64,000 nt of DNA from an uncultured Flavobacteriales bacterium (GCA_905478765.1 CAJQJY010000005.1:1-64000); one strand, 5' to 3'. Positions 1 to 64,000 are shown, counted from the stretch's first letter. Numbers and translations are program-made. Notes: a model not told the origin generated them from the letters alone.

Positions 1-951
1 TCCAAAACTCTTAAAATATTAGTTGTTCGTTTTTCTTCAATTGGTGATATTGTACTAACAACACCTGTAGTAAGAATGCTTAAAACTCAATTAAATACTG
101 AGGTGCATTTTCTTACTAAAGCCCCTTTCGTTTCGCTTTTAAAAAACAATCCTTATGTTGATTCAATCTTTCAGATTGACAAATCAATTAATGAAGTTAT
201 TTCTGATTTAAAAAAAGAAAATTACGATTATGTAATTGATTTACATTCTAATTTAAGAACTCAAATCTTGAAATTAAAACTGGGTGTTACTGCTAAAAGT
301 TTTAATAAATTGAATTGGGAGAAATTTTTTTTAACTAACTTTAAAACCAATATTTTACCAGATGTTCATATTGTAGACAGGTATTTGGATACGGTAAAAT
401 TTTTAGGAATTACTAATGATAATAAAGGCCTAGATTTCTTTTTATCTGATGCTGATAAGGTTGATTTGGTAGAATTCCAAAAGGATTATATTGCTTTTGT
501 AATTGGAGGGCAACATACTACTAAAATCCTACCAACTGCCAAGATTATTTCTATTTGCAAAAAGTTAAATAAAGCTGTTTTACTAATTGGAGGACCAAAT
601 GATATTGAAAGAGGTGATGAAATTTCAAAAGCATCTAGCGCAATAAATACCTGTGGTGATTATTCACTTTTACAGTCTGCTTTTTTGATTAAAAACTCAG
701 CATATGTAATCAGTCATGATACTGGAATGATGCATATTGCAGCTGCTTTTAAAAAGAAAATTTATTCTGTTTGGGGAAATACGATACCTGAGTTCGGAAT
801 GTATCCTTATCTTTCTGATAAAAATTCTAAATTGATAGAAGTTAAAGATTTAAGTTGCAGACCTTGTAGTAAGATTGGGTATGATAAATGCCCAAAAGGA
901 CATTTTAAATGCATGCACGAAATTGATGACAATCAGTTTTTAAGCGAATAA
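1..951 (+). CDS. Glycosyltransferase family 9 (heptosyltransferase-like), 5' end outside the window
   Basis: Frame is open from base 1 (SKTLKILVVRFSSIGDIVLTTPVVRML...), upstream of the ORF-track Met at 76. N-terminal 'RFSSIGDIVLTTP' and C-terminal 'SHDTGMMHIAAAF' are typical of GT9. Confidence 0.9.
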   Translation, partial: SKTLKILVVRFSSIGDIVLTTPVVRMLKTQLNTEVHFLTKAPFVSLLKNNPYVDSIFQIDKSINEVISDLKKENYDYVIDLHSNLRTQILKLKLGVTAKSFNKLNWEKFFLTNFKTNILPDVHIVDRYLDTVKFLGITNDNKGLDFFLSDADKVDLVEFQKDYIAFVIGGQHTTKILPTAKIISICKKLNKAVLLIGGPNDIERGDEISKASSAINTCGDYSLLQSAFLIKNSAYVISHDTGMMHIAAAFKKKIYSVWGNTIPEFGMYPYLSDKNSKLIEVKDLSCRPCSKIGYDKCPKGHFKCMHEIDDNQFLSE

Positions 952-1449
952 CGCTTTAAGCTCTGTTGCTTCACTAGGTTTCATCCTCCCAGATAATATT
1001 AAAGAAAGTTGTCTTCTTCTTAAAGCCCCTTCAAAACGACTTTTTTCTTCTTTCGACTCAGGCGTTAATTGTGGCACATCAATAGGGTTCCCTAGTTGAT
1101 CCACCGCTACAAAAGTGTAAATTGCTTCATTACATTTTATTTTTCCTTTGTGTTGTTTATTCTCCATCCATACATCAACAATTACCTCCATTGATGAGGT
1201 GAAAGCTCGAGATACTTTAGCTTCCAGAGTTACTATGCTTCCTGCTGGAATTGCTTTTGCAAAAGAGACATTATTTACAGATGCCGTTACAACTATCCTT
1301 CCACAATGCCTATGTGCTGCAATTGCAGTTGCAATATCCATCCAATGCAATAATCTACCCCCCATAAGGTTGTTCAAATTATTAGTATCATTTGGCAATA
1401 CAATTTCAGTTGTAATTGAAAGTGACTCGCTAGGTGTTTTTGCTTTCAT
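940..1449 (-). CDS. Acyl-CoA thioesterase (hotdog fold)
   Basis: 'NNLNNLMGGRLLHWMDIATAIAAHRHC' hotdog signature. Start trimmed to MKAKTPSES because the longer ORF overlaps the upstream gene. Confidence 0.85.
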   Translation of the reverse strand: MKAKTPSESLSITTEIVLPNDTNNLNNLMGGRLLHWMDIATAIAAHRHCGRIVVTASVNNVSFAKAIPAGSIVTLEAKVSRAFTSSMEVIVDVWMENKQHKGKIKCNEAIYTFVAVDQLGNPIDVPQLTPESKEEKSRFEGALRRRQLSLILSGRMKPSEATELKALFA

Positions 1450-1453
1450 ACGT

Positions 1454-2410
1454 TTATTTTGTAAGCAACCAAGCAGATGCATTTGCTTGTTGAATTTTGT
1501 TTAATGCTAATACAGCTTCTTTTCTATTTTTGTACGATTCATAGCTTACTCTAAGTAGATTTCCTCCCTCAATAATTTCAGCATTGTAGTTCCATCTGGT
1601 AAGTTTATCAAGCATTTTATTTGCATTTTTCTGCTCAGAAAATGCTCCAGCTATAATGTAGTAAGTTTTTTGTTGAGTAAAAACTGGAGATTCAACTTCT
1701 TCAATAATAGGTGTTTCAATTATTTCAGGTGAAACTTCAATAATATGGTCTTTTACAGTAATTATTTCTACAACTTCAGTTATTTTTTCAGTAGTAGTAA
1801 ATGGGCTTAAAGTGGCCATTTGTGTGTAAACATTATTGATTCTTTCTTGCTGAGAAATGCTTAAATAAGAAAGAGCAAACAATGGTATTAAAACTGCAAC
1901 TGCTCTTAATAAAGTTTTAGGATTTCTGCTTTTTGTTCTTATTGTTTGAACTGTAGCTTCAACTTGTTTTTTAGAATCGGATTTACTTGTAACTGGTTTG
2001 CTGTAGTTAACTTTCATCCCAAAAGAATCTAAACTATAATTAGTTGAGCTGTCTTGTAAAAAGAGTATATTACCCTCTCTCCCAACTGTAAAAAGTCCAA
2101 TTTTTTCAATTCTCAATACTTTGGAAGTGTTTAATTTCCCATTGCTTTCATCAGAAAATATTGTTACATTCTGCTTTGCAATATCTTGTGCAACCCCTTC
2201 TTGATTTGCGATATGAGAGATTAGTAAGCCATCATTTGTTTTTAAGTTGGTATTAAATAAAACCTGTTTTGATGGTGGCGTTAAAGCCCCAGTAGTTTTA
2301 TTTAGTTTAGCTGATTGTCTGTTTCCAACAAAACCACCAAACTCTGGTACAATTACACAATCGTGTAAAAAAAGTAATTCTGAAATATAATGCGCTACTG
2401 ATTTATTCAT
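1454..2410 (-). CDS. SPOR-domain protein with N-terminal CCDC81-like/HU-like domain
   Basis: N-term 'ISELLFLHDCVIVPEFGGFVGN', central TM, C-term SPOR-like 'YYIIAGAFSEQKNANKMLDKL'. Confidence 0.8.
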   Translation of the reverse strand: MNKSVAHYISELLFLHDCVIVPEFGGFVGNRQSAKLNKTTGALTPPSKQVLFNTNLKTNDGLLISHIANQEGVAQDIAKQNVTIFSDESNGKLNTSKVLRIEKIGLFTVGREGNILFLQDSSTNYSLDSFGMKVNYSKPVTSKSDSKKQVEATVQTIRTKSRNPKTLLRAVAVLIPLFALSYLSISQQERINNVYTQMATLSPFTTTEKITEVVEIITVKDHIIEVSPEIIETPIIEEVESPVFTQQKTYYIIAGAFSEQKNANKMLDKLTRWNYNAEIIEGGNLLRVSYESYKNRKEAVLALNKIQQANASAWLLTK

Positions 2411-2428
2411 AGTGCGAAATTAAGGAAT

Positions 2429-3142
2429 TTATCTCATTTGTCGCTTTATTTTTTCAATATCCTCAGGAGTATCAACTGAGATGGCTTCAAAAGTAGTAAT
2501 TCCAACCTTAATTTTATAACCATTATCAAGCCATCTTAGTTGCTCTAATCTTTCTCTAATTTCGTTTTTACTTTGTGGTAGCTTGCATATATCTTTAAGT
2601 GTATTTGTCCTAAAAGCATAAATTCCGATGTGTTTAAAATAAGTGCCTTCACTTGAAATATTTGTTATTTTCCTACAAAAATTTAAAGCATAATTATTGC
2701 TGTCAAATAAAGCTTTCGGACTGTTTTTATCAGCTACTAAATTGATGTCATAAATTTGTTTTGCAAGCGTTCCTATTTGAGTTTTTTCATCATTAAAAAG
2801 AGCTATGATTTCTTCAATTTGTATAGCGTTGATATAAGGCTCATCTCCTTGAATATTTACAATTATATCATAATTTTTATTTAATTTCTGGGCCACTTCA
2901 TTACACCTGTCTGTTCCGGATTGATGATTTTTTGATGTTATCATTGCCCTCCCACCAAATTCAATTACATGATTTAAGATTCTTTCATCATCAGTCGCAA
3001 CAATAATGTCCGAAAGTAGTTCGCATTTTTCACATTGCTCATACACTCTTTGTATCATGCTTTTACCTAAAATATCAGCCAAGGGTTTGCCCGGGAAACG
3101 ATTAGAAGCATAACGAGCAGGAATAACGCCAATTACTTTCAT
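2429..3142 (-). CDS. kdsB: 3-deoxy-manno-octulosonate cytidylyltransferase
   Basis: 'MKVIGVIPARYASNRFPGKPL', 'NIQGDEPYI', 'GIYAFR'. Start trimmed to MKVIGVIPARY. Confidence 0.93.
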   Translation of the reverse strand: MKVIGVIPARYASNRFPGKPLADILGKSMIQRVYEQCEKCELLSDIIVATDDERILNHVIEFGGRAMITSKNHQSGTDRCNEVAQKLNKNYDIIVNIQGDEPYINAIQIEEIIALFNDEKTQIGTLAKQIYDINLVADKNSPKALFDSNNYALNFCRKITNISSEGTYFKHIGIYAFRTNTLKDICKLPQSKNEIRERLEQLRWLDNGYKIKVGITTFEAISVDTPEDIEKIKRQMR

Positions 3143-3143
3143 T

Positions 3144-5537
3144 TTATATCTTGAAAGCCAATTGCATAGCAAAAGTTCTTGGAGACATCATAGTTGCGGG
3201 TCTTGTCATGTATTCTCTGTTGAACAGATTATTAATAATAAATCCAAGTTTAATCATATCGTTAAAATGATAGCCTAACCTAGCATCAATAATAAAATCT
3301 CCATTCTTTGCCTTTTCTCTTGCCTCGTTAATTCCAGGTATCCCGTCAAATAATCCTGGAATTCCCTCATTTATCAATTGTGTCGTAAATATTGAGTCTA
3401 TATTCTGCATAAAGTCGTTATATCTAAAACTTCCTCCAATAGCTATTTTTTTATAGATAATTTCTGCATCAATTTTTGCAATGTGTTGGTATCGATATTT
3501 TAAAACTGATTGGTCTGAGCTACTATTAGCATATGTGATAGATTGATCAGTGTTTTCGCTATGATCAAATCCATATGCGTATATTTCATCAGGAGAGAGA
3601 GAAAAATGATTCATATAAGTGTATCCGGCTAAAAGATTTAATGCTAAATTATTCGTTATTTTCCCTTGTCCGTTACAGCTTATTTCTATTCCACTAATTT
3701 GAGTATTACCAATATTTACTGATTTGAAGCCTAAACCAAGCAATGGGTCTACATCTGGATCTCCCCATTGATTAAAAGAAAATTCCATCATATCATCATA
3801 CTGCATTAAGAATGCTGATACGTCAATAAACCCTAGCCATTTTCCTTTCTTAATTCCCTGTTTAATTCCAATCTCTGAACTCCATCCGCTTTCTGGTTTT
3901 AGTTCAGGATTTGGATATATTTCAAGACCTCCCTGATTAGCACTAATAAACAATTCTGCCATGGCAGGAAAACGAAATCCTTGACCCCAAGAGGCCCTCA
4001 AATAAGTAGCTTCGGCAGCTTGATAATTTATCCCGGCTCTAAATACAGGCTTGCTTGCACTAAAATCATTTATAGAATCACCTTCGATTAAATATTTATT
4101 GTCAGAATGCAAAGTAAATTGTTCGTATCTAGCTCCAAATGAAATGTTTAAGTTGTTCCATTTTTTATCTAATTGAGCATATAAAGAGTGGTTTTTTTTG
4201 TAGTTATTTCCATTAAACAAATCAGAACGTGCATAAATAATTTCGTTAGAAGTACCAGTTGTGATTCGAAAATTATATTTTTCTAAATTCTTTTGCCACT
4301 GGTAGTCAGAGTAATAAGTTTCTGATTCATTATCTTGTCCACTATCTTGCCCTTTTGTGCTATTATCATTAATGACCTTTAAATATCGCGTTCGCAAAGA
4401 ATGTCTGTTATTGCCACTAATGTATGTTACACTAGGATCAATATTATAAGTATCTCCATTAGTATTTGTAATCTCATCATTAAGTGGAATATACGCTCTA
4501 TCGTACCCATCCCATATTATTGCTGAACCTGTTGTTTGGAATAAGAAGTTAGCATTTAAACCATAAGACAACCCTTCAATATTTTTACTTTTATAAGTTG
4601 AATTAATATTAAACCGTTTTCGATCTGTTACTTCCCCTCTTCTATATCCATCATCTGAAAAGATATTTCCTCCTAAAGATAAGTCAAGATTATTTAACTT
4701 CATAGCTTGTAAAAATTCAACGCCCTTAAAAGATCTTCTTTTCTCCCCATTCCAATTTAATTCTTCTCTTTCAGGCTTGTCAATTAGACCAAAATGCATA
4801 TTTACTTTTGTATAGCCAGGAAGTTTGTTTTTATAAATGTCTTTTTGGCTAGGGAATGCTGTTCTTATATTTATCACTCCATTAAGTGCAGATGACCCAT
4901 AAAGTGCAGATGATGCTCCTTTTAACACTTCAACTTGATTGATATTTTCAGTTGCTATCAGTTTCCATTGCACTTGCCCAGCATCTCCTGAAATTAAAGG
5001 CATATCATCAACCATTACTAATACACGAGTCCCCGCACCAAAACTCCAGCCACTTCCTCCTCTAATGTTTGCCTGTCCATCAGTAATATTTACGCCAGGT
5101 ATTTGATCCATAGCAGTTTGGATATCAGTGGTGTTTTTATTTTCAATCAAGCTAGGTTTTATTACCTCCATTGAAACTGTAATTTCCTCAATTTTCTGCT
5201 CAAATCTACCAGCAGAGACAACAACTGTACTTAATTGTTCTGATGAAGGAACTAAAAAAATATCTAGAGTTGTCACCTCATTTTTATTTAAGGATATAGT
5301 TTTTACGACCTCATCATATCCAATATACTTAAAAGTAATTTGATGCTCTCCTACATCCTCTAAAATTTGATAGTTCCCATCAAAATCGGTAGCAGTACCG
5401 TTTCCATCATTTAGGATAATATTGACACCAATTAATCTTTCAAATGTATTAGCATCCTTTATTGTTCCGCTAATTGTTTGTGCATTTGCTTCAAAAATTA
5501 ATAATGCAAGTACAATAATAGTATAGGTTTTTCTCAT
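3144..5537 (-). CDS. TonB-dependent receptor with carboxypeptidase-like regulatory domain
   Basis: Signal peptide, CarboxypepD_reg-like N-term (ISGTIKDANTFERLIGVNI), plug domain (VNITDGQANIRGGSGWSFGAGTRVLVMVDDMP), C-terminal barrel ending in 'FAMQLAFKI'. Confidence 0.9.
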   Translation of the reverse strand: MRKTYTIIVLALLIFEANAQTISGTIKDANTFERLIGVNIILNDGNGTATDFDGNYQILEDVGEHQITFKYIGYDEVVKTISLNKNEVTTLDIFLVPSSEQLSTVVVSAGRFEQKIEEITVSMEVIKPSLIENKNTTDIQTAMDQIPGVNITDGQANIRGGSGWSFGAGTRVLVMVDDMPLISGDAGQVQWKLIATENINQVEVLKGASSALYGSSALNGVINIRTAFPSQKDIYKNKLPGYTKVNMHFGLIDKPEREELNWNGEKRRSFKGVEFLQAMKLNNLDLSLGGNIFSDDGYRRGEVTDRKRFNINSTYKSKNIEGLSYGLNANFLFQTTGSAIIWDGYDRAYIPLNDEITNTNGDTYNIDPSVTYISGNNRHSLRTRYLKVINDNSTKGQDSGQDNESETYYSDYQWQKNLEKYNFRITTGTSNEIIYARSDLFNGNNYKKNHSLYAQLDKKWNNLNISFGARYEQFTLHSDNKYLIEGDSINDFSASKPVFRAGINYQAAEATYLRASWGQGFRFPAMAELFISANQGGLEIYPNPELKPESGWSSEIGIKQGIKKGKWLGFIDVSAFLMQYDDMMEFSFNQWGDPDVDPLLGLGFKSVNIGNTQISGIEISCNGQGKITNNLALNLLAGYTYMNHFSLSPDEIYAYGFDHSENTDQSITYANSSSDQSVLKYRYQHIAKIDAEIIYKKIAIGGSFRYNDFMQNIDSIFTTQLINEGIPGLFDGIPGINEAREKAKNGDFIIDARLGYHFNDMIKLGFIINNLFNREYMTRPATMMSPRTFAMQLAFKI

Positions 5538-5736
5538 ATTGTTGCGGAAATTTTTACAAAGATAAAAAATTGAATGAGAGTTATGGCTTTACCTTTAATT
5601 GATGCAATATTTGAAGTTATGTTTTTAATAAAGTAGCTAAGGACTTTTACAAGATGAATTTAAAGCAATAATATTATCTTTTCCAACTAAAATTTATAAG
5701 AAGAATATATAATTTTTTTTCTCTTTAGAAAAATAA

Positions 5737-7122
<1,386 letters not shown>

Positions 7123-8211
7123 GTGTTAATTTTTGATTATTTTAAAAAAAATGTTAGACAATTAAAATCAAATAATTCTAATAGTTTACCAACTAAGAAT
7201 ACTATTTTTTTACTTGGTTTAAGTGAATTATTTATTGTAGTTGTTGGAATTCTTTTAGCACTTTATATTGATAGGTGGAACTCTACAAGAAATTTTGAGA
7301 AACAATATGAGAATACACTAAGAATAGTTCAACAAAATATCGAAAGTGATATTTTTAATTCCGATGGTGTAATTGCACATTTTAACTCAAGAGATTCTCT
7401 ACGTCATAATATAATGTTAAATAAATTTGATCGTAAATATTATGAAAATGGTGTTTCTTATTGGCAAAAGGCAATTGTTTTTTATGATCAATTTGAAATT
7501 GCTACAGATGGGTATAATTTATTACTTGATATGAATGAGGATATTCCTAATAGATATTATGAGATTAATAAAAAAATCAAAAAATTATATAAGAGAATTC
7601 CAAGTATTGATGAATACAATAAGAATTTTAAGGAGATAATTTGGAGTATACATAATGAGTTAACTCATTCATACTGGTTTTGGATTGATGACTATTACGG
7701 AAAAATGAGTAAGGAGCAAATAGATTTTTATATTTCTGACCCTTATTATAAAGCTTTAGTTCAAAAAGTTTTAAATGCATCCGCTCTTTTAAATGGACTT
7801 GCTAGAGCTCACAGGATTGAGGCTATTGATATTTATAATGATATAAATGAAATACTTGGTCCATCAAAAGATGTTCCTGAAAACATAACATATATCTTAA
7901 CAGATTCAGTAACTAAAAAATATATTGGAAAATACAAAATGGTTGAAGGGGATACTAGTAAGTGGTTCCCAAAATACTATTCTGACAATTTAATTTTAGA
8001 AATTGGACTTAAAGATAGTATTCTATATTTAATGCAAGACAATGAATACGCTAGCAAACTTTATTACTTTAATAGAATAAAACCAAGTAATACGTATCCA
8101 ATCAAAAAACATCATGTTTTTATTTCAAGTACAGGTTTTTTTGAGTTTTATAAAAATGGCAATCTAAAGGTAGGAGCTGCTGGGCCATATTCAATTTGGG
8201 AAAAACAATAG
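7123..8211 (+). CDS. DUF6090-like hypothetical protein with one N-terminal TM helix
   Basis: 'GLSELFIVVVGILLALYIDRWNSTRNFEKQYENTLRIVQQNIESD' resembles the Bacteroidetes DUF6090 N-term. GTG start abutting gdhA stop. Confidence 0.65.
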   Translation: MLIFDYFKKNVRQLKSNNSNSLPTKNTIFLLGLSELFIVVVGILLALYIDRWNSTRNFEKQYENTLRIVQQNIESDIFNSDGVIAHFNSRDSLRHNIMLNKFDRKYYENGVSYWQKAIVFYDQFEIATDGYNLLLDMNEDIPNRYYEINKKIKKLYKRIPSIDEYNKNFKEIIWSIHNELTHSYWFWIDDYYGKMSKEQIDFYISDPYYKALVQKVLNASALLNGLARAHRIEAIDIYNDINEILGPSKDVPENITYILTDSVTKKYIGKYKMVEGDTSKWFPKYYSDNLILEIGLKDSILYLMQDNEYASKLYYFNRIKPSNTYPIKKHHVFISSTGFFEFYKNGNLKVGAAGPYSIWEKQ

Positions 8212-8298
8212 CATTAAAAAAAATACATAATCTTATGTTTAGAAATAATATTTTTACTCCTTTTTATGTAATTTTGTTTGTAATAAAAAATATACGTT

Positions 8299-9498
8299 AT
8301 GATAGGTAAATTTCAACAGCAATTAAAGAATGAATTAGCAAGTATTTCAGAGGCTGGATTGTTTAAAAAAGAAAGAATTATTATACAGCCTCAGTCCACA
8401 AAAGTTGAGGTGGATACAGGTGAAAAGGTACTTAATTTTTGTGCTAATAATTATTTAGGATTATCCTCTCACCCAGAAGTTGTTAAAGCTGCTAAAGATG
8501 CGTTAGATACTCATGGTTTTGGAATGTCTTCAGTACGCTTTATTTGTGGGACCCAAGATATTCATAAACAGCTTGAAAAAAAAATATCTTCTTTTTTATC
8601 TACTGAAGACACAATTTTATATGCCGCTGCATTTGATGCAAATGGAGGTTTATTTGAGCCATTATTTAGTAAAGAGGATGCTATTATTTCCGACTCATTA
8701 AATCATGCATCAATAATTGACGGTGTTAGACTATGTAAGGCTGAAAGGTACAGGTATAATAATAATGACATGTCTGATTTAGAAGTTCAATTAATTAAAT
8801 CACAATCTCAAAGAAATAGGGTAATAGTGACAGATGGTGTTTTTTCTATGGATGGATATATTGCTCAACTTGATAAAATTTGTGACTTAGCAGAAAAATA
8901 TGATGCTCTTGTAATGGTGGATGATTGTCATTCTACTGGATTTTTAGGCCCTACAGGTAGAGGTACTCATGAGCATTGCAATGTTGTTGGAAGAGTAGAC
9001 ATTATAACTGGTACTCTTGGAAAAGCATTAGGAGGAGCAATGGGAGGTTTTACTTCTGGAAAAAAAGAAATTATTGAGATGTTGAGGCAGAAATCACGTC
9101 CTTATCTTTTTTCAAATTCTTTAGCACCTTCAATCGTTGGTGCAAGTATAAAAGTTCTTGATATTTTATCGGACTCTACATTTTTAAGAGATAAATTAGA
9201 ATCTAATACTAAATATTTTAGAGAAAAAATATCTGAAGCTGGTTTTGATATAAAAGAAGGAGTGCATGCAATTGTACCAGTAATGTTGTATGATGCAAAA
9301 CTTTCACAAATAATGTCGGATAAACTGTTAGAAGAAGGGATTTATGTAATCGGTTTCTTTTACCCAGTTGTTCCTAAAAATCAAGCAAGAATTAGGGTGC
9401 AAATTTCTGCAGCACACAGTCGTAAAAATCTGGACAAAGCCATAGCTGCTTTTACTAAGATTGGTAAAGAGTTAAACGTTATAAGCATTAATAGCTAA
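8299..9498 (+). CDS. kbl: Glycine C-acetyltransferase / 2-amino-3-ketobutyrate CoA ligase
   Basis: '[16 protein letters not shown]', '[20 protein letters not shown]', '[19 protein letters not shown]' PLP site. Confidence 0.93.
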
Positions 9499-9503
9499 TA
9501 ATA

Positions 9504-9534
9504 TTTTGCAGAAATAGAAAAAAGTGTAATTTTG
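9504..9534 (+). promoter_or_regulatory. Bacteroidetes-type promoter of rplM (TTTTG-N18-TAATTTTG)
   Basis: TTTTG at 9504-9508 and TAATTTTG at 9527-9534 match the TTG/TAnnTTTG consensus at acceptable spacing. Confidence 0.6.
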
Positions 9535-9569
9535 CAGCCCTTTTATAAAAGGATTAAAAAAAAAAAATA

Positions 9570-10025
9570 GTGGATACATTAAGTTACAAAACATTATCAG
9601 CAAATAAAGAGACAGCAAACAAAGAATGGTTTGTTGTTAATGCTGAAGGACAAACTCTTGGAAGAATGGCATCAAAGATTGCTAAAGTTTTAAGAGGAAA
9701 ATATAAAACAAACTTTACTCCACATGCTGATTGTGGTGATTACGTTATCGTTATAAATGCGGGCAAAATTGTTATGACAGGTAATAAAATGAAAGATAGA
9801 AGAATCTTTTCTCACACAGGTTATCCTGGAGGTCAAAAGAGAATTTCTCCTGTACAAATGCTTACAAAAGATGAAACTTCTGTTGTAAGACATGCAGTAA
9901 AAGGAATGTTACCTGGAAATAAACTAGGAGCCGCTATCTTAAAAAACTGTTATATCTATGCAGGATCAGAGCACGACCAAGAAGCTCAAAAACCAAAAGC
10001 TCTTAACTTAAACGATTTAAAATAA
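9570..10025 (+). CDS. rplM: 50S ribosomal protein L13
   Basis: '[27 protein letters not shown]', 'HTGYPGG'. GTG start. Confidence 0.96.
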
Positions 10026-10027
10026 TT

Positions 10028-10414
10028 ATGGAGACAATTCACACAATTGGTAGAAGAAAAGCTTCTGTTGCTAGAATCTACATGTCAAAAGGAAAAGGAA
10101 ATATTACTGTAAATGGTAAAGATTTTAAAGAGTATTTTCCAGTTGATACTATGCAGTTTAAATTAGAACAACCATTTAAAATTTCTGACTTAGTTGGAAA
10201 ATTTGATGTAAAAGTTAATGTAAATGGCGGAGGTAACACTGGTCAAGTTGAGGCAATTCGTTTAGCTATCTCAAGAGCTTTATGTGAGTTAGATGCTGAA
10301 AACAGACCTGCTTTAAAGGCTGATGGCTTATTAACAAGAGACTCAAGAGTTGTTGAGCGTAAAAAACCTGGCCAGAAAAAAGCAAGGAAGAAATTCCAAT
10401 GGGTTAAAAGATAG
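10028..10414 (+). CDS. rpsI: 30S ribosomal protein S9
   Basis: '[16 protein letters not shown]...[24 protein letters not shown]'. Confidence 0.97.
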
Positions 10415-10511
10415 AAACAATCAATTTATTAATAAATGTTTAGCATCTAAACTATTAGGACAAGTTAATAACTTCTACCTAGCAGTTGCTTAACGAAAAA
10501 AGAAAGTAAAC

Positions 10512-11264
10512 ATGTCAAGAACAAATTTCAAGGAATTATTAGAAGCAGGTGTGCATTTTGGTCACCTAAAGAAGAAGTTTAATCCAGCTATGAGACCATT
10601 TGTGTTCATGGAGCGTAGCGGCATTCATATTATTGATCTTAATAAAACAGTAGCAATGCTTGAAGATGCTGCTGCTGCTTTGAAACAAATAGCAAAATCA
10701 GGAAAAAAGATTTTATTTGTTGCTACAAAAAAACAAGCTAAAGGTATTGTTGCTGAAACTGCTGCGGCTTTAAATATGCCTTTTATTACTGAGAGATGGC
10801 CTGGTGGTTTATTAACTAACTTTGCTACTATCCGTAAGTCAATTAAAAAAATGCAAACTATTGATAAAATGAAAGAGAATGGAACATTCGATTCATTATC
10901 AAAAAGAGAAAGATTACAAATTGACAGACAAAGAGCAAAACTAGACTTAAATTTAGGTAGTATTGTAAAAATGACGAGAATGCCAGAAGCGGTATTTATT
11001 GTTGATACAGGTAAAGAGAATATCGCATTGGCTGAGGCTAATAAGCTAGGTATTCGTTCTTTTGCTATGAATGACACTAATACAAATCCTAACTTGGTAA
11101 GTTTCCCTATTCCTTCTAATGATGATGCTTCAAAATCAATTCAATGTATTATGTCAATTGTAAAAACTGCAATTGCTGAAGGTTTAGAAGAAAGAGGAGC
11201 TGATCAAGAAGCTAAAGCTGTTGAGAAGAAAGAAAAAGCAAAGAAAATTACGGAAGAGAAATAA
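10512..11264 (+). CDS. rpsB: 30S ribosomal protein S2
   Basis: 'FKELLEAGVHFGHLKKKFNPAMRPFVF', 'ERWPGGLLTNFATI'. Confidence 0.97.
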   Translation: MSRTNFKELLEAGVHFGHLKKKFNPAMRPFVFMERSGIHIIDLNKTVAMLEDAAAALKQIAKSGKKILFVATKKQAKGIVAETAAALNMPFITERWPGGLLTNFATIRKSIKKMQTIDKMKENGTFDSLSKRERLQIDRQRAKLDLNLGSIVKMTRMPEAVFIVDTGKENIALAEANKLGIRSFAMNDTNTNPNLVSFPIPSNDDASKSIQCIMSIVKTAIAEGLEERGADQEAKAVEKKEKAKKITEEK

Positions 11265-11293
11265 TTCATAAACCTATTTAAAAAAGATATAAC

Positions 11294-12259
11294 ATGGGAG
11301 CAATTAAAGCGGCTGATGTAGCTAAATTAAGAAAGCAATCAGGGGCAGGAATGATGGATTGTAAAAATGCACTAGTTGAAGCAAATGGAGATTTTGATGC
11401 AGCAATTAATGTATTAAGAAAAAAGGGACAAAAAGTAGCAGCTAAGCGTGCTGATAGAGATACAACTGAAGGAATCGCTATTACTAAAATTAATGCTGAT
11501 AAAACTGCTGGTATAGCAATTGTATTAGCTTGTGAAACTGATTTTGTTGCTATTAATGATTCATTTAAAGCTATGGCTTCCGATTTTGTTAATGTAGCTT
11601 TAAATCATTCTGATAAAGACAGTTTTCTTGCGGCGGATTTTGGTGGAATGACTGTTGCTGAAAAATTAACTGAGCAAACAGGTGTAATTGGAGAAAAAAT
11701 TGAAATTACAGCATTTGAAAGAGTTGAATCTGCTTTTGTAGGTTCATATACTCACGGATCAAAAATTGCAGTTTTAGTTGGATTAAATAATACAGTTGAT
11801 AATGCTGAGGAATTAGCAAAGGATTTATCAATGCAAGTAGCATCAATGGGTGCAACTACTTTATCTTACAAGGATTTTGATTCCGCATTTGTTGCGTCAG
11901 AAACGGAAGCAAGAATTGCTGCTATTGAAAAAGATAATATTGAATTAGGAAGGCTAGGGAAAGCATTAAAAAATGTTCCTCAATATATTTCAATGGTACA
12001 ATTAACTGATGATGTAATGACAAAAGTAAAGAATGAGGTAGAAGCTAAATTAGCATCTGAAGGTAAACCTGAACAAATTTGGGATAGAATTGTTCCTGGA
12101 AAAATGGATAGATTTGTTTCTGATAACACAACTTTGGATCAAGAAATGTGTTTATTAGACCAAGACTTCATTAAAGATGAGAAGAAAAATGTTGCTGATT
12201 ACATTGCTACTTATGGTGATGTTGCTGTAAGCACTTTCAAAAGAGTATCTTTAGGATAA
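11294..12259 (+). CDS. tsf: Elongation factor Ts
   Basis: 'KLRKQSGAGMMDCKNALVEANGDFDAAINVLRKKG'. Confidence 0.96.
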   Translation: MGAIKAADVAKLRKQSGAGMMDCKNALVEANGDFDAAINVLRKKGQKVAAKRADRDTTEGIAITKINADKTAGIAIVLACETDFVAINDSFKAMASDFVNVALNHSDKDSFLAADFGGMTVAEKLTEQTGVIGEKIEITAFERVESAFVGSYTHGSKIAVLVGLNNTVDNAEELAKDLSMQVASMGATTLSYKDFDSAFVASETEARIAAIEKDNIELGRLGKALKNVPQYISMVQLTDDVMTKVKNEVEAKLASEGKPEQIWDRIVPGKMDRFVSDNTTLDQEMCLLDQDFIKDEKKNVADYIATYGDVAVSTFKRVSLG

Positions 12260-12280
12260 TCTTTATAAATATAGAATCTT

Positions 12281-12310
12281 AAAACCACTCTTACTAGGGT
12301 GGTTTTTTTA
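12281..12310 (+). terminator. Rho-independent terminator after tsf
   Basis: AAAACCAC...GTGGTTTT hairpin followed by a T run. Confidence 0.8.
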
Positions 12311-12383
12311 TATTTAAAAATTCTGATCATCTTAATTTTTACTTTAACTGATTTATCTATCTTTGAAAAACTTTAAAAGCTTT

Positions 12384-13091
12384 ATGAAATACAATAGAAT
12401 TCTATTAAAACTAAGTGGAGAATCATTAATGGGAGATGGTGAGTATGGTATTGACTCTAAAATGCTAACCAAATATGCTAATGAAATTAATGAAATTATT
12501 GCGCAAGGAATTGAGGTCGCAATTGTAATTGGTGGAGGAAATATTTACAGAGGTATCCAATCAGAAGGTGCAGGATTTGATAGAGTTCAAGGAGATTTTA
12601 TGGGAATGCTTGCTACTATTATTAATGGCATGGCATTACAATCAGCTTTAGAATCAATTAATGTACAGACTAGACTGCTTACTGCTATTAGAATGGAGCA
12701 AGTTGCAGAGCCTTACATAAGAAGAAAAGCAATGAGGCATTTGCAAAAAGGAAGAGTTGTCATTTTTGGTGGTGGGACAGGAAATCCTTATTTTACTACA
12801 GATACAGCAGCAACATTAAGAGCAATTGAAGTTGAAGCTGATGTGATTTTAAAAGGGACTAGGGTTGATGGAATTTACACAGCTGACCCTGAAAAAGACC
12901 CTACAGCTACTAAATATGAAACTATTTCTTTTGATGAAGTTTTCCAAAAGAAACTAAATATAATGGACTTAACTGCTTTTACACTTTGCCAAGAAAATAA
13001 TTTGCCAATTAAGGTATTTAATATGAACAAAAAAGGCAACTTGATAAAAGTATGTAAAGGACAAAATGTTGGGACATTAGTTAATTTTTAA
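12384..13091 (+). CDS. pyrH: UMP kinase
   Basis: '[24 protein letters not shown]', '[10 protein letters not shown]'. Start moved from the TTG at 12363 to the ATG at 12384 because a TATCTTTG promoter motif (12358-12365) overlaps the TTG. Confidence 0.95.
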
Positions 13092-13107
13092 TTTAAAGAA
13101 GAATAAA

Positions 13108-13671
13108 ATGACAGAAGAAGTTAATTTTCATTTAGATGTTGCAAAAGAAGCAATGCAAGAAGCATTATCTCATTTAGAAAATATATTAGGTAAAATTAGA
13201 GCAGGAAAAGCTAATCCTCAAATGTTACGAACTGTAAGGGTTGATTATTATGGAGTTCAAACGCCTCTTGCCCAAGCTGCAAATGTGTCAACACCAGATG
13301 CTCAAACTATTTCAGTCCAGCCTTTTGACAAAACGTTAATTGCTGAAATTGAGCAAGCAATTGTTGATGCAAATCTAGGGTTTAATCCTTCAAATAATGG
13401 AGAGAAAGTTATTATTAATGTTCCTCCATTGACTGAAGATAGAAGAAGGGATTTAGTAAAACAAGCTAAAGCAGATATTGAGAATGCTAAAGTTAGCCTT
13501 AGAAACATTAGGCATAAAGCAAATGATGAAATCAAGAAGCTAGCTAAAGATGGGCTTTCAGAGGATTTAGCTAGAGATGCAGAAGCAAGTGTTCAAGATA
13601 TGACAAATAGTTACTCCAAACAAATAGATAATATATTTGCTAAAAAAGAGGATGATATAATGACTGTATAA
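13108..13671 (+). CDS. frr: Ribosome recycling factor
   Basis: 'GKIRAGKANPQML...VDYYGVQTPLAQAANV', 'LTEDRRRDLVKQAK'. Confidence 0.96.
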   Translation: MTEEVNFHLDVAKEAMQEALSHLENILGKIRAGKANPQMLRTVRVDYYGVQTPLAQAANVSTPDAQTISVQPFDKTLIAEIEQAIVDANLGFNPSNNGEKVIINVPPLTEDRRRDLVKQAKADIENAKVSLRNIRHKANDEIKKLAKDGLSEDLARDAEASVQDMTNSYSKQIDNIFAKKEDDIMTV

Positions 13672-13695
13672 TAAGTAAAATAAATAATAATTTAA

Positions 13696-13720
13696 TGGGA
13701 GCTTTTAGCTTCCATTTTTT
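13696..13720 (+). terminator. Rho-independent terminator after frr
   Basis: TGGGAGCT-ttt-AGCTTCCA hairpin (one G:U pair) followed by a T run. Confidence 0.8.
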
Positions 13721-13743
13721 ACGTTACCATCTTTTTTTGCTCT

Positions 13744-16125
13744 ATGTGGAAGTTCCTTTCTAATTTTATTTTAAAAAACAGAATTGTAATTATTATAATG
13801 ATTACTGTTCTTACCGTTTTTATGGCACAGAAGGGCAGGGAAGCAAAATTGTCATATTCTATGGCAAAATTATTACCTAACGATCATCAGGTAAGTGTTG
13901 ATTATAACGATTTCCTCAACAAATATGGTTCGCAAAATATATTAGTGATTGCTGTTGAAGATAGTTTGATTACTACTTTAAGTCATCTTAAAAAGTGGGA
14001 TAAAGTTTCCGAATTCATTAAAAACATTGATGGTGTTGAACAGATAATTTCATTTTCAAACCTTTCTATCCTTCAAAAGGATGCTGATGAAAAAAAATTT
14101 ACTGTTAAAAGATGGTTTTCTGAGGATATACAAACTGAAGAAGAATTTCAAAAGGCCTTAGCAATTTATCAATCTCAACCCTTTTTTAAAGGATTAATAA
14201 ATTCAGAAGACAATAAAGTAACTACTTTGTTAATTACACTTGATGAAGAGATGATCCGCTCATCAAGTAGAGAAACTCTAATTTTTTCAATTAAAGATTT
14301 AGTAGACAATTATTCTACTGATTTTGGTGTAAAAGCGTATTATTCTGGGTTACCATATATCAGGACAGTTGACTCTTTAAAAGTAAAGAATGAAATCTCA
14401 ATGTTTATCATGTTTACTTTATTGATTACAGCTCTTATTTTATATTTATTTTTCAAGTCATTTAAAGCAACAATTTCTTCAATTATTGTTGTAATAATTG
14501 GTGTAATTTTTTCTTTTGGTTCAATTGCCTTAATAGGATATGAAATCTCTATTCTTATGGCTTTAGTCCCACCAGTTTTAATCGTAATTGGAATCCCGAA
14601 TTGCATTTTCCTTATCAACAAGTTTCATAGTGAATTTAGATTATCCAATAATAAGGACGAAGCTTTAAGTAAAATGATTCAAAAGATTGGGAATATAACT
14701 TTACTAACTAATGTAACTACTGCTTCTGGTTTTGCAGCTTTTATTCTTACAAATAGTGAAACTCTGCAAGAGTTTGGTGTGATAGCATCGCTAAATATTT
14801 TATTTATTTTTCTGCTATCTCTTTTTATTATTCCAATTTATTTTAGTTTTTCATCTGCACCAAAAAAGCGACATACCCAGCATTTAGATAAAAAATGGAT
14901 AAATAATTTAGTTCAATATTTATCATATCTAGTAAAGTATAAAAGAAAGCATATTTATGTTATTACTTTTGTATTGATTTTTGTAGGATTTTTTGGGATA
15001 ATTCAACTAAAAACAACAGGAAATATTACTGAAGATTTGCCAAAAGAACAAGCATTGTATAAAGATTTAAAATTTTTAGAAAGTAACTTTGGCGGTGTTC
15101 TTCCACTAGAGATTTTAGTCAACACAAAGAAGAAAAACGGTTTATTAAAGTCATATAATCTCAGAAAAATAGAGAAATTAAGTGATGTTTTAGAAACTTA
15201 TCCTGAATTCTCCAAACCCTCATCATATATTGAAGCTGTAAAGTACAGTAAACAAGCATTTTATAATGGCGATTCAACCTTTTACTCCTTGCCTAATAGT
15301 CAAGATCAAAGGGTTATTTTAAGTTATTTAAAAAATAGCTCTAAGGGCTTAGGCTTTGGGAATCTTTTGATGGATTCTTTAAAACAAGAGGCTAGAATTT
15401 CTTTAAGAGTAGCAGACGTATCGACTTCTAAAATGGACAGTATTTTTTACAGTTTATATCCTAAAATTAATGAAATATTTGACTCGGAAAAGTATGATGT
15501 GAATATTACTGGAACTTCAATAGTTTTTTTAAATGGGACTAAATTTCTAATTAAGAACTTAGTTTTGAGCTTGCTTCTAGTTATTATTCTTATCTCTATC
15601 TTTATGGCATGGATGTTTAATTCATTTCGAATGGTAGTAGTTTCAATTATCCCAAATTTAATTCCTTTATTACTTACCGGAGCGATTATGGGATATTTTG
15701 GAATTGCATTAAAACCATCAACAATTCTTGTATTTTCAATTGCATTTGGAATATCAGTTGATGATACTATCCATTTTTTGGCAAAATACAGACAAGAACT
15801 TTTATTGAATAATTGGAACATCACAAAATCAGTATTTTCAGCATTAAATGAAACGGGTGTGAGTATGTTTTATACATCAGTTGTTTTATTCTTTGGTTTT
15901 TTTATATTTGTTGCTTCTGACTTTGGAGGAACAATAGCATTAGGATTATTGGTATCCATTACTTTAATGTTGGCAATGCTATCAAATTTATTATTGTTAC
16001 CGGCATTGCTTTTGTCATTAGAAAAAATTATAAATTATGAGGCGTTTCAAGAGCCATTATTGGATACATTTGATGAGGAAGAAGATATTGAGTTAGATGA
16101 ACTAAAGGTAAAGCCAAAAGAATAA
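13744..16125 (+). CDS. RND/MMPL-family transporter (two sterol-sensing-like halves)
   Basis: About 12 TM helices in two repeats, large extracytoplasmic loops, '[17 protein letters not shown]'. Confidence 0.85.
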
Positions 16126-16130
16126 TAATC

Positions 16131-16988
16131 ATGAAAGGAATAGTTTTAGCAGGAGGATCTGGGACAAGATTGCACCCACTTACATTGGTAATGAGCAAGC
16201 AAATGATGCCTATTTATGATAAACCAATGATCTATTATCCATTATCTACTTTGATGTATTCAGGTATAAATGAAATTTTAATCATCTCTACTCCACATGA
16301 TTTGCCGTTATTTAAAAAATTATTAGGTGATGGTAGTCGCATTGGCTGTAAACTTGATTACAAAGTACAGGAAGTTCCAAATGGATTAGCTCAAGCTTTT
16401 GTTTTGGGAGAAGAATTTATTGGAGATGATAAAGTATGTTTGATACTGGGAGATAATATTTTCCAAATGAAAGTAAAAACTTTGCAAGATTGTAGATCTG
16501 TTAATGGAGGAATAGTTTTTGGATATCATGTTCATGATCCTGAAAGGTATGGTGTAGTTGAATTTGATAAAGATTTCTCTGCGCTATCTTTAGAAGAAAA
16601 ACCAGCCAATCCAAAATCTAATTATGCAGTTCCAGGGCTTTATTTTTATGATAATTCAGTAGTGGAGATTGCAAAAAAAATAAAACCATCAGCAAGAGGA
16701 GAATATGAAATTACTGATGTAAATAAAGATTATTTGAGAAGAAAACAATTAGAAGTTAAAGTATTAGGAAGAGGTGCGACTTGGTTAGATACAGGAACAT
16801 TTGCATCTTTAATGCAGGCCAATCAATATGTTCAAGTAATTGAAAAAAGGCAAGGAAGAAAAATTGGATGTATAGAAGAAGCGGCATATAGAATGGGGTA
16901 TATTAATGCTGCTAAACTTTTAGAAATAGCCGAGCCATTACGAAAGAGTGGTTATGGAGAATATCTTGTAAATTTGGTCAAAAAATAA
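16131..16988 (+). CDS. rfbA: Glucose-1-phosphate thymidylyltransferase
   Basis: '[42 protein letters not shown]'. Confidence 0.95.
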
Positions 16989-17953
16989 TGAAAAATTTAA
17001 CTGAGCTTGGCGCAATAATTGAGAATAAGGTAGGAAAGTTATCTTATCCTCAATCTCCTGATTTTCTTTATAGTCCCATAGAATATATTATGGGGCTTAA
17101 AGGCAAGCGCATGCGCCCTATTTTAGTTTTAATGGCTCATCAGCTTTTTGATGAAAATTTAGATAAAGCAATTTCACCAGCATTATCAATTGAGGTGTTT
17201 CATAATTTCACTTTACTACATGATGATATTATGGATAAAGCACCACTTAGAAGAGGAAATGCAACGGTTCATGAAAAGTGGAATGAAAATGTAGCTATTT
17301 TATCAGGTGATACTATGATGATTCAAGCTTATCAATTATTAAGCAAAGTAGATGATGAAAAATTGAGAAAAGTTTTAGATGTTTTTAGTAAAGCTGCTAC
17401 CGAGGTTTGTGAAGGTCAACAGTGGGATATGGATTTCGAAACCCAAAATAATGTTGAAATATCGGAATATATTAAGATGATAGAATATAAAACTGCAGTA
17501 CTTTTAGCAGCATCATTACAGATTGGAGGAATTACTGGAGGAGCATCTATTCAAGAACAAGAAAATCTTTATGAATTTGGTAGAAATATTGGAATTGCAT
17601 TCCAGCTTAAGGATGATTTACTGGATGCATTTGGTAATCCTGATACATTTGGTAAGCAAGTAGGTGGAGATATTATGTCTAATAAAAAAACCTATCTGTA
17701 TCTTAAAGCTTTAGAAGAAGCTTCTGATACACAGAAAAATGAACTTGAAAAATATTTTTCTATTTCAGATACGTCTACTGAAAAAGTGAATGCAGTAAAA
17801 AAGATATTTAATGATTTAAAGATACAATCCTTTATTATTGATTTGATGAAAGAATATCAAATGAGAGCAATGATGCATTTAGATGCAATTGAATCTTCAA
17901 ATAAAGAGCCGCTTATCGCTTTTTCTGAAAAATTAATGGATAGGATTTCGTAA
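16988..17953 (+). CDS. Polyprenyl (isoprenyl) synthetase family protein
   Basis: Asp-rich motifs 'LLHDDIMDKAPLRRG' and 'QLKDDLLDAFGN'. Confidence 0.92.
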   Translation: MKNLTELGAIIENKVGKLSYPQSPDFLYSPIEYIMGLKGKRMRPILVLMAHQLFDENLDKAISPALSIEVFHNFTLLHDDIMDKAPLRRGNATVHEKWNENVAILSGDTMMIQAYQLLSKVDDEKLRKVLDVFSKAATEVCEGQQWDMDFETQNNVEISEYIKMIEYKTAVLLAASLQIGGITGGASIQEQENLYEFGRNIGIAFQLKDDLLDAFGNPDTFGKQVGGDIMSNKKTYLYLKALEEASDTQKNELEKYFSISDTSTEKVNAVKKIFNDLKIQSFIIDLMKEYQMRAMMHLDAIESSNKEPLIAFSEKLMDRIS

Positions 17954-18039
17954 TTTTAATTCTCTTAAAATCAAACCTATAAAACTAGTATTTTTTAATT
18001 AAAATAGATAGTTTTGCATACTCAATTTAGCAATAAATA

Positions 18040-20742
18040 ATGGATAAATTTTCCTTTTTAGGAGCGCTACATACAGGAATGATTGAAGAAATGTATCACA
18101 ACTATCTTCAAGACCCTAAAAGTATTAGTGAGGAGTGGTCAAATTTCTTTAAAGGTTTTGACTTTGCAAAAGAAGTATATTCTGAAGATGATGTGCCCCA
18201 AATTTTCCAGAAGGAATTTAAGGTAATTAAATTGATTGATGCCTACCGAAAAAGCGGTCATTTATTTACACAAACAAACCCAGTCAGAGAAAGAAGACAA
18301 TATTCCCCTACTTTAGACTATAAGAATTTTGGGCTAGAGGAATCTGATTTGGCAATTGAGTTTCAAGCAGGAGAGCAAGTTGGAATTGGAGTTTCAAAAC
18401 TCTCAGATATTATTAAACATCTAGATCAGGTATATTGCCAGTCTATAGGTGTAGAATACATGTATATTCGTGATCCGAAAGAAATAGATTGGATTAAAAA
18501 TAGATTGCATAAAAACTCGAACACGCCAAAGTTTAAAGCAAAACAAAAGAAACATATTCTACATAAATTAAACCAAGCTGTTGCTTTTGAAAACTTCTTG
18601 CACAAAAAATTTGTAGGGCAAAAAAGATTTTCATTAGAAGGCGCAGAATCTTTAATTCCAGCATTGGATGCTTTAGTCGAACATAGCTCAGATTTAGGAG
18701 TGGAGGAGTTTGTAATGGGCATGTCGCATAGAGGAAGATTGAATGTATTGGCTAATATTTTTAACAAGACTTACAAAGAAATTTTTTCAGAGTTTGAGGG
18801 GAAATTATACGAAGATGATAATATTTCTGGAGATGTAAAATATCATTTAGGATTTACTTCTATGCAGAAATGCAGTAACGGAAATAATATTAAGTTAAAC
18901 TTAACTCCTAATCCTTCTCACTTGGAGGCTGTTAATCCTGTTGTTGAGGGTATTACTAGAGCAAAATTAGACAGTAAATATTGTGGAGATGTAAAGAAGA
19001 TTTTGCCAATTTTACTACATGGTGATGCTGCACTTGCAGGGCAAGGAGTAGTATATGAAGTTATCCAGATGGCTCAGTTAGATGGATATCAAACAGGAGG
19101 GACTATTCATATTGCAGTGAATAACCAAGTTGGATTTACTACCAATTATTTGGATGCTAGGTCGAGCACCTATTGTACAGATGTTGCAAAAGTAACCTTG
19201 TCGCCAGTACTTCATGTAAATGGAGATGATGTGGAGGCAGTTGTTCATGCTTTGCAGTTGGCAGTTGAGTACAGACAGCAATATCAAAAAGATGTATTTA
19301 TTGATTTATTATGTTATCGAAAATATGGGCATAATGAAGGAGATGAGCCAAGATTTACACAACCAAAATTATATGAAACAATTTCAAAACATAAAAATCC
19401 TAGAGAGATTTATAAGGAGAAATTGATGAATGAAGGAGTTGTTGAAATAGGCATTGCAAAAGAATTAGAAAAAGATTTTCAGGATTTATTACAAGATAGA
19501 TTTGATGAAGCAAAGGAAATTAAAAAGGCAAAAATCACGCGTTTCTTAAAGGAGGAATGGAGTGAAGTAAAAAGAAATTTTACGCCTGATTTTAAGGGTT
19601 CGAAAGCTACAAATATTGGGCAAGAAAAATTATTAGTATTGTCAAAGTTTTTGTATGATGTTCCAAAGGCTGGTAAGTTATTTAAGAAAACTAGAAAGCT
19701 ATTAGCCGATAGAAAGAAAATGATTGTAGATTCTGATTCTTTGGATTGGGCTATGGGGGAATTATTAGCTTACGCCTCTTTGTTAGATGAAGGGCATGAT
19801 ATAAGATTAAGCGGCCAGGATGTAGAAAGAGGTACTTTTTCACACAGGCATGCTATACTTAAAGTGGAACAATCTGAAGAAGAAGTTTGTCCTTTGAACA
19901 ACATAAGTACAACTGCTAAATTTGAAGCCTATAATTCTTTACTTTCAGAATATGGAGTACTAGGTTTTGATTATGGCTATTCCATAACTTCACCAAATAC
20001 ATTAACCATTTGGGAGGCTCAATTTGGAGATTTCTCTAATGGAGCTCAAATTATGTTGGATCAGTTTATTTCTTGTGCAGAGGATAAATGGAAGGTGATG
20101 AGTGGCTTGGTAATGTTATTACCTCATGGATATGAAGGGCAGGGGGCTGAGCATTCTTCTGCAAGGTTAGAGCGTTATTTACAGATGTGTGCTAAGTATA
20201 ATATGCAGATTGTGAATTGCACTACTCCAGCAAACTTTTATCATGTAATGAGAAGGCAATTGAAGAGAGAATATAGAAAACCATTGGTTGTATTTACTCC
20301 TAAGAGTTTATTGAGGCATCCTAAATGCGTTTCTTCTATTACGGATTTGGCTGATGGAAAGTTTGAAGGAATTATTGACGATACAATCAATCCGAAATCA
20401 GTAGATAAACTGGTATTATGTAGTGGAAAAATCTACTATGAGTTATTGGATAGAAGAGAGCAAGAGGCAGTTGAAGACGTAGCTTTAGTTAGGGTAGAGC
20501 AATTGTTTCCCTTAGATAAAGCATACATAAAAAAGCTGATAGATAAATACAATGCCAAAGAGGTAGTTTGGGTACAAGAAGAACCAGAAAATATGGGTGC
20601 TTGGACATTCATTTTATCTGATTTAAGAACGCTTAGAATTCATGTTATTGCAAGAGAAGCATCAGCAGCAACTGCTAGCGGCTCTAGTAAAACTTCAGCG
20701 GCAGAACAAAACGAATTAATTAATAAGGTTTTTAAAAAATAA
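18040..20742 (+). CDS. sucA: 2-oxoglutarate dehydrogenase E1 component
   Basis: Full-length E1 with 'MGMSHRGRLNVLANIFNKTYKEIFSEFEG', 'LLCYRKYGHNEGDEPRFTQP', 'RHAILKVEQ'. Confidence 0.95.
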   Translation: MDKFSFLGALHTGMIEEMYHNYLQDPKSISEEWSNFFKGFDFAKEVYSEDDVPQIFQKEFKVIKLIDAYRKSGHLFTQTNPVRERRQYSPTLDYKNFGLEESDLAIEFQAGEQVGIGVSKLSDIIKHLDQVYCQSIGVEYMYIRDPKEIDWIKNRLHKNSNTPKFKAKQKKHILHKLNQAVAFENFLHKKFVGQKRFSLEGAESLIPALDALVEHSSDLGVEEFVMGMSHRGRLNVLANIFNKTYKEIFSEFEGKLYEDDNISGDVKYHLGFTSMQKCSNGNNIKLNLTPNPSHLEAVNPVVEGITRAKLDSKYCGDVKKILPILLHGDAALAGQGVVYEVIQMAQLDGYQTGGTIHIAVNNQVGFTTNYLDARSSTYCTDVAKVTLSPVLHVNGDDVEAVVHALQLAVEYRQQYQKDVFIDLLCYRKYGHNEGDEPRFTQPKLYETISKHKNPREIYKEKLMNEGVVEIGIAKELEKDFQDLLQDRFDEAKEIKKAKITRFLKEEWSEVKRNFTPDFKGSKATNIGQEKLLVLSKFLYDVPKAGKLFKKTRKLLADRKKMIVDSDSLDWAMGELLAYASLLDEGHDIRLSGQDVERGTFSHRHAILKVEQSEEEVCPLNNISTTAKFEAYNSLLSEYGVLGFDYGYSITSPNTLTIWEAQFGDFSNGAQIMLDQFISCAEDKWKVMSGLVMLLPHGYEGQGAEHSSARLERYLQMCAKYNMQIVNCTTPANFYHVMRRQLKREYRKPLVVFTPKSLLRHPKCVSSITDLADGKFEGIIDDTINPKSVDKLVLCSGKIYYELLDRREQEAVEDVALVRVEQLFPLDKAYIKKLIDKYNAKEVVWVQEEPENMGAWTFILSDLRTLRIHVIAREASAATASGSSKTSAAEQNELINKVFKK

Positions 20743-20745
20743 GAC

Positions 20746-21933
20746 ATGTTATTAGAAATGAGGGTCCCAAGTCCGGGAGAATCAATATCAGAAGTAGAAA
20801 TTGCAGAATGGCTAGTAGAAAATGGTGATTATGTAGAGAAAGACCAGTCTATTGCAGAGATAGATTCTGATAAAGCAACTTTAGAATTGCCTGCAGAGGA
20901 AAGTGGAACAATTAAAATTGTCGTTGGTGATGGAGAAACGGTTGCTGTAGGAGCTGTAGTTTGTATTATTGATACTTCTCAAAAAGGGGAGGCTAAAGTA
21001 AAATCAACTAAAGAAATAATTATAGAAAATCCAAGATCTCCTGTGAAATCTGATACAGATTTAATAAGAGCAAAAGCAACTCCATTGGCATCTGCAATGA
21101 TTAGCGAACATGATATTTCTGCAAAAAAGTTGAGGGGATCAGGGGAAAAAGGAAAAATAACAAAGACTGATGTCTTAGGTGTAATAAAGGGGACATCAAC
21201 AGAAGGACCAAGAGGAACATCCAGAAAGAAAATGTCATCACTAAGACGGAAAATTGCGAGTAGATTGGTATCTGTTAAAAACGAAACGGCAATGCTTACT
21301 ACTTTTAATGAAGTAGATATGACTGCAATATTTGATATTAGAAAACAGTACAAAGAACAGTTTAAGGAAAAATATGAAGTTGGTCTAGGATTCATGTCCT
21401 TCTTTACTAAGGCAATTACTACTGCTTTGCAAGAGTTTAAGGATGTAAACGCAATGATTGATGGAAATGAAGTAATCCACCATAATTATACTGATATTGG
21501 TATTGCGGTAAGTGCGCCAAAAGGATTGATGGTCCCTGTAGTAAGAAATGCAGAATTGATGAATTTCGAAGAAATAGAATCGGATATTAAGCGTTTGGCA
21601 GTTAAAGCCAGAGATGGAAAAATTACGATTAATGAAATGTTAGGCGGCACCTTTACAATTACAAATGGAGGTGTGTTTGGCTCTATGCTTTCTACTCCTA
21701 TTATTAACCCACCACAGTCTGCAATTTTAGGTATGCATAATATTGTAGAGCGACCAATGGCGATAGATGGAGAGGTTAAAATTAGACCAATTATGTATGT
21801 GGCACTTTCCTATGACCATAGAATTATTGATGGAAAAGAATCGGTTGGTTTTTTAGTAAGGGTAAAAGAGTGTTTGGAAGACCCAACTACTCATTTGATG
21901 GATGGTGATGTTAAAAAATATTTAGGATTGTAG
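20746..21933 (+). CDS. sucB: Dihydrolipoyllysine-residue succinyltransferase (2-OGDH E2)
   Basis: Lipoyl domain '[17 protein letters not shown]', C-terminal '[27 protein letters not shown]'. Confidence 0.95.
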
Positions 21934-22020
21934 CAAATTTTTCTTAGAATTTTTGGGTCGAAGTTTATAAACATGCACACCTTAATCATCCTTAATGTTG
22001 TTAAAACAGAGTAAGTCCTT

Positions 22021-23148
22021 TTATTTCATTATTAACTTAATCTCTTTTTTACATTTTTTCCAAAAAGAAAAGAATGAGGAGTGGTATCCTTTTACAGAAA
22101 ACATCCAGTCTCTAGGTTCTTGAATTCCATTGTAGTTATAATTTAAAGGGTGTTCTTTAAATATAATTTTTTGGTGATTATAATTATTTTGAAGTTCATG
22201 AAACTCACCAACAAATAATTGTACATTTGGTATGTTTTTTTGTGATAGTGAAATCATGAATTCAATAGTCTTTTGAGCAATAGGATAATTAAAAAAAATA
22301 GAGGGTTCTAGTAGTAGAATTCTATTTGCAACAATACCTTTCTTCCAATTAGGGTCTAAATTATAGAAATTATATAATAGAGTTGGTACTTTTTCATTAA
22401 AATCTATTGATTGTTGTTTTGGTAGAGGAGTTTTTAATTTTATCAGTGATGTTTCTTTTAGAATATCAGGTGTTTCTATTCTTGCTAATTCTTCATATGA
22501 AATATCTAGAAAGGTTGTTTTTTGATTTGTAAAACAATATTTATTTATGTTGTCCTGGTTTACAATATATTTTTTATTGGCATTTGTACCTGCGACCCAT
22601 TGCCAGCTTAAAGCATTGCTTGCCCAATCTGCGTCAAGTAAATGATAATACATCCATTTTGCAGGAATTTTCCAATGATTTTGTCCAATATTGCATGTTA
22701 TTGAGGCAATGTACATTCTTAGGTGGTTATGAATATAACCCGTTTTATAAAATTCTTTTATAGCTGTATCAATAGCGTGTATTCCAGTCTCTCCTCGATT
22801 AATGGCAGTTGATATAGAATGGTTTGAAACTGGATATTGTTTATGCTTTAAGTCATGATTAATCGCATCACCTTTTGCAGTCCATATTTGTTGCCAATAG
22901 TCTCTCCAGGCTAATTCTTGAATGAATTTTTCAATCATATTAGGATGATATCCTCTATTTAGTAATTCTGAAAATATAAATTTTGTTGAAATTACACCTC
23001 TAGAAATGTATGGGGAAAGATAGCTGACAGCGCCATTAATATAGTTTCTAGTTGTACCATATCTAATTGGATCTATTTTACGAATACGCTGTAGAATCTC
23101 TGAGTAAGAAGTGGGGAATATAGAAACTTGTTGATTAAATAACTTCAT
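22021..23148 (-). CDS. Cryptochrome/photolyase-like FAD-binding protein lacking the N-terminal antenna domain
   Basis: FAD-domain motifs 'NGAVSYLSPYISRGVIST', 'FIQELAWRDYWQQIW', 'GYIHNHLRMYIASI', 'WMYYHLLDADWASNALSWQWVAGTNANKKY'. Protein begins in the FAD domain. Confidence 0.88.
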   Translation of the reverse strand: MKLFNQQVSIFPTSYSEILQRIRKIDPIRYGTTRNYINGAVSYLSPYISRGVISTKFIFSELLNRGYHPNMIEKFIQELAWRDYWQQIWTAKGDAINHDLKHKQYPVSNHSISTAINRGETGIHAIDTAIKEFYKTGYIHNHLRMYIASITCNIGQNHWKIPAKWMYYHLLDADWASNALSWQWVAGTNANKKYIVNQDNINKYCFTNQKTTFLDISYEELARIETPDILKETSLIKLKTPLPKQQSIDFNEKVPTLLYNFYNLDPNWKKGIVANRILLLEPSIFFNYPIAQKTIEFMISLSQKNIPNVQLFVGEFHELQNNYNHQKIIFKEHPLNYNYNGIQEPRDWMFSVKGYHSSFFSFWKKCKKEIKLIMK

Positions 23149-23424
23149 TTATCGTTTACTTATTTTATTTCCAGTTATATTTTTTTGTCTTTGACATTTA
23201 AAACGAGTTATTTCTGGATGTCTTTTTTTTAAGTGCTTTAAACTGACTTTACTGTTTACACGTTTTCTCCATCGCTTAAAGCTAGACACTTTTAAATTCT
23301 TCCTCATAATATGTATAACTCCACTTTCAGGCAATCCAAACTGCAACTTTATAGCTTCAAATGGAGTTCTGTCTTCCCAAGCCATTTCTATTATTCTGTC
23401 AATCTGTAGTTCATTGTAGTTCAT
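23149..23424 (-). CDS. TIGR03643/DUF2805-like protein
   Basis: 'IDRIIEMAWEDRTPFEAIKLQFGLPESGVIHIMRKNLKVSSFKRWRKRVN' is characteristic. Directly upstream of and co-oriented with the photolyase-like gene. Confidence 0.82.
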   Translation of the reverse strand: MNYNELQIDRIIEMAWEDRTPFEAIKLQFGLPESGVIHIMRKNLKVSSFKRWRKRVNSKVSLKHLKKRHPEITRFKCQRQKNITGNKISKR

Positions 23425-23506
23425 CTATTTTATTTTTACAAAAGTACAATTATAAATTTATGCATAACTTTTATAAAGAATAATTATGCAATTAATTTTT
23501 TTTTTG

Positions 23507-23514
23507 TATTTTTG
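23507..23514 (+). promoter_or_regulatory. Putative -7 box TATTTTTG of the proteorhodopsin gene
   Basis: Matches TAnnTTTG 26 nt upstream of the likely ATG at 23540. No clear -33 TTG. Confidence 0.45.
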
Positions 23515-23539
23515 TGCATTATTAATCAAAAAAAAAAAT

Positions 23540-24283
23540 ATGTTATTATCAATTATGGAACCAATAGCACCTGACAATTATGTAGCTTTTACATTTTTTC
23601 TAGGTTATATTGCAATGTTTGCTGCCTCTATCTTTTTCTTTGTTGAAAGAGGAAGCGTAGACAAAAAATGGAAGATGTCATTATTAGTATCAGCACTAAT
23701 TACAGGTATTGCTGCTGTACATTACTATTATATGAGAGATTACAATTTAGCTACAGGTGATTCACCAACATTCTTTAGATATGTTGATTGGATATTAACT
23801 GTGCCCCTTATGTGCGTAGAATTCTATCTATTAACAAAATTAGCAGGAGCTACTAAGAAATTATTATGGAAGCTAATATTTGCATCAACTTGGATGCTTG
23901 TTTGTGGTTATATTGGAGAAGCATTTAATCCTGGAGGTGACGCTGCAACTAGTCATTCTGTAACTTGGGGTATATTATCTACTGTTGGGTATTTATACAT
24001 TCTATATACTGTGTGGATAGGAGAAGTTGCGTTGTTGGCTGAAAAAAGTAACTCTGAGACAATTAAGAAAGGAGTTCGCTCATTAGCTTGGTTTGTTTTA
24101 GTTGGCTGGGCAATATATCCAATAGGCTATATGTGTATGGATGGTGGATGGTTAAGTAGTATTATGGATCCAGCATCTATCGATGTATGGTATAATATTG
24201 CTGATGCAATTAATAAAATTGGGTTTGGTTTAGTTGTTTACACAATTGCTATTTCTGAGTCGAATAAGCAATTAGCGAATTAA
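23540..24283 (+). CDS. Proteorhodopsin (light-driven proton pump type)
   Basis: 'AAVHYYYMRD' (His75 region), 'RYVDWILTVPLMCVEFYLL' (D97/T101/M105/E108 equivalents), 'DAINKIGFGLVVYTIA' (Schiff-base Lys). Start set at MLLSIMEPIAPD instead of the ORF-track ATG at 23486, which lies upstream of the promoter motif. Confidence 0.96.
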   Translation: MLLSIMEPIAPDNYVAFTFFLGYIAMFAASIFFFVERGSVDKKWKMSLLVSALITGIAAVHYYYMRDYNLATGDSPTFFRYVDWILTVPLMCVEFYLLTKLAGATKKLLWKLIFASTWMLVCGYIGEAFNPGGDAATSHSVTWGILSTVGYLYILYTVWIGEVALLAEKSNSETIKKGVRSLAWFVLVGWAIYPIGYMCMDGGWLSSIMDPASIDVWYNIADAINKIGFGLVVYTIAISESNKQLAN

Positions 24284-24305
24284 TAAGTTACAACAAAATT
24301 AAATT

Positions 24306-24334
24306 AGAGCAGGGTATTACCCTGCTCTTTTTTT
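24306..24334 (+). terminator. Rho-independent terminator between proteorhodopsin and blh
   Basis: Perfect 9-bp stem AGAGCAGGG-tatta-CCCTGCTCT followed by a T run; 4 nt separate it from the blh ATG. Confidence 0.85.
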
Positions 24335-24338
24335 AACT

Positions 24339-25247
24339 ATGAATAAACTACTTTTTATTTATATAGTTATTTGTTACTTAATTGCTTCGGTTTTTACTCT
24401 AGAAAATACAATTACTATTCAAAATCAACTTCTTGGCAGTTCAATACTAGTAATTATTTTTGGAATTCCGCATGGAGCAATAGATAATATACTTTTTCTC
24501 ACAGAAAGTAATTTATCTAAAAAAGTATTTTATTTATTATATTTCCTGAGTATGCTATTATACTGTTTTTTATGGTTTATATCACCTTTGTACTCTTTTA
24601 TATTTTTTCTTTTTATGTCTGCTTACCACTTTGGAGAATCTCAACTATCAAATTATAACATTGAAATAAATTTTTCAAAGTTTATATTCTTAATTTGGGG
24701 AGTTGCATTAATTTCAACTTTATTCTTATATAATGCTGAGGAATTATCAAATTTATTTAATAGTTATGATGACACTTCAAATTTTAGTATAATATTTAAA
24801 TATAATGTTTTAGATTTTTTATTTTACTCAAGTAATTTTGTAATAGTTTTATCATTATTATACTTAAAAATTAATAAGTTAATTACGAACGAAATATTTA
24901 GTACTGAGCTTTTTCAAATTATACTTTTACATATCACTTTTTTTATCTTTCCTGTAATTATAAGTTTTACTCTTTATTTTGTATTTCTTCATTCAATTAA
25001 GGTTCTTCTACAAGAGTATAGCTACTTAGAACAAAAAATATCTGGGTTAAATCTTATGAAATTCATTAAATTATTAGCACCATTTACCTTGCTTTCATTA
25101 TTCTTCTTTATTATATTTATTTTAATTTCTAATATTTATAATATTGATATCTCATTGTTACTATTTTTAATAATTAGTATCTCTGTTATAACGCTCCCTC
25201 ATTCAATATCGATGACAAGTTTTTACGATAAAATTAATTTTAAATAA
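24339..25247 (+). CDS. blh: Brp/Blh-family beta-carotene 15,15'-dioxygenase (retinal synthesis)
   Basis: 'FGIPHGAIDNILF', 'SAYHFGESQL', C-term 'ITLPHSISMTSFYDK', polytopic, adjacent to proteorhodopsin. Confidence 0.9.
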   Translation: MNKLLFIYIVICYLIASVFTLENTITIQNQLLGSSILVIIFGIPHGAIDNILFLTESNLSKKVFYLLYFLSMLLYCFLWFISPLYSFIFFLFMSAYHFGESQLSNYNIEINFSKFIFLIWGVALISTLFLYNAEELSNLFNSYDDTSNFSIIFKYNVLDFLFYSSNFVIVLSLLYLKINKLITNEIFSTELFQIILLHITFFIFPVIISFTLYFVFLHSIKVLLQEYSYLEQKISGLNLMKFIKLLAPFTLLSLFFFIIFILISNIYNIDISLLLFLIISISVITLPHSISMTSFYDKINFK

Positions 25248-25256
25248 TACTATAAA

Positions 25257-25673
25257 ATGTTACTTGAAGTAATCCAAAAAGATATTGATATAAATGATTT
25301 CGTTAATGACACCTGCGGTAAAGAATTTACAATAATCAATAGAATTGTTAAAAATAATTATGGGTCGTGTCGATATAAATTATTAAAAATAAAACCTATC
25401 AAATTTAATATTGATTTAGAAAAATATACCGAAAGCATTTATCTTAATTTTGATTTAAGAACAAATGGAATTGTATTTTATTTTAGACATAAAAACACAG
25501 AATATGTTGAGTTTTGTAAATTCAATCAATTCTCATTTCAATCAAATGATGATTCATTTATCATACAAACTGACAAAAATATTTATGACTTGAAAATTTT
25601 AGATAAATTAAAACACAAAAGATTTCTTGTTAGGCTTTATAAGTTTAAAATTGAATCTGAAAAAATAAAATGA
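25257..25673 (+). CDS. Hypothetical protein in blh operon (138 aa)
   Basis: Open frame 9 nt downstream of blh; its TGA overlaps the next ATG (ATGA). No family recognised. Confidence 0.7.
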   Translation: MLLEVIQKDIDINDFVNDTCGKEFTIINRIVKNNYGSCRYKLLKIKPIKFNIDLEKYTESIYLNFDLRTNGIVFYFRHKNTEYVEFCKFNQFSFQSNDDSFIIQTDKNIYDLKILDKLKHKRFLVRLYKFKIESEKIK

Positions 25674-26149
25674 AAAGACCATGGAATCGTATAAATCCTA
25701 ATGTTTATAGTTTAATGACTTCATGTGAGGAAGCAGGTTACAACATGAATATTTGCACTTATGTATCTGTTGTTAATATCAAACCAAAAATATATTTAAT
25801 TTCTATAGACAAAAGTACTTTAACATACAAAAATTTAACTAACAAACCAGTTAGTATTGTTTTGCAGTCGTTAAGTATAAAAAACATTAAACTAGTTAAA
25901 TTGTTAGGTAAAAAATCAGGTTTTACTTACAACAAACAAAAGTTCCTTGAGAATAGAAAGCTCACTTCTGTTTGGAAAGGCAATAATGTTTTAAATGATT
26001 GTTGTTTTTTAATCGAACTTCATAAGTTAAAAGAAATACATGAAATGAATGACCACTGTATATTTACATTTGAGGTTAAATCATTTGAAAATATTAGTGA
26101 TGATTTTTTATTATTTCAAAGTTTAATAGAAAATAAAATTATTTTATGA
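25670..26149 (+). CDS. Flavin reductase-like (FMN-binding split barrel) protein
   Basis: 'RINPNVYSLMTSCEEAGYNMNICTYVSVVNIKPKIYLISIDKSTLTYKNL' resembles flavin reductase-like proteins. Confidence 0.7.
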   Translation: MKRPWNRINPNVYSLMTSCEEAGYNMNICTYVSVVNIKPKIYLISIDKSTLTYKNLTNKPVSIVLQSLSIKNIKLVKLLGKKSGFTYNKQKFLENRKLTSVWKGNNVLNDCCFLIELHKLKEIHEMNDHCIFTFEVKSFENISDDFLLFQSLIENKIIL

Positions 26150-26159
26150 TTACACAATA

Positions 26160-27023
26160 ATGATAAAAATTATTGATTTATTTCATGCAAAAGTTTTTTC
26201 AGAAAAAAATATTAAAAATTTTGAAAAACTTATTCTTTATTTTGCTGTTGGCGGATTTTTAATTCACTTAGTACTCGTTTTTTTAAACCTAAAGTATAAC
26301 ATTAATTATTTTGTTGGACTTGATAATTTATTATCTAATCCTATTTCTGCACTTTATACGCCCTTCTCTTTTATTTTAGTTTATGAAGCCTTTTTACTTA
26401 TTTTTTATTTCCCAAGATCTTTCACTACATCTATAGCAAAAGAGTATGAAATAATTTCACTAGTTTTGATTAGAAAAATTTTTGAGGATATTCCTGAGTT
26501 AAATCTTGATTCAGGAATCTACAATCAACAAAGTTTATTATTATTATATGATTTGATTGCTATAATTATAATATTCTACTTAATATTTTTATTTAAAAAG
26601 ACTATTTCAACTATACCTAAAAGAAAGCCTAATAAAAATTTAGTTCGTTTTATTTCTTACAAAAAAACTCTTAGCATTATCTTATTACCACTCCTTCTTA
26701 TTCTATGTATTTCAAATTTATTTGATTGGACTTATTCAGTTTTTATAAATAATGAAATTGTAGAAAATATTAATGCAGTTTTCTTTATCGATTTTTTTAC
26801 TGTTTTAATTCTAGTAGATGTATTTGTTCTGCTAATCTCTTTTCAGTACACTGATAAATACCATCAAATAATAAGAAATACAGGTTTTATTATTTCAACT
26901 ATTTTATTACGATTGTCATTTAGTGTCAGTGGAATATCAAGTATTTTGATTCTAATAATAGGTATTATATTCGGCTTAATAATTTTAAGAATTTATCGTC
27001 TTACAGAATTGAATTCTAATTAA
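26160..27023 (+). CDS. Polytopic integral membrane protein of unknown function
   Basis: 287 aa with about 6-7 hydrophobic segments; starts 10 nt after the flavin-reductase-like gene. Confidence 0.7.
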   Translation: MIKIIDLFHAKVFSEKNIKNFEKLILYFAVGGFLIHLVLVFLNLKYNINYFVGLDNLLSNPISALYTPFSFILVYEAFLLIFYFPRSFTTSIAKEYEIISLVLIRKIFEDIPELNLDSGIYNQQSLLLLYDLIAIIIIFYLIFLFKKTISTIPKRKPNKNLVRFISYKKTLSIILLPLLLILCISNLFDWTYSVFINNEIVENINAVFFIDFFTVLILVDVFVLLISFQYTDKYHQIIRNTGFIISTILLRLSFSVSGISSILILIIGIIFGLIILRIYRLTELNSN

Positions 27024-27156
27024 TTTTATAAGTTTTTTTGGTAGGCACTGCGGTCTTAAGTTCGAAATTTTTTAGGAAAGTATTGAATGTAAGTTTCTAA
27101 TCTTACTCACCTGCCACTTTTCACTTTTTTGCTAATAAATATTTATTGTACATTTG

Positions 27157-27378
27157 GTTAGCAAAATACTTTACGAAATTAGCTTTATATCAGAAACTGT
27201 ACAGGACTTAAAAGTTAGAATGTTTAATGTAGTTGGAGAGGAGTTGATAGCTCATGACTTGTAGCAGTTTATTGGTGAGTAGAATAATCAGATTAACTTA
27301 GAAGATAATACTAAAGGTATCTATTTCTTAGAGATAGAGACAAATGATGGGATTATTAATAAAAAGCTAATCTTATAA
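27157..27378 (+). pseudogene. Remnant of a T9SS type A C-terminal sorting domain
   Basis: In-frame reading VSKILYEISFISETVQDLKVRMFNVVGEELIAHDL*QFIGE*NNQINLEDNTKGIYFLEIETNDGIINKKLIL* matches the T9SS tail pattern. Two internal TAG codons (27262-27264, 27280-27282). Confidence 0.85.
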
Positions 27379-27389
27379 TAAGTTAACAA

Positions 27390-27417
27390 AGAGCAGGTTT
27401 TAAAACCTGCTTTTTTT
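27390..27417 (+). terminator. Rho-independent terminator
   Basis: 20-nt perfect palindrome AGCAGGTTTTAAAACCTGCT (27392-27411) followed by a T run. Confidence 0.8.
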
Positions 27418-27531
27418 AATACATTTGCTGTGTAGCTCTGATGCATAAAATAGCGAGGGACCCTATTCGGGTACCTTTGATCATGTCATCTCTAGTAGGA
27501 TATAGTACTGCTACAACGATATTTTTCTCTT

Positions 27532-28551
27532 TTATACTTCCCAAGTATCACCACTATTAAATAAATCATTTGAGGATTTAAATTTAGTAGTTTTAATGTT
27601 GTGTTCTAACTGGGAGATAAGTCCCTCATCAAATGTCATAGTTTTAACTTTTCGTATCACCCCCATTGCTACAGGAAAGTTAGGAGAATGCATAGTAGCT
27701 AGCATCATGTGTAAAGTAATATTTTCTTCTTGCGCATTATGTACTAAAATATCATCTTCTGTAATTCCATTTTTCCCTATTGTAACTATTTCTAGTTTTA
27801 GCCCATTCAATATTATACCTTTGTCCATTTCTCTCCCAAATATCATAGCCTTACCATCTTCTAGCCATAGTTGCATGTCGTGTTTTACATCTTTACCAGT
27901 AATATTTCCATGGGTTTTGTCGTTAAAAATAACACAGTTTTGCAAAACCTCAATTAAGGATGTTCCTTTATGTGCTTCTGCATCTAAGAATATTTTCTGC
28001 ATAGCTTTTGGGTTGGTGTCTGGTACTCTTGCTATAAAAGTTGACCCAGCACCTAAGGCAAGTTTTGCTGGTATAAACGGATTATCAGTTGTTCCGTGTG
28101 GGTTTGATTTTGTTTTTATTCCTGTTGCAGAAGTTGGTGAAAACTGACCTTTTGTTAGTCCATAAATTTCGTTATTAAACAAAATAATATTAATGTCAAT
28201 ATTTCTTCTTAAAGCATGAATAAAATGATTTCCACCAATAGCAAGAGCATCTCCATCACCCGTTATTTGCCATACTTTTAGTTTTGGATTTGCTAATTTT
28301 ACTCCTGTTGCTATAGCTGGAGCTCTACCGTGTATTGTATGAAACCCATAAGTATTCATGTAATATGGGAATCGAGAAGAACAACCTATTCCTGCAATAA
28401 AAACATAATCTTCTTTATTTGTTTCTAGCTGAGGTAATGCTTTTTGCATTGCTCGTAATATGGCATAATCTCCACATCCAGGGCACCATTTTATCTCCTG
28501 ATCAGAAACAAAATCTTTATTACTTAACTTCTTTATTTCTAGCTCTGACAT
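27532..28551 (-). CDS. korB: 2-oxoglutarate:ferredoxin oxidoreductase, beta subunit
   Basis: 'WCPGCGDYAILRAMQKALPQL', 'GIGCSSRFPYYMNTYGFHTIHGRAPAIATG', TPP motif 'TGDGDALAIGGNHFIHALRRN'. Confidence 0.92.
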   Translation of the reverse strand: MSELEIKKLSNKDFVSDQEIKWCPGCGDYAILRAMQKALPQLETNKEDYVFIAGIGCSSRFPYYMNTYGFHTIHGRAPAIATGVKLANPKLKVWQITGDGDALAIGGNHFIHALRRNIDINIILFNNEIYGLTKGQFSPTSATGIKTKSNPHGTTDNPFIPAKLALGAGSTFIARVPDTNPKAMQKIFLDAEAHKGTSLIEVLQNCVIFNDKTHGNITGKDVKHDMQLWLEDGKAMIFGREMDKGIILNGLKLEIVTIGKNGITEDDILVHNAQEENITLHMMLATMHSPNFPVAMGVIRKVKTMTFDEGLISQLEHNIKTTKFKSSNDLFNSGDTWEV

Positions 28552-28553
28552 AA

Positions 28554-30392
28554 TTAGGATATTAAAGTGTTAAAGTGCTCTTTCAAGTCAGTTGTTTTAA
28601 ATGGCAATCCCTGTATATGATTAAATTGTTTAAATTGAAAAGTATCGTGTTTTGATTTTAATAAATCAACAAACTGCCCATTATTTAACTCACAAACTAC
28701 TATATTTTTAAAGTTCTTAAATATCTCAGCCGTGTTTTTAGGTAAAGGATTAATATAATTGAAATGTGCTAACGATACTTTCTTTCCTTCTTCTCTTAAT
28801 TCTTTTACTGAAGTATAAAGTGATCCGTATGTTCCCCCCCATCCTATCACTAATAAATCCCCACTTTCATCACCATAAATTTTTTGTTTGGAAATAAAAT
28901 CAGCAACTCTTTCTACTTTCTTGGCCCTTAGGAAACACATTTTTTCATGGTTTTCTGGCTCGTAAGAAATATTACCTGTAATGTCTTCTTTTTCTAATCC
29001 TCCAACTCTATGTTCAAGCCCTTTAGTGCCAGGCAAGGCATGCTTTCTGGCTAATTTTTTTGTATCTCTAGCATAAGATTGCCATTCTTCACCCTCTTTT
29101 GCAACAAATGGAGTGATATCTGGCATATCTTTTACGGATCTTATTTTCCAAGGGCCGGCCCCATTCCCTAGATATCCATCACTTAATAAAACTACAGGAG
29201 TGTTATGTTCTAAAGCTAATCTTGACGCTTCAAATGCCCAATCAAAACAATTTGATGGAGTAGACGCTGCAAGAACAATTACTGGACTTTCCCCATTCCT
29301 ACCATACATTGCTTGAAATAAATCAGATTGCTCAGTTTTAGTTGGTAATCCTGTAGATGGACCTCCTCTTTGCACATCAATAACTACTAATGGTAATTCT
29401 GTAATCATGGCTAGCCCTAAGGCCTCTCCCTTAAGTGCAAGTCCAGGCCCTGATGTAGTTGTAATTGCTAAATCTCCTGCAAAACTTGCTCCTAATGCAG
29501 AACATATAGCGGCAATTTCATCTTCTGCCTGAAAAGTTTTGATACCTAAGTTTTTATGTTTTGCTAGTTCATGTAAAATATCTGAGGCTGGCGTGATAGG
29601 ATAAGAACCTAAAAATAATTGTTTATTGGCTTTTTCTGCGGCTGCTATAAATCCCCATGCAGTTGCTTGATTTCCCATTATATTTCGGTAAGTACCTTTT
29701 TCAATGTCTGCTTTTGTTACCGTATAAGATGAGGGCAAAGCCTCTATTGTATTTGCAAAATTATAACCTGCATGAAGTACTTTGATGTTGGATTCAACTA
29801 CTAAAGGTTTGCTTTCAAATTTGTTTTGTAAGAATTTTTTGGTTCTTTCCATAGGTCTATTAAACATCCAATAAACCATGCCTAAAGCAAACATATTTTT
29901 TGCTCTTCTTATACTTTTTCCATCAAGCCCAGAATCTTTTAGCGTTTCTTGAGTTAAGTTAGCAATAGGGGCTTCAACAATATTAAATCCTGAGAACGAC
30001 CCATCTTCTAAAGGATTGTTTTCATATCCCGCTTTATCTAAATCTTTTTTTGCAAATGAGTCACTATTTATAATAATAGTTCCGCCTTTTTTAATCCAGT
30101 TTTTATTAGCCTTCAAGGCTGCAGGATTCATTGCAACCAATACGTCCGCCACATCACCAGGAGTATTTATTTCAGTATTTCCGATATGAACTTGGAAACC
30201 TGAAACTCCAGCAACTGTTCCTAAAGGAGCTCTAATTTCAGCAGGAAAATCAGGAAAAGTAGCTAAATCATTTCCTAGAAGTGCAGAGGTTTCAGTAAAC
30301 TGACTTCCTGTAAGTTGCATCCCATCACCAGAATCACCAGCAAATTTGATTACCACCTTTTCTAGATCAATAACTGTAGAGTCTTTATTCAT
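28554..30392 (-). CDS. korA: 2-oxoglutarate:ferredoxin oxidoreductase, fused gamma/alpha subunit
   Basis: N-terminal gamma domain 'FAGDSGDGMQLTGSQFTETSALLGNDLATFPDFPAEIRAP' fused to alpha domain 'EDEIAAICSALGASFAGDLAITTTSGPGLALKGEALGLA'. Confidence 0.92.
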   Translation of the reverse strand: MNKDSTVIDLEKVVIKFAGDSGDGMQLTGSQFTETSALLGNDLATFPDFPAEIRAPLGTVAGVSGFQVHIGNTEINTPGDVADVLVAMNPAALKANKNWIKKGGTIIINSDSFAKKDLDKAGYENNPLEDGSFSGFNIVEAPIANLTQETLKDSGLDGKSIRRAKNMFALGMVYWMFNRPMERTKKFLQNKFESKPLVVESNIKVLHAGYNFANTIEALPSSYTVTKADIEKGTYRNIMGNQATAWGFIAAAEKANKQLFLGSYPITPASDILHELAKHKNLGIKTFQAEDEIAAICSALGASFAGDLAITTTSGPGLALKGEALGLAMITELPLVVIDVQRGGPSTGLPTKTEQSDLFQAMYGRNGESPVIVLAASTPSNCFDWAFEASRLALEHNTPVVLLSDGYLGNGAGPWKIRSVKDMPDITPFVAKEGEEWQSYARDTKKLARKHALPGTKGLEHRVGGLEKEDITGNISYEPENHEKMCFLRAKKVERVADFISKQKIYGDESGDLLVIGWGGTYGSLYTSVKELREEGKKVSLAHFNYINPLPKNTAEIFKNFKNIVVCELNNGQFVDLLKSKHDTFQFKQFNHIQGLPFKTTDLKEHFNTLIS

Positions 30393-30585
30393 TGTATTAA
30401 TAATGTAATTTTCCTTACAAAAGTACAGATGATAATCAACTTTAATAGTATTTTCTATTTTTATTTTATCACTTTATTAACCTTCGTAAATGATTGTTTA
30501 GAATTATTATAAATTTCAATACTAGTGTACTATGAGGCTATATAATATATATCTTTGCAATATAACTTATTAATAAATTAAATAT

Positions 30586-30897
30586 ATGGCAATTAAGATA
30601 ACTGATGATTGTATCAATTGTGAGGCTTGTGAACCTGAATGTCCTAATAATGCAATTTACGCACCTGAAGAATCATGGAGATTTTCTGATGGTACAACTA
30701 TGTCTGATGATTCAGAAAAAGAAGCAGTATCAGATGAGTTTTTTTATATAGCTACTGATAAATGTACTGAATGTAGAGGATTTAATGAAGAGCCAGCTTG
30801 TGCTGCTGTTTGTCCAGTTGACTGTTGTGTTGATGATGAAGATAATGTTGAGACTGAGGAAGAACTTATGGCTAAGAAAGAAAGATTACATGCTTAA
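30586..30897 (+). CDS. 4Fe-4S dicluster ferredoxin
   Basis: 'CINCEACEPECPNNAI' and 'CTECRGFNEEPACAAVCPVDCC'. Confidence 0.93.
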   Translation: MAIKITDDCINCEACEPECPNNAIYAPEESWRFSDGTTMSDDSEKEAVSDEFFYIATDKCTECRGFNEEPACAAVCPVDCCVDDEDNVETEEELMAKKERLHA

Positions 30898-30916
30898 TTA
30901 AAAGTCAGTAATAATA

Positions 30917-30947
30917 AAAAAGGAGAGCATTTGCTCCCCTTTTTTTA
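30917..30947. terminator. Bidirectional terminator between ferredoxin and the OM barrel gene
   Basis: AAAAAGGAGAGC-attt-GCTCCCCTTTTTTT hairpin between convergent genes. Confidence 0.75.
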
Positions 30948-31649
30948 TTCTGCAAAAAAGTATCTAAAATCAATACTGATAAAATTACCTAACATCTCTA
31001 AGTAGAAATTACTAGCATCATTAAAGTTTGTTAATTCATATTCAGGAACTACATAAGCGATATTTTCAAATGGCCTATGCAAACTTGCTCCAAAATAGTA
31101 ATTGCCTTTATCAATTGTTCGATATTCTAACCCTACATTTGCTAATAAGGCCATATAACCTCCATGCTTTCTATACGTATTTTGATAAAAACCTTCAATT
31201 TTATTTCCTTCTGATTTAATATCAGAAGCAAGAGTATTATAAGAAATTCCGAAAGCAGCATTTACAAACCAATCTTCTTTAATTTGAACATAAGCCAATA
31301 ATTGCAAAGGCAATTCGTAAGTTCTCATTCCAAATTCAGAGTAGTCATCAATAGAAATGCTATCACTTTTTAAGATGCCTAATTTATAATTTCTTTGGAT
31401 GTAATTAAGTCCTGATTCAACTGAAAAAGTGTGGTTGATTTTATGTCTGATAACCATACCCATTGAATATGAGTATTTAGGTTTTAAGTCAAAAAAGTAA
31501 CCTTCAGAATTGCTTTCTATATTTGAAGCGTCAAAAAAAGAAATAGGAATAATTGGCTTGTATTGTAAGCCAAAAGTTGTTTCTGATTTTTGTGCTTTAA
31601 GACTTGAAAAGCAAATTGTAAATAGTAAAATTAATAACCTATTGTTCAT
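30945..31649 (-). CDS. Outer membrane beta-barrel (PorT-like) protein
   Basis: Signal peptide (MNNRLLILLFTICFSSLKAQ), beta-strand pattern, 'GLEYRTIDKGNYYFGASLHRPF'. Confidence 0.7.
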   Translation of the reverse strand: MNNRLLILLFTICFSSLKAQKSETTFGLQYKPIIPISFFDASNIESNSEGYFFDLKPKYSYSMGMVIRHKINHTFSVESGLNYIQRNYKLGILKSDSISIDDYSEFGMRTYELPLQLLAYVQIKEDWFVNAAFGISYNTLASDIKSEGNKIEGFYQNTYRKHGGYMALLANVGLEYRTIDKGNYYFGASLHRPFENIAYVVPEYELTNFNDASNFYLEMLGNFISIDFRYFFAE

Positions 31650-32238
31650 TTGCAACTACAACAATATCAGGGTTAATCTTTTGTTTCAATAATGATTCTA
31701 TTCCTCCTTTTAAAGTGCTAGTTGCTGAAGGGCAACCACTACATGCCCCTTTTAAATCAACTGAAACAATATTATCAATATAGGAATGTAATGTAATTGC
31801 TCCACCATCACTTTCTACTGCAGGTTTAATATATTCATCTAAAATTGCAATCACTTCTTTTTCATTATCAGAATACTCTTTAATAATTACTATTTTTTCA
31901 TTAGTATCATCTTCTTTATTTGAAGTACCTGTTTCTTCAGAAATATGTTCAGTATAATTCTTTATCCCCTCAGAATTCAAATGGTCAGCAATAAATATCC
32001 TTAATTGCATAGCAATATCTTCCCATTCAATAGTATCTTTCTTAGCAATTGAAATAAAATTAGAACTTATATAAAGACTTTTGATAAAAGGAAATTTCAT
32101 TAATTCTTCTGCAATAGTAATTCCTTGTGTTTCTTGGATGCTATTAATTTCAATACTTTTATCTGCCAACATCCTGTTTGAAACAAATTTCATCACTTCA
32201 GGATTTGGAGTACTCTCAGCATAGATGCTATAATTCAT
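31639..32238 (-). CDS. NifU/Nfu-type Fe-S scaffold protein
   Basis: N-term Nfu_N 'YAESTPNPEVMKFVSNRML', C-term 'IKPAVESDGGAITLHSYIDNIVSVDLKGACSGCPSATSTLKGGIESLL'. Confidence 0.92.
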   Translation of the reverse strand: MNYSIYAESTPNPEVMKFVSNRMLADKSIEINSIQETQGITIAEELMKFPFIKSLYISSNFISIAKKDTIEWEDIAMQLRIFIADHLNSEGIKNYTEHISEETGTSNKEDDTNEKIVIIKEYSDNEKEVIAILDEYIKPAVESDGGAITLHSYIDNIVSVDLKGACSGCPSATSTLKGGIESLLKQKINPDIVVVANEQ

Positions 32239-32277
32239 AATTGTTTATTTTTGGCAAAAATACAAACTTAAAAATCT

Positions 32278-32793
32278 ATGGCATTAATAAAAGAGGTAAA
32301 AGGTAAGCAACCAGTTTTTGGAGAAAATATTTATTTAGCAGATAACGCAACAATAGTTGGGGAGGTAGAGATGGGAGATGATTGTAGTGTTTGGTTTTCA
32401 GCAGTTGTTAGAGGTGATGTTAATTCCATCAAAATTGGGAATAAAGTAAATATACAAGATGGGGCAGTTGTGCATTGTACTTATCAAAAAGCAGCAACTA
32501 TTCTTGGGAATAACGTTTCTGTAGGGCATAATGCTTTAGTACATGGTTGTACTATAAAGGATAATGTGCTTATTGGGATGGGCTCCATTGTAATGGATAA
32601 TGTGGTAGTAGAGAGCAACTCAATAGTTGCTGCTGGAGCTGTAGTTTTAGAAGGGACACACATTGAATCTGGAACAATTTATGCAGGAGTTCCAGCTAAA
32701 AAAGTAAAAGAACTAAATGAGGAACAAACTGCAAGATTAATTGAAGGAATTTCAGATAATTATGTGATGTATTCTTCTTGGTTTAAAGATTAA
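32278..32793 (+). CDS. Gamma-carbonic anhydrase-like hexapeptide-repeat protein
   Basis: 'CSVWFSAVVRGDVNSIKIGNKVNIQDGAVVHCTY', left-handed beta-helix repeats. Confidence 0.9.
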   Translation: MALIKEVKGKQPVFGENIYLADNATIVGEVEMGDDCSVWFSAVVRGDVNSIKIGNKVNIQDGAVVHCTYQKAATILGNNVSVGHNALVHGCTIKDNVLIGMGSIVMDNVVVESNSIVAAGAVVLEGTHIESGTIYAGVPAKKVKELNEEQTARLIEGISDNYVMYSSWFKD

Positions 32794-33590
32794 ACAAAAA
32801 GGTTTACTTCTTCTAATTTGATGTTTTCTTGAAAGAAAAATTGAGCGCATTTTTCAAATGATTTTGTGTAATTAGAAACATAAAAATGATGCTCAGTTTT
32901 TGTTAAGTAATTTAGTAAATTCTCTTTCTTCAGCTCATTTGCAATATGAATTGCTACTATATTAGCCGAGTCAATTACATTTACTCCTCCCTTATAATAC
33001 GCATCAATTTCTTTATGAATTAAAGGATAATGTGTGCACGCTAAAATTAAATGATCAATATTTTTTAACACAGGATTTGCTAAATAATTAGCAATAACTG
33101 TATTGCTAATTTTTTCATTTATAAAGCCTTCTTCTATCATTGGAGCTAATAGTGGGGTTGCTAAGGAAATAACATTTGATGTTGAACATTCTGATTTTAT
33201 TTTACTTTTATAAATGTCAGACCCAATTGTAGCTTTAGTCCCAATAACACCAATATTGTAATCAGAACAAATTTTGATTACTTCCTTAACAACTGGGTCT
33301 ATTACATTATATATAGGTGTGCTTGCTGAAACCCTATAAACACTTTCGTCAGCAACTGAAGATGCAGAATTACAAGCAATAACTATAGTTTTGCATTTTT
33401 TTTCAATTAAGAATTTTATTATTTTTCTACTAAAACTCTGTATTGCTTCTTTTGATTTTTCTCCATAAGGCAAATGTTCAGTATCTCCAAAATAGATGAT
33501 ATTCTCATTTGGTAAAACTTTGGTAATTGCGTGTGCAACTGTTAGTCCACCAATACCTGAGTCAAATATTCCAATAGGAGAATTTTTCAT
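32790..33590 (-). CDS. murI: Glutamate racemase
   Basis: 'IGIFDSGIGGLTVAHAI', 'TIVIACNSASSVA', 'LILACTHYPL'. Start trimmed to MKNSPIGIFDSG. Confidence 0.94.
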   Translation of the reverse strand: MKNSPIGIFDSGIGGLTVAHAITKVLPNENIIYFGDTEHLPYGEKSKEAIQSFSRKIIKFLIEKKCKTIVIACNSASSVADESVYRVSASTPIYNVIDPVVKEVIKICSDYNIGVIGTKATIGSDIYKSKIKSECSTSNVISLATPLLAPMIEEGFINEKISNTVIANYLANPVLKNIDHLILACTHYPLIHKEIDAYYKGGVNVIDSANIVAIHIANELKKENLLNYLTKTEHHFYVSNYTKSFEKCAQFFFQENIKLEEVNLFV

Positions 33591-33604
33591 GATATAAAAG
33601 TATA

Positions 33605-33633
33605 AAAAAAGCACCACTTAGGGTGCTTTTTTT
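33605..33633 (-). terminator. Rho-independent terminator downstream of the ompH genes
   Basis: AAAAAAAGCACC-acttag-GGTGCTTTTTTT, U-tract functional on either strand. Confidence 0.8.
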
Positions 33634-33649
33634 ATATATGTGTTTTAGT

Positions 33650-34147
33650 TTAAAGTCCTAACTTCTTTTTTACTAAAGCAATTACATTTTCACTTTCTTT
33701 AGCATAAAGGATATTTCCACTACTTTTATCAAAAATGTAAGTAAAGTTTCCTTCAGTCGCAACATCTTCTATAGCTTTTCTAGCTTTAGCTAAAATAGGC
33801 TCTAATAATTCTTGTTCTTTAGTTTGTAAAGATTGCTGAGCATTTTGTTGGAATGATTGAATTCTTTGCTCTAATCCTGTGATTTCAGCAACTTTATCTT
33901 GTTTTACTAAATCAGAAAAAGTTGATTCATTAGCTTGATATTCTTGTACGCTTTGTTGGTACTCTGCAGTCATTGATCCTAATTGAGCTTCCAAACTTTT
34001 AGCAAAATTTGCAACTTCTGTTTCAGCAGTTTTTCTCTCAGGCATTAACATTAATAATTCTTGTGAATCAATATAGCCAAACTTGTTTTGTGCAATTGAA
34101 CTTAAAGTTAAAAAACTTAAAAGTGCTAGGAATGTAATTTTTTTCAT
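33650..34147 (-). CDS. OmpH/Skp-family periplasmic chaperone
   Basis: Signal peptide, 'KFGYIDSQELLMLMPERKTAETEVANFAKSLEAQL', coiled coil, 'FTYIFDKSSGNILYAKES'. Confidence 0.9.
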   Translation of the reverse strand: MKKITFLALLSFLTLSSIAQNKFGYIDSQELLMLMPERKTAETEVANFAKSLEAQLGSMTAEYQQSVQEYQANESTFSDLVKQDKVAEITGLEQRIQSFQQNAQQSLQTKEQELLEPILAKARKAIEDVATEGNFTYIFDKSSGNILYAKESENVIALVKKKLGL

Positions 34148-34187
34148 TGTGTGTTATTTGTTGTTTAGTTATTATTTTTAATTGTTA

Positions 34188-34697
34188 TTAGTACCCCATT
34201 AGTTCAAGTACTTTGTCTGATTTATCTAGGTTGTCATTTTTATAAAGCATGATTAAATCACTAGAGCTATCAAAAATTACTTGGTACTTATTGTTAGCTG
34301 CTAATTGCTGAATTGCATCATGAATTTTATCTTGTATTGGTCTTATCAACTCTTGTCTTTTAGCATACAAGTCACCTTCAGGTCCAAAATATTTTTGTTG
34401 TAAATTTTTTGCACCTGTTTCTTTCTTGATGATTGCTTCCTCTCTTTTAGTTTTCATTTCATCAGTAAGTAAAACTTGTTCTTGTTGATAGGCTCTATAC
34501 ATTTGTTCTACATCAGCATATTTGTTCTCAATTTCTTTCTGCCAATCAGCTGATAATGCATCTAATTTATCTTGCGCCTGTCTGAACTCAGGTATTTTAT
34601 TTAGTATATAATCTGTATCAACATAAGCAAATTTTTGTGCATTGGAATTTGTTATTGTTAAGAAACTTACTGCTAAAATTAAAAATATTTTTTTCAT
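34188..34697 (-). CDS. OmpH/Skp-family periplasmic chaperone (second copy)
   Basis: 'KFAYVDTDYILNKIPEFRQAQDKLDALSADWQKEIENKYADVEQMYRAYQ'. Confidence 0.9.
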   Translation of the reverse strand: MKKIFLILAVSFLTITNSNAQKFAYVDTDYILNKIPEFRQAQDKLDALSADWQKEIENKYADVEQMYRAYQQEQVLLTDEMKTKREEAIIKKETGAKNLQQKYFGPEGDLYAKRQELIRPIQDKIHDAIQQLAANNKYQVIFDSSSDLIMLYKNDNLDKSDKVLELMGY

Positions 34698-34728
34698 AAT
34701 TTATTGTTTTAAAAGTTTACAAATCTAA

Positions 34729-37281
34729 TTAAAATTGCTGACCAATAGAGAAGTGAAATTGCCCTCCATTTGCATCAGGGTTAGTAGGTATTTCATCAAG
34801 TCCCCATCCATAGTCAAGTCCCATCATTCCAATCATTGGAAGCATTATTCTTACCCCAAATCCTGCTGATCTTTTCACTCCAAAAGGATTAAAGTTATCA
34901 AACTTATCCCATGCATTCCCTGCTTCTAAGAAACCTAATGCATATACTGTTGAGCTTGGGTTTAAGCTAATTGCATACCTCAGTTCAGTTGTATATTTAT
35001 TGTAAATAGTTGCTCCAGTTTGAGGTGATAAAGTATTATTTCCATAACCTCTTAATGAAATCAACTCTCTACCATCAAATTGATAGCCCATTCCACTCAT
35101 ACCATCTCCTCCAACATAAAATCTTTCAAATGGAGCTACTCCTAAATCATTATTATAAGCCCCTAATAGTCCCATCTCAATTCTAGTGTTTAATACCAAT
35201 TTATCAGTAAAAGCAGAGAACCAAGATGATTTGAATTTCCATTTGTAATATTCTATCCAAGAATATTTCTCTTGGTCAGAAACTGAAGAATAATCATCAA
35301 TTCCATCAAATATTGAATATGGAGGTGTAACTTTTAAACTTAATGAAAAGTTTGAACCTCTTCTAGGGAATATTATCTGATCTGTTGAGTTCCTACCAAC
35401 TTTTATATTGTAGTTTACATTATTTGAAAAACCATTTCTGAATGAGAAAAAAGATTGGGAATTAATCAACTTGTATTGCTGAAAATTAATTCCATTATAA
35501 AGAGTGAAATAATCATCAGGATATTTTAATCTTTTTCCTAATCCGATAGTTAAACCAGTAATCTCAATTGCTTCTCTTTGTTCATCTGTTTGTCCGTTTG
35601 ATGAAATTGATTTGTATAAAGAAACACTTAATGATGTTGGTTTTTTCCCGCCAAGCCAAGGTTCTGTAAATGAAAGGTTATAGTTTTGGTAGTAAATTCC
35701 ATTTGATGATGCTGTTAACGAAAGTCTTTGACCATCTCCAGATGGTAATGGCGCCCATTTGTCTTTTTTAAAGATATTTCTTGTAGAGAAATTTGCAAAT
35801 GTGAGTCCTAATGAACCAACAATTCTCCCTGCCCCCCAACCTCCTTGTAATTGTATTTGGTCAGATGATTTTTCTTCAACCACATAAGTAATGTCAACCT
35901 CATTTCTAACTTGATCAGGATCAATTTTTACATCAAATTTCTCAGGGTTAAAATATTGCATTTGAGAAAGTTCTCTTTGAGATCGCATAATATCAGAACG
36001 CTTAAACAAATCGCCAGGTCGAGTTCTTAACTCACGCATTATCACATGGTCATTTGTTTTAGTATTTCCTTTAATCATTACTTTGTTTACCCTAGCTTGC
36101 TTACCTTCATAAACTCTAACTTCTAAGTCAATTTTTCTGTCAGAAGCTGCTACTTCAATAGGAGTTGCATTAAAGAATAAATAACCATCATCTAGATAAA
36201 GCGAGCTGATATCCGTTCCTTCCTGGCTTCCAAATAATCTAGAATCTAAAACAGTTTGGTCAAAAATATCCCCACTTTCAATCCCTAATTGTCTGATTAA
36301 TTCTGCTGATGAGTAAACTGTATTTCCAACAAATGAAATATTACCAAACTTATATGTTTCTCCTTCAGAAATTGTCATTTCAATAGTCATAGTGTTATCA
36401 CTATTCATATAAGCTGTATCTCTAATGATTCTCGCATCACGATAACCAACTTCATTGTATTTAGAGATGATGTTTTTCTTGTCATCCTCATAATTCTTAT
36501 CAATAAATTTTGAGATTTTGAAAATACGCCAGAAATTTTTTGATTTTGTTTCTTTCATGCTTTTCTTAAGCTTGTAATCGCTTACTGCATAAACGGTATC
36601 CTTACGGTTAAGAATGGTTTTTTTAGGATTAAGAATTTTAGTTCTTCCTTTTACAATAATCTCTTTTATCTTAACTTTTTTTCCTTTAGTTATGTTAAAA
36701 ATTAAGTTCTCAGAATTAGCTGTTGCAGTATCTGTAACGGTTAAATAGCCAATTGTTACATTGTAAAATCCTTTATTGATATAGAATTTCTTTATTTTAT
36801 TAATGCTGTTATTAATGAGGTTTTGAGTTAAGACTTTCCCTCTCATTAATTTCAAGTCTTCCTTCAAAGTTGTAACATCCGATTTACTAACTTTTTTTCC
36901 TTTAAATTTAAATTTTGAAAGCCTGCTGTGTTCTTTTAAATCAATGTTTAGGAAAACAACTTCTCCATCAATTTTCTCAATAGTAATATTTACATCAGCA
37001 AATAATCCTTGCTTCCATAGTTTTGTAATTGCTGATGTAATATTATCACCAGGTATTTTAATTTTTTCCCCAACTTCTAGTCCTGAAATAGAGATTAAAG
37101 TATTGTTATTAAGATGATCAGCACCATTTACCATAATCCCTCCTATTTCATAGGTTTTTGGAGCTGAATAATCCAATCCATCAGTAGTTTGAGCATTGAT
37201 AGCAATGCTCATTAAACTGAATATTAAAAGTGCAATTTTTTTCAAAATGTTAATTCTGTATTTGTTCTGTTGTTTTTCCAA
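34729..37281 (-). CDS. bamA: Outer membrane protein assembly factor BamA
   Basis: Multiple POTRA repeats plus C-terminal Omp85 barrel 'FYVGGDGMSGMGYQFDGRELISLRGYGNN', ends 'FHFSIGQQF'. Confidence 0.93.
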   Translation of the reverse strand: MEKQQNKYRINILKKIALLIFSLMSIAINAQTTDGLDYSAPKTYEIGGIMVNGADHLNNNTLISISGLEVGEKIKIPGDNITSAITKLWKQGLFADVNITIEKIDGEVVFLNIDLKEHSRLSKFKFKGKKVSKSDVTTLKEDLKLMRGKVLTQNLINNSINKIKKFYINKGFYNVTIGYLTVTDTATANSENLIFNITKGKKVKIKEIIVKGRTKILNPKKTILNRKDTVYAVSDYKLKKSMKETKSKNFWRIFKISKFIDKNYEDDKKNIISKYNEVGYRDARIIRDTAYMNSDNTMTIEMTISEGETYKFGNISFVGNTVYSSAELIRQLGIESGDIFDQTVLDSRLFGSQEGTDISSLYLDDGYLFFNATPIEVAASDRKIDLEVRVYEGKQARVNKVMIKGNTKTNDHVIMRELRTRPGDLFKRSDIMRSQRELSQMQYFNPEKFDVKIDPDQVRNEVDITYVVEEKSSDQIQLQGGWGAGRIVGSLGLTFANFSTRNIFKKDKWAPLPSGDGQRLSLTASSNGIYYQNYNLSFTEPWLGGKKPTSLSVSLYKSISSNGQTDEQREAIEITGLTIGLGKRLKYPDDYFTLYNGINFQQYKLINSQSFFSFRNGFSNNVNYNIKVGRNSTDQIIFPRRGSNFSLSLKVTPPYSIFDGIDDYSSVSDQEKYSWIEYYKWKFKSSWFSAFTDKLVLNTRIEMGLLGAYNNDLGVAPFERFYVGGDGMSGMGYQFDGRELISLRGYGNNTLSPQTGATIYNKYTTELRYAISLNPSSTVYALGFLEAGNAWDKFDNFNPFGVKRSAGFGVRIMLPMIGMMGLDYGWGLDEIPTNPDANGGQFHFSIGQQF

Positions 37282-37972
37282 ATCTTCTTTCTCTGCTTTG
37301 ATAATCTAATATCGCTTTTGCTAAATCGGCTCTTCTAAAATCTGGCCATAATGTATCAGTAAAATACAATTCGGAATATGCAATTTGCCAAAGTAAGAAA
37401 TTGCTAATTCTGTATTCTCCACTAGTTCTTATTAATAATTCAGGGTCAGGAACGCTTTTTGTACTAAGATATTGCTGAAATTGTTCTTCAGTAATTTTGT
37501 CATTTCCTACTCCCTTCTTTGTAATCTCATTTACTGCATTTAAAATATCCCATCTTCCACTGTAGCTAAGAGCTAAAACAAGTGTCATTCTGGTATTTTC
37601 TTTTGTCTTATCTATTGCTTCTGCTAGTTCCTTTTTTGCCTTTGAGGGCAAGCTATCAGTATCACCAATTGCACTTAACTTAATGTTATTGTCCATTAAG
37701 GTTTTAGTCTCTTTATTGATTGCGGATACAAGTAAAGTCATCAGGGCATTTACTTCTTTTGATGGTCGTTTCCAGTTTTCAGTTGAAAAAGCATAAAGCG
37801 TTAAAAATTCAATACCAATTTCAGCTGCAGCTTCCACAGTATCTCTAACAGCTTTTACTCCATTATTATGACCAAATATCCTAAGTTTCCCCTTGGATTT
37901 TGCCCATCTACCATTGCCATCCATGGTAATAGCTATGTGTTTAGGTAAATTATTTTTATTGATTTCTTCCAT
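37250..37972 (-). CDS. uppS: Isoprenyl (undecaprenyl diphosphate) synthase
   Basis: 'HIAITMDGNGRWAKSKGKLRIFGHNNGVKAVRDTVEAAAEIGIEFLTLYAFSTENWKRP'. Confidence 0.95.
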   Translation of the reverse strand: MEEINKNNLPKHIAITMDGNGRWAKSKGKLRIFGHNNGVKAVRDTVEAAAEIGIEFLTLYAFSTENWKRPSKEVNALMTLLVSAINKETKTLMDNNIKLSAIGDTDSLPSKAKKELAEAIDKTKENTRMTLVLALSYSGRWDILNAVNEITKKGVGNDKITEEQFQQYLSTKSVPDPELLIRTSGEYRISNFLLWQIAYSELYFTDTLWPDFRRADLAKAILDYQSRERRFGKTTEQIQN

Positions 37973-37987
37973 TAAAATGATTGCTGT

Positions 37988-38815
37988 TTAGTAATCGCAA
38001 CCTTTTGTTTTGTTAGCTAACTTAAATGAAAGTGTAATGCCAGCAAAAGAATACCAATCGTTTTTATCAGAATTTCCTCTTTGATCATCTTTCAAATGAG
38101 TCCCTAAAGGATCTGACATTTCCATCTCTGATTGAGTCATATCTTGTAGTCCATTGCCTGGAAATGTTGTACTAACATCATCCAGATAATCAGTGAATGT
38201 TTTTCTTGTACTGTACTCAAAAATGATATTAAAACTATTGCTTACAGCAATTTTAACTCCACCACCCAATGCTGCTGAAAATTGAATTAAAGAATACTTT
38301 TGCCTGTCTGGAAAAGTTGTAGACCCCTGTCCTTCAGTTCCCATTTCTTGCAAGTCAACCCAGTCTCCATTTTTATTTTCTGCTTGGGGATTAAAGTTAA
38401 AAATAGAAACTCCTCCATATACAAATGGTGTCCAAGTATATAGTGGGTTTCCTGGGTCATATGGTAAGAAATTAAATTCTACTTGCCCTGAAAGTTCGTA
38501 AACTGGAGATCTAAAATGTAACCCTCTACTTGCTGCAATTGTATCATCAGAATCTCTTTCATCAGATCTTAAATTCAAATACATAATCTCTGCTTTGTAA
38601 GCAAATCTTTTGTCAATATTTTTTCTGATAACTAAACCAGCAGCTGGTGATGATTGTTTAAAATGAACTGTATTTAAATCACCTAGATAATATGAAGATC
38701 CTATTAAAATCCCGATTTCTGTATTTGGTTTAAACTGTTGAGCTTGTATAGCATCCCCAAAAATCAAGAAACTTAATAGCAGTAAAACGGTTATTTTATG
38801 TTTAAATCTTTTCAT
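37988..38815 (-). CDS. DUF6089-family outer membrane beta-barrel protein
   Basis: Signal peptide, 'EIGILIGSSYYLGDLNTVHFKQSSPAAGLVIRKNIDKRFAYKAEIMYLNLRSDE'; conserved position between nadK and uppS in Bacteroidetes. Start trimmed to MKRFKHKIT. Confidence 0.75.
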   Translation of the reverse strand: MKRFKHKITVLLLLSFLIFGDAIQAQQFKPNTEIGILIGSSYYLGDLNTVHFKQSSPAAGLVIRKNIDKRFAYKAEIMYLNLRSDERDSDDTIAASRGLHFRSPVYELSGQVEFNFLPYDPGNPLYTWTPFVYGGVSIFNFNPQAENKNGDWVDLQEMGTEGQGSTTFPDRQKYSLIQFSAALGGGVKIAVSNSFNIIFEYSTRKTFTDYLDDVSTTFPGNGLQDMTQSEMEMSDPLGTHLKDDQRGNSDKNDWYSFAGITLSFKLANKTKGCDY

Positions 38816-38874
38816 AATCATGATATTATCAATAATTGGCAAATATAAATAATCTAGAGTTTTATAAGTAGATA

Positions 38875-39753
38875 TTAACTTCTTTTATCTAAGCCCCACA
38901 TTAACTTGTGCCTAATAGTAGCTGTAAATGAATTATTCTGAGGTTGAATTAATTTAATTTTAAAATCTGCCTTCTTAATTATAAGTTCAGTATCACTATC
39001 AAAAGCACGAGATCTTGAATCTAATGAAACTAGAGCTAACTGGTCTCTGTCCTCAACTTTTAGTTTTACCACACTATTATCATCAATTACTATTGGCCTT
39101 ACATTTAAGTTATGTGGCGCATTAGGTGTAATGATTATGTTGTTTGTTCCTGGCATAATAATTGGCCCTCCACAACTAAGCGAATATCCAGTTGATCCTG
39201 TTGGGGTTGAAACAACTAATCCATCTGCCCAATAAGTGTTCAGGAATTCATCATCAACAAATGCATCAATTCTAATCATGGATGAAGTATCTTTCTTAGA
39301 TACTGCAACTTCATTTAATGCAAAATTCTTTTCTTTAAATAGGTTTTTATCAGTATTTAATTCTAATAAAGCACGCTCATTTATCTGATAGTTTCCTTTA
39401 AGGATATCATTAACAGCATCATCAATTTGACCAGCTGAAATACTTGAAATAAAGCCTAGCCTTCCCGTATTTATTCCTAAAATAGGGATGTTAGATCCCC
39501 TTACATAAGTTACTGCTTTAAGCAATGTACCATCACCACCAATACTGAATAAAAAATCAACATTATTACCTAATGTTTCATGAGAATTGAAAGTAGTAAC
39601 AGCATTTTTAAAACGAATATTATTTTGCAAAAAAGTGTTAAATTTTTCTTCAACAATAATTTTAATATGCTCGCTTTCCAGCTTCTTAATTAAATGCTGA
39701 ATGTACTTTGAAAAATGCTCAGGATACGGACTTCCAAAAATTGCGATTGTCAT
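38875..39753 (-). CDS. nadK: NAD kinase
   Basis: 'FSIGGDGTLLKAVTYV', 'GINTGRLGFISSI', 'TPTGSTGYSLSCGGPIIMPG'. Confidence 0.94.
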   Translation of the reverse strand: MTIAIFGSPYPEHFSKYIQHLIKKLESEHIKIIVEEKFNTFLQNNIRFKNAVTTFNSHETLGNNVDFLFSIGGDGTLLKAVTYVRGSNIPILGINTGRLGFISSISAGQIDDAVNDILKGNYQINERALLELNTDKNLFKEKNFALNEVAVSKKDTSSMIRIDAFVDDEFLNTYWADGLVVSTPTGSTGYSLSCGGPIIMPGTNNIIITPNAPHNLNVRPIVIDDNSVVKLKVEDRDQLALVSLDSRSRAFDSDTELIIKKADFKIKLIQPQNNSFTATIRHKLMWGLDKRS

Positions 39754-41144
39754 AATTTATTTTTTGACCCAAATGGATTAGAAAAGTGTAAAAATACGCC
39801 TTTTTCTCCTAAATGATTAACAGAATATTCAATTCTTAATAATTTATCATAATAGGTTACATAATCTAGGGATATACCTTTTCCCCACAGTAATTTACTT
39901 TGCATAGGGTTACTAGCTTTATTTTGATTATCCCTAATGTAGCCCATATCAGAGAAAACACCAAGGTAAATAGAATAATGAGATTTGTTGAATTGTTTCA
40001 TTTTTACATAAGAAATTTCAAATTCTGTTTTTTCAACTATTGCAAATTTTAATGCTGTTTTACTGAGCCAAAATTGTTGTCCATCAACTACATAATATTC
40101 ATAACCCCTTACATAATCATTATAGCCAAACCCTTCTTCTTGTGAGTAAGGTTGATAGCCATAAGAAGCTAATTTAACAGTAAAACTACTTCCTAAAAAC
40201 AAACGATTAACGGGCTCAATATATTTTTCAGCTCTTGCTTTTAACTCAAAATGATTAATTGGACTTGTGCCTTTAAAATATTTTGTTGCTTCAGCACTAA
40301 ACTGATGCCCATGCAAAGGATAAACTATATAATCTCTGTGTTCATCAGTAAAGGAATAAGTGCTTTTATAATAGTTGCCAGAATTTGAGTTATTACCTAA
40401 GTAATTGGGGTTTTTAAAAGTGACACTATCATTAACGGAAGAAGAAAAATAATGAAGTTTTAAAGCATGTTTATAATGAATTTTTTTTCTGTATAAAAGT
40501 TCAACATTTGCTTCATAATCATTAGCTGTATACTTGTTTTCATCTTCAAAATATAACAGCTGATTATCTATTGTTTGATAATGAGTTTTCTTTCTTCTAA
40601 AGAGTTGTAGGTTTGTATTTAGCCCGATTGTTTTTTGCTTATTAAAATAAGGAATTTGATATGAAAGTAAATAATGTTCTTTAAATCCCCTTCTTATTTT
40701 GAATTGCAAAAGTTCGTTTCTTCCTCTAAAATTTTCCCAATTTAAGAAAATCCCATAATTTAATCTTGAAAAATCAGAATAATCATTTGATTTAAATTCA
40801 TCCCACCAAGTGTTGAAATTTCTTTCTGATATTTCAAAAACAGGATAGGGCCAGAAATACCATTTTTCTGTTACTTCAATATAGATATTTCCCTCATTTT
40901 GAGTTATCTCTACAAAATTGAATAATTTTAAATTATTTAAATTTTCAGTACTTTCTTTTATTTTTTCCTTGAGAATGTCTTGATTATAATTCTCGTTCTT
41001 TTGAAAAGTAACTTCTCTTAGAATAATTTCTTTTTTAGTTTTATTATTTCCTAAAATCTCAACATTTAAAATGGTAGTTTCACTTTGAGAAAAAACGAAA
41101 GTTGAGCTAAAAAAAAGAAAAAAGATTAATGAAAGTTTCTTCAT
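39750..41144 (-). CDS. Small Omp85-family (POTRA plus barrel) outer membrane protein
   Basis: Signal peptide, single POTRA-like N-term 'ILNVEILGNNKTKKEIILREVTFQKNE', barrel with 'FGYNDYVRGYEYYVVDGQQFWLSKTALKFAI'. Confidence 0.75.
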   Translation of the reverse strand: MKKLSLIFFLFFSSTFVFSQSETTILNVEILGNNKTKKEIILREVTFQKNENYNQDILKEKIKESTENLNNLKLFNFVEITQNEGNIYIEVTEKWYFWPYPVFEISERNFNTWWDEFKSNDYSDFSRLNYGIFLNWENFRGRNELLQFKIRRGFKEHYLLSYQIPYFNKQKTIGLNTNLQLFRRKKTHYQTIDNQLLYFEDENKYTANDYEANVELLYRKKIHYKHALKLHYFSSSVNDSVTFKNPNYLGNNSNSGNYYKSTYSFTDEHRDYIVYPLHGHQFSAEATKYFKGTSPINHFELKARAEKYIEPVNRLFLGSSFTVKLASYGYQPYSQEEGFGYNDYVRGYEYYVVDGQQFWLSKTALKFAIVEKTEFEISYVKMKQFNKSHYSIYLGVFSDMGYIRDNQNKASNPMQSKLLWGKGISLDYVTYYDKLLRIEYSVNHLGEKGVFLHFSNPFGSKNKL

Positions 41145-41145
41145 T

Positions 41146-41808
41146 TTAAGGATTTAAAAACCGCATTAATGATTCGTATCTGTCAGTAAAATCATCATTA
41201 GTTTCCTCAGTATTGAATGATGCAGATACATTGTAGTCAAAACGCTCTAAATCTTTTACTATAGAGTTAATATCCATAGTATTTAGCTTTAATGTAAGTT
41301 CAATTTGCAGCGCATCAGGAATTGAAGTAATGTATGAACTTAATATTTTAGTATTATTATCTTCTACAATCCTAGCAATCTCACTCATTTGATAATCATT
41401 TTGATTCATCCTTAAAACAATAACCCCACCATTACTTTGTATAGATGTACTTTTTGCAATAGTATATAGTAACTTTCTATTCGTAATTGAACCCAAATAA
41501 TGTTTTTCTTCATCTAAAACAGGAATTACTGTAAGGCTAAATTTTTCTAGTTCTTCAATAATATCAAAAAGGTGTTGAGTGCCAATAACACTTGGAGCTG
41601 TAATTTCCTCAAGATGTTCTTCAATAGATTCTTCTTCATTGTCCCAGTTTAGGATTTCTTTCTCTGATAATATGCCTAAATAAAAGCCGTTTCTTACCAC
41701 TGGAAGATGATTTACTCTTAGCTCTTCCATCAGTGAAATTGCTCGCAACCCATCATCATCAGGATGTAAACTTGTTAATGATTGAGAAATTAAATCACTT
41801 GCTTGCAT
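41146..41808 (-). CDS. CBS-domain protein with ACT-like C-terminus
   Basis: Two CBS motifs 'LRVNHLPVVRNGFYLGILSEKEIL' and 'LTVIPVLDEEKHYLGSITNRKLL'. Confidence 0.85.
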   Translation of the reverse strand: MQASDLISQSLTSLHPDDDGLRAISLMEELRVNHLPVVRNGFYLGILSEKEILNWDNEEESIEEHLEEITAPSVIGTQHLFDIIEELEKFSLTVIPVLDEEKHYLGSITNRKLLYTIAKSTSIQSNGGVIVLRMNQNDYQMSEIARIVEDNNTKILSSYITSIPDALQIELTLKLNTMDINSIVKDLERFDYNVSASFNTEETNDDFTDRYESLMRFLNP

Positions 41809-41843
41809 ATGGCAAACATACTATTTTTTTACTTTTGTGACCT

Positions 41844-42554
41844 ATGACAAAGCTCAGTGTAAATATAAATAAGATTGCAACTATCAGAAATGCTAGAGGA
41901 GGAAATACGCCATCTGTGGTTGAAGCGGCAATAAATTGTCAAAAATTTGGTGCTGATGGAATTACAATTCATCCAAGGCCTGATGAAAGACATATTACAA
42001 AAACAGATGTGTATGATATTAAACCAATTATTAGCACTGAATATAATATTGAGGGATACCCAAGTACTGATTTCATAAAAATGGTAATTGATATTTTACC
42101 TGAACAGGTTACTTTAGTTCCTGATGGACCTGATGTAATTACTTCTTCTGTAGGGTGGGATACAATAAAGTTCCAGGATTATTTGAAAGAGATTATTGCT
42201 GAATTTAAGGAGCATGGAATTAGAACTTCCATTTTTATTGACCCAAAATTTGAAATGATTGAAGGGGCAAAGTTGTGCGGTACGGATAGGGTTGAATTGT
42301 ATACAGAAGATTATGCCAAAGGGTTTTCAATAAATAAAGAAAAAGCTATTGCTCCTTATATTTTAGCTGCCAATAAAGCTAGTGAACTTTGTTTAGAGAT
42401 AAATGCAGGACACGATTTGAGTTTAGAAAATCTGGAATATTTTGCAAAGAATATTCCAAATTTGGCTGAGGTTTCCATTGGTCATGCACTTATTAGTGAT
42501 GCACTTTATTTAGGATTAGAAAATGCTATTCAGATGTATAAACGACTATTATAG
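41844..42554 (+). CDS. pdxJ: Pyridoxine 5'-phosphate synthase
   Basis: 'LSVNINKIATIRNARGGNTPSVVEAAINCQKFGADGITIHPRPDERHI'. Confidence 0.94.
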   Translation: MTKLSVNINKIATIRNARGGNTPSVVEAAINCQKFGADGITIHPRPDERHITKTDVYDIKPIISTEYNIEGYPSTDFIKMVIDILPEQVTLVPDGPDVITSSVGWDTIKFQDYLKEIIAEFKEHGIRTSIFIDPKFEMIEGAKLCGTDRVELYTEDYAKGFSINKEKAIAPYILAANKASELCLEINAGHDLSLENLEYFAKNIPNLAEVSIGHALISDALYLGLENAIQMYKRLL

Positions 42555-43325
42555 ATGAAATTATTTTCAAAAAAATATGGTGATAAAGGGCAGGATTTAA
42601 TTGTTATTCATGGGTTGTTTGGCATGAGTGATAATTGGAATACTCTTGGAAAAAAATTTGCTAAATATTGCAAGGTGCATTTAATCGATTTAAGAAATCA
42701 TGGTAGATCTCTGCATGCTGAAGAGTTTAATTATGAGGTAATGTGTGAGGATGTTTTGGAATATATGGAGGATCATAATATTCAAAAACTAATACTATTA
42801 GGACATTCTTTGGGTGGAAAAGTGGCCATGAAATTTGCCTTTACACATCCTGAAAAGATTGAAAAATTAATAGTAGCAGATATTGCCCCTAGAGAGTATA
42901 ATAGTGATTTTTATAAAAACCTTTTGGCAACTTTATACAAACTGCCTTTAGGGGATTTTGATAAAAGAGAAGAAATTGACAAATTACTTTCGTTTAGTTT
43001 TGAGGATAAAGGAATGCGCCTGTTTCTTTTAAAAAACCTTTATAGAGATGAAAACAAGGAATTTGCTTGGCGTTTTAATATTGAAGTTCTTTTGGAAAAA
43101 GTAAATAATATACAAGAAGCCGATTTTGTAAAAGGAATTTGTAAAATTCCAACTCATTTTATAAGAGGAGGAAACTCAAATTACATAACAACACAAGACG
43201 AACTAATTATAAATAAACACTTTTCTGATTTTAGTATTGCTACTATTGGTGGTGCAGGACACTGGTTGCATGCGGAGAATCCAGAACGCTTTTATAATGA
43301 GGTTATGGGATTTTGTTTAATGTAA
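42555..43325 (+). CDS. Alpha/beta-hydrolase (YbfF-like esterase)
   Basis: 'LIVIHGLFGMSDNWNTLGKKFA', 'LLGHSLGGKVAMKFA' nucleophile elbow, 'GAGHWLHAENPERF'. Confidence 0.88.
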   Translation: MKLFSKKYGDKGQDLIVIHGLFGMSDNWNTLGKKFAKYCKVHLIDLRNHGRSLHAEEFNYEVMCEDVLEYMEDHNIQKLILLGHSLGGKVAMKFAFTHPEKIEKLIVADIAPREYNSDFYKNLLATLYKLPLGDFDKREEIDKLLSFSFEDKGMRLFLLKNLYRDENKEFAWRFNIEVLLEKVNNIQEADFVKGICKIPTHFIRGGNSNYITTQDELIINKHFSDFSIATIGGAGHWLHAENPERFYNEVMGFCLM

Positions 43326-43353
43326 ATTAAGCAAAGAAATTTAGGGAAATTAG

Positions 43354-43587
43354 TTACGGTAGATTAGTGAGGTATTTTAAGTAATATCTATTCAGACAAG
43401 AAGTAGTTCTTTTCAATTCAGAATTTTTCCAAGCTGCTGCATAACATTCTTTTTTACAATTCATTTTCGGATATCCTGCGTCTTGTGCAACCCCCAAAAC
43501 CATTACATAAGCATTTGTCGGGGGTTTTTCTGCTGGCTGACTGCAAGCAAAAGAAAATGGTATAATTAAATAAACTAAATTTCTCAT
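43354..43587 (-). pseudogene. N-terminal fragment of a PqqB-like MBL-fold hydrolase
   Basis: 77-aa ORF 'YVMVLGVAQDAGYPKMNCKKECYAAAWKNSELKRTTSCL...' matches the N-terminus of PqqB-like MBL proteins; the metal-binding core is absent. Confidence 0.7.
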
Positions 43588-44087
43588 TTTATGATTTTTT
43601 CAAAACAATAATATTTGTCTTTTTCAGGCTTTAAATCTATTGTGCCGAGTTCTGTATATCCAAGCCTTCTGTAAAATTCCATTGCTTTTGGATTTCCAGA
43701 ATAGGTATCCAATCGTATGGATTGATATCCTTCTTCTGCAACAACCTCTTCCACAAATAACATCAGTTCTTTCCCAATTCCATCTCCCCATTTTTCTTCA
43801 AATACCGCTAACCTGTGGACAACTAAAAACTTGTTTGTTTTATCTGCCCAGTCAATAGTTAAATAAGTTTTATCTTGATTTTCATCAATATTAATTCCTC
43901 CAATTATTCCTCCATTTTCTTCTGCTACAAAGTAAGTTCTTGCTTTCAAGTCAGCTATAATTACATCAACATTCGGGTAGCTTGAATCCCATTGATCTAT
44001 CCCGTTTTTTAGCATCCCGTTAACACAGGAATTATACATTAACATTATATTCCCAAGATCAGATTTATTTGCTTTACGGATTATCAT
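43584..44087 (-). CDS. GNAT-family N-acetyltransferase
   Basis: 'FLVVHRLAVFEEKWGDGIGKELMLFVEEVVAEEGYQSIRLDTYSGNPKAMEFYRRLGYTELG'. Confidence 0.9.
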   Translation of the reverse strand: MIIRKANKSDLGNIMLMYNSCVNGMLKNGIDQWDSSYPNVDVIIADLKARTYFVAEENGGIIGGINIDENQDKTYLTIDWADKTNKFLVVHRLAVFEEKWGDGIGKELMLFVEEVVAEEGYQSIRLDTYSGNPKAMEFYRRLGYTELGTIDLKPEKDKYYCFEKIIK

Positions 44088-45058
44088 TGCACAAGTAAAT
44101 TACACCCTCTAACATCAGCATTATTGAACCTTCCTAAAACTGAAAAGCTACCATCATCAAAAGTTCTTCCTAAATCCTGTGTAGCAATAAACGGACAAGA
44201 ATAAATATTCGCCAAATCAATTACATTTATACCTCCTGTTTTATTGCTAATTATTGATAGCGGATCATTTATATCTCTTGTTAATATTTTCATCCATGGA
44301 GGAGTTTTAAAAATATTATTTCCTTTTGAGTATCCTTGTGATAAAAGCTCAGTCATACCATATTCCGAATGTATGTTTTCAGCAGCAAATGAATGCTTTA
44401 ATATACTGTGGATTTCTTCTTTTAGCAGTTCTTTTCTTTGCCCTTTCATTCCCCCAGTTTCCATTATAATGATGTGTTCTAATTTCAGAGGAAACACTTC
44501 TGCTAAATCAAGTAAAGCATAAGTTACCCCAAACAATATTGTTTTTTGTTTTTTGCTTTCTAATTCCTTTAAGGTAGTGGCTAATTCCTCATAATTATTG
44601 AGATAGTAATTGCTTTGTGGATGCTTGCTTTTTTTTATTAAATCATCAACCATATAAATGAGTGATGAGTCTTCTCTTTCTTTATATGATGGGAGTAAAG
44701 CAAGTATGCAATAGTCAGTAATATCGCCATAAAAAAGTTGAAATGCTTTTTGATAAGAACTTTTATACAGCTCAATATTGCTTACTAAATGTTGGCTTTG
44801 CTCTCCTGTACTACCGCTACTTAAAAATATTTCTTCAATTGCTTGCCCTTGGCAGATGATTTGTTCTGTCTTAAAAAATTCTACAGGTAAAAATGGAATT
44901 TCATTTATATTTTCAGGGTGTTTTCCCCTTAATATAAGTGCAGCATAAGCAGCATAAGTTAGGTTGTTCTCCATTTGAAAGTCAAATATTTCCAATGCTA
45001 ACTTTTCAAAAGTTGCATCATTTGTGCAATTAAATATTTTATTTATAAATGTATTCAA
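44084..45058 (-). CDS. LuxE-like acyl-protein synthetase / acyltransferase
   Basis: 'FLPVEFFKTEQI', 'EEIFLSSGSTGEQSQHLV', 'METGGMKGQRKELLKEEIHSIL', 'HSEYGMTELLSQGYS'. Confidence 0.8.
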   Translation of the reverse strand: MNTFINKIFNCTNDATFEKLALEIFDFQMENNLTYAAYAALILRGKHPENINEIPFLPVEFFKTEQIICQGQAIEEIFLSSGSTGEQSQHLVSNIELYKSSYQKAFQLFYGDITDYCILALLPSYKEREDSSLIYMVDDLIKKSKHPQSNYYLNNYEELATTLKELESKKQKTILFGVTYALLDLAEVFPLKLEHIIIMETGGMKGQRKELLKEEIHSILKHSFAAENIHSEYGMTELLSQGYSKGNNIFKTPPWMKILTRDINDPLSIISNKTGGINVIDLANIYSCPFIATQDLGRTFDDGSFSVLGRFNNADVRGCNLLVQ

Positions 45059-45110
45059 TTTATTAGTTGCTTAAAATTCAAAAGTACTATTTTTACGTTA
45101 AATTAAAATT

Positions 45111-45542
45111 ATGAAAACATTAAATAAAACAACACTAATAATCTTGCTTTTTACTATTGTAATGAGCGCTTGCCAATCTAATACTTCTACTGAAAGTAAA
45201 ACAGTAAATGAGCCATCAGTATTTTTTAAAAACATGCAAAATGGGGCTATTCTATCTTCTCCTTTTTTAGTAGAAATGGGGGTAGAGGGCATGGAGGTTG
45301 AAGCTGCAGGTGAAATTAATGCTTTAAAAGGGCATCATCATATTATTATAAATTCTGATTTTATTGCTGACGGTGATATTGTGCCTGCTAATGCTCAGCA
45401 TATCCATTTCGGATTAGGTCAAATTGAAACTACCTTGGATTTAGATGCAGGAAATTATTCTTTAACACTACAGTTTGCGGATGGAATGCATCAGTCTTAT
45501 GGTGAAGGAATGAGTAAAACCATAAATGTAACAGTTCGATAA
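45111..45542 (+). CDS. DUF4399-like lipoprotein
   Basis: Lipobox 'VMSACQSN', 'EINALKGHHHIIINSDFIADGDIVPANAQHIHFGLGQIETTLDLDAGNYSLTLQFADGMHQSYG'. Confidence 0.8.
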   Translation: MKTLNKTTLIILLFTIVMSACQSNTSTESKTVNEPSVFFKNMQNGAILSSPFLVEMGVEGMEVEAAGEINALKGHHHIIINSDFIADGDIVPANAQHIHFGLGQIETTLDLDAGNYSLTLQFADGMHQSYGEGMSKTINVTVR

Positions 45543-45568
45543 TAATAAGAACTAATTAGTGAAACAAT

Positions 45569-45603
45569 AAAAAAGGCGACTTAATTTGGAATCGCCTTTT
45601 TTA
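45569..45603. terminator. Bidirectional terminator
   Basis: AAAGGCGA...TCGCCTTT stem flanked by A/T tracts between convergent genes. Confidence 0.8.
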
Positions 45604-45620
45604 TTAGTTATCGTTAATTT

Positions 45621-46586
45621 CTAGAATTTGTATTCTAAATTTATGTATAGAGTATTTTCAGTTTCAGATCCATCTGCAGCATCTGCCCATGATTGCATGT
45701 TTAATGCAAGAGTTACTCCTTTTGTCATTTGTCTTTCTATACCATAAATTGTATATGAACCTTTATTAGCGGTTTCTGTAGCATCGTCGTATCTAGCAAA
45801 TAACGTATAATCTTCATTTAATTTGTAAGTCCCATAAATCGATATTAAACTTTCTTCTTCATCTGCTATAATATTATCTGCGTTTTGCATCAAACTTGCT
45901 TCATAACCAAGTGAAAAATTTGTTCCAGAATATGCAATGCTAGCAGTAGAAATATATTGAGAATCGGTTGAATCAGTATAAGTGTTTCTAGGAGATATAT
46001 CTTGGTGTAATCTTAAACCTAATTTAGTGCTTATTGTATAAGTAATTCCTAAACCACCTCTAAATAATCCATTAGATGCCTGTGTTTTTTTATACCCTTC
46101 TCCATTTAAAACTTGCGCATCTAAGCTAATATTATCAGATAATTTATAATCTACCGTTAGGCCAAGATCTGCAGCATTCGCCCATTTATATTTATCTTGC
46201 GCAGATTTTTCAATATATCTTCTTCCCCAAGATTTTTCCATAAATTTAAAATTCTTTGTACCTACCATACCCGAGTTAAGAGTTAATTTGTCTGAAGCCC
46301 TCCATTTTAGAGATGCGATTTTTAGGAATGCGGTGTAAGCGCTTCCGCTACTATTACTACCTACATCAAATGTTATTTTTGTAGAGAATTTTTCATCTAT
46401 ATTGTATGAGTATCCTAAATATGCTCTTTTTAGTTCAAATTCTTTAAATGCTTGTTCTCCTTCTTCAGTAGATATGTCATAATTGAAGTTAGAGAAAATT
46501 TTGACCGAAGGAGTCCCTTCTTGTGCACTTACATTTAACGACATAATAAATGCAGTGCTTAGTAATAAAATTGTTTTTTTCATCAT
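45621..46586 (-). CDS. Outer membrane porin (phosphate-selective OprO/OprP-like)
   Basis: Signal peptide, 16-strand porin pattern, 'FELKRAYLGYSYNIDEKFSTKITFDVG', terminal Phe; cotranscribed with a PiT-like permease. Confidence 0.7.
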   Translation of the reverse strand: MMKKTILLLSTAFIMSLNVSAQEGTPSVKIFSNFNYDISTEEGEQAFKEFELKRAYLGYSYNIDEKFSTKITFDVGSNSSGSAYTAFLKIASLKWRASDKLTLNSGMVGTKNFKFMEKSWGRRYIEKSAQDKYKWANAADLGLTVDYKLSDNISLDAQVLNGEGYKKTQASNGLFRGGLGITYTISTKLGLRLHQDISPRNTYTDSTDSQYISTASIAYSGTNFSLGYEASLMQNADNIIADEEESLISIYGTYKLNEDYTLFARYDDATETANKGSYTIYGIERQMTKGVTLALNMQSWADAADGSETENTLYINLEYKF

Positions 46587-46674
46587 AGTATAAAATTTGG
46601 TTATTATTTTTCAGAAAAAATAATATGTTTGAATAGATTTCATGTTAATTTAATATCAATAAATCGTATTGGTG

Positions 46675-47817
46675 TTATAGCCCTAGTCTGCTAAAGAATT
46701 TTACAATACCTTGAACAAATTGTTCAGGCATTTCTGTTAACATTAAGTCTACTGTTAATTGGTCGTTAACACCGATTGCAATTGCAATAGAAATAACAAG
46801 ACCTAGAATTGCATAACTAGCATCTTTTAATCCAAGTCTTATAGAAGCCCATAGTGTATTATCAGAGGTTCTCATAATTGACATTCCTATTTCTCTACCT
46901 GCAAGTAATCCAATAAACACCCACGTAGTACTCATAGGGACATTAGAGTATAACTTAAAGTAAAATAAGATGACACAATAAATTAAGTCAATTAAAGTAG
47001 CAAATCTTACATCTGTAACTACTGATTTTTCAGTAACAATCTTTTGTATTCTTCCTCCTTTATAATAAAGTAATAATCCTAATCCTATTACAACAATTGA
47101 TGTAAAACCAATAAACTCTGCGGTGTTTAGGCTTCTTGGTAAGTATACTGCAATATTAGCAGCATCTTGCATCAGCCAAACTGACCAAAGTGTACCTGAA
47201 GTAATCCATTGTGCAATTGTCCATCCAAATTTCGCTTTTCCTGTAAAATACTTTTTAGATGCCTTAGCAACTATCATAAAAAAGATAAGTCCCATTATTA
47301 AGGAAAGTATATATCCACTCATACTCTTTGCAAGCACACCTCCTACGGCTGCAGGTGTGGCGGCAAATGAAGTAAGTAATATAAATGTAGTGGATACTGG
47401 CATTCTTAATCGCGTAAGAATTAGTAAGAATATTGGTGCGGCAATTTGCAGGAAATGAAATTCCGTAGGGGCTATTTCAAATCCTTTAGATGTTAATCTT
47501 CCGTGTGAAACATCTCCACCAAGAGTTACCCAACTAAATAGCATGGTAAAGAAAAATATTCCTCCAATGAAAATCCAAAGCACCCACCATTTCTTATCTT
47601 GGTTTGATGCGATAAAAGTTCCAATAGTTTGTATACTATCATTTGCAATTGCAGCATATGCTGCAAAAATAAACCCAACCCACATTGCATACTGAGGATA
47701 GGGCGTAGCAAACATTGCAAGTAAAAATGAGCAAATTATAAATAATAGAAAATTGTGTTCAGTTTTAGGAAACCAAACTGTTGCTGGAAAACTAAAAGCT
47801 TTAATAAGTTTTTTCAT
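46675..47817 (-). CDS. PiT-family-like inorganic phosphate transporter
   Basis: Polytopic, inverted-repeat signatures 'AIANDSIQTIGTFIA', 'MPVSTTFILLTSFA', 'VPMSTTWVFIGLLAGREIG'. Confidence 0.75.
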   Translation of the reverse strand: MKKLIKAFSFPATVWFPKTEHNFLLFIICSFLLAMFATPYPQYAMWVGFIFAAYAAIANDSIQTIGTFIASNQDKKWWVLWIFIGGIFFFTMLFSWVTLGGDVSHGRLTSKGFEIAPTEFHFLQIAAPIFLLILTRLRMPVSTTFILLTSFAATPAAVGGVLAKSMSGYILSLIMGLIFFMIVAKASKKYFTGKAKFGWTIAQWITSGTLWSVWLMQDAANIAVYLPRSLNTAEFIGFTSIVVIGLGLLLYYKGGRIQKIVTEKSVVTDVRFATLIDLIYCVILFYFKLYSNVPMSTTWVFIGLLAGREIGMSIMRTSDNTLWASIRLGLKDASYAILGLVISIAIAIGVNDQLTVDLMLTEMPEQFVQGIVKFFSRLGL

Positions 47818-47840
47818 AGCGTGTTATGGAAGTAGATTTT

Positions 47841-47930
47841 TTAAACAGCTGCGAAAAAAACAGTTATCATAATTGCTAAGTAAACTACTGCTGATAAATC
47901 TAGTGGTTGTGTGTTTGTTGTGTTGTTCAT
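47841..47930 (-). CDS. Small single-TM protein (29 aa)
   Basis: Reverse strand ATG-TAA ORF MNNTTNTQPLDLSAVVYLAIMITVFFAAV*, 23 nt upstream of the PiT-like start. Too short for the ORF track. Confidence 0.55.
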   Translation of the reverse strand: MNNTTNTQPLDLSAVVYLAIMITVFFAAV

Positions 47931-47979
47931 TTTGATTAGTTTTTATTTGATGCAAATGTGAAAATAGAATTTAGTTAAA

Positions 47980-48019
47980 GAGTTAATTAAACATTATCCT
48001 AATGTTAAGGAATTGTTAA
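47980..48019. promoter_or_regulatory. Putative Pho-box-like array (4 half-sites, 11-bp period), permease/porin side
   Basis: GAGTTAA (47980), ACATTAT (47991), ATGTTAA (48002), TTGTTAA (48013); 7-bp sites separated by 4 bp. Confidence 0.5.
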
Positions 48020-48112
48020 TTTTTGTTATTAGTATTATATTCAATTATTTATATGACGTAATATTTTTTATTTTGCAAATATGTATTATAACAGCTATCT
48101 AATAGAAAACAT

Positions 48113-48152
48113 ATGTTATGTATTTGTTAATTTATTGATCATTTGAAGTTAA
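48113..48152. promoter_or_regulatory. Putative Pho-box-like array (4 half-sites, 11-bp period), phoB side
   Basis: ATGTTAT (48113), TTGTTAA (48124), TTGATCA (48135), AAGTTAA (48146); 7-bp sites separated by 4 bp, upstream of a TACTTTTG -7 box (48191-48198). Confidence 0.5.
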
Positions 48153-48211
48153 TTAATAAAATAAAGCTATTCTAACCTTTTTATCTTTTATACTTTTGTA
48201 AAAAAATAAAT

Positions 48212-48880
48212 ATGAGTCAAAAAATTTTATTAGTAGACGATGAGGAGGATATTTTAGAGTTTTTATCTTATAACCTAATAAAAGATGGATTTGAAATACT
48301 TACTGCAAATAATGGTGCAAAAGGATTAGCATTAGCAAAAAAGCATAAGCCAGATTTAGTTATTTTAGATGTAATGATGCCAGAGATGGATGGTGTTGAT
48401 GTATGTCAAAGGATAAGAGAATTACCTGAGTTAGATGAAACACTTGTATTATTTTTATCTGCAAGAGCTGAGGATTATTCTGAGTTAGCAGGTTTTAGTG
48501 CAGGCGCTGATGATTATATTACTAAGCCAATAAAACCTAAATTACTAATTAGTAGGGTTAACGCTATTTTAAGAAGAAAAAGTAGAAATAAAGCTGTAAA
48601 TAGCATAAAAGTTGGAGGAATTGAAATTGATCAAGAAAAACACACTATTTCTTGTAATGGTGAGTTTATTTCTTTGGCTAGAAAAGAATTTAAGTTATTA
48701 TTTTACTTAATGACTATACCTGCTAAGGTTTTCACTAGACAAGAGATAATTAATGAGGTTTGGAAGGATGCAATAGTTGGAGATAGAACTATTGATGTTC
48801 ATATTAGAAAAATAAGGGAGAAGATTGGAGATAATCATATTAAAACAGTAAAAGGAGTAGGATATAAATTTGATATATAA
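48212..48880 (+). CDS. PhoB-like response regulator (OmpR family)
   Basis: Receiver 'ILLVDDEEDILEFLSYNL...DLVILDVMMPEMDG' plus winged helix 'VWKDAIVGDRTIDVHIRKIREKIGDNHIKTVKGVGYKF'. Confidence 0.92.
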   Translation: MSQKILLVDDEEDILEFLSYNLIKDGFEILTANNGAKGLALAKKHKPDLVILDVMMPEMDGVDVCQRIRELPELDETLVLFLSARAEDYSELAGFSAGADDYITKPIKPKLLISRVNAILRRKSRNKAVNSIKVGGIEIDQEKHTISCNGEFISLARKEFKLLFYLMTIPAKVFTRQEIINEVWKDAIVGDRTIDVHIRKIREKIGDNHIKTVKGVGYKFDI

Positions 48881-49884
48881 TGCGATTTAATACACCAATA
48901 AAAATATCATTATTCTTAAGTGCGGTACTTTTTGTTTTAGCAGGAAGTTTATTTTATGTAGCATCAGGAACTGAGTATTTTCTTTTAAGTTTAGTTTTAT
49001 TCTTTTGGTTTTCAGTTGTATTAATTTATCAAGTTGTAAAACTATATATACATAGTAAGATTAGTGTTATATATAAAAATATCTATAAGCACAAAGGCGT
49101 TACAAGGTTTGTAGATGTAGATGTTGATTCAGTAGAAAAAGAAGTTGAAAATTGGGCAATACAGAAAGAAAATGAAATTCTGCAAATGAAAGCATCAGAA
49201 ACTTATAGAAGAGAATTTATTGGTAATGTTTCACATGAGCTAAAAACACCAATTTTTAATATACAAGGATATATTCTTACACTTTTAGATGGAGGCTTAT
49301 TTGATGAAGAGGTAAACATGAAATACTTGAAAAGAACTAGTAAGAGTGTTGATAGAATGATTAATATTGTAGATGATTTAGAGGTTATTACCAGATTGGA
49401 AACAGAAGAAACGCAATTAGAGATAGGGGAATTTAATATTGTTGAGTTAGCAAAAGATGTGCTTGATCAGTTAGAATTAAAAGCAAATGAGTCAAAAATT
49501 GAATTGTCGATTCAGAAAGAAATACTTGGAGAGTTTGTTTTAGGAGATATTGATAAAATTCAGCAAGTTTTTGCAAATCTAGTTAGCAACTCTATTAAAT
49601 ATGGGAAAGAGGGTGGTCGCACTGAAGTAAGGTTTTTTGACATGAATGAGAATATTTTAATAGAGATTGCTGACGATGGTATCGGTATTAGTGAGATGGA
49701 TCTTCCTAGGCTTTTTGAAAGGTTTTATAGAGTAGATAAAAACAGGTCTAGAAAAATTGGAGGTACAGGATTAGGTTTAGCAATTGTAAAACATATTATT
49801 GAAGCTCATAATCAGACAATTAATGTTAGAAGTACTGTTGATGTTGGATCTACTTTTTCTTTTATTCTAGAAAAGGCAAAATAG
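48880..49884 (+). CDS. PhoR-like sensor histidine kinase
   Basis: Two N-term TM helices, H-box 'FIGNVSHELKTPIFNIQGYI', 'VFANLVSNSIKYG', 'GTGLGLAIVKHIIEAH'. Confidence 0.92.
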   Translation: MRFNTPIKISLFLSAVLFVLAGSLFYVASGTEYFLLSLVLFFWFSVVLIYQVVKLYIHSKISVIYKNIYKHKGVTRFVDVDVDSVEKEVENWAIQKENEILQMKASETYRREFIGNVSHELKTPIFNIQGYILTLLDGGLFDEEVNMKYLKRTSKSVDRMINIVDDLEVITRLETEETQLEIGEFNIVELAKDVLDQLELKANESKIELSIQKEILGEFVLGDIDKIQQVFANLVSNSIKYGKEGGRTEVRFFDMNENILIEIADDGIGISEMDLPRLFERFYRVDKNRSRKIGGTGLGLAIVKHIIEAHNQTINVRSTVDVGSTFSFILEKAK

Positions 49885-50916
49885 TTCTTCCCAATTTGTT
49901 GTAGTTTGTTTTAAGGCAACAAAACCTGAGTATTTTTTACTTTCAGTTATTGCTTTTTCAAAATCAAAATCAGCTTGTTTTTGTGAGTAACAAATTCTAT
50001 TCTGATGAAAATTACCAGCTAGATACTCTTGCTCGGTTTGTCCTGGTGTTGGAATGAAAAATGCCTTTTTCTCAAGTTTCGCTAAATCCATAACTGTAGA
50101 ATACCCAGGCCTGCAAATAATAAGTTCAGATTGTGTAATGGCTGTATTTAATTCAGTTGCGCTCATATGAGAATGAACACTTAAATTCCCCATGGTTTCA
50201 TTTGTATCTATCTCAGGTTTCCCAAGTACAATTAATGATTTTTCTTTTCTGTATTTTAAAGCTTTTATCAAACCTTCTTCAAGTATTGTTCTTTGGGGTT
50301 CTGGCCCAGAAACAATTGCTAAGAAATCATATTTTTTCTTTTTATCTGCTTTCTCAAAACGAGATTGAACTCCTATATATGAGGTCTTGTTGGGTAGATT
50401 ATCAGGTTTTGATAATTCTCCAGCCAAGCTATTTTCATCATCATCCATCACCCAACAAGCATCAAATTTATTAATGTATTTGTAATTATAATTTTGAATA
50501 CTTTTAGAAAAGTAAGGACTTTGTATTTTAAGTTGATGAGTGATAAAAGCAGTTGGTACTTTATTGGAATACAGCCCATATCTGTTGTCTGATATTACAC
50601 CATGAATATTGTAATCTTCAATAATTTGATTTAACATTGCATGTTCTTTTTTAATACCTACAATTAATTTAGGAAGTTGCAAAAGCATACTAATACTCAT
50701 GGGAAAATACTTAGGGTATTTAACGTTGTATCCTGAAAAACGAATCATTTCTAAGTCAGTAAACTCTGTGCTTAAAAGATGCATAGGCCTGCCATCAGCT
50801 GCAATAATTACTTCATAATTATGTGAAATTAGTTGTTTTATTATTGGTATGCATCTTGTAGCATGCCCAATTCCCCAATCAAGTGGAGCAACTAATATTC
50901 GTTTTTTTGATTTCAC
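49867..50916 (-). CDS. MurG-like glycosyltransferase family protein
   Basis: 'RILVAPLDWGIGHATRCIPIIKQLISHNYEVIIAADG', 'ELIICRPGYSTVMDLAKLEKKAFFIPTPGQTEQEYLA'. Confidence 0.85.
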   Translation of the reverse strand: MKSKKRILVAPLDWGIGHATRCIPIIKQLISHNYEVIIAADGRPMHLLSTEFTDLEMIRFSGYNVKYPKYFPMSISMLLQLPKLIVGIKKEHAMLNQIIEDYNIHGVISDNRYGLYSNKVPTAFITHQLKIQSPYFSKSIQNYNYKYINKFDACWVMDDDENSLAGELSKPDNLPNKTSYIGVQSRFEKADKKKKYDFLAIVSGPEPQRTILEEGLIKALKYRKEKSLIVLGKPEIDTNETMGNLSVHSHMSATELNTAITQSELIICRPGYSTVMDLAKLEKKAFFIPTPGQTEQEYLAGNFHQNRICYSQKQADFDFEKAITESKKYSGFVALKQTTTNWEELFCLF

Positions 50917-50964
50917 AGGCCAAAAATACTTAAAACAAAGTATTTTTGCATAAAAATTTTAGTT

Positions 50965-51633
50965 TTGGCAAAAAATAAGTTAAGAAAATTCGGGCAGATG
51001 AAGGATTACCCTCATGTTGAGGAGCCTACTTTGGAGGAGATGAAAGAAGGATTTCATTTAAAAGGAAAATGGTCCAAAGAGTTTTTCAAAAATGACAATC
51101 CTATAGTGTTGGAGCTTGGTTGTGGTATGGGTGAGTATAGTGTAGGTTTAGCTGATAAATGCCCAGATAAAAACTTTTTGGGTGTTGATATAAAGGGCGC
51201 TAGAATTTGGCAAGGAGCTACTGATTCCTTAGAAAAAGACATGAAGAATGTCGGTTTTTTAAGAATCAGGATTGATTGGATTGAAAGTTGTTTTGAAGAG
51301 GGGGAGGTTGACGAGATATGGATTACTTTTCCTGATCCTCAAATGAAAAAAAGAAGAGAGACTAAGCGTTTAACTCATCCCGGATTTTTAAAAAGATATA
51401 AGTATATATTGAAAGAAGATGCTCCTATTCATTTAAAAACAGATAGTCAATTTTTACATGGTTTTACCTTAGGAGTTATCACTGGTAAAGGTCATAAATT
51501 GGAGGATAGTACTAATGATTTATATGGTTCGCCAATGTTAAGGGAACACATGGAAATCAAAACCCATTACGAGCAAATCTATTTAGACAAAGGAATACCG
51601 ATTACTTATTTAAGATTCAAACTTGCAAGATAA
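50965..51633 (+). CDS. trmB: tRNA (guanine-N7-)-methyltransferase
   Basis: 'PIVLELGCGMGEYSVGLADKCPDKNFLGVDIKGARIWQGA', 'ITFPDPQMKKRRETKRLTHPGFL'. TTG start. Confidence 0.93.
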   Translation: MAKNKLRKFGQMKDYPHVEEPTLEEMKEGFHLKGKWSKEFFKNDNPIVLELGCGMGEYSVGLADKCPDKNFLGVDIKGARIWQGATDSLEKDMKNVGFLRIRIDWIESCFEEGEVDEIWITFPDPQMKKRRETKRLTHPGFLKRYKYILKEDAPIHLKTDSQFLHGFTLGVITGKGHKLEDSTNDLYGSPMLREHMEIKTHYEQIYLDKGIPITYLRFKLAR

Positions 51634-51933
51634 TTTCTTTCATAAAGTTTGTGGGATTGTTCTCCAGATCCCTGAAGGGAAAGTTTGTACTTATGGAGTT
51701 ATTGCAAAATATTTGAGCAGTGCAAAATCTGCTAGAATGGTAGGTTGGACTTTTAATAAATCCCCAAGTGATGTGCCTGCTCATAGGGTGGTGAATAAGC
51801 AAGGTTTACTTACATGAAAAATGCATTTTGACGGCATTACTTTAATGCAAGATTTATAGAAAATGAAGGAGTTGAAATTAAAGACAACCAAATAATTGAT
51901 TTAGAAAAATATTTATGGGAGCCTAAAAACTAA
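51623..51933 (+). pseudogene. Alkyltransferase-like (MGMT/ATL family) protein, degraded
   Basis: 'VLQIPEGKVCTYGVIAKYLSSAKSARMVGWTFNKSPSDVPAHRVVNKQGLLT*KMHFDGITLMQ' then, after a frameshift, 'RFIENEGVEIKDNQIIDLEKYLWEPKN*'. In-frame TGA at 51815-51817. Confidence 0.88.
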
Positions 51934-51972
51934 AATCTAACTTCCTATCTTTGCATTCCAAAATTTTAAAGA

Positions 51973-53097
51973 ATGAAACTTACCAAAGAAGTTATTTTAG
52001 CGGCACTATCTAATATTACTTTGCCTAATGAGGGTCAGAATATTGTTGAATGTGGAGCGATAAAAAATGTGCAGATTTTCGGTACTGATGTTGAGTTAGA
52101 TGTTGAGATAAAAAACCCTACATTACAATATAAAAAGCGTGTTGAGGTAGATTGCTTAAAAGCAATTCATGAGCATGCTTATGAAAAATCTAAAGTAAAG
52201 GTAAATCTTTTAGTTAATGCTCCAGAAAAATCAAATATTATTAAAGGCAATGAGATTCCTGGAGTTAAAAATATTGTTGCGGTTTCATCTGGCAAGGGAG
52301 GTGTTGGAAAATCAACTATTGCAGCAAATTTAGCTGTTGGGTTAGCTGATTTAGGATATAATGTTGGTGTAATTGATGCTGATATTTATGGTCCTTCTAT
52401 TCATATTATGTTTGGATTGGAGGGGGCAACTCCTGAAGCAATTCAAATTGATGGAAAATCAAAAATTAAACCTTTGGAAAGTTATGGTGTAAAGCTATTA
52501 TCTATAGGGTTTTTTGCTCAAAGTCAACAGGCAGTTGTTTGGAGGGGACCGATGGCTTCAAAAGCGTTGAACCAGTTACTTTGGGATACGCATTGGGGGG
52601 AGTTGGATTACCTTATTGTTGATTTGCCCCCTGGTACTGGTGATATACATTTATCATTGGTGCAATCAATTCCCTTAACGGGTGCTATTGTAGTGAGTAC
52701 TCCTCAAAATATTGCTTTAGCTGATGCTAAAAAAGGAGTGAATATGTTTCAGATGGACAGTATTGCCGTTCCTGTTTTAGGGATGGTGGAGAACATGTCT
52801 TATTTCACTCCTGAAGAATTGCCTGATAATAAATATTACATTTTTGGTGAAGGCGGAGCTAAAGGGTTAGCTGAATACATGGGTATTGATTTGTTGGCTG
52901 AAATCCCTCTTGTTCAATCAGTTCGTGAAGCTGCTGATGCAGGAAGACCTGCCGTATTACAAGGTGCTACCCCTGTTGCACTAGAGTTTTTAAATTTGGC
53001 TAAGAATGTAGTAACCGCAATTGAAAAAAGAAATGTAAGTTTGCCACCAACATCAGCAGTGGAAACTACAAATGAGGCGGGTTGCTCAACTAAATAA
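51973..53097 (+). CDS. Mrp/NBP35-type Fe-S carrier ATPase
   Basis: N-term DUF59, 'VAVSSGKGGVGKSTIAANLAVGLADLGYNVGVIDADIYGPSIHIMFG'. Confidence 0.94.
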   Translation: MKLTKEVILAALSNITLPNEGQNIVECGAIKNVQIFGTDVELDVEIKNPTLQYKKRVEVDCLKAIHEHAYEKSKVKVNLLVNAPEKSNIIKGNEIPGVKNIVAVSSGKGGVGKSTIAANLAVGLADLGYNVGVIDADIYGPSIHIMFGLEGATPEAIQIDGKSKIKPLESYGVKLLSIGFFAQSQQAVVWRGPMASKALNQLLWDTHWGELDYLIVDLPPGTGDIHLSLVQSIPLTGAIVVSTPQNIALADAKKGVNMFQMDSIAVPVLGMVENMSYFTPEELPDNKYYIFGEGGAKGLAEYMGIDLLAEIPLVQSVREAADAGRPAVLQGATPVALEFLNLAKNVVTAIEKRNVSLPPTSAVETTNEAGCSTK

Positions 53098-53103
53098 AAT
53101 ATT

Positions 53104-53358
53104 ATGGGAATTATTACTGACAAAACTATTATTGATAAAATTGAGTGTGCTTTAGCTGAGATAAGACCTTTTTTAGAGGATGATGGTGGTGATATTAATT
53201 TTATTGAACTTACTGATGAATGGGTAGTGAAAGTAAAATTGATTGGAGCTTGCAGCAGTTGCAGTATTAGTTTATCAACTTTAAAAAATGGTGTTGAGGT
53301 TGTGGTTAAGCGCGCTGTTCCTGAAGTGAAAGAGGTTATTGAAATTTCTGCTCTCTAA
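53104..53358 (+). CDS. NifU C-terminal-domain Fe-S scaffold
   Basis: 'EIRPFLEDDGGDINFIELTDEWVVKVKLIGACSSCSISLSTLKNGVE'. Confidence 0.92.
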   Translation: MGIITDKTIIDKIECALAEIRPFLEDDGGDINFIELTDEWVVKVKLIGACSSCSISLSTLKNGVEVVVKRAVPEVKEVIEISAL

Positions 53359-53504
53359 TAGTTAATTATTTTTCTTGATGCTATATCTAGTAGAGTGCTT
53401 TTCTATTTAGAATTGCTATAAATTACATTAAACAGTTATTTTATGCCTATTTTTTTAATTTGAAAAATATAAATTTGCAACCTAAAATTGAAGATATATT
53501 TAAC

Positions 53505-54719
53505 ATGATTAGAATTAATAATATTAAAAACTACCTTTTACTTCTTATAGTATCGTTTGCATTTTCATTTCAAGCGTTAGCTGAAGTAGATGGCGCTCAA
53601 ATTTTTAAACAAAACTGTACAGCATGTCATGTTTTAGGAGAGACTAAGCTTATTGGTCCAGGTTTAAAAGGCATAACAGAAAAAAGAGACAAAGGATGGT
53701 TGAAAAAATGGATTAATAATTCATCTGAATTAATTGCTTCTGGTGATGAAGATGCAATTGCAATTTTTGAGGAGTATAATAAAGTTGCAATGACAAATTT
53801 TTATTTTTCTGATGAAGAATTTGAAGCTTTATTTGGTTATTTAGAAAATCCTCCAGTAGAAGAGGCTCCTGTTGCTATCCAAAATACTGTTGTTGCAGAG
53901 GAAGAAGGGTTGTCTGCTTCTACTCAAATGATGTTGATTGCTTTGGTTTTATTAACTCTTATATACATATTGACATCTGTTAAAAACAGTCTTAAAGAAA
54001 GTTTAGGGCAAAATACTGAGTCAGTTTCTGCAACAGTACAATCTAATTTTACATTGTTTTTCTCCAAGACTATTAACAAATTATTTGTTGGCTTATTTTT
54101 TGCAATTATAATTTTGAAGATTGTATATGATGCAATGATGGGTGTAGGTGTTACTACTAATTATCAACCTGAACAGCCAATCGCTTTTTCACACAAAATT
54201 CATGCAGGTGATAATGGGATTGACTGTAATTATTGTCATGTTTCCGCTAGAAAGTCTAAGCATTCTAGTATACCATCTGCTAATGTTTGCATGAATTGTC
54301 ATGCAAGTATTGTAGAAGGCTCTATCGCAGGCGCTACAGAATTACAAAAAATATATGATGCAGTTGGCTATGATCCTGATAAGCGACAATATATTGAAGG
54401 TTACGAGCAAAAGCCTATTGAATGGGTAAGGATTCATAATCTTCCTGATTTAGCTTATTTTAATCACTCGCAACATGTTAACGTAGGTAAAATTGAGTGT
54501 CAAGAATGTCATGGAGCTATTGAGGAGATGGATGTTGTAAAACAAGAAAATGATTTAACTATGGGTTGGTGTATTAATTGCCATAGAGAGACAGAGGTAA
54601 AAATGGAAGGAAACGATTACTATACTAGTCTTCATGAAAAAATGAAAGAGCAATATTCAGGTGAAAAAATTACTGTAGATAAGATAGGTGGTTTAGAGTG
54701 TGGTAAGTGCCATTATTAA
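53505..54719 (+). CDS. actA: Alternative Complex III, multiheme cytochrome c subunit ActA
   Basis: Six CXXCH motifs (CTACH, CNYCH, CMNCH, CQECH, CINCH, CGKCH). Start trimmed to MIRINNIKNYLLLL because a TAAATTTG promoter motif (53470-53477) lies inside the longer ORF. Confidence 0.9.
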   Translation: MIRINNIKNYLLLLIVSFAFSFQALAEVDGAQIFKQNCTACHVLGETKLIGPGLKGITEKRDKGWLKKWINNSSELIASGDEDAIAIFEEYNKVAMTNFYFSDEEFEALFGYLENPPVEEAPVAIQNTVVAEEEGLSASTQMMLIALVLLTLIYILTSVKNSLKESLGQNTESVSATVQSNFTLFFSKTINKLFVGLFFAIIILKIVYDAMMGVGVTTNYQPEQPIAFSHKIHAGDNGIDCNYCHVSARKSKHSSIPSANVCMNCHASIVEGSIAGATELQKIYDAVGYDPDKRQYIEGYEQKPIEWVRIHNLPDLAYFNHSQHVNVGKIECQECHGAIEEMDVVKQENDLTMGWCINCHRETEVKMEGNDYYTSLHEKMKEQYSGEKITVDKIGGLECGKCHY

Positions 54720-54748
54720 TAAGTATTTAGATTTAAGTTCTATATAAT

Positions 54749-57703
54749 ATGACAAAAGCAAAAAAATATTGGAAAGGTTTAGCAGAGCTAAATAATGATC
54801 CGATTGTAGACAAGTTAAAACAAAATGAATTTGTTGAAGAAATTCCAGTAGATAAGTTTTTAGGTGATAGTGATATTTCATCTACATCTACATCAAGAAG
54901 AGATTTCTTAAAGTTTTTAGGATTCAGTACAGCAGCTGCAACTTTAGCGGCTTGCGAGACTCCTGTTAACAAAGCTATTCCTTATGTAATTAAGCCTGAA
55001 GAAGTAACTCCTGGAGTTGCTAATTTCTATGCAACTACAATGTATGATGGGCATGATTATGCTTCTATATTAGTTAAAACTAGAGAGGGAAGACCTATTA
55101 AGATTGAGCCAAACAAAACAGGAACTAATGCAAGAATTCAAGCTTCTGTTCTGTCATTATATGATTCTTCAAGATTAAAGAATCCTATGAAATTAGGTGT
55201 TAAATCTGATTGGAACACTGTAGATGCTGATATTACTGCTGAGTTAGAAAAAATTTCTGCTGATGGAGGAAATATTGCATTTCTAACTGCTACTATATTA
55301 AGCCCATCTACTAAACAATTAATTGCTGATTTTTCATCTAAATATAAAAATGTAAGACATGTACAAATGGATGCTGTTTCTTCTCATGGTACATTAGAAG
55401 CAAATGAGACTTCATTTGGAGTAAGAGCTTTACCTATGTTTCGTTTTGATAAAGCTGCTGTTATTGTTTCATTTGGTGCTGATTTTATTGGTAATTGGGG
55501 GCACCCAAACAATGAAAAAGATTATGCTTTAGGTAGAAATCCAAATGATGGTAAAATGTCTAAACACTATCAAGTTGAATCTAGTTTATCATTAACAGGT
55601 TCTAATGCTGATGAAAGAATCCAAATTAAACCTTCTGAACAAGCTGGTTTATTATCTAATTTGTTAAATGCCTTAAATGGCGGTGATGCTGATATTAGAA
55701 TTGCTAAAATGGCTGCTGATTTATCTAAAAATCCAGGAAACTCAATTGTTGTATGCGGTAGTAATGATACTAAAATTCAAATTTTAGTTAATGCAATAAA
55801 TGATAAATTAGGAAATTATGAAAATACAATTACTTTATCAGCACCTTCTTATTTGAAGCAAGGAAATGATAATGATGTTGCTCAATTAATTACCGATATG
55901 AATGATGGTAATATTGCCGCATTAATTACTTATAATGTAAATCCTTCTTATTCCTTAAAGAATGCAGCAGGATATAATTCAGGCTTAGAAAAAGTATCTT
56001 TAACTATTTCTACTTCACTTTATAATGATGAGTCTGCTTCAAAAATGATGTATGTTTGTCCTGATAATCATTACTTGGAATCATGGGGTGATGCTATACC
56101 AACTCATGGTGAATATACTTTTATGCAACCAACTATCTCTCCATTGTTTAATGGAAGGCAGTTTCAAGAAAGTATGATGAGCTGGATGGGGGAATCAGAT
56201 TATCATACTTATCTACAAAACTATTATTCATTTGCTGATTGGAATCAATCTGTACATGATGGTTACTTTACTTCAAATGATGGAAAAATGAATCCTAAAT
56301 CTTTTGCTGCTACTATTCCTTCTTTTGATTTATCAAAATCTGAGGCTATAGAGTTTGAGATGACTGAGAAAATATCAATGGGTGATGGTTCTCAATCTAA
56401 TAATCCTTGGTTGCAAGAATTACCAGATCCGTTATCCAGAGCTTGTTGGGATAATTATTTAACAATTTCAGCTTCTACAGCTGGTGATTTAGGAATAACA
56501 AATTGGAATATTTCTAATGGCGCCTTAAATGGCAGTATGGTTAACGTTACTGTAAATGGAACTACTTTAAATAATGTTCCAGTTATGATTCAACCAGGGC
56601 AAGCTAATAGTACCGTTGCATTAGCAGTTGGATATGGTAGAACTGCTGCAGGGAAATGTGGTAATGATATAGGTTTTAACGCTTTTTCTTTAGGAAATGG
56701 AGATGCTATTATTGAAGTAGTTGATGGTGAGTACGAATTTGCAGCTGTTCAATTACATCATACGATGATGGGAAGAGATATTGTAAAAGAAACTACACTT
56801 GCTGATTTTATTGTCGATCCTACTTCAGGAAATCATAAAACATTATATGCTACTCATGATGGTCCTAAAACTGGGGATAAAGTTTCTCTTTGGGATGAGT
56901 TTGATCATTCAACAGGTCACTTTTGGAATATGTCAATTGACTTAACACTTTGTACAGGATGTGCTGCTTGTGTTATTTCTTGTCATGCTGAAAATAATGT
57001 TCCTGTTGTTGGTAAAGAAGAAATTAGAAAATCGAGAGATATGCACTGGTTGCGTATTGACCGTTATTTTTCTTCTGATATGACAAAAGAATTATCTGCT
57101 GAAGAAAAAATATCTGCAATTGATATGTATGCTGAAATGGAGGATCCTTCAGGAAATCCTGAAACGGTTTATCAGCCAGTAATGTGTCAGCATTGTAATC
57201 ATGCTCCTTGTGAGACTGTTTGTCCTGTTGCTGCCACCTCACATGGTGCAGAAGGTCAAAATCATATGGCTTATAATAGATGTGTGGGTACAAGGTATTG
57301 TGCGAATAACTGTCCTTATAAAGTAAGAAGATTTAACTGGTTCCAATATTCTGATAACGATAAGTTTGATTTCAACATGAATGATGACTATGGTAAAATG
57401 GTATTAAATCCTGATGTGGTTGTTCGTTCAAGAGGAGTTGTTGAGAAATGTAGTATGTGTATACAGCAAATACAAGCAATTAAACTTGATGCTAAAAACA
57501 CTGGAAGAACAGTTAGAGATGAAGATGCACAAACAGCATGTTCTTCTGCTTGCTCTACAAATGCAATCGTGTTTGGAGATGTAAATGATAATTCTCATCA
57601 GATTCAAGGATTGAAGAAGGACTCTAGATCATATCAGCTGCTAGACCATTTGAATGTTGATCCTTCAGTATTCTATCAAACTAAAATTAGAAATAAAGCT
57701 TAA
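54749..57703 (+). CDS. actB: Alternative Complex III, ActB (Tat signal, molybdopterin-like domain plus Fe-S domain)
   Basis: 'SRRDFLKFLGFSTAAATLAACETP', 'CTGCAACVISCHAENNVPVVG', 'CQHCNHAPCETVCPVAATSHG', 'YCANNCPYKVRRFNWFQY'. Confidence 0.93.
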   Translation: MTKAKKYWKGLAELNNDPIVDKLKQNEFVEEIPVDKFLGDSDISSTSTSRRDFLKFLGFSTAAATLAACETPVNKAIPYVIKPEEVTPGVANFYATTMYDGHDYASILVKTREGRPIKIEPNKTGTNARIQASVLSLYDSSRLKNPMKLGVKSDWNTVDADITAELEKISADGGNIAFLTATILSPSTKQLIADFSSKYKNVRHVQMDAVSSHGTLEANETSFGVRALPMFRFDKAAVIVSFGADFIGNWGHPNNEKDYALGRNPNDGKMSKHYQVESSLSLTGSNADERIQIKPSEQAGLLSNLLNALNGGDADIRIAKMAADLSKNPGNSIVVCGSNDTKIQILVNAINDKLGNYENTITLSAPSYLKQGNDNDVAQLITDMNDGNIAALITYNVNPSYSLKNAAGYNSGLEKVSLTISTSLYNDESASKMMYVCPDNHYLESWGDAIPTHGEYTFMQPTISPLFNGRQFQESMMSWMGESDYHTYLQNYYSFADWNQSVHDGYFTSNDGKMNPKSFAATIPSFDLSKSEAIEFEMTEKISMGDGSQSNNPWLQELPDPLSRACWDNYLTISASTAGDLGITNWNISNGALNGSMVNVTVNGTTLNNVPVMIQPGQANSTVALAVGYGRTAAGKCGNDIGFNAFSLGNGDAIIEVVDGEYEFAAVQLHHTMMGRDIVKETTLADFIVDPTSGNHKTLYATHDGPKTGDKVSLWDEFDHSTGHFWNMSIDLTLCTGCAACVISCHAENNVPVVGKEEIRKSRDMHWLRIDRYFSSDMTKELSAEEKISAIDMYAEMEDPSGNPETVYQPVMCQHCNHAPCETVCPVAATSHGAEGQNHMAYNRCVGTRYCANNCPYKVRRFNWFQYSDNDKFDFNMNDDYGKMVLNPDVVVRSRGVVEKCSMCIQQIQAIKLDAKNTGRTVRDEDAQTACSSACSTNAIVFGDVNDNSHQIQGLKKDSRSYQLLDHLNVDPSVFYQTKIRNKA

Positions 57704-57710
57704 TTATATT

Positions 57711-59090
57711 ATGCATAAAGAATCAGAAATTAGAGACCCATTAATTCTTGGTAATAAGTCCTACCATGATATTACAAAAGATATTGCGTTTCCTGTTGAA
57801 GGTAAGGCTAATAAATATTGGTGGATTTTATTTTCACTGTCATTAGTTCTTTTCTTATGGGGTGTTGTCTCAATGGCATACACTATTGGAACAGGAATTG
57901 GTGCTTGGGGGTTGAATAAAACAGTAAACTGGGCATGGGATATTACTAACTTTGTTTGGTGGATTGGAATTGGACATGCGGGAACATTAATCTCTGCAGT
58001 ACTTTTATTATTCCGTCAAAAGTGGAGAATGTCAATTAACCGTTCAGCAGAAGCAATGACAATATTTGGTGTTGCTCAAGCTGCATTATTCCCATTAATT
58101 CATATGGGAAGACCATGGTTAGCTTACTATGTATTTCCTATTCCTAATCAATTTGGTTCACTTTGGGTAAATTTTAATTCTCCATTATTATGGGATGTAT
58201 TTGCAATTTCAACTTACTTCTCTGTTTCAGTAGTATTCTGGTACATTGGTTTAATTCCTGATTTTGCAATGCTAAGAGATAGAATGAGTGCAAAAACAGC
58301 ACCTTTGAAAAAGCAGTTATATTCATTCCTTTCTTTCGGATGGAGTGGTAAAGCAAAACATTGGCAAAGATTTGAAGAAGTTTCTTTAGTATTAGCTGGT
58401 TTAGCTACTCCTTTAGTATTCTCGGTTCACTCTATTGTATCTATGGACTTTGCAACTTCAATTATACCAGGTTGGCACACGACAATCTTTCCTCCTTATT
58501 TTGTTTTAGGAGCATTATTTTCTGGCTTTGCAATGGTAGAAACTTTACTTATTATAATGAGGAAAGTTGTGAATATGGAAGCTTATATCACTATTAAGCA
58601 TATTGAATATATGAATATTATTATCTTGCTTACAGGTTCTTTAGTGGGTACTGCTTATATAACGGAGTTATTCATGTCATGGTATTCAGGAGTTGAATTT
58701 GAGCAATATGCTTTCTTGAACAGAGCAACTGGACCTTACTGGTGGGCCTATGCTATTATGATGACTTGTAATGTTCTTACCCCACAGTTGTATTGGTTTA
58801 GTTCTATAAGAAAGAGTTTTATTGCAACATTTATTTTGTCAATATTTGTAAATATTGGTATGTGGTTTGAGCGTTTTGTAATTATTGTAACTTCTTTACA
58901 TAGAGATTATTTACCTTCAGCTTGGACCATGTTCTCTCCAACATTTATTGATATAGGTATTTATTTAGGTACAATTGGATTCTTCTTTGTATTGTTCCTT
59001 TTATATGCAAGAACTTTCCCAGTAATTGCACAAGCAGAATTAAAATCAATTGTTAAATCTTCAGGTTCTGAATATAAAAACAAGAAATAA
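57711..59090 (+). CDS. actC: Alternative Complex III, ActC (NrfD/PsrC-like quinol-oxidising membrane subunit)
   Basis: Polytopic, 'VWWIGIGHAGTLISAVLLLFRQKWRMSINRSAEAMTIF'. Start at MHKESEIRD to limit overlap with actB. Confidence 0.92.
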   Translation: MHKESEIRDPLILGNKSYHDITKDIAFPVEGKANKYWWILFSLSLVLFLWGVVSMAYTIGTGIGAWGLNKTVNWAWDITNFVWWIGIGHAGTLISAVLLLFRQKWRMSINRSAEAMTIFGVAQAALFPLIHMGRPWLAYYVFPIPNQFGSLWVNFNSPLLWDVFAISTYFSVSVVFWYIGLIPDFAMLRDRMSAKTAPLKKQLYSFLSFGWSGKAKHWQRFEEVSLVLAGLATPLVFSVHSIVSMDFATSIIPGWHTTIFPPYFVLGALFSGFAMVETLLIIMRKVVNMEAYITIKHIEYMNIIILLTGSLVGTAYITELFMSWYSGVEFEQYAFLNRATGPYWWAYAIMMTCNVLTPQLYWFSSIRKSFIATFILSIFVNIGMWFERFVIIVTSLHRDYLPSAWTMFSPTFIDIGIYLGTIGFFFVLFLLYARTFPVIAQAELKSIVKSSGSEYKNKK

Positions 59091-59611
59091 TGAGTAAAAA
59101 TACACTATACGGAATTTTTGATTGCGAGCTAGTTTTATTAGCGGCAGTAAAAGAAGTTCGTGCTAATAAAATTGAGATTAAGGAGGTGTACTCTCCTTTT
59201 CCTATACATGGTTTAGATAAAGCTTTAGGATTGAAAGAAACAAGAATGGCAATCACTGCGTTCATTTATGGATGTATTGGCCTTTCATTAGCTGCTTTAA
59301 TGATTTATAATATAATGATTATTGATTGGCCACAGAATATTGGAGGGAAACCAAACTTTACTTTTTACCATAATATGCCCGCATTTATTCCTATTATGTT
59401 TGAATGTACAGTATTATTTGCAGCTCACCTAATGTCAATTACTTATTTAATAAGAAATGGGCTTTATCCAGGTGCTGCTTCAGATTGCCCTGATCCAAGA
59501 ACAACTGATGATAAATTTTTAATGGAAATTGAAGTAGAAGGGGATTTAGCTGCTCTTAAAGCTATGCTTACTAAAAATGGAGCTACTGAAATTAACGAAA
59601 AAGACGCGTAA
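59090..59611 (+). CDS. actD: Alternative Complex III, ActD (DUF3341)
   Basis: 'YGIFDCELVLLAAVKEVRANKIEIKEVYSPFPIHGLDKALGLKETRMAI', two TM helices. Confidence 0.92.
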   Translation: MSKNTLYGIFDCELVLLAAVKEVRANKIEIKEVYSPFPIHGLDKALGLKETRMAITAFIYGCIGLSLAALMIYNIMIIDWPQNIGGKPNFTFYHNMPAFIPIMFECTVLFAAHLMSITYLIRNGLYPGAASDCPDPRTTDDKFLMEIEVEGDLAALKAMLTKNGATEINEKDA

Positions 59612-59613
59612 TT

Positions 59614-60183
59614 ATGAATAAATTAATTTTAAAATTAGCACTTATTTCAGGTATTGTATTCTTATCTTCTTGTACATCTGATACTGGATATGAATTTATG
59701 CCTAATATGTACCGTTCTCCTAGTATTGAAACTTACGCTGAGCATACTATTTCTGGTTATGATGGGATTCCTGTAGAGGGGACTGTAGCAAGGGGCTACT
59801 TATCTACTTTTAATTATGATGAAACTTTGGATGGTTACTTGTTGGCTGGTAAAAATGCAGTCAATCCTTTAGAAAATAATACAGAAAACTTAGCTGATGG
59901 TAGAGCACTTTATGGAATGTTTTGTGAACACTGTCATGGGGCAACTGGTTCAGGCGATGGAACCGTTACACATCCTATTTATTCAGCAGTACCTCATTAT
60001 AATGATGATAAATTAAAGAGAAGATGTGATGTGCCAATGTGTGATTTAAAAGCTGGGCATATTTTTCATGCTATTACTTATGGTTTAAATGCTATGGGAC
60101 CGCACGCAAGTCAAATATCTGAGAATGAAAGGTGGAAAATTACTCTTTATGTGCAAGAGGAATTACAAAATTTAGGTAAATAA
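59614..60183 (+). CDS. actE: Alternative Complex III, ActE (monoheme cytochrome c lipoprotein)
   Basis: Lipobox 'LSSCTSD', 'RALYGMFCEHCHGATGSGDG'. Confidence 0.92.
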   Translation: MNKLILKLALISGIVFLSSCTSDTGYEFMPNMYRSPSIETYAEHTISGYDGIPVEGTVARGYLSTFNYDETLDGYLLAGKNAVNPLENNTENLADGRALYGMFCEHCHGATGSGDGTVTHPIYSAVPHYNDDKLKRRCDVPMCDLKAGHIFHAITYGLNAMGPHASQISENERWKITLYVQEELQNLGK

Positions 60184-60197
60184 AAAATACATATACA

Positions 60198-61382
60198 ATG
60201 TTTACAATAAATAAAAAAGCAAAAAATCTTTCAATAGCACTTATGGCTATTGGGCTGATTGCATTAATTTTTGGTTTTGCATCAAATCCTCATGGAGCTT
60301 GGCCCGCACTTTTATTTAATACATATTTCTATTTAGGGATATCAGTATTTGCAGTGTTTTTTGTTGCTATGCAATATGTCTCTGAAGCAGGCTGGTCAAT
60401 AGTCCTTAAAAGAGTTCCTGAAGCAATTATGGGTGCACTACCTGCTTTTAGTTCTATTATGTTATTAATTATGGTTGCCTCCATTATGCACGTTAATCAT
60501 ATTTATCACTGGTTGCATGAGGGAATTATGACAGTTGGGCATGCAGAGTATGATTATATTATAGCAGGTAAAGAGCCATATCTGAATGCTACATTTTTTA
60601 TCATCAGAACAATAATATATTTATTAGGTTGGAATTATTTTGCTAAGAAATTAAGATCATTATCATTACTTGAAGATAGAGAAGGGGGGACTGCAATTCA
60701 TTTCAAAAGTGTAAGTACTTCTGCTTGGTTTATGGTATTCTTTGCGGTAACTTCTGCTATGGCATCTTGGGATTGGATCATGTCAATTGATGCTCATTGG
60801 TTTTCTACTCTATTTGGATGGTATGTATTTGCGGAGTGGGCTGCAATTGGTTTTACAAGTATTCTTTTATTTACTCTTTACTTGCAAAGACAAGGTTATT
60901 TAAAAGATGTAAATGAAAGTCATATTCATGATTTAGGAAAGTGGATTTTTGCTTTCTCTTTAGTATGGACTTATATGTGGTTCTCTCAATTTATGTTAAT
61001 TTGGTATGCTAATATTCCTGAGGAAGTAGCATATTTTACAGCAAGATTAGAAGTAGAGAATTATAAATTTCTTTTCTGGTTTTCTATGATTATTAATTTT
61101 GTGTTACCAGTAATTTTGTTAATGAGTAGAGATGCTAAAAGGCATAATAGTAGATTGATTTTTGTGAGTATTATTATACTTATTGGTCATTGGTTAAATT
61201 CATATTTATTAGTTGCTCCTGGCACTTTAAATACTCATGGTCATATTGGGTTTACTGAAATCGGAATTGGTCTTGGATTTGCAGGATTGTTAATTCATTT
61301 AACTTTTAAAACACTCGCAAAGGAACAAATGGAAGCTAAGAACCATCCAATGCTTGATGAGTCTAAACATTTACATACATAA
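60198..61382 (+). CDS. actF: Alternative Complex III, ActF (quinol:cytochrome c oxidoreductase membrane subunit)
   Basis: Ten-TM pattern, 'VTSAMASWDWIMSIDAHWFSTLFGWYVFAEW'. Confidence 0.92.
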   Translation: MFTINKKAKNLSIALMAIGLIALIFGFASNPHGAWPALLFNTYFYLGISVFAVFFVAMQYVSEAGWSIVLKRVPEAIMGALPAFSSIMLLIMVASIMHVNHIYHWLHEGIMTVGHAEYDYIIAGKEPYLNATFFIIRTIIYLLGWNYFAKKLRSLSLLEDREGGTAIHFKSVSTSAWFMVFFAVTSAMASWDWIMSIDAHWFSTLFGWYVFAEWAAIGFTSILLFTLYLQRQGYLKDVNESHIHDLGKWIFAFSLVWTYMWFSQFMLIWYANIPEEVAYFTARLEVENYKFLFWFSMIINFVLPVILLMSRDAKRHNSRLIFVSIIILIGHWLNSYLLVAPGTLNTHGHIGFTEIGIGLGFAGLLIHLTFKTLAKEQMEAKNHPMLDESKHLHT

Positions 61383-61405
61383 AATTGTATTGTTAATATA
61401 TTTTA

Positions 61406-61437
61406 AAGGGCCAGATAATTCTGACCCTTTTTTTATG
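61406..61437 (+). terminator. Rho-independent terminator after actF
   Basis: AAAGGGCCAG-ataatt-CTGACCCTTT (one mismatch) followed by a T run. Confidence 0.75.
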
Positions 61438-61454
61438 CTTACTTTTGCTACTCT

Positions 61455-62474
61455 ATGAATGAAGATTACGAGATAGAAGAAGACGGCTTGAATGAGCAGT
61501 TTGAAATGGATCAAGTTTTGCGACCTAAACTTTTTGAAGATTTTGAAGGTCAGGATAAAATTGTCAATAATCTTAAGGTTTTTATTGAAGCAGCAACTCA
61601 AAGGGAAGATGCTTTGGATCATGTTTTGTTACACGGCCCTCCAGGACTTGGGAAAACTACTTTAGCTAATATTATTGCTAATGAGTTAGGAGTAAGTATT
61701 AAAACTACTTCTGGCCCTGTATTAGATAAGCCTGGAGATTTAGCTGGCTTACTTACTAATTTAGAAAATAGAGATGTTCTTTTTATTGATGAAATTCATA
61801 GATTAAATCCAATAGTAGAGGAATATTTATATTCCGCAATGGAGGATTATCAAATTGATATTATGATAGAGTCAGGACCAAATGCCAGGTCTGTTCAAAT
61901 TAAACTTAATCAATTTACGTTAATTGGAGCTACAACTCGTTCGGGCTTACTAACATCACCTTTGAGAGCTAGATTTGGAATTAACTCTAGATTGGAATAT
62001 TATAAATTGAATTTACTTTCTAAAATTGTAAATCGATCTTCCTCAATTTTAGATGTTAGTATTGCTAAGGATGCAGCTATTGAAATTGCGGGAAGAAGCA
62101 GAGGGACTCCTAGGATTGCAAATGCACTTTTAAGAAGAGTTAGAGATTTTGCACAAATAAAAGGAGATGGAGATATTGATAAGAAAATTACTCAATATTC
62201 TTTGGATGCCTTAAATGTTGATGAGCACGGTTTGGATGAAATGGATAACAGAATTTTATCTACTATTATTGATAAATTTAGAGGTGGCCCTGTTGGGCTT
62301 ACAACTATTGCTACTGCAGTTGGTGAGCAAGCTGATACTATTGAGGAAGTATATGAACCTTATTTAATTCAGGAAGGATATTTGATGCGTACACCTAGAG
62401 GAAGGCAAGCAACTGATTTAGCATTTAAGCATTTAGGAAAGGTTAAGCCAGCTGATCAAGGGAATCTGTTTTAA
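61455..62474 (+). CDS. ruvB: Holliday junction branch migration DNA helicase RuvB
   Basis: '[26 protein letters not shown]', '[22 protein letters not shown]', '[18 protein letters not shown]'. Confidence 0.96.
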
Positions 62475-62656
62475 GAAATCTGATCAAAAACTTCTAGGAT
62501 AGTGTTTTTATATTGGGAAAAAGTTGTTAGTGCCCAAATTTTTAAGGTGATTACTTCTTCTTTACTGAGCCATCTAGCACTTTTTGAAAGTTCCTTTTTA
62601 AAAAGAATTTTATCAAAACTAACTTTCCTAAGTATTTTTTTTGTGAATTCTAACAT
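62471..62656 (-). CDS. Small conserved hypothetical protein (61 aa)
   Basis: '[49 protein letters not shown]' resembles short flavobacterial conserved proteins recalled from memory; sits between ruvB and ubiX. Confidence 0.65.
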
Positions 62657-62699
62657 AATATTTAAAGTTTACAAATACAATAACACAATAGTATGGTAA

Positions 62700-63272
62700 T
62701 TATTGCTCTCCCCCCCAACTATATGATTCATTTTCTAAACCAGCCAATGTTATTACTCTGTCAATAACAGTAGCGGTTAACTCCTCAAAAGTTTGAGGTT
62801 TACTGTAAAATGAAGGAGTTGCAGGGCAAATAATTCCACCCGCTTCAGTTATTGTTTTCATATTATTAATATGAATTAGGCTGTACGGTGTTTCTCTTGC
62901 AATTATTATTAACTTTCGCCTTTCTTTAAGTATAACATCAGCAGCTCTTGTTGTTAAGTCATTAGATATTCCTGCTGCAATTCTGCCCATTGTCCCCATT
63001 GAAGATGGACAAATTATCATAGTACAAAAGTTTGCCGAACCACTGGCGAAAGGAGCCATAAAATCCATTTTATCATAAAAAGTAAATGGGTAATTATTAT
63101 AATCAGTATTCTCTAATTCAGTTTCCCAAACATACTTTGCATTATCACTCATAAGTACACCAACATCTTCTATTTGTGCCTGTAACTGAACTAGTTTGTC
63201 AAAAAGCACTTTTGCATAAATTGCTCCACTTGCTCCTGTTACTGCTACTATTATTTTGTGTTTTTTATCCAT
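62700..63272 (-). CDS. ubiX: UbiX-family flavin prenyltransferase
   Basis: 'IIVAVTGASGAIYAKVLFDKL', 'ICPSSMGTMGRIAAGISNDLTTRAADVILKERRKLIIIARETPYSLIHINNM'. Confidence 0.93.
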   Translation of the reverse strand: MDKKHKIIVAVTGASGAIYAKVLFDKLVQLQAQIEDVGVLMSDNAKYVWETELENTDYNNYPFTFYDKMDFMAPFASGSANFCTMIICPSSMGTMGRIAAGISNDLTTRAADVILKERRKLIIIARETPYSLIHINNMKTITEAGGIICPATPSFYSKPQTFEELTATVIDRVITLAGLENESYSWGGEQ

Positions 63273-63898
63273 TAGAAATTGTAATGTATTGCAAAATTTA
63301 AAACTGAATTGTACTTTCCTTTTCTTGTAGAATTATATGTTGTAGCATGGTTGTAATCCTCTTCACCAATTGGTAATATCGAGTTGCTAATTCTAGTATT
63401 AAGACTTAAATTTGCTGAAAATTTGTAATCCATACCTATCAATAATCCAATATCATAATCTATAAACGGATCAATAGTTGTAGTTGAAATTTCCCCATAA
63501 GTATCATTATAATAAGCTTTTATTAGATTAGCAAATTGTATTCCTCCTTCAATTTTTAAAACTGCACTTTGGTGGTATTTTAATAACAATGGAATTTCAA
63601 TATAGGAAGATGAAATATCTGGTTTTTCATAATCTTGTAGGTGTTCAGAGTTATTCATATTAGGATTGTTACTGCCTTTTTGAATATAAGTCATTTCCAT
63701 TTGAAAACTAAGTAAAGGAGATAATGATTTATTTGCAAAAAATCCAGCTAGTAATCCAGCTTTATTAAATCCTCCCAAATCATCTCCACTAACTTGTGAG
63801 GTACTAAGCCCTAAAATAATTCCGCCGGCAAAGTTTTGCGCTTGTAAATTTGAAATGAGAAATCCACAAAAAATAAAAAGTGCCAATTTCTTTTTCAT
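63272..63898 (-). CDS. Outer membrane beta-barrel (PorT-like) protein
   Basis: Signal peptide, 'GGIILGLSTSQVSGDDLGGFNKAGLLAGFFANKSLSPLLSFQMEMTYIQKGS'. Confidence 0.8.
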   Translation of the reverse strand: MKKKLALFIFCGFLISNLQAQNFAGGIILGLSTSQVSGDDLGGFNKAGLLAGFFANKSLSPLLSFQMEMTYIQKGSNNPNMNNSEHLQDYEKPDISSSYIEIPLLLKYHQSAVLKIEGGIQFANLIKAYYNDTYGEISTTTIDPFIDYDIGLLIGMDYKFSANLSLNTRISNSILPIGEEDYNHATTYNSTRKGKYNSVLNFAIHYNF

Positions 63899-63899
63899 T

Positions 63900-64000
63900 T
63901 TATCTTAAGCTAACTCCTAGACCAAGTGTTGCCGTAGGGTATTCAGATAAAGTATAATCTGCTTGAATTGTAACTAAAGTAATGTTGAACCTTAAGCCAA
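63900..64000 (-). CDS. C-terminal part of another outer membrane beta-barrel protein (runs off the window)
   Basis: Reverse-strand frame '...GLRFNITLVTIQADYTLSEYPTATLGLGVSLR*' ending just upstream of the previous gene. Confidence 0.5.
   Translation of the reverse strand, partial: GLRFNITLVTIQADYTLSEYPTATLGLGVSLR

Follow-up and report, generated by a model that had tools for sequence, protein, structure and literature searches.

Photolyases must hold FAD in the fully reduced state, and to our knowledge the cellular reductant of photolyase FAD is generally not known. One class of these proteins, NewPHL or short photolyase-like (SPL), is reportedly that of Emmerich 2020. Passages from a source on this class describe an inverted domain topology and repair of CPDs in single-stranded DNA (PMC13274461). 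For marine Flavobacteriia, passages from a study of proteorhodopsin (PR) describe a PR-blh gene pair, report that PR-bearing strains are richer in photolyases, and propose that PR-bearing Flavobacteriia follow a 'solar panel' strategy of accepting damage from UV and repairing it (Kumagai 2018, PMC5932025). Here, we compare these systems with a locus in a 64,000-nucleotide stretch of DNA, referred to as the window, from an uncultured Flavobacteriales bacterium (GCA_905478765.1, CAJQJY010000005.1:1-64000) whose assembly is 1.6 Mb and 98.6% complete.

The locus contains seven adjacent genes. On the minus strand there is a short photolyase of 375 aa (22021..23148; FAD domain PF03441, E=6e-25) with a 91-aa DUF2805/TIGR03643 protein directly upstream of it (23149..23424; E=6e-34). 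The plus strand carries PR (247 aa, 23540..24283; PF01036, E=3e-42) and, side by side with this rhodopsin, a Brp/Blh dioxygenase gene, blh, for a beta-carotene 15,15'-dioxygenase of 302 aa (24339..25247; PF15461, E=9e-41, and also TIGR03753), which together make a PR-blh unit. Behind blh on the same strand are a 138-aa protein that we call U138 (25257..25673), a 159-aa flavin-reductase-like split-barrel protein, FLR (25670..26149; PF01613, E=5e-12, 46.7 bits against a curated cut-off of 27), and a polytopic membrane protein of 287 aa (26160..27023). The 138-aa and 287-aa proteins matched no family in a profile search, which also gave no match to a transducer, kinase or sensor domain in any of the block genes, and a PADLOC search for defence roles returned 0 matches. 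An earlier, sequence-only reading of this DNA had placed all seven ORFs as we found them, except for the start of PR, and the spacings it gave are exact: 9 nt between blh and U138, a 4-nt ATGA overlap between U138 and FLR (25670-25673), and 10 nt between FLR and the 287-aa ORF. The compact light island that it described is borne out. By contrast, it is doubtful that a single plain transcript runs on from PR, since a conserved, terminator-like hairpin that this reading had missed parts PR from blh, and the run of close spacings therefore starts at blh and not at PR.

The PR start had been put at 23486. A Bacteroidetes-type -7 motif, TATTTTTG (TAnnTTTG; 23507-23514, plus strand), the candidate -7 element for PR, is located downstream of this position. 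The start that agrees with aligned relatives is 23540, and from this alignment and the promoter position the true start is probably 23540. A second candidate element, TACTTTTG (23439..23446, minus strand), would serve the DUF2805-photolyase transcript. Both are motif matches only; TAnnTTTG occurs at 19 sites compared to approximately 10 in mononucleotide shuffles and many of these are intragenic, so single sites are weak evidence. A sigma-70 promoter scan gave 60 sites versus 42 expected in shuffles with a model that is uninformative for Bacteroidota.

The hairpin in the PR-blh gap (24306..24335, plus strand) has a G+C-rich, 10-pair stem at 24306-24328 followed by a T run to 24335, as in an intrinsic terminator, and the stem ends 10 nt upstream of the blh start codon. 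We examined 15 such loci, one or two per genus, and a strong hairpin was present in 14 of them (the window and 13 others) across genera, with z between -3.5 and -7.5 relative to dinucleotide shuffles. The distance from hairpin end to blh start was 3-15 nt in the loci where it was measured, and the T run was weak in two loci (G019 and G069). Among 39 unique gaps of 38-78 nt between same-strand genes in the fetched loci, which served as a control, 11 had a strong hairpin, and 10 of these were PR-blh gaps. Because the space between the hairpin and the blh start is too short for a promoter, blh and its followers should need either read-through or a promoter inside PR, and dependence on read-through is probable on this arrangement. 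We suggest that PR would be transcribed from its own promoter and that most transcripts would stop at the hairpin in a putative partial termination, with Blh, U138, and FLR made at lower levels by read-through. Blh, which is needed catalytically, would thus be made in proportion to the abundant opsin and at a level below it, and PR would pump protons with the retinal supplied by Blh. A hairpin of this kind could account in a simple way for one promoter serving both an abundant opsin and a catalytic enzyme. Passages from a report on Dokdonia PRO95 describe weak blh expression in that strain (PMC3587595), whose own PR-blh gap is outside the present comparison. In the literature searched, which was an open-licence library only, we found no mention of a terminator between PR and blh.

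The protein that had been labeled photolyase-like does have the photolyase FAD domain, but the N-terminal antenna domain is missing and the C-terminal domain is different. PF03441 covers residues 75-197 of 375 within an N-terminal FAD/catalytic domain (about 1-225) that precedes a C-terminal alpha/beta domain (about 245-375), and the profile search gave no match to the PF00875 antenna domain in this protein. The layout is thus inverted, with the catalytic FAD domain at the N-terminus and no antenna domain there. Photolyases in the PDB align via their C-terminal halves only (~196-420) to residues 29-195 of the query, and the catalytic domain matches alphaproteobacterial proteins of like layout (hhalign 99.9%, E = 7e-34, 193 columns). 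In a tree of 67 sequences, 34 Bacteroidota proteins formed one clade (100/95) that is distinct from the class I/DASH and iron-sulfur photolyases and that joins the alphaproteobacterial inverted proteins at 96 UFBoot / 75 SH-aLRT, a join that is provisional given the long branches. Residues E78, W81, N178, W182, and W184 are invariant in the alignment, and we take these to correspond to the active-site residues of CPD photolyase. The AF2 model has alternating strands and helices at 256-374 with pLDDT mostly 70-96; this C-terminal domain gave nothing significant with hhalign against photolyase antenna domains or alphaproteobacterial NewPHL-like C-termini. In a relative from Deinococcus, PF00875 matches the C-terminal end (E=7e-4), which supports the idea of a permuted antenna domain. 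A fold search with the whole photolyase gave weak results; the catalytic half was poorly modeled from a 13-sequence alignment (mean pLDDT 69). Together, the layout and the tree placement fit the NewPHL/SPL class, and repair activity is predicted.

This is the sole PF03441 protein found in the 98.6% complete genome. The pairing of DUF2805 and photolyase seen in the window also occurs in two other genomes (G024 and G048), and DUF2805 is directly upstream of the photolyase in G523 as well. Among 37 family members, genomes with blh also tend to have a photolyase of some kind (p=1e-5, which ignores shared descent), and no photolyase was found in three near-complete congeners that lack blh (G006, G012, and G013).

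We searched for each protein of the block in 80 relatives, fetched 40 neighborhoods, and clustered their genes. The sequence-only reading had proposed three partners for blh and had made their co-occurrence with PR/blh in other genomes its own test. U138 and FLR passed this test and are real partners in the block, whereas the 287-aa membrane protein failed it. U138 and FLR, both conserved, adjoin in 10 other genomes, which is more than chance would give. In two of these (G044 and L147) the order is PR-blh-U138-FLR, and in three (G017, G036, and G027) this order continues into the short photolyase, with all of the genes on one strand. Four genomes of another family (G078, G493, G504, and G521) have U138-FLR-short photolyase, mostly with 4-nt overlaps, and no adjoining PR/blh. 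FLR is adjacent to the photolyase in a further genome (G029). The arrangement varies elsewhere: in family f9 U138 faces a run of SRPBCC, FLR, a second flavin reductase, and photolyase, in genus g8 it faces the short photolyase, and in the genomes of both groups FLR is not directly beside the short photolyase. The window photolyase is on the opposite strand from U138-FLR, so the two are not co-transcribed here. A survey of 348 Flavobacteriales genomes detected FLR in 25, the short photolyase in 41, and the two together in 20 (Fisher p=6.5e-17, from counts that ignore shared descent); the five FLR genomes without a short photolyase are MAGs that are 53-84% complete. These data show that U138-FLR-short photolyase is a recurrent cassette. 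PR-photolyase linkage has more than one form, since four genomes of genus g9 have a GIY-YIG nuclease-like protein between PR-blh and photolyase. In G496 a damaged photolyase ORF is behind PR-blh.

Because U138-FLR accompanies the short photolyase even where PR/blh does not adjoin it, photorepair explains the block better than the light-linked flavin/redox or signaling branch that had been proposed. We therefore favor, with somewhat better than even confidence, the idea that phototrophy and photorepair are packaged together at this locus. On this reading U138 and FLR would belong with the short photolyase on the opposite strand, a putative enzyme for repair of UV lesions via light and FADH-.

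We also considered whether U138 and FLR instead serve retinal/carotenoid metabolism, either as redox support or in retinal handling for Blh, with the photolyase link reflecting the clustering of light genes. U138-FLR lies directly behind blh in the window and in the five genomes with PR-blh-U138-FLR, FLR and blh occur together in 16 of 25 FLR genomes (p=1e-12, ignoring shared descent), and a CrtI-like gene is near FLR in G496. However, in G078, G493, G504, and G521 the cassette adjoins the photolyase and not blh, and blh was not found in G483, G493, or G521. In addition, Blh enzymes are not known to require a flavin partner. We therefore regard a role in retinal metabolism as unlikely.

A comparison of the block with related genomes using blastn and blastp places it in a junction between sucB and korB (21934..27531). 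In four genomes (G018, G003, G007, and G010) sucB is closely followed by korB and the intervening 5.6 kb of the window is missing, and three others (G001, G004, and G012) hold different inserts at this junction. The window photolyase shares 84-86% identity with that of another genus versus 63% with that of its own, and the window Blh is 68% identical to that of a third genus versus 50-52% to its own. Because these proteins are closer to other genera, while SucA sequences of the genus share 85-94% identity, the block is probably not the inherited copy of the genus. On our favored reading it is a mobile island to 'use light, repair its damage'. The different inserts at the junction, and the fact that photolyase and Blh are closest to two different genera, would also be expected if independently acquired genes with no functional connection had collected by chance at an insertion hot spot. 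This we consider improbable, since like sets of genes recur across genera and families in differing gene orders and with overlapping reading frames.

Of the 80 relatives, 18 have the 287-aa membrane protein, and in none of the other genomes examined did it lie close to PR, blh, or FLR. Congeners with an 83-86% identical copy have the gene between homologs of the window genes at 42555-43325 and 43584-44087, approximately 16 kb away, where the window has a 258-bp gap. Because the congener copies occupy this separate site, the gene's location 10 nt behind FLR in the window reflects a rearrangement that is unique to this genome among those examined. We therefore rejected this protein as an operon member; it is a non-conserved neighbor and a bystander. 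A light-linked flavin/redox or signaling branch of PR that includes this membrane protein draws on the gene order of this window only and on the similarity of FLR to flavin reductases, and it is very improbable given the separate ancestral site of the membrane protein and the lack of transducer, kinase, or sensor domains noted above.

Returning to photorepair, the relatives of FLR in the PDB include PheA2 (1rz0) and HPAH reductase (5zc2), with profile E=5e-6 to 7e-4, and the nearest solved relatives include NADH-dependent flavin reductases. FLR would most likely use NAD(P)H, either to provide reduced flavin or to maintain the FAD of the photolyase in its reduced form. U138 belongs to a Bacteroidota family that has no Pfam model. 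Its AF2 model (pLDDT 86) consists of strands followed by a helix at 117-136, predicted to be a PH-like barrel; Foldseek similarity to PH/EVH1/PTB domains is modest (best E=3e-3, probability 1.0, TM ~0.5), and a comparison with PDB sequences gave nothing significant. The PH-like U138 would most likely be an adaptor between FLR and the photolyase. In four loci a member of its family is adjacent to DUF2805, and in some loci to a photolyase; elsewhere, members are often distant from photolyases with no obvious light genes nearby. Because roughly 6% of the Bacteroidia genomes sampled have U138, often with no photolyase near, the role of U138 may be broader than photorepair.

A specific path of electrons from FLR to the photolyase is a possibility that we hold as doubtful. 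Equally tentative is a fuller three-part photorepair system, in which FLR would be a dedicated NAD(P)H-driven reductase that holds the inverted-topology photolyase as FADH-, U138 would be the coupling adaptor, and several marine lineages would have appended the set to a PR-blh operon whose conserved attenuator sets the ratio of opsin to Blh.

As a comparison with known systems, FLR shares the PF01613 split-barrel domain with the short-chain flavin reductases (PheA2 1rz0, HPAH 5zc2), but it has no monooxygenase partner and is usually found with a photolyase. With a recurrent partner at the gene level that resembles a flavin reductase, the question of the photolyase reductant becomes directly testable. 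The window photolyase is like NewPHL/SPL proteins in having the FAD/catalytic domain first, the N-terminal antenna domain absent, and an alpha/beta domain last. It differs from these in belonging to a separate, well supported Bacteroidota clade and in having a C-terminal domain with no sequence similarity to the alphaproteobacterial one. The block is like the PR-blh pair of marine Flavobacteriia, as described in passages of that study, in having PR and then blh (Kumagai 2018, PMC5932025). It is unlike that pair, to the extent that those passages describe it, in that the PR-blh unit itself has photorepair genes attached and in that a conserved hairpin parts PR from blh; neither feature was found in the literature passages searched. 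The physical linkage of a proton pump to the only photolyase found in the genome would be a gene-level form of the 'solar panel' strategy.

The junction between sucB and korB, which in the window holds the block of light and photorepair genes (21934-27531), is an insertion hot spot. In the genome comparison, this junction was empty in G018 and near-empty in G003, G007, and G010, and it was occupied by other genes in G001, G004, and G012. Within the inserted block, positions 27168-27380 form a decayed remnant with two in-frame stops that resembles the C-terminal sorting domain of type IX secretion; a hairpin with a T run comes next (27392-27417). The site beside the homologue of window gene 42555-43325 is possibly a second insertion hot spot (L113:2818-4607; L097:6948-8021). 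In G019, the genes for proteorhodopsin (PR) and beta-carotene 15,15'-dioxygenase (blh) adjoin this homologue, at the place taken in congeners by the gene for the 287-aa membrane protein.

The gap between PR and blh contains a terminator-like hairpin (window 24306-24335), the structure of which is conserved across loci (L077-L080, L098, L109-L113, L147, L197) with variation in sequence. Genus g9 has the gene order PR, blh, a GIY-YIG nuclease-like protein (260 aa), and the short photolyase (L197:1927-5600; L035-L038), and the nuclease-like protein may be another repair gene located 3' of blh.

Recurrent neighbours of photolyases come from a second PF01613 family, flavin-reductase-like proteins of about 210 aa (L082, L083, L211-L215, L091-L093); in genus g8 this family is flanked by the short photolyase and the iron-sulfur type photolyase. 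Where the 159-aa flavin-reductase-like protein (FLR) is encoded away from photolyase, genes for small copper proteins that resemble azurin or plastocyanin are often nearby (L086, L089, L215; L084, L087).

The PR-blh-U138-FLR cluster, where U138 is the 138-aa protein, is also present in a record titled Candidatus Neomarinimicrobiota (L147; PAJD01000014.1). This cluster is very close to its Flavobacteriales counterpart in G044, and the contig is probably mis-binned or mis-named.
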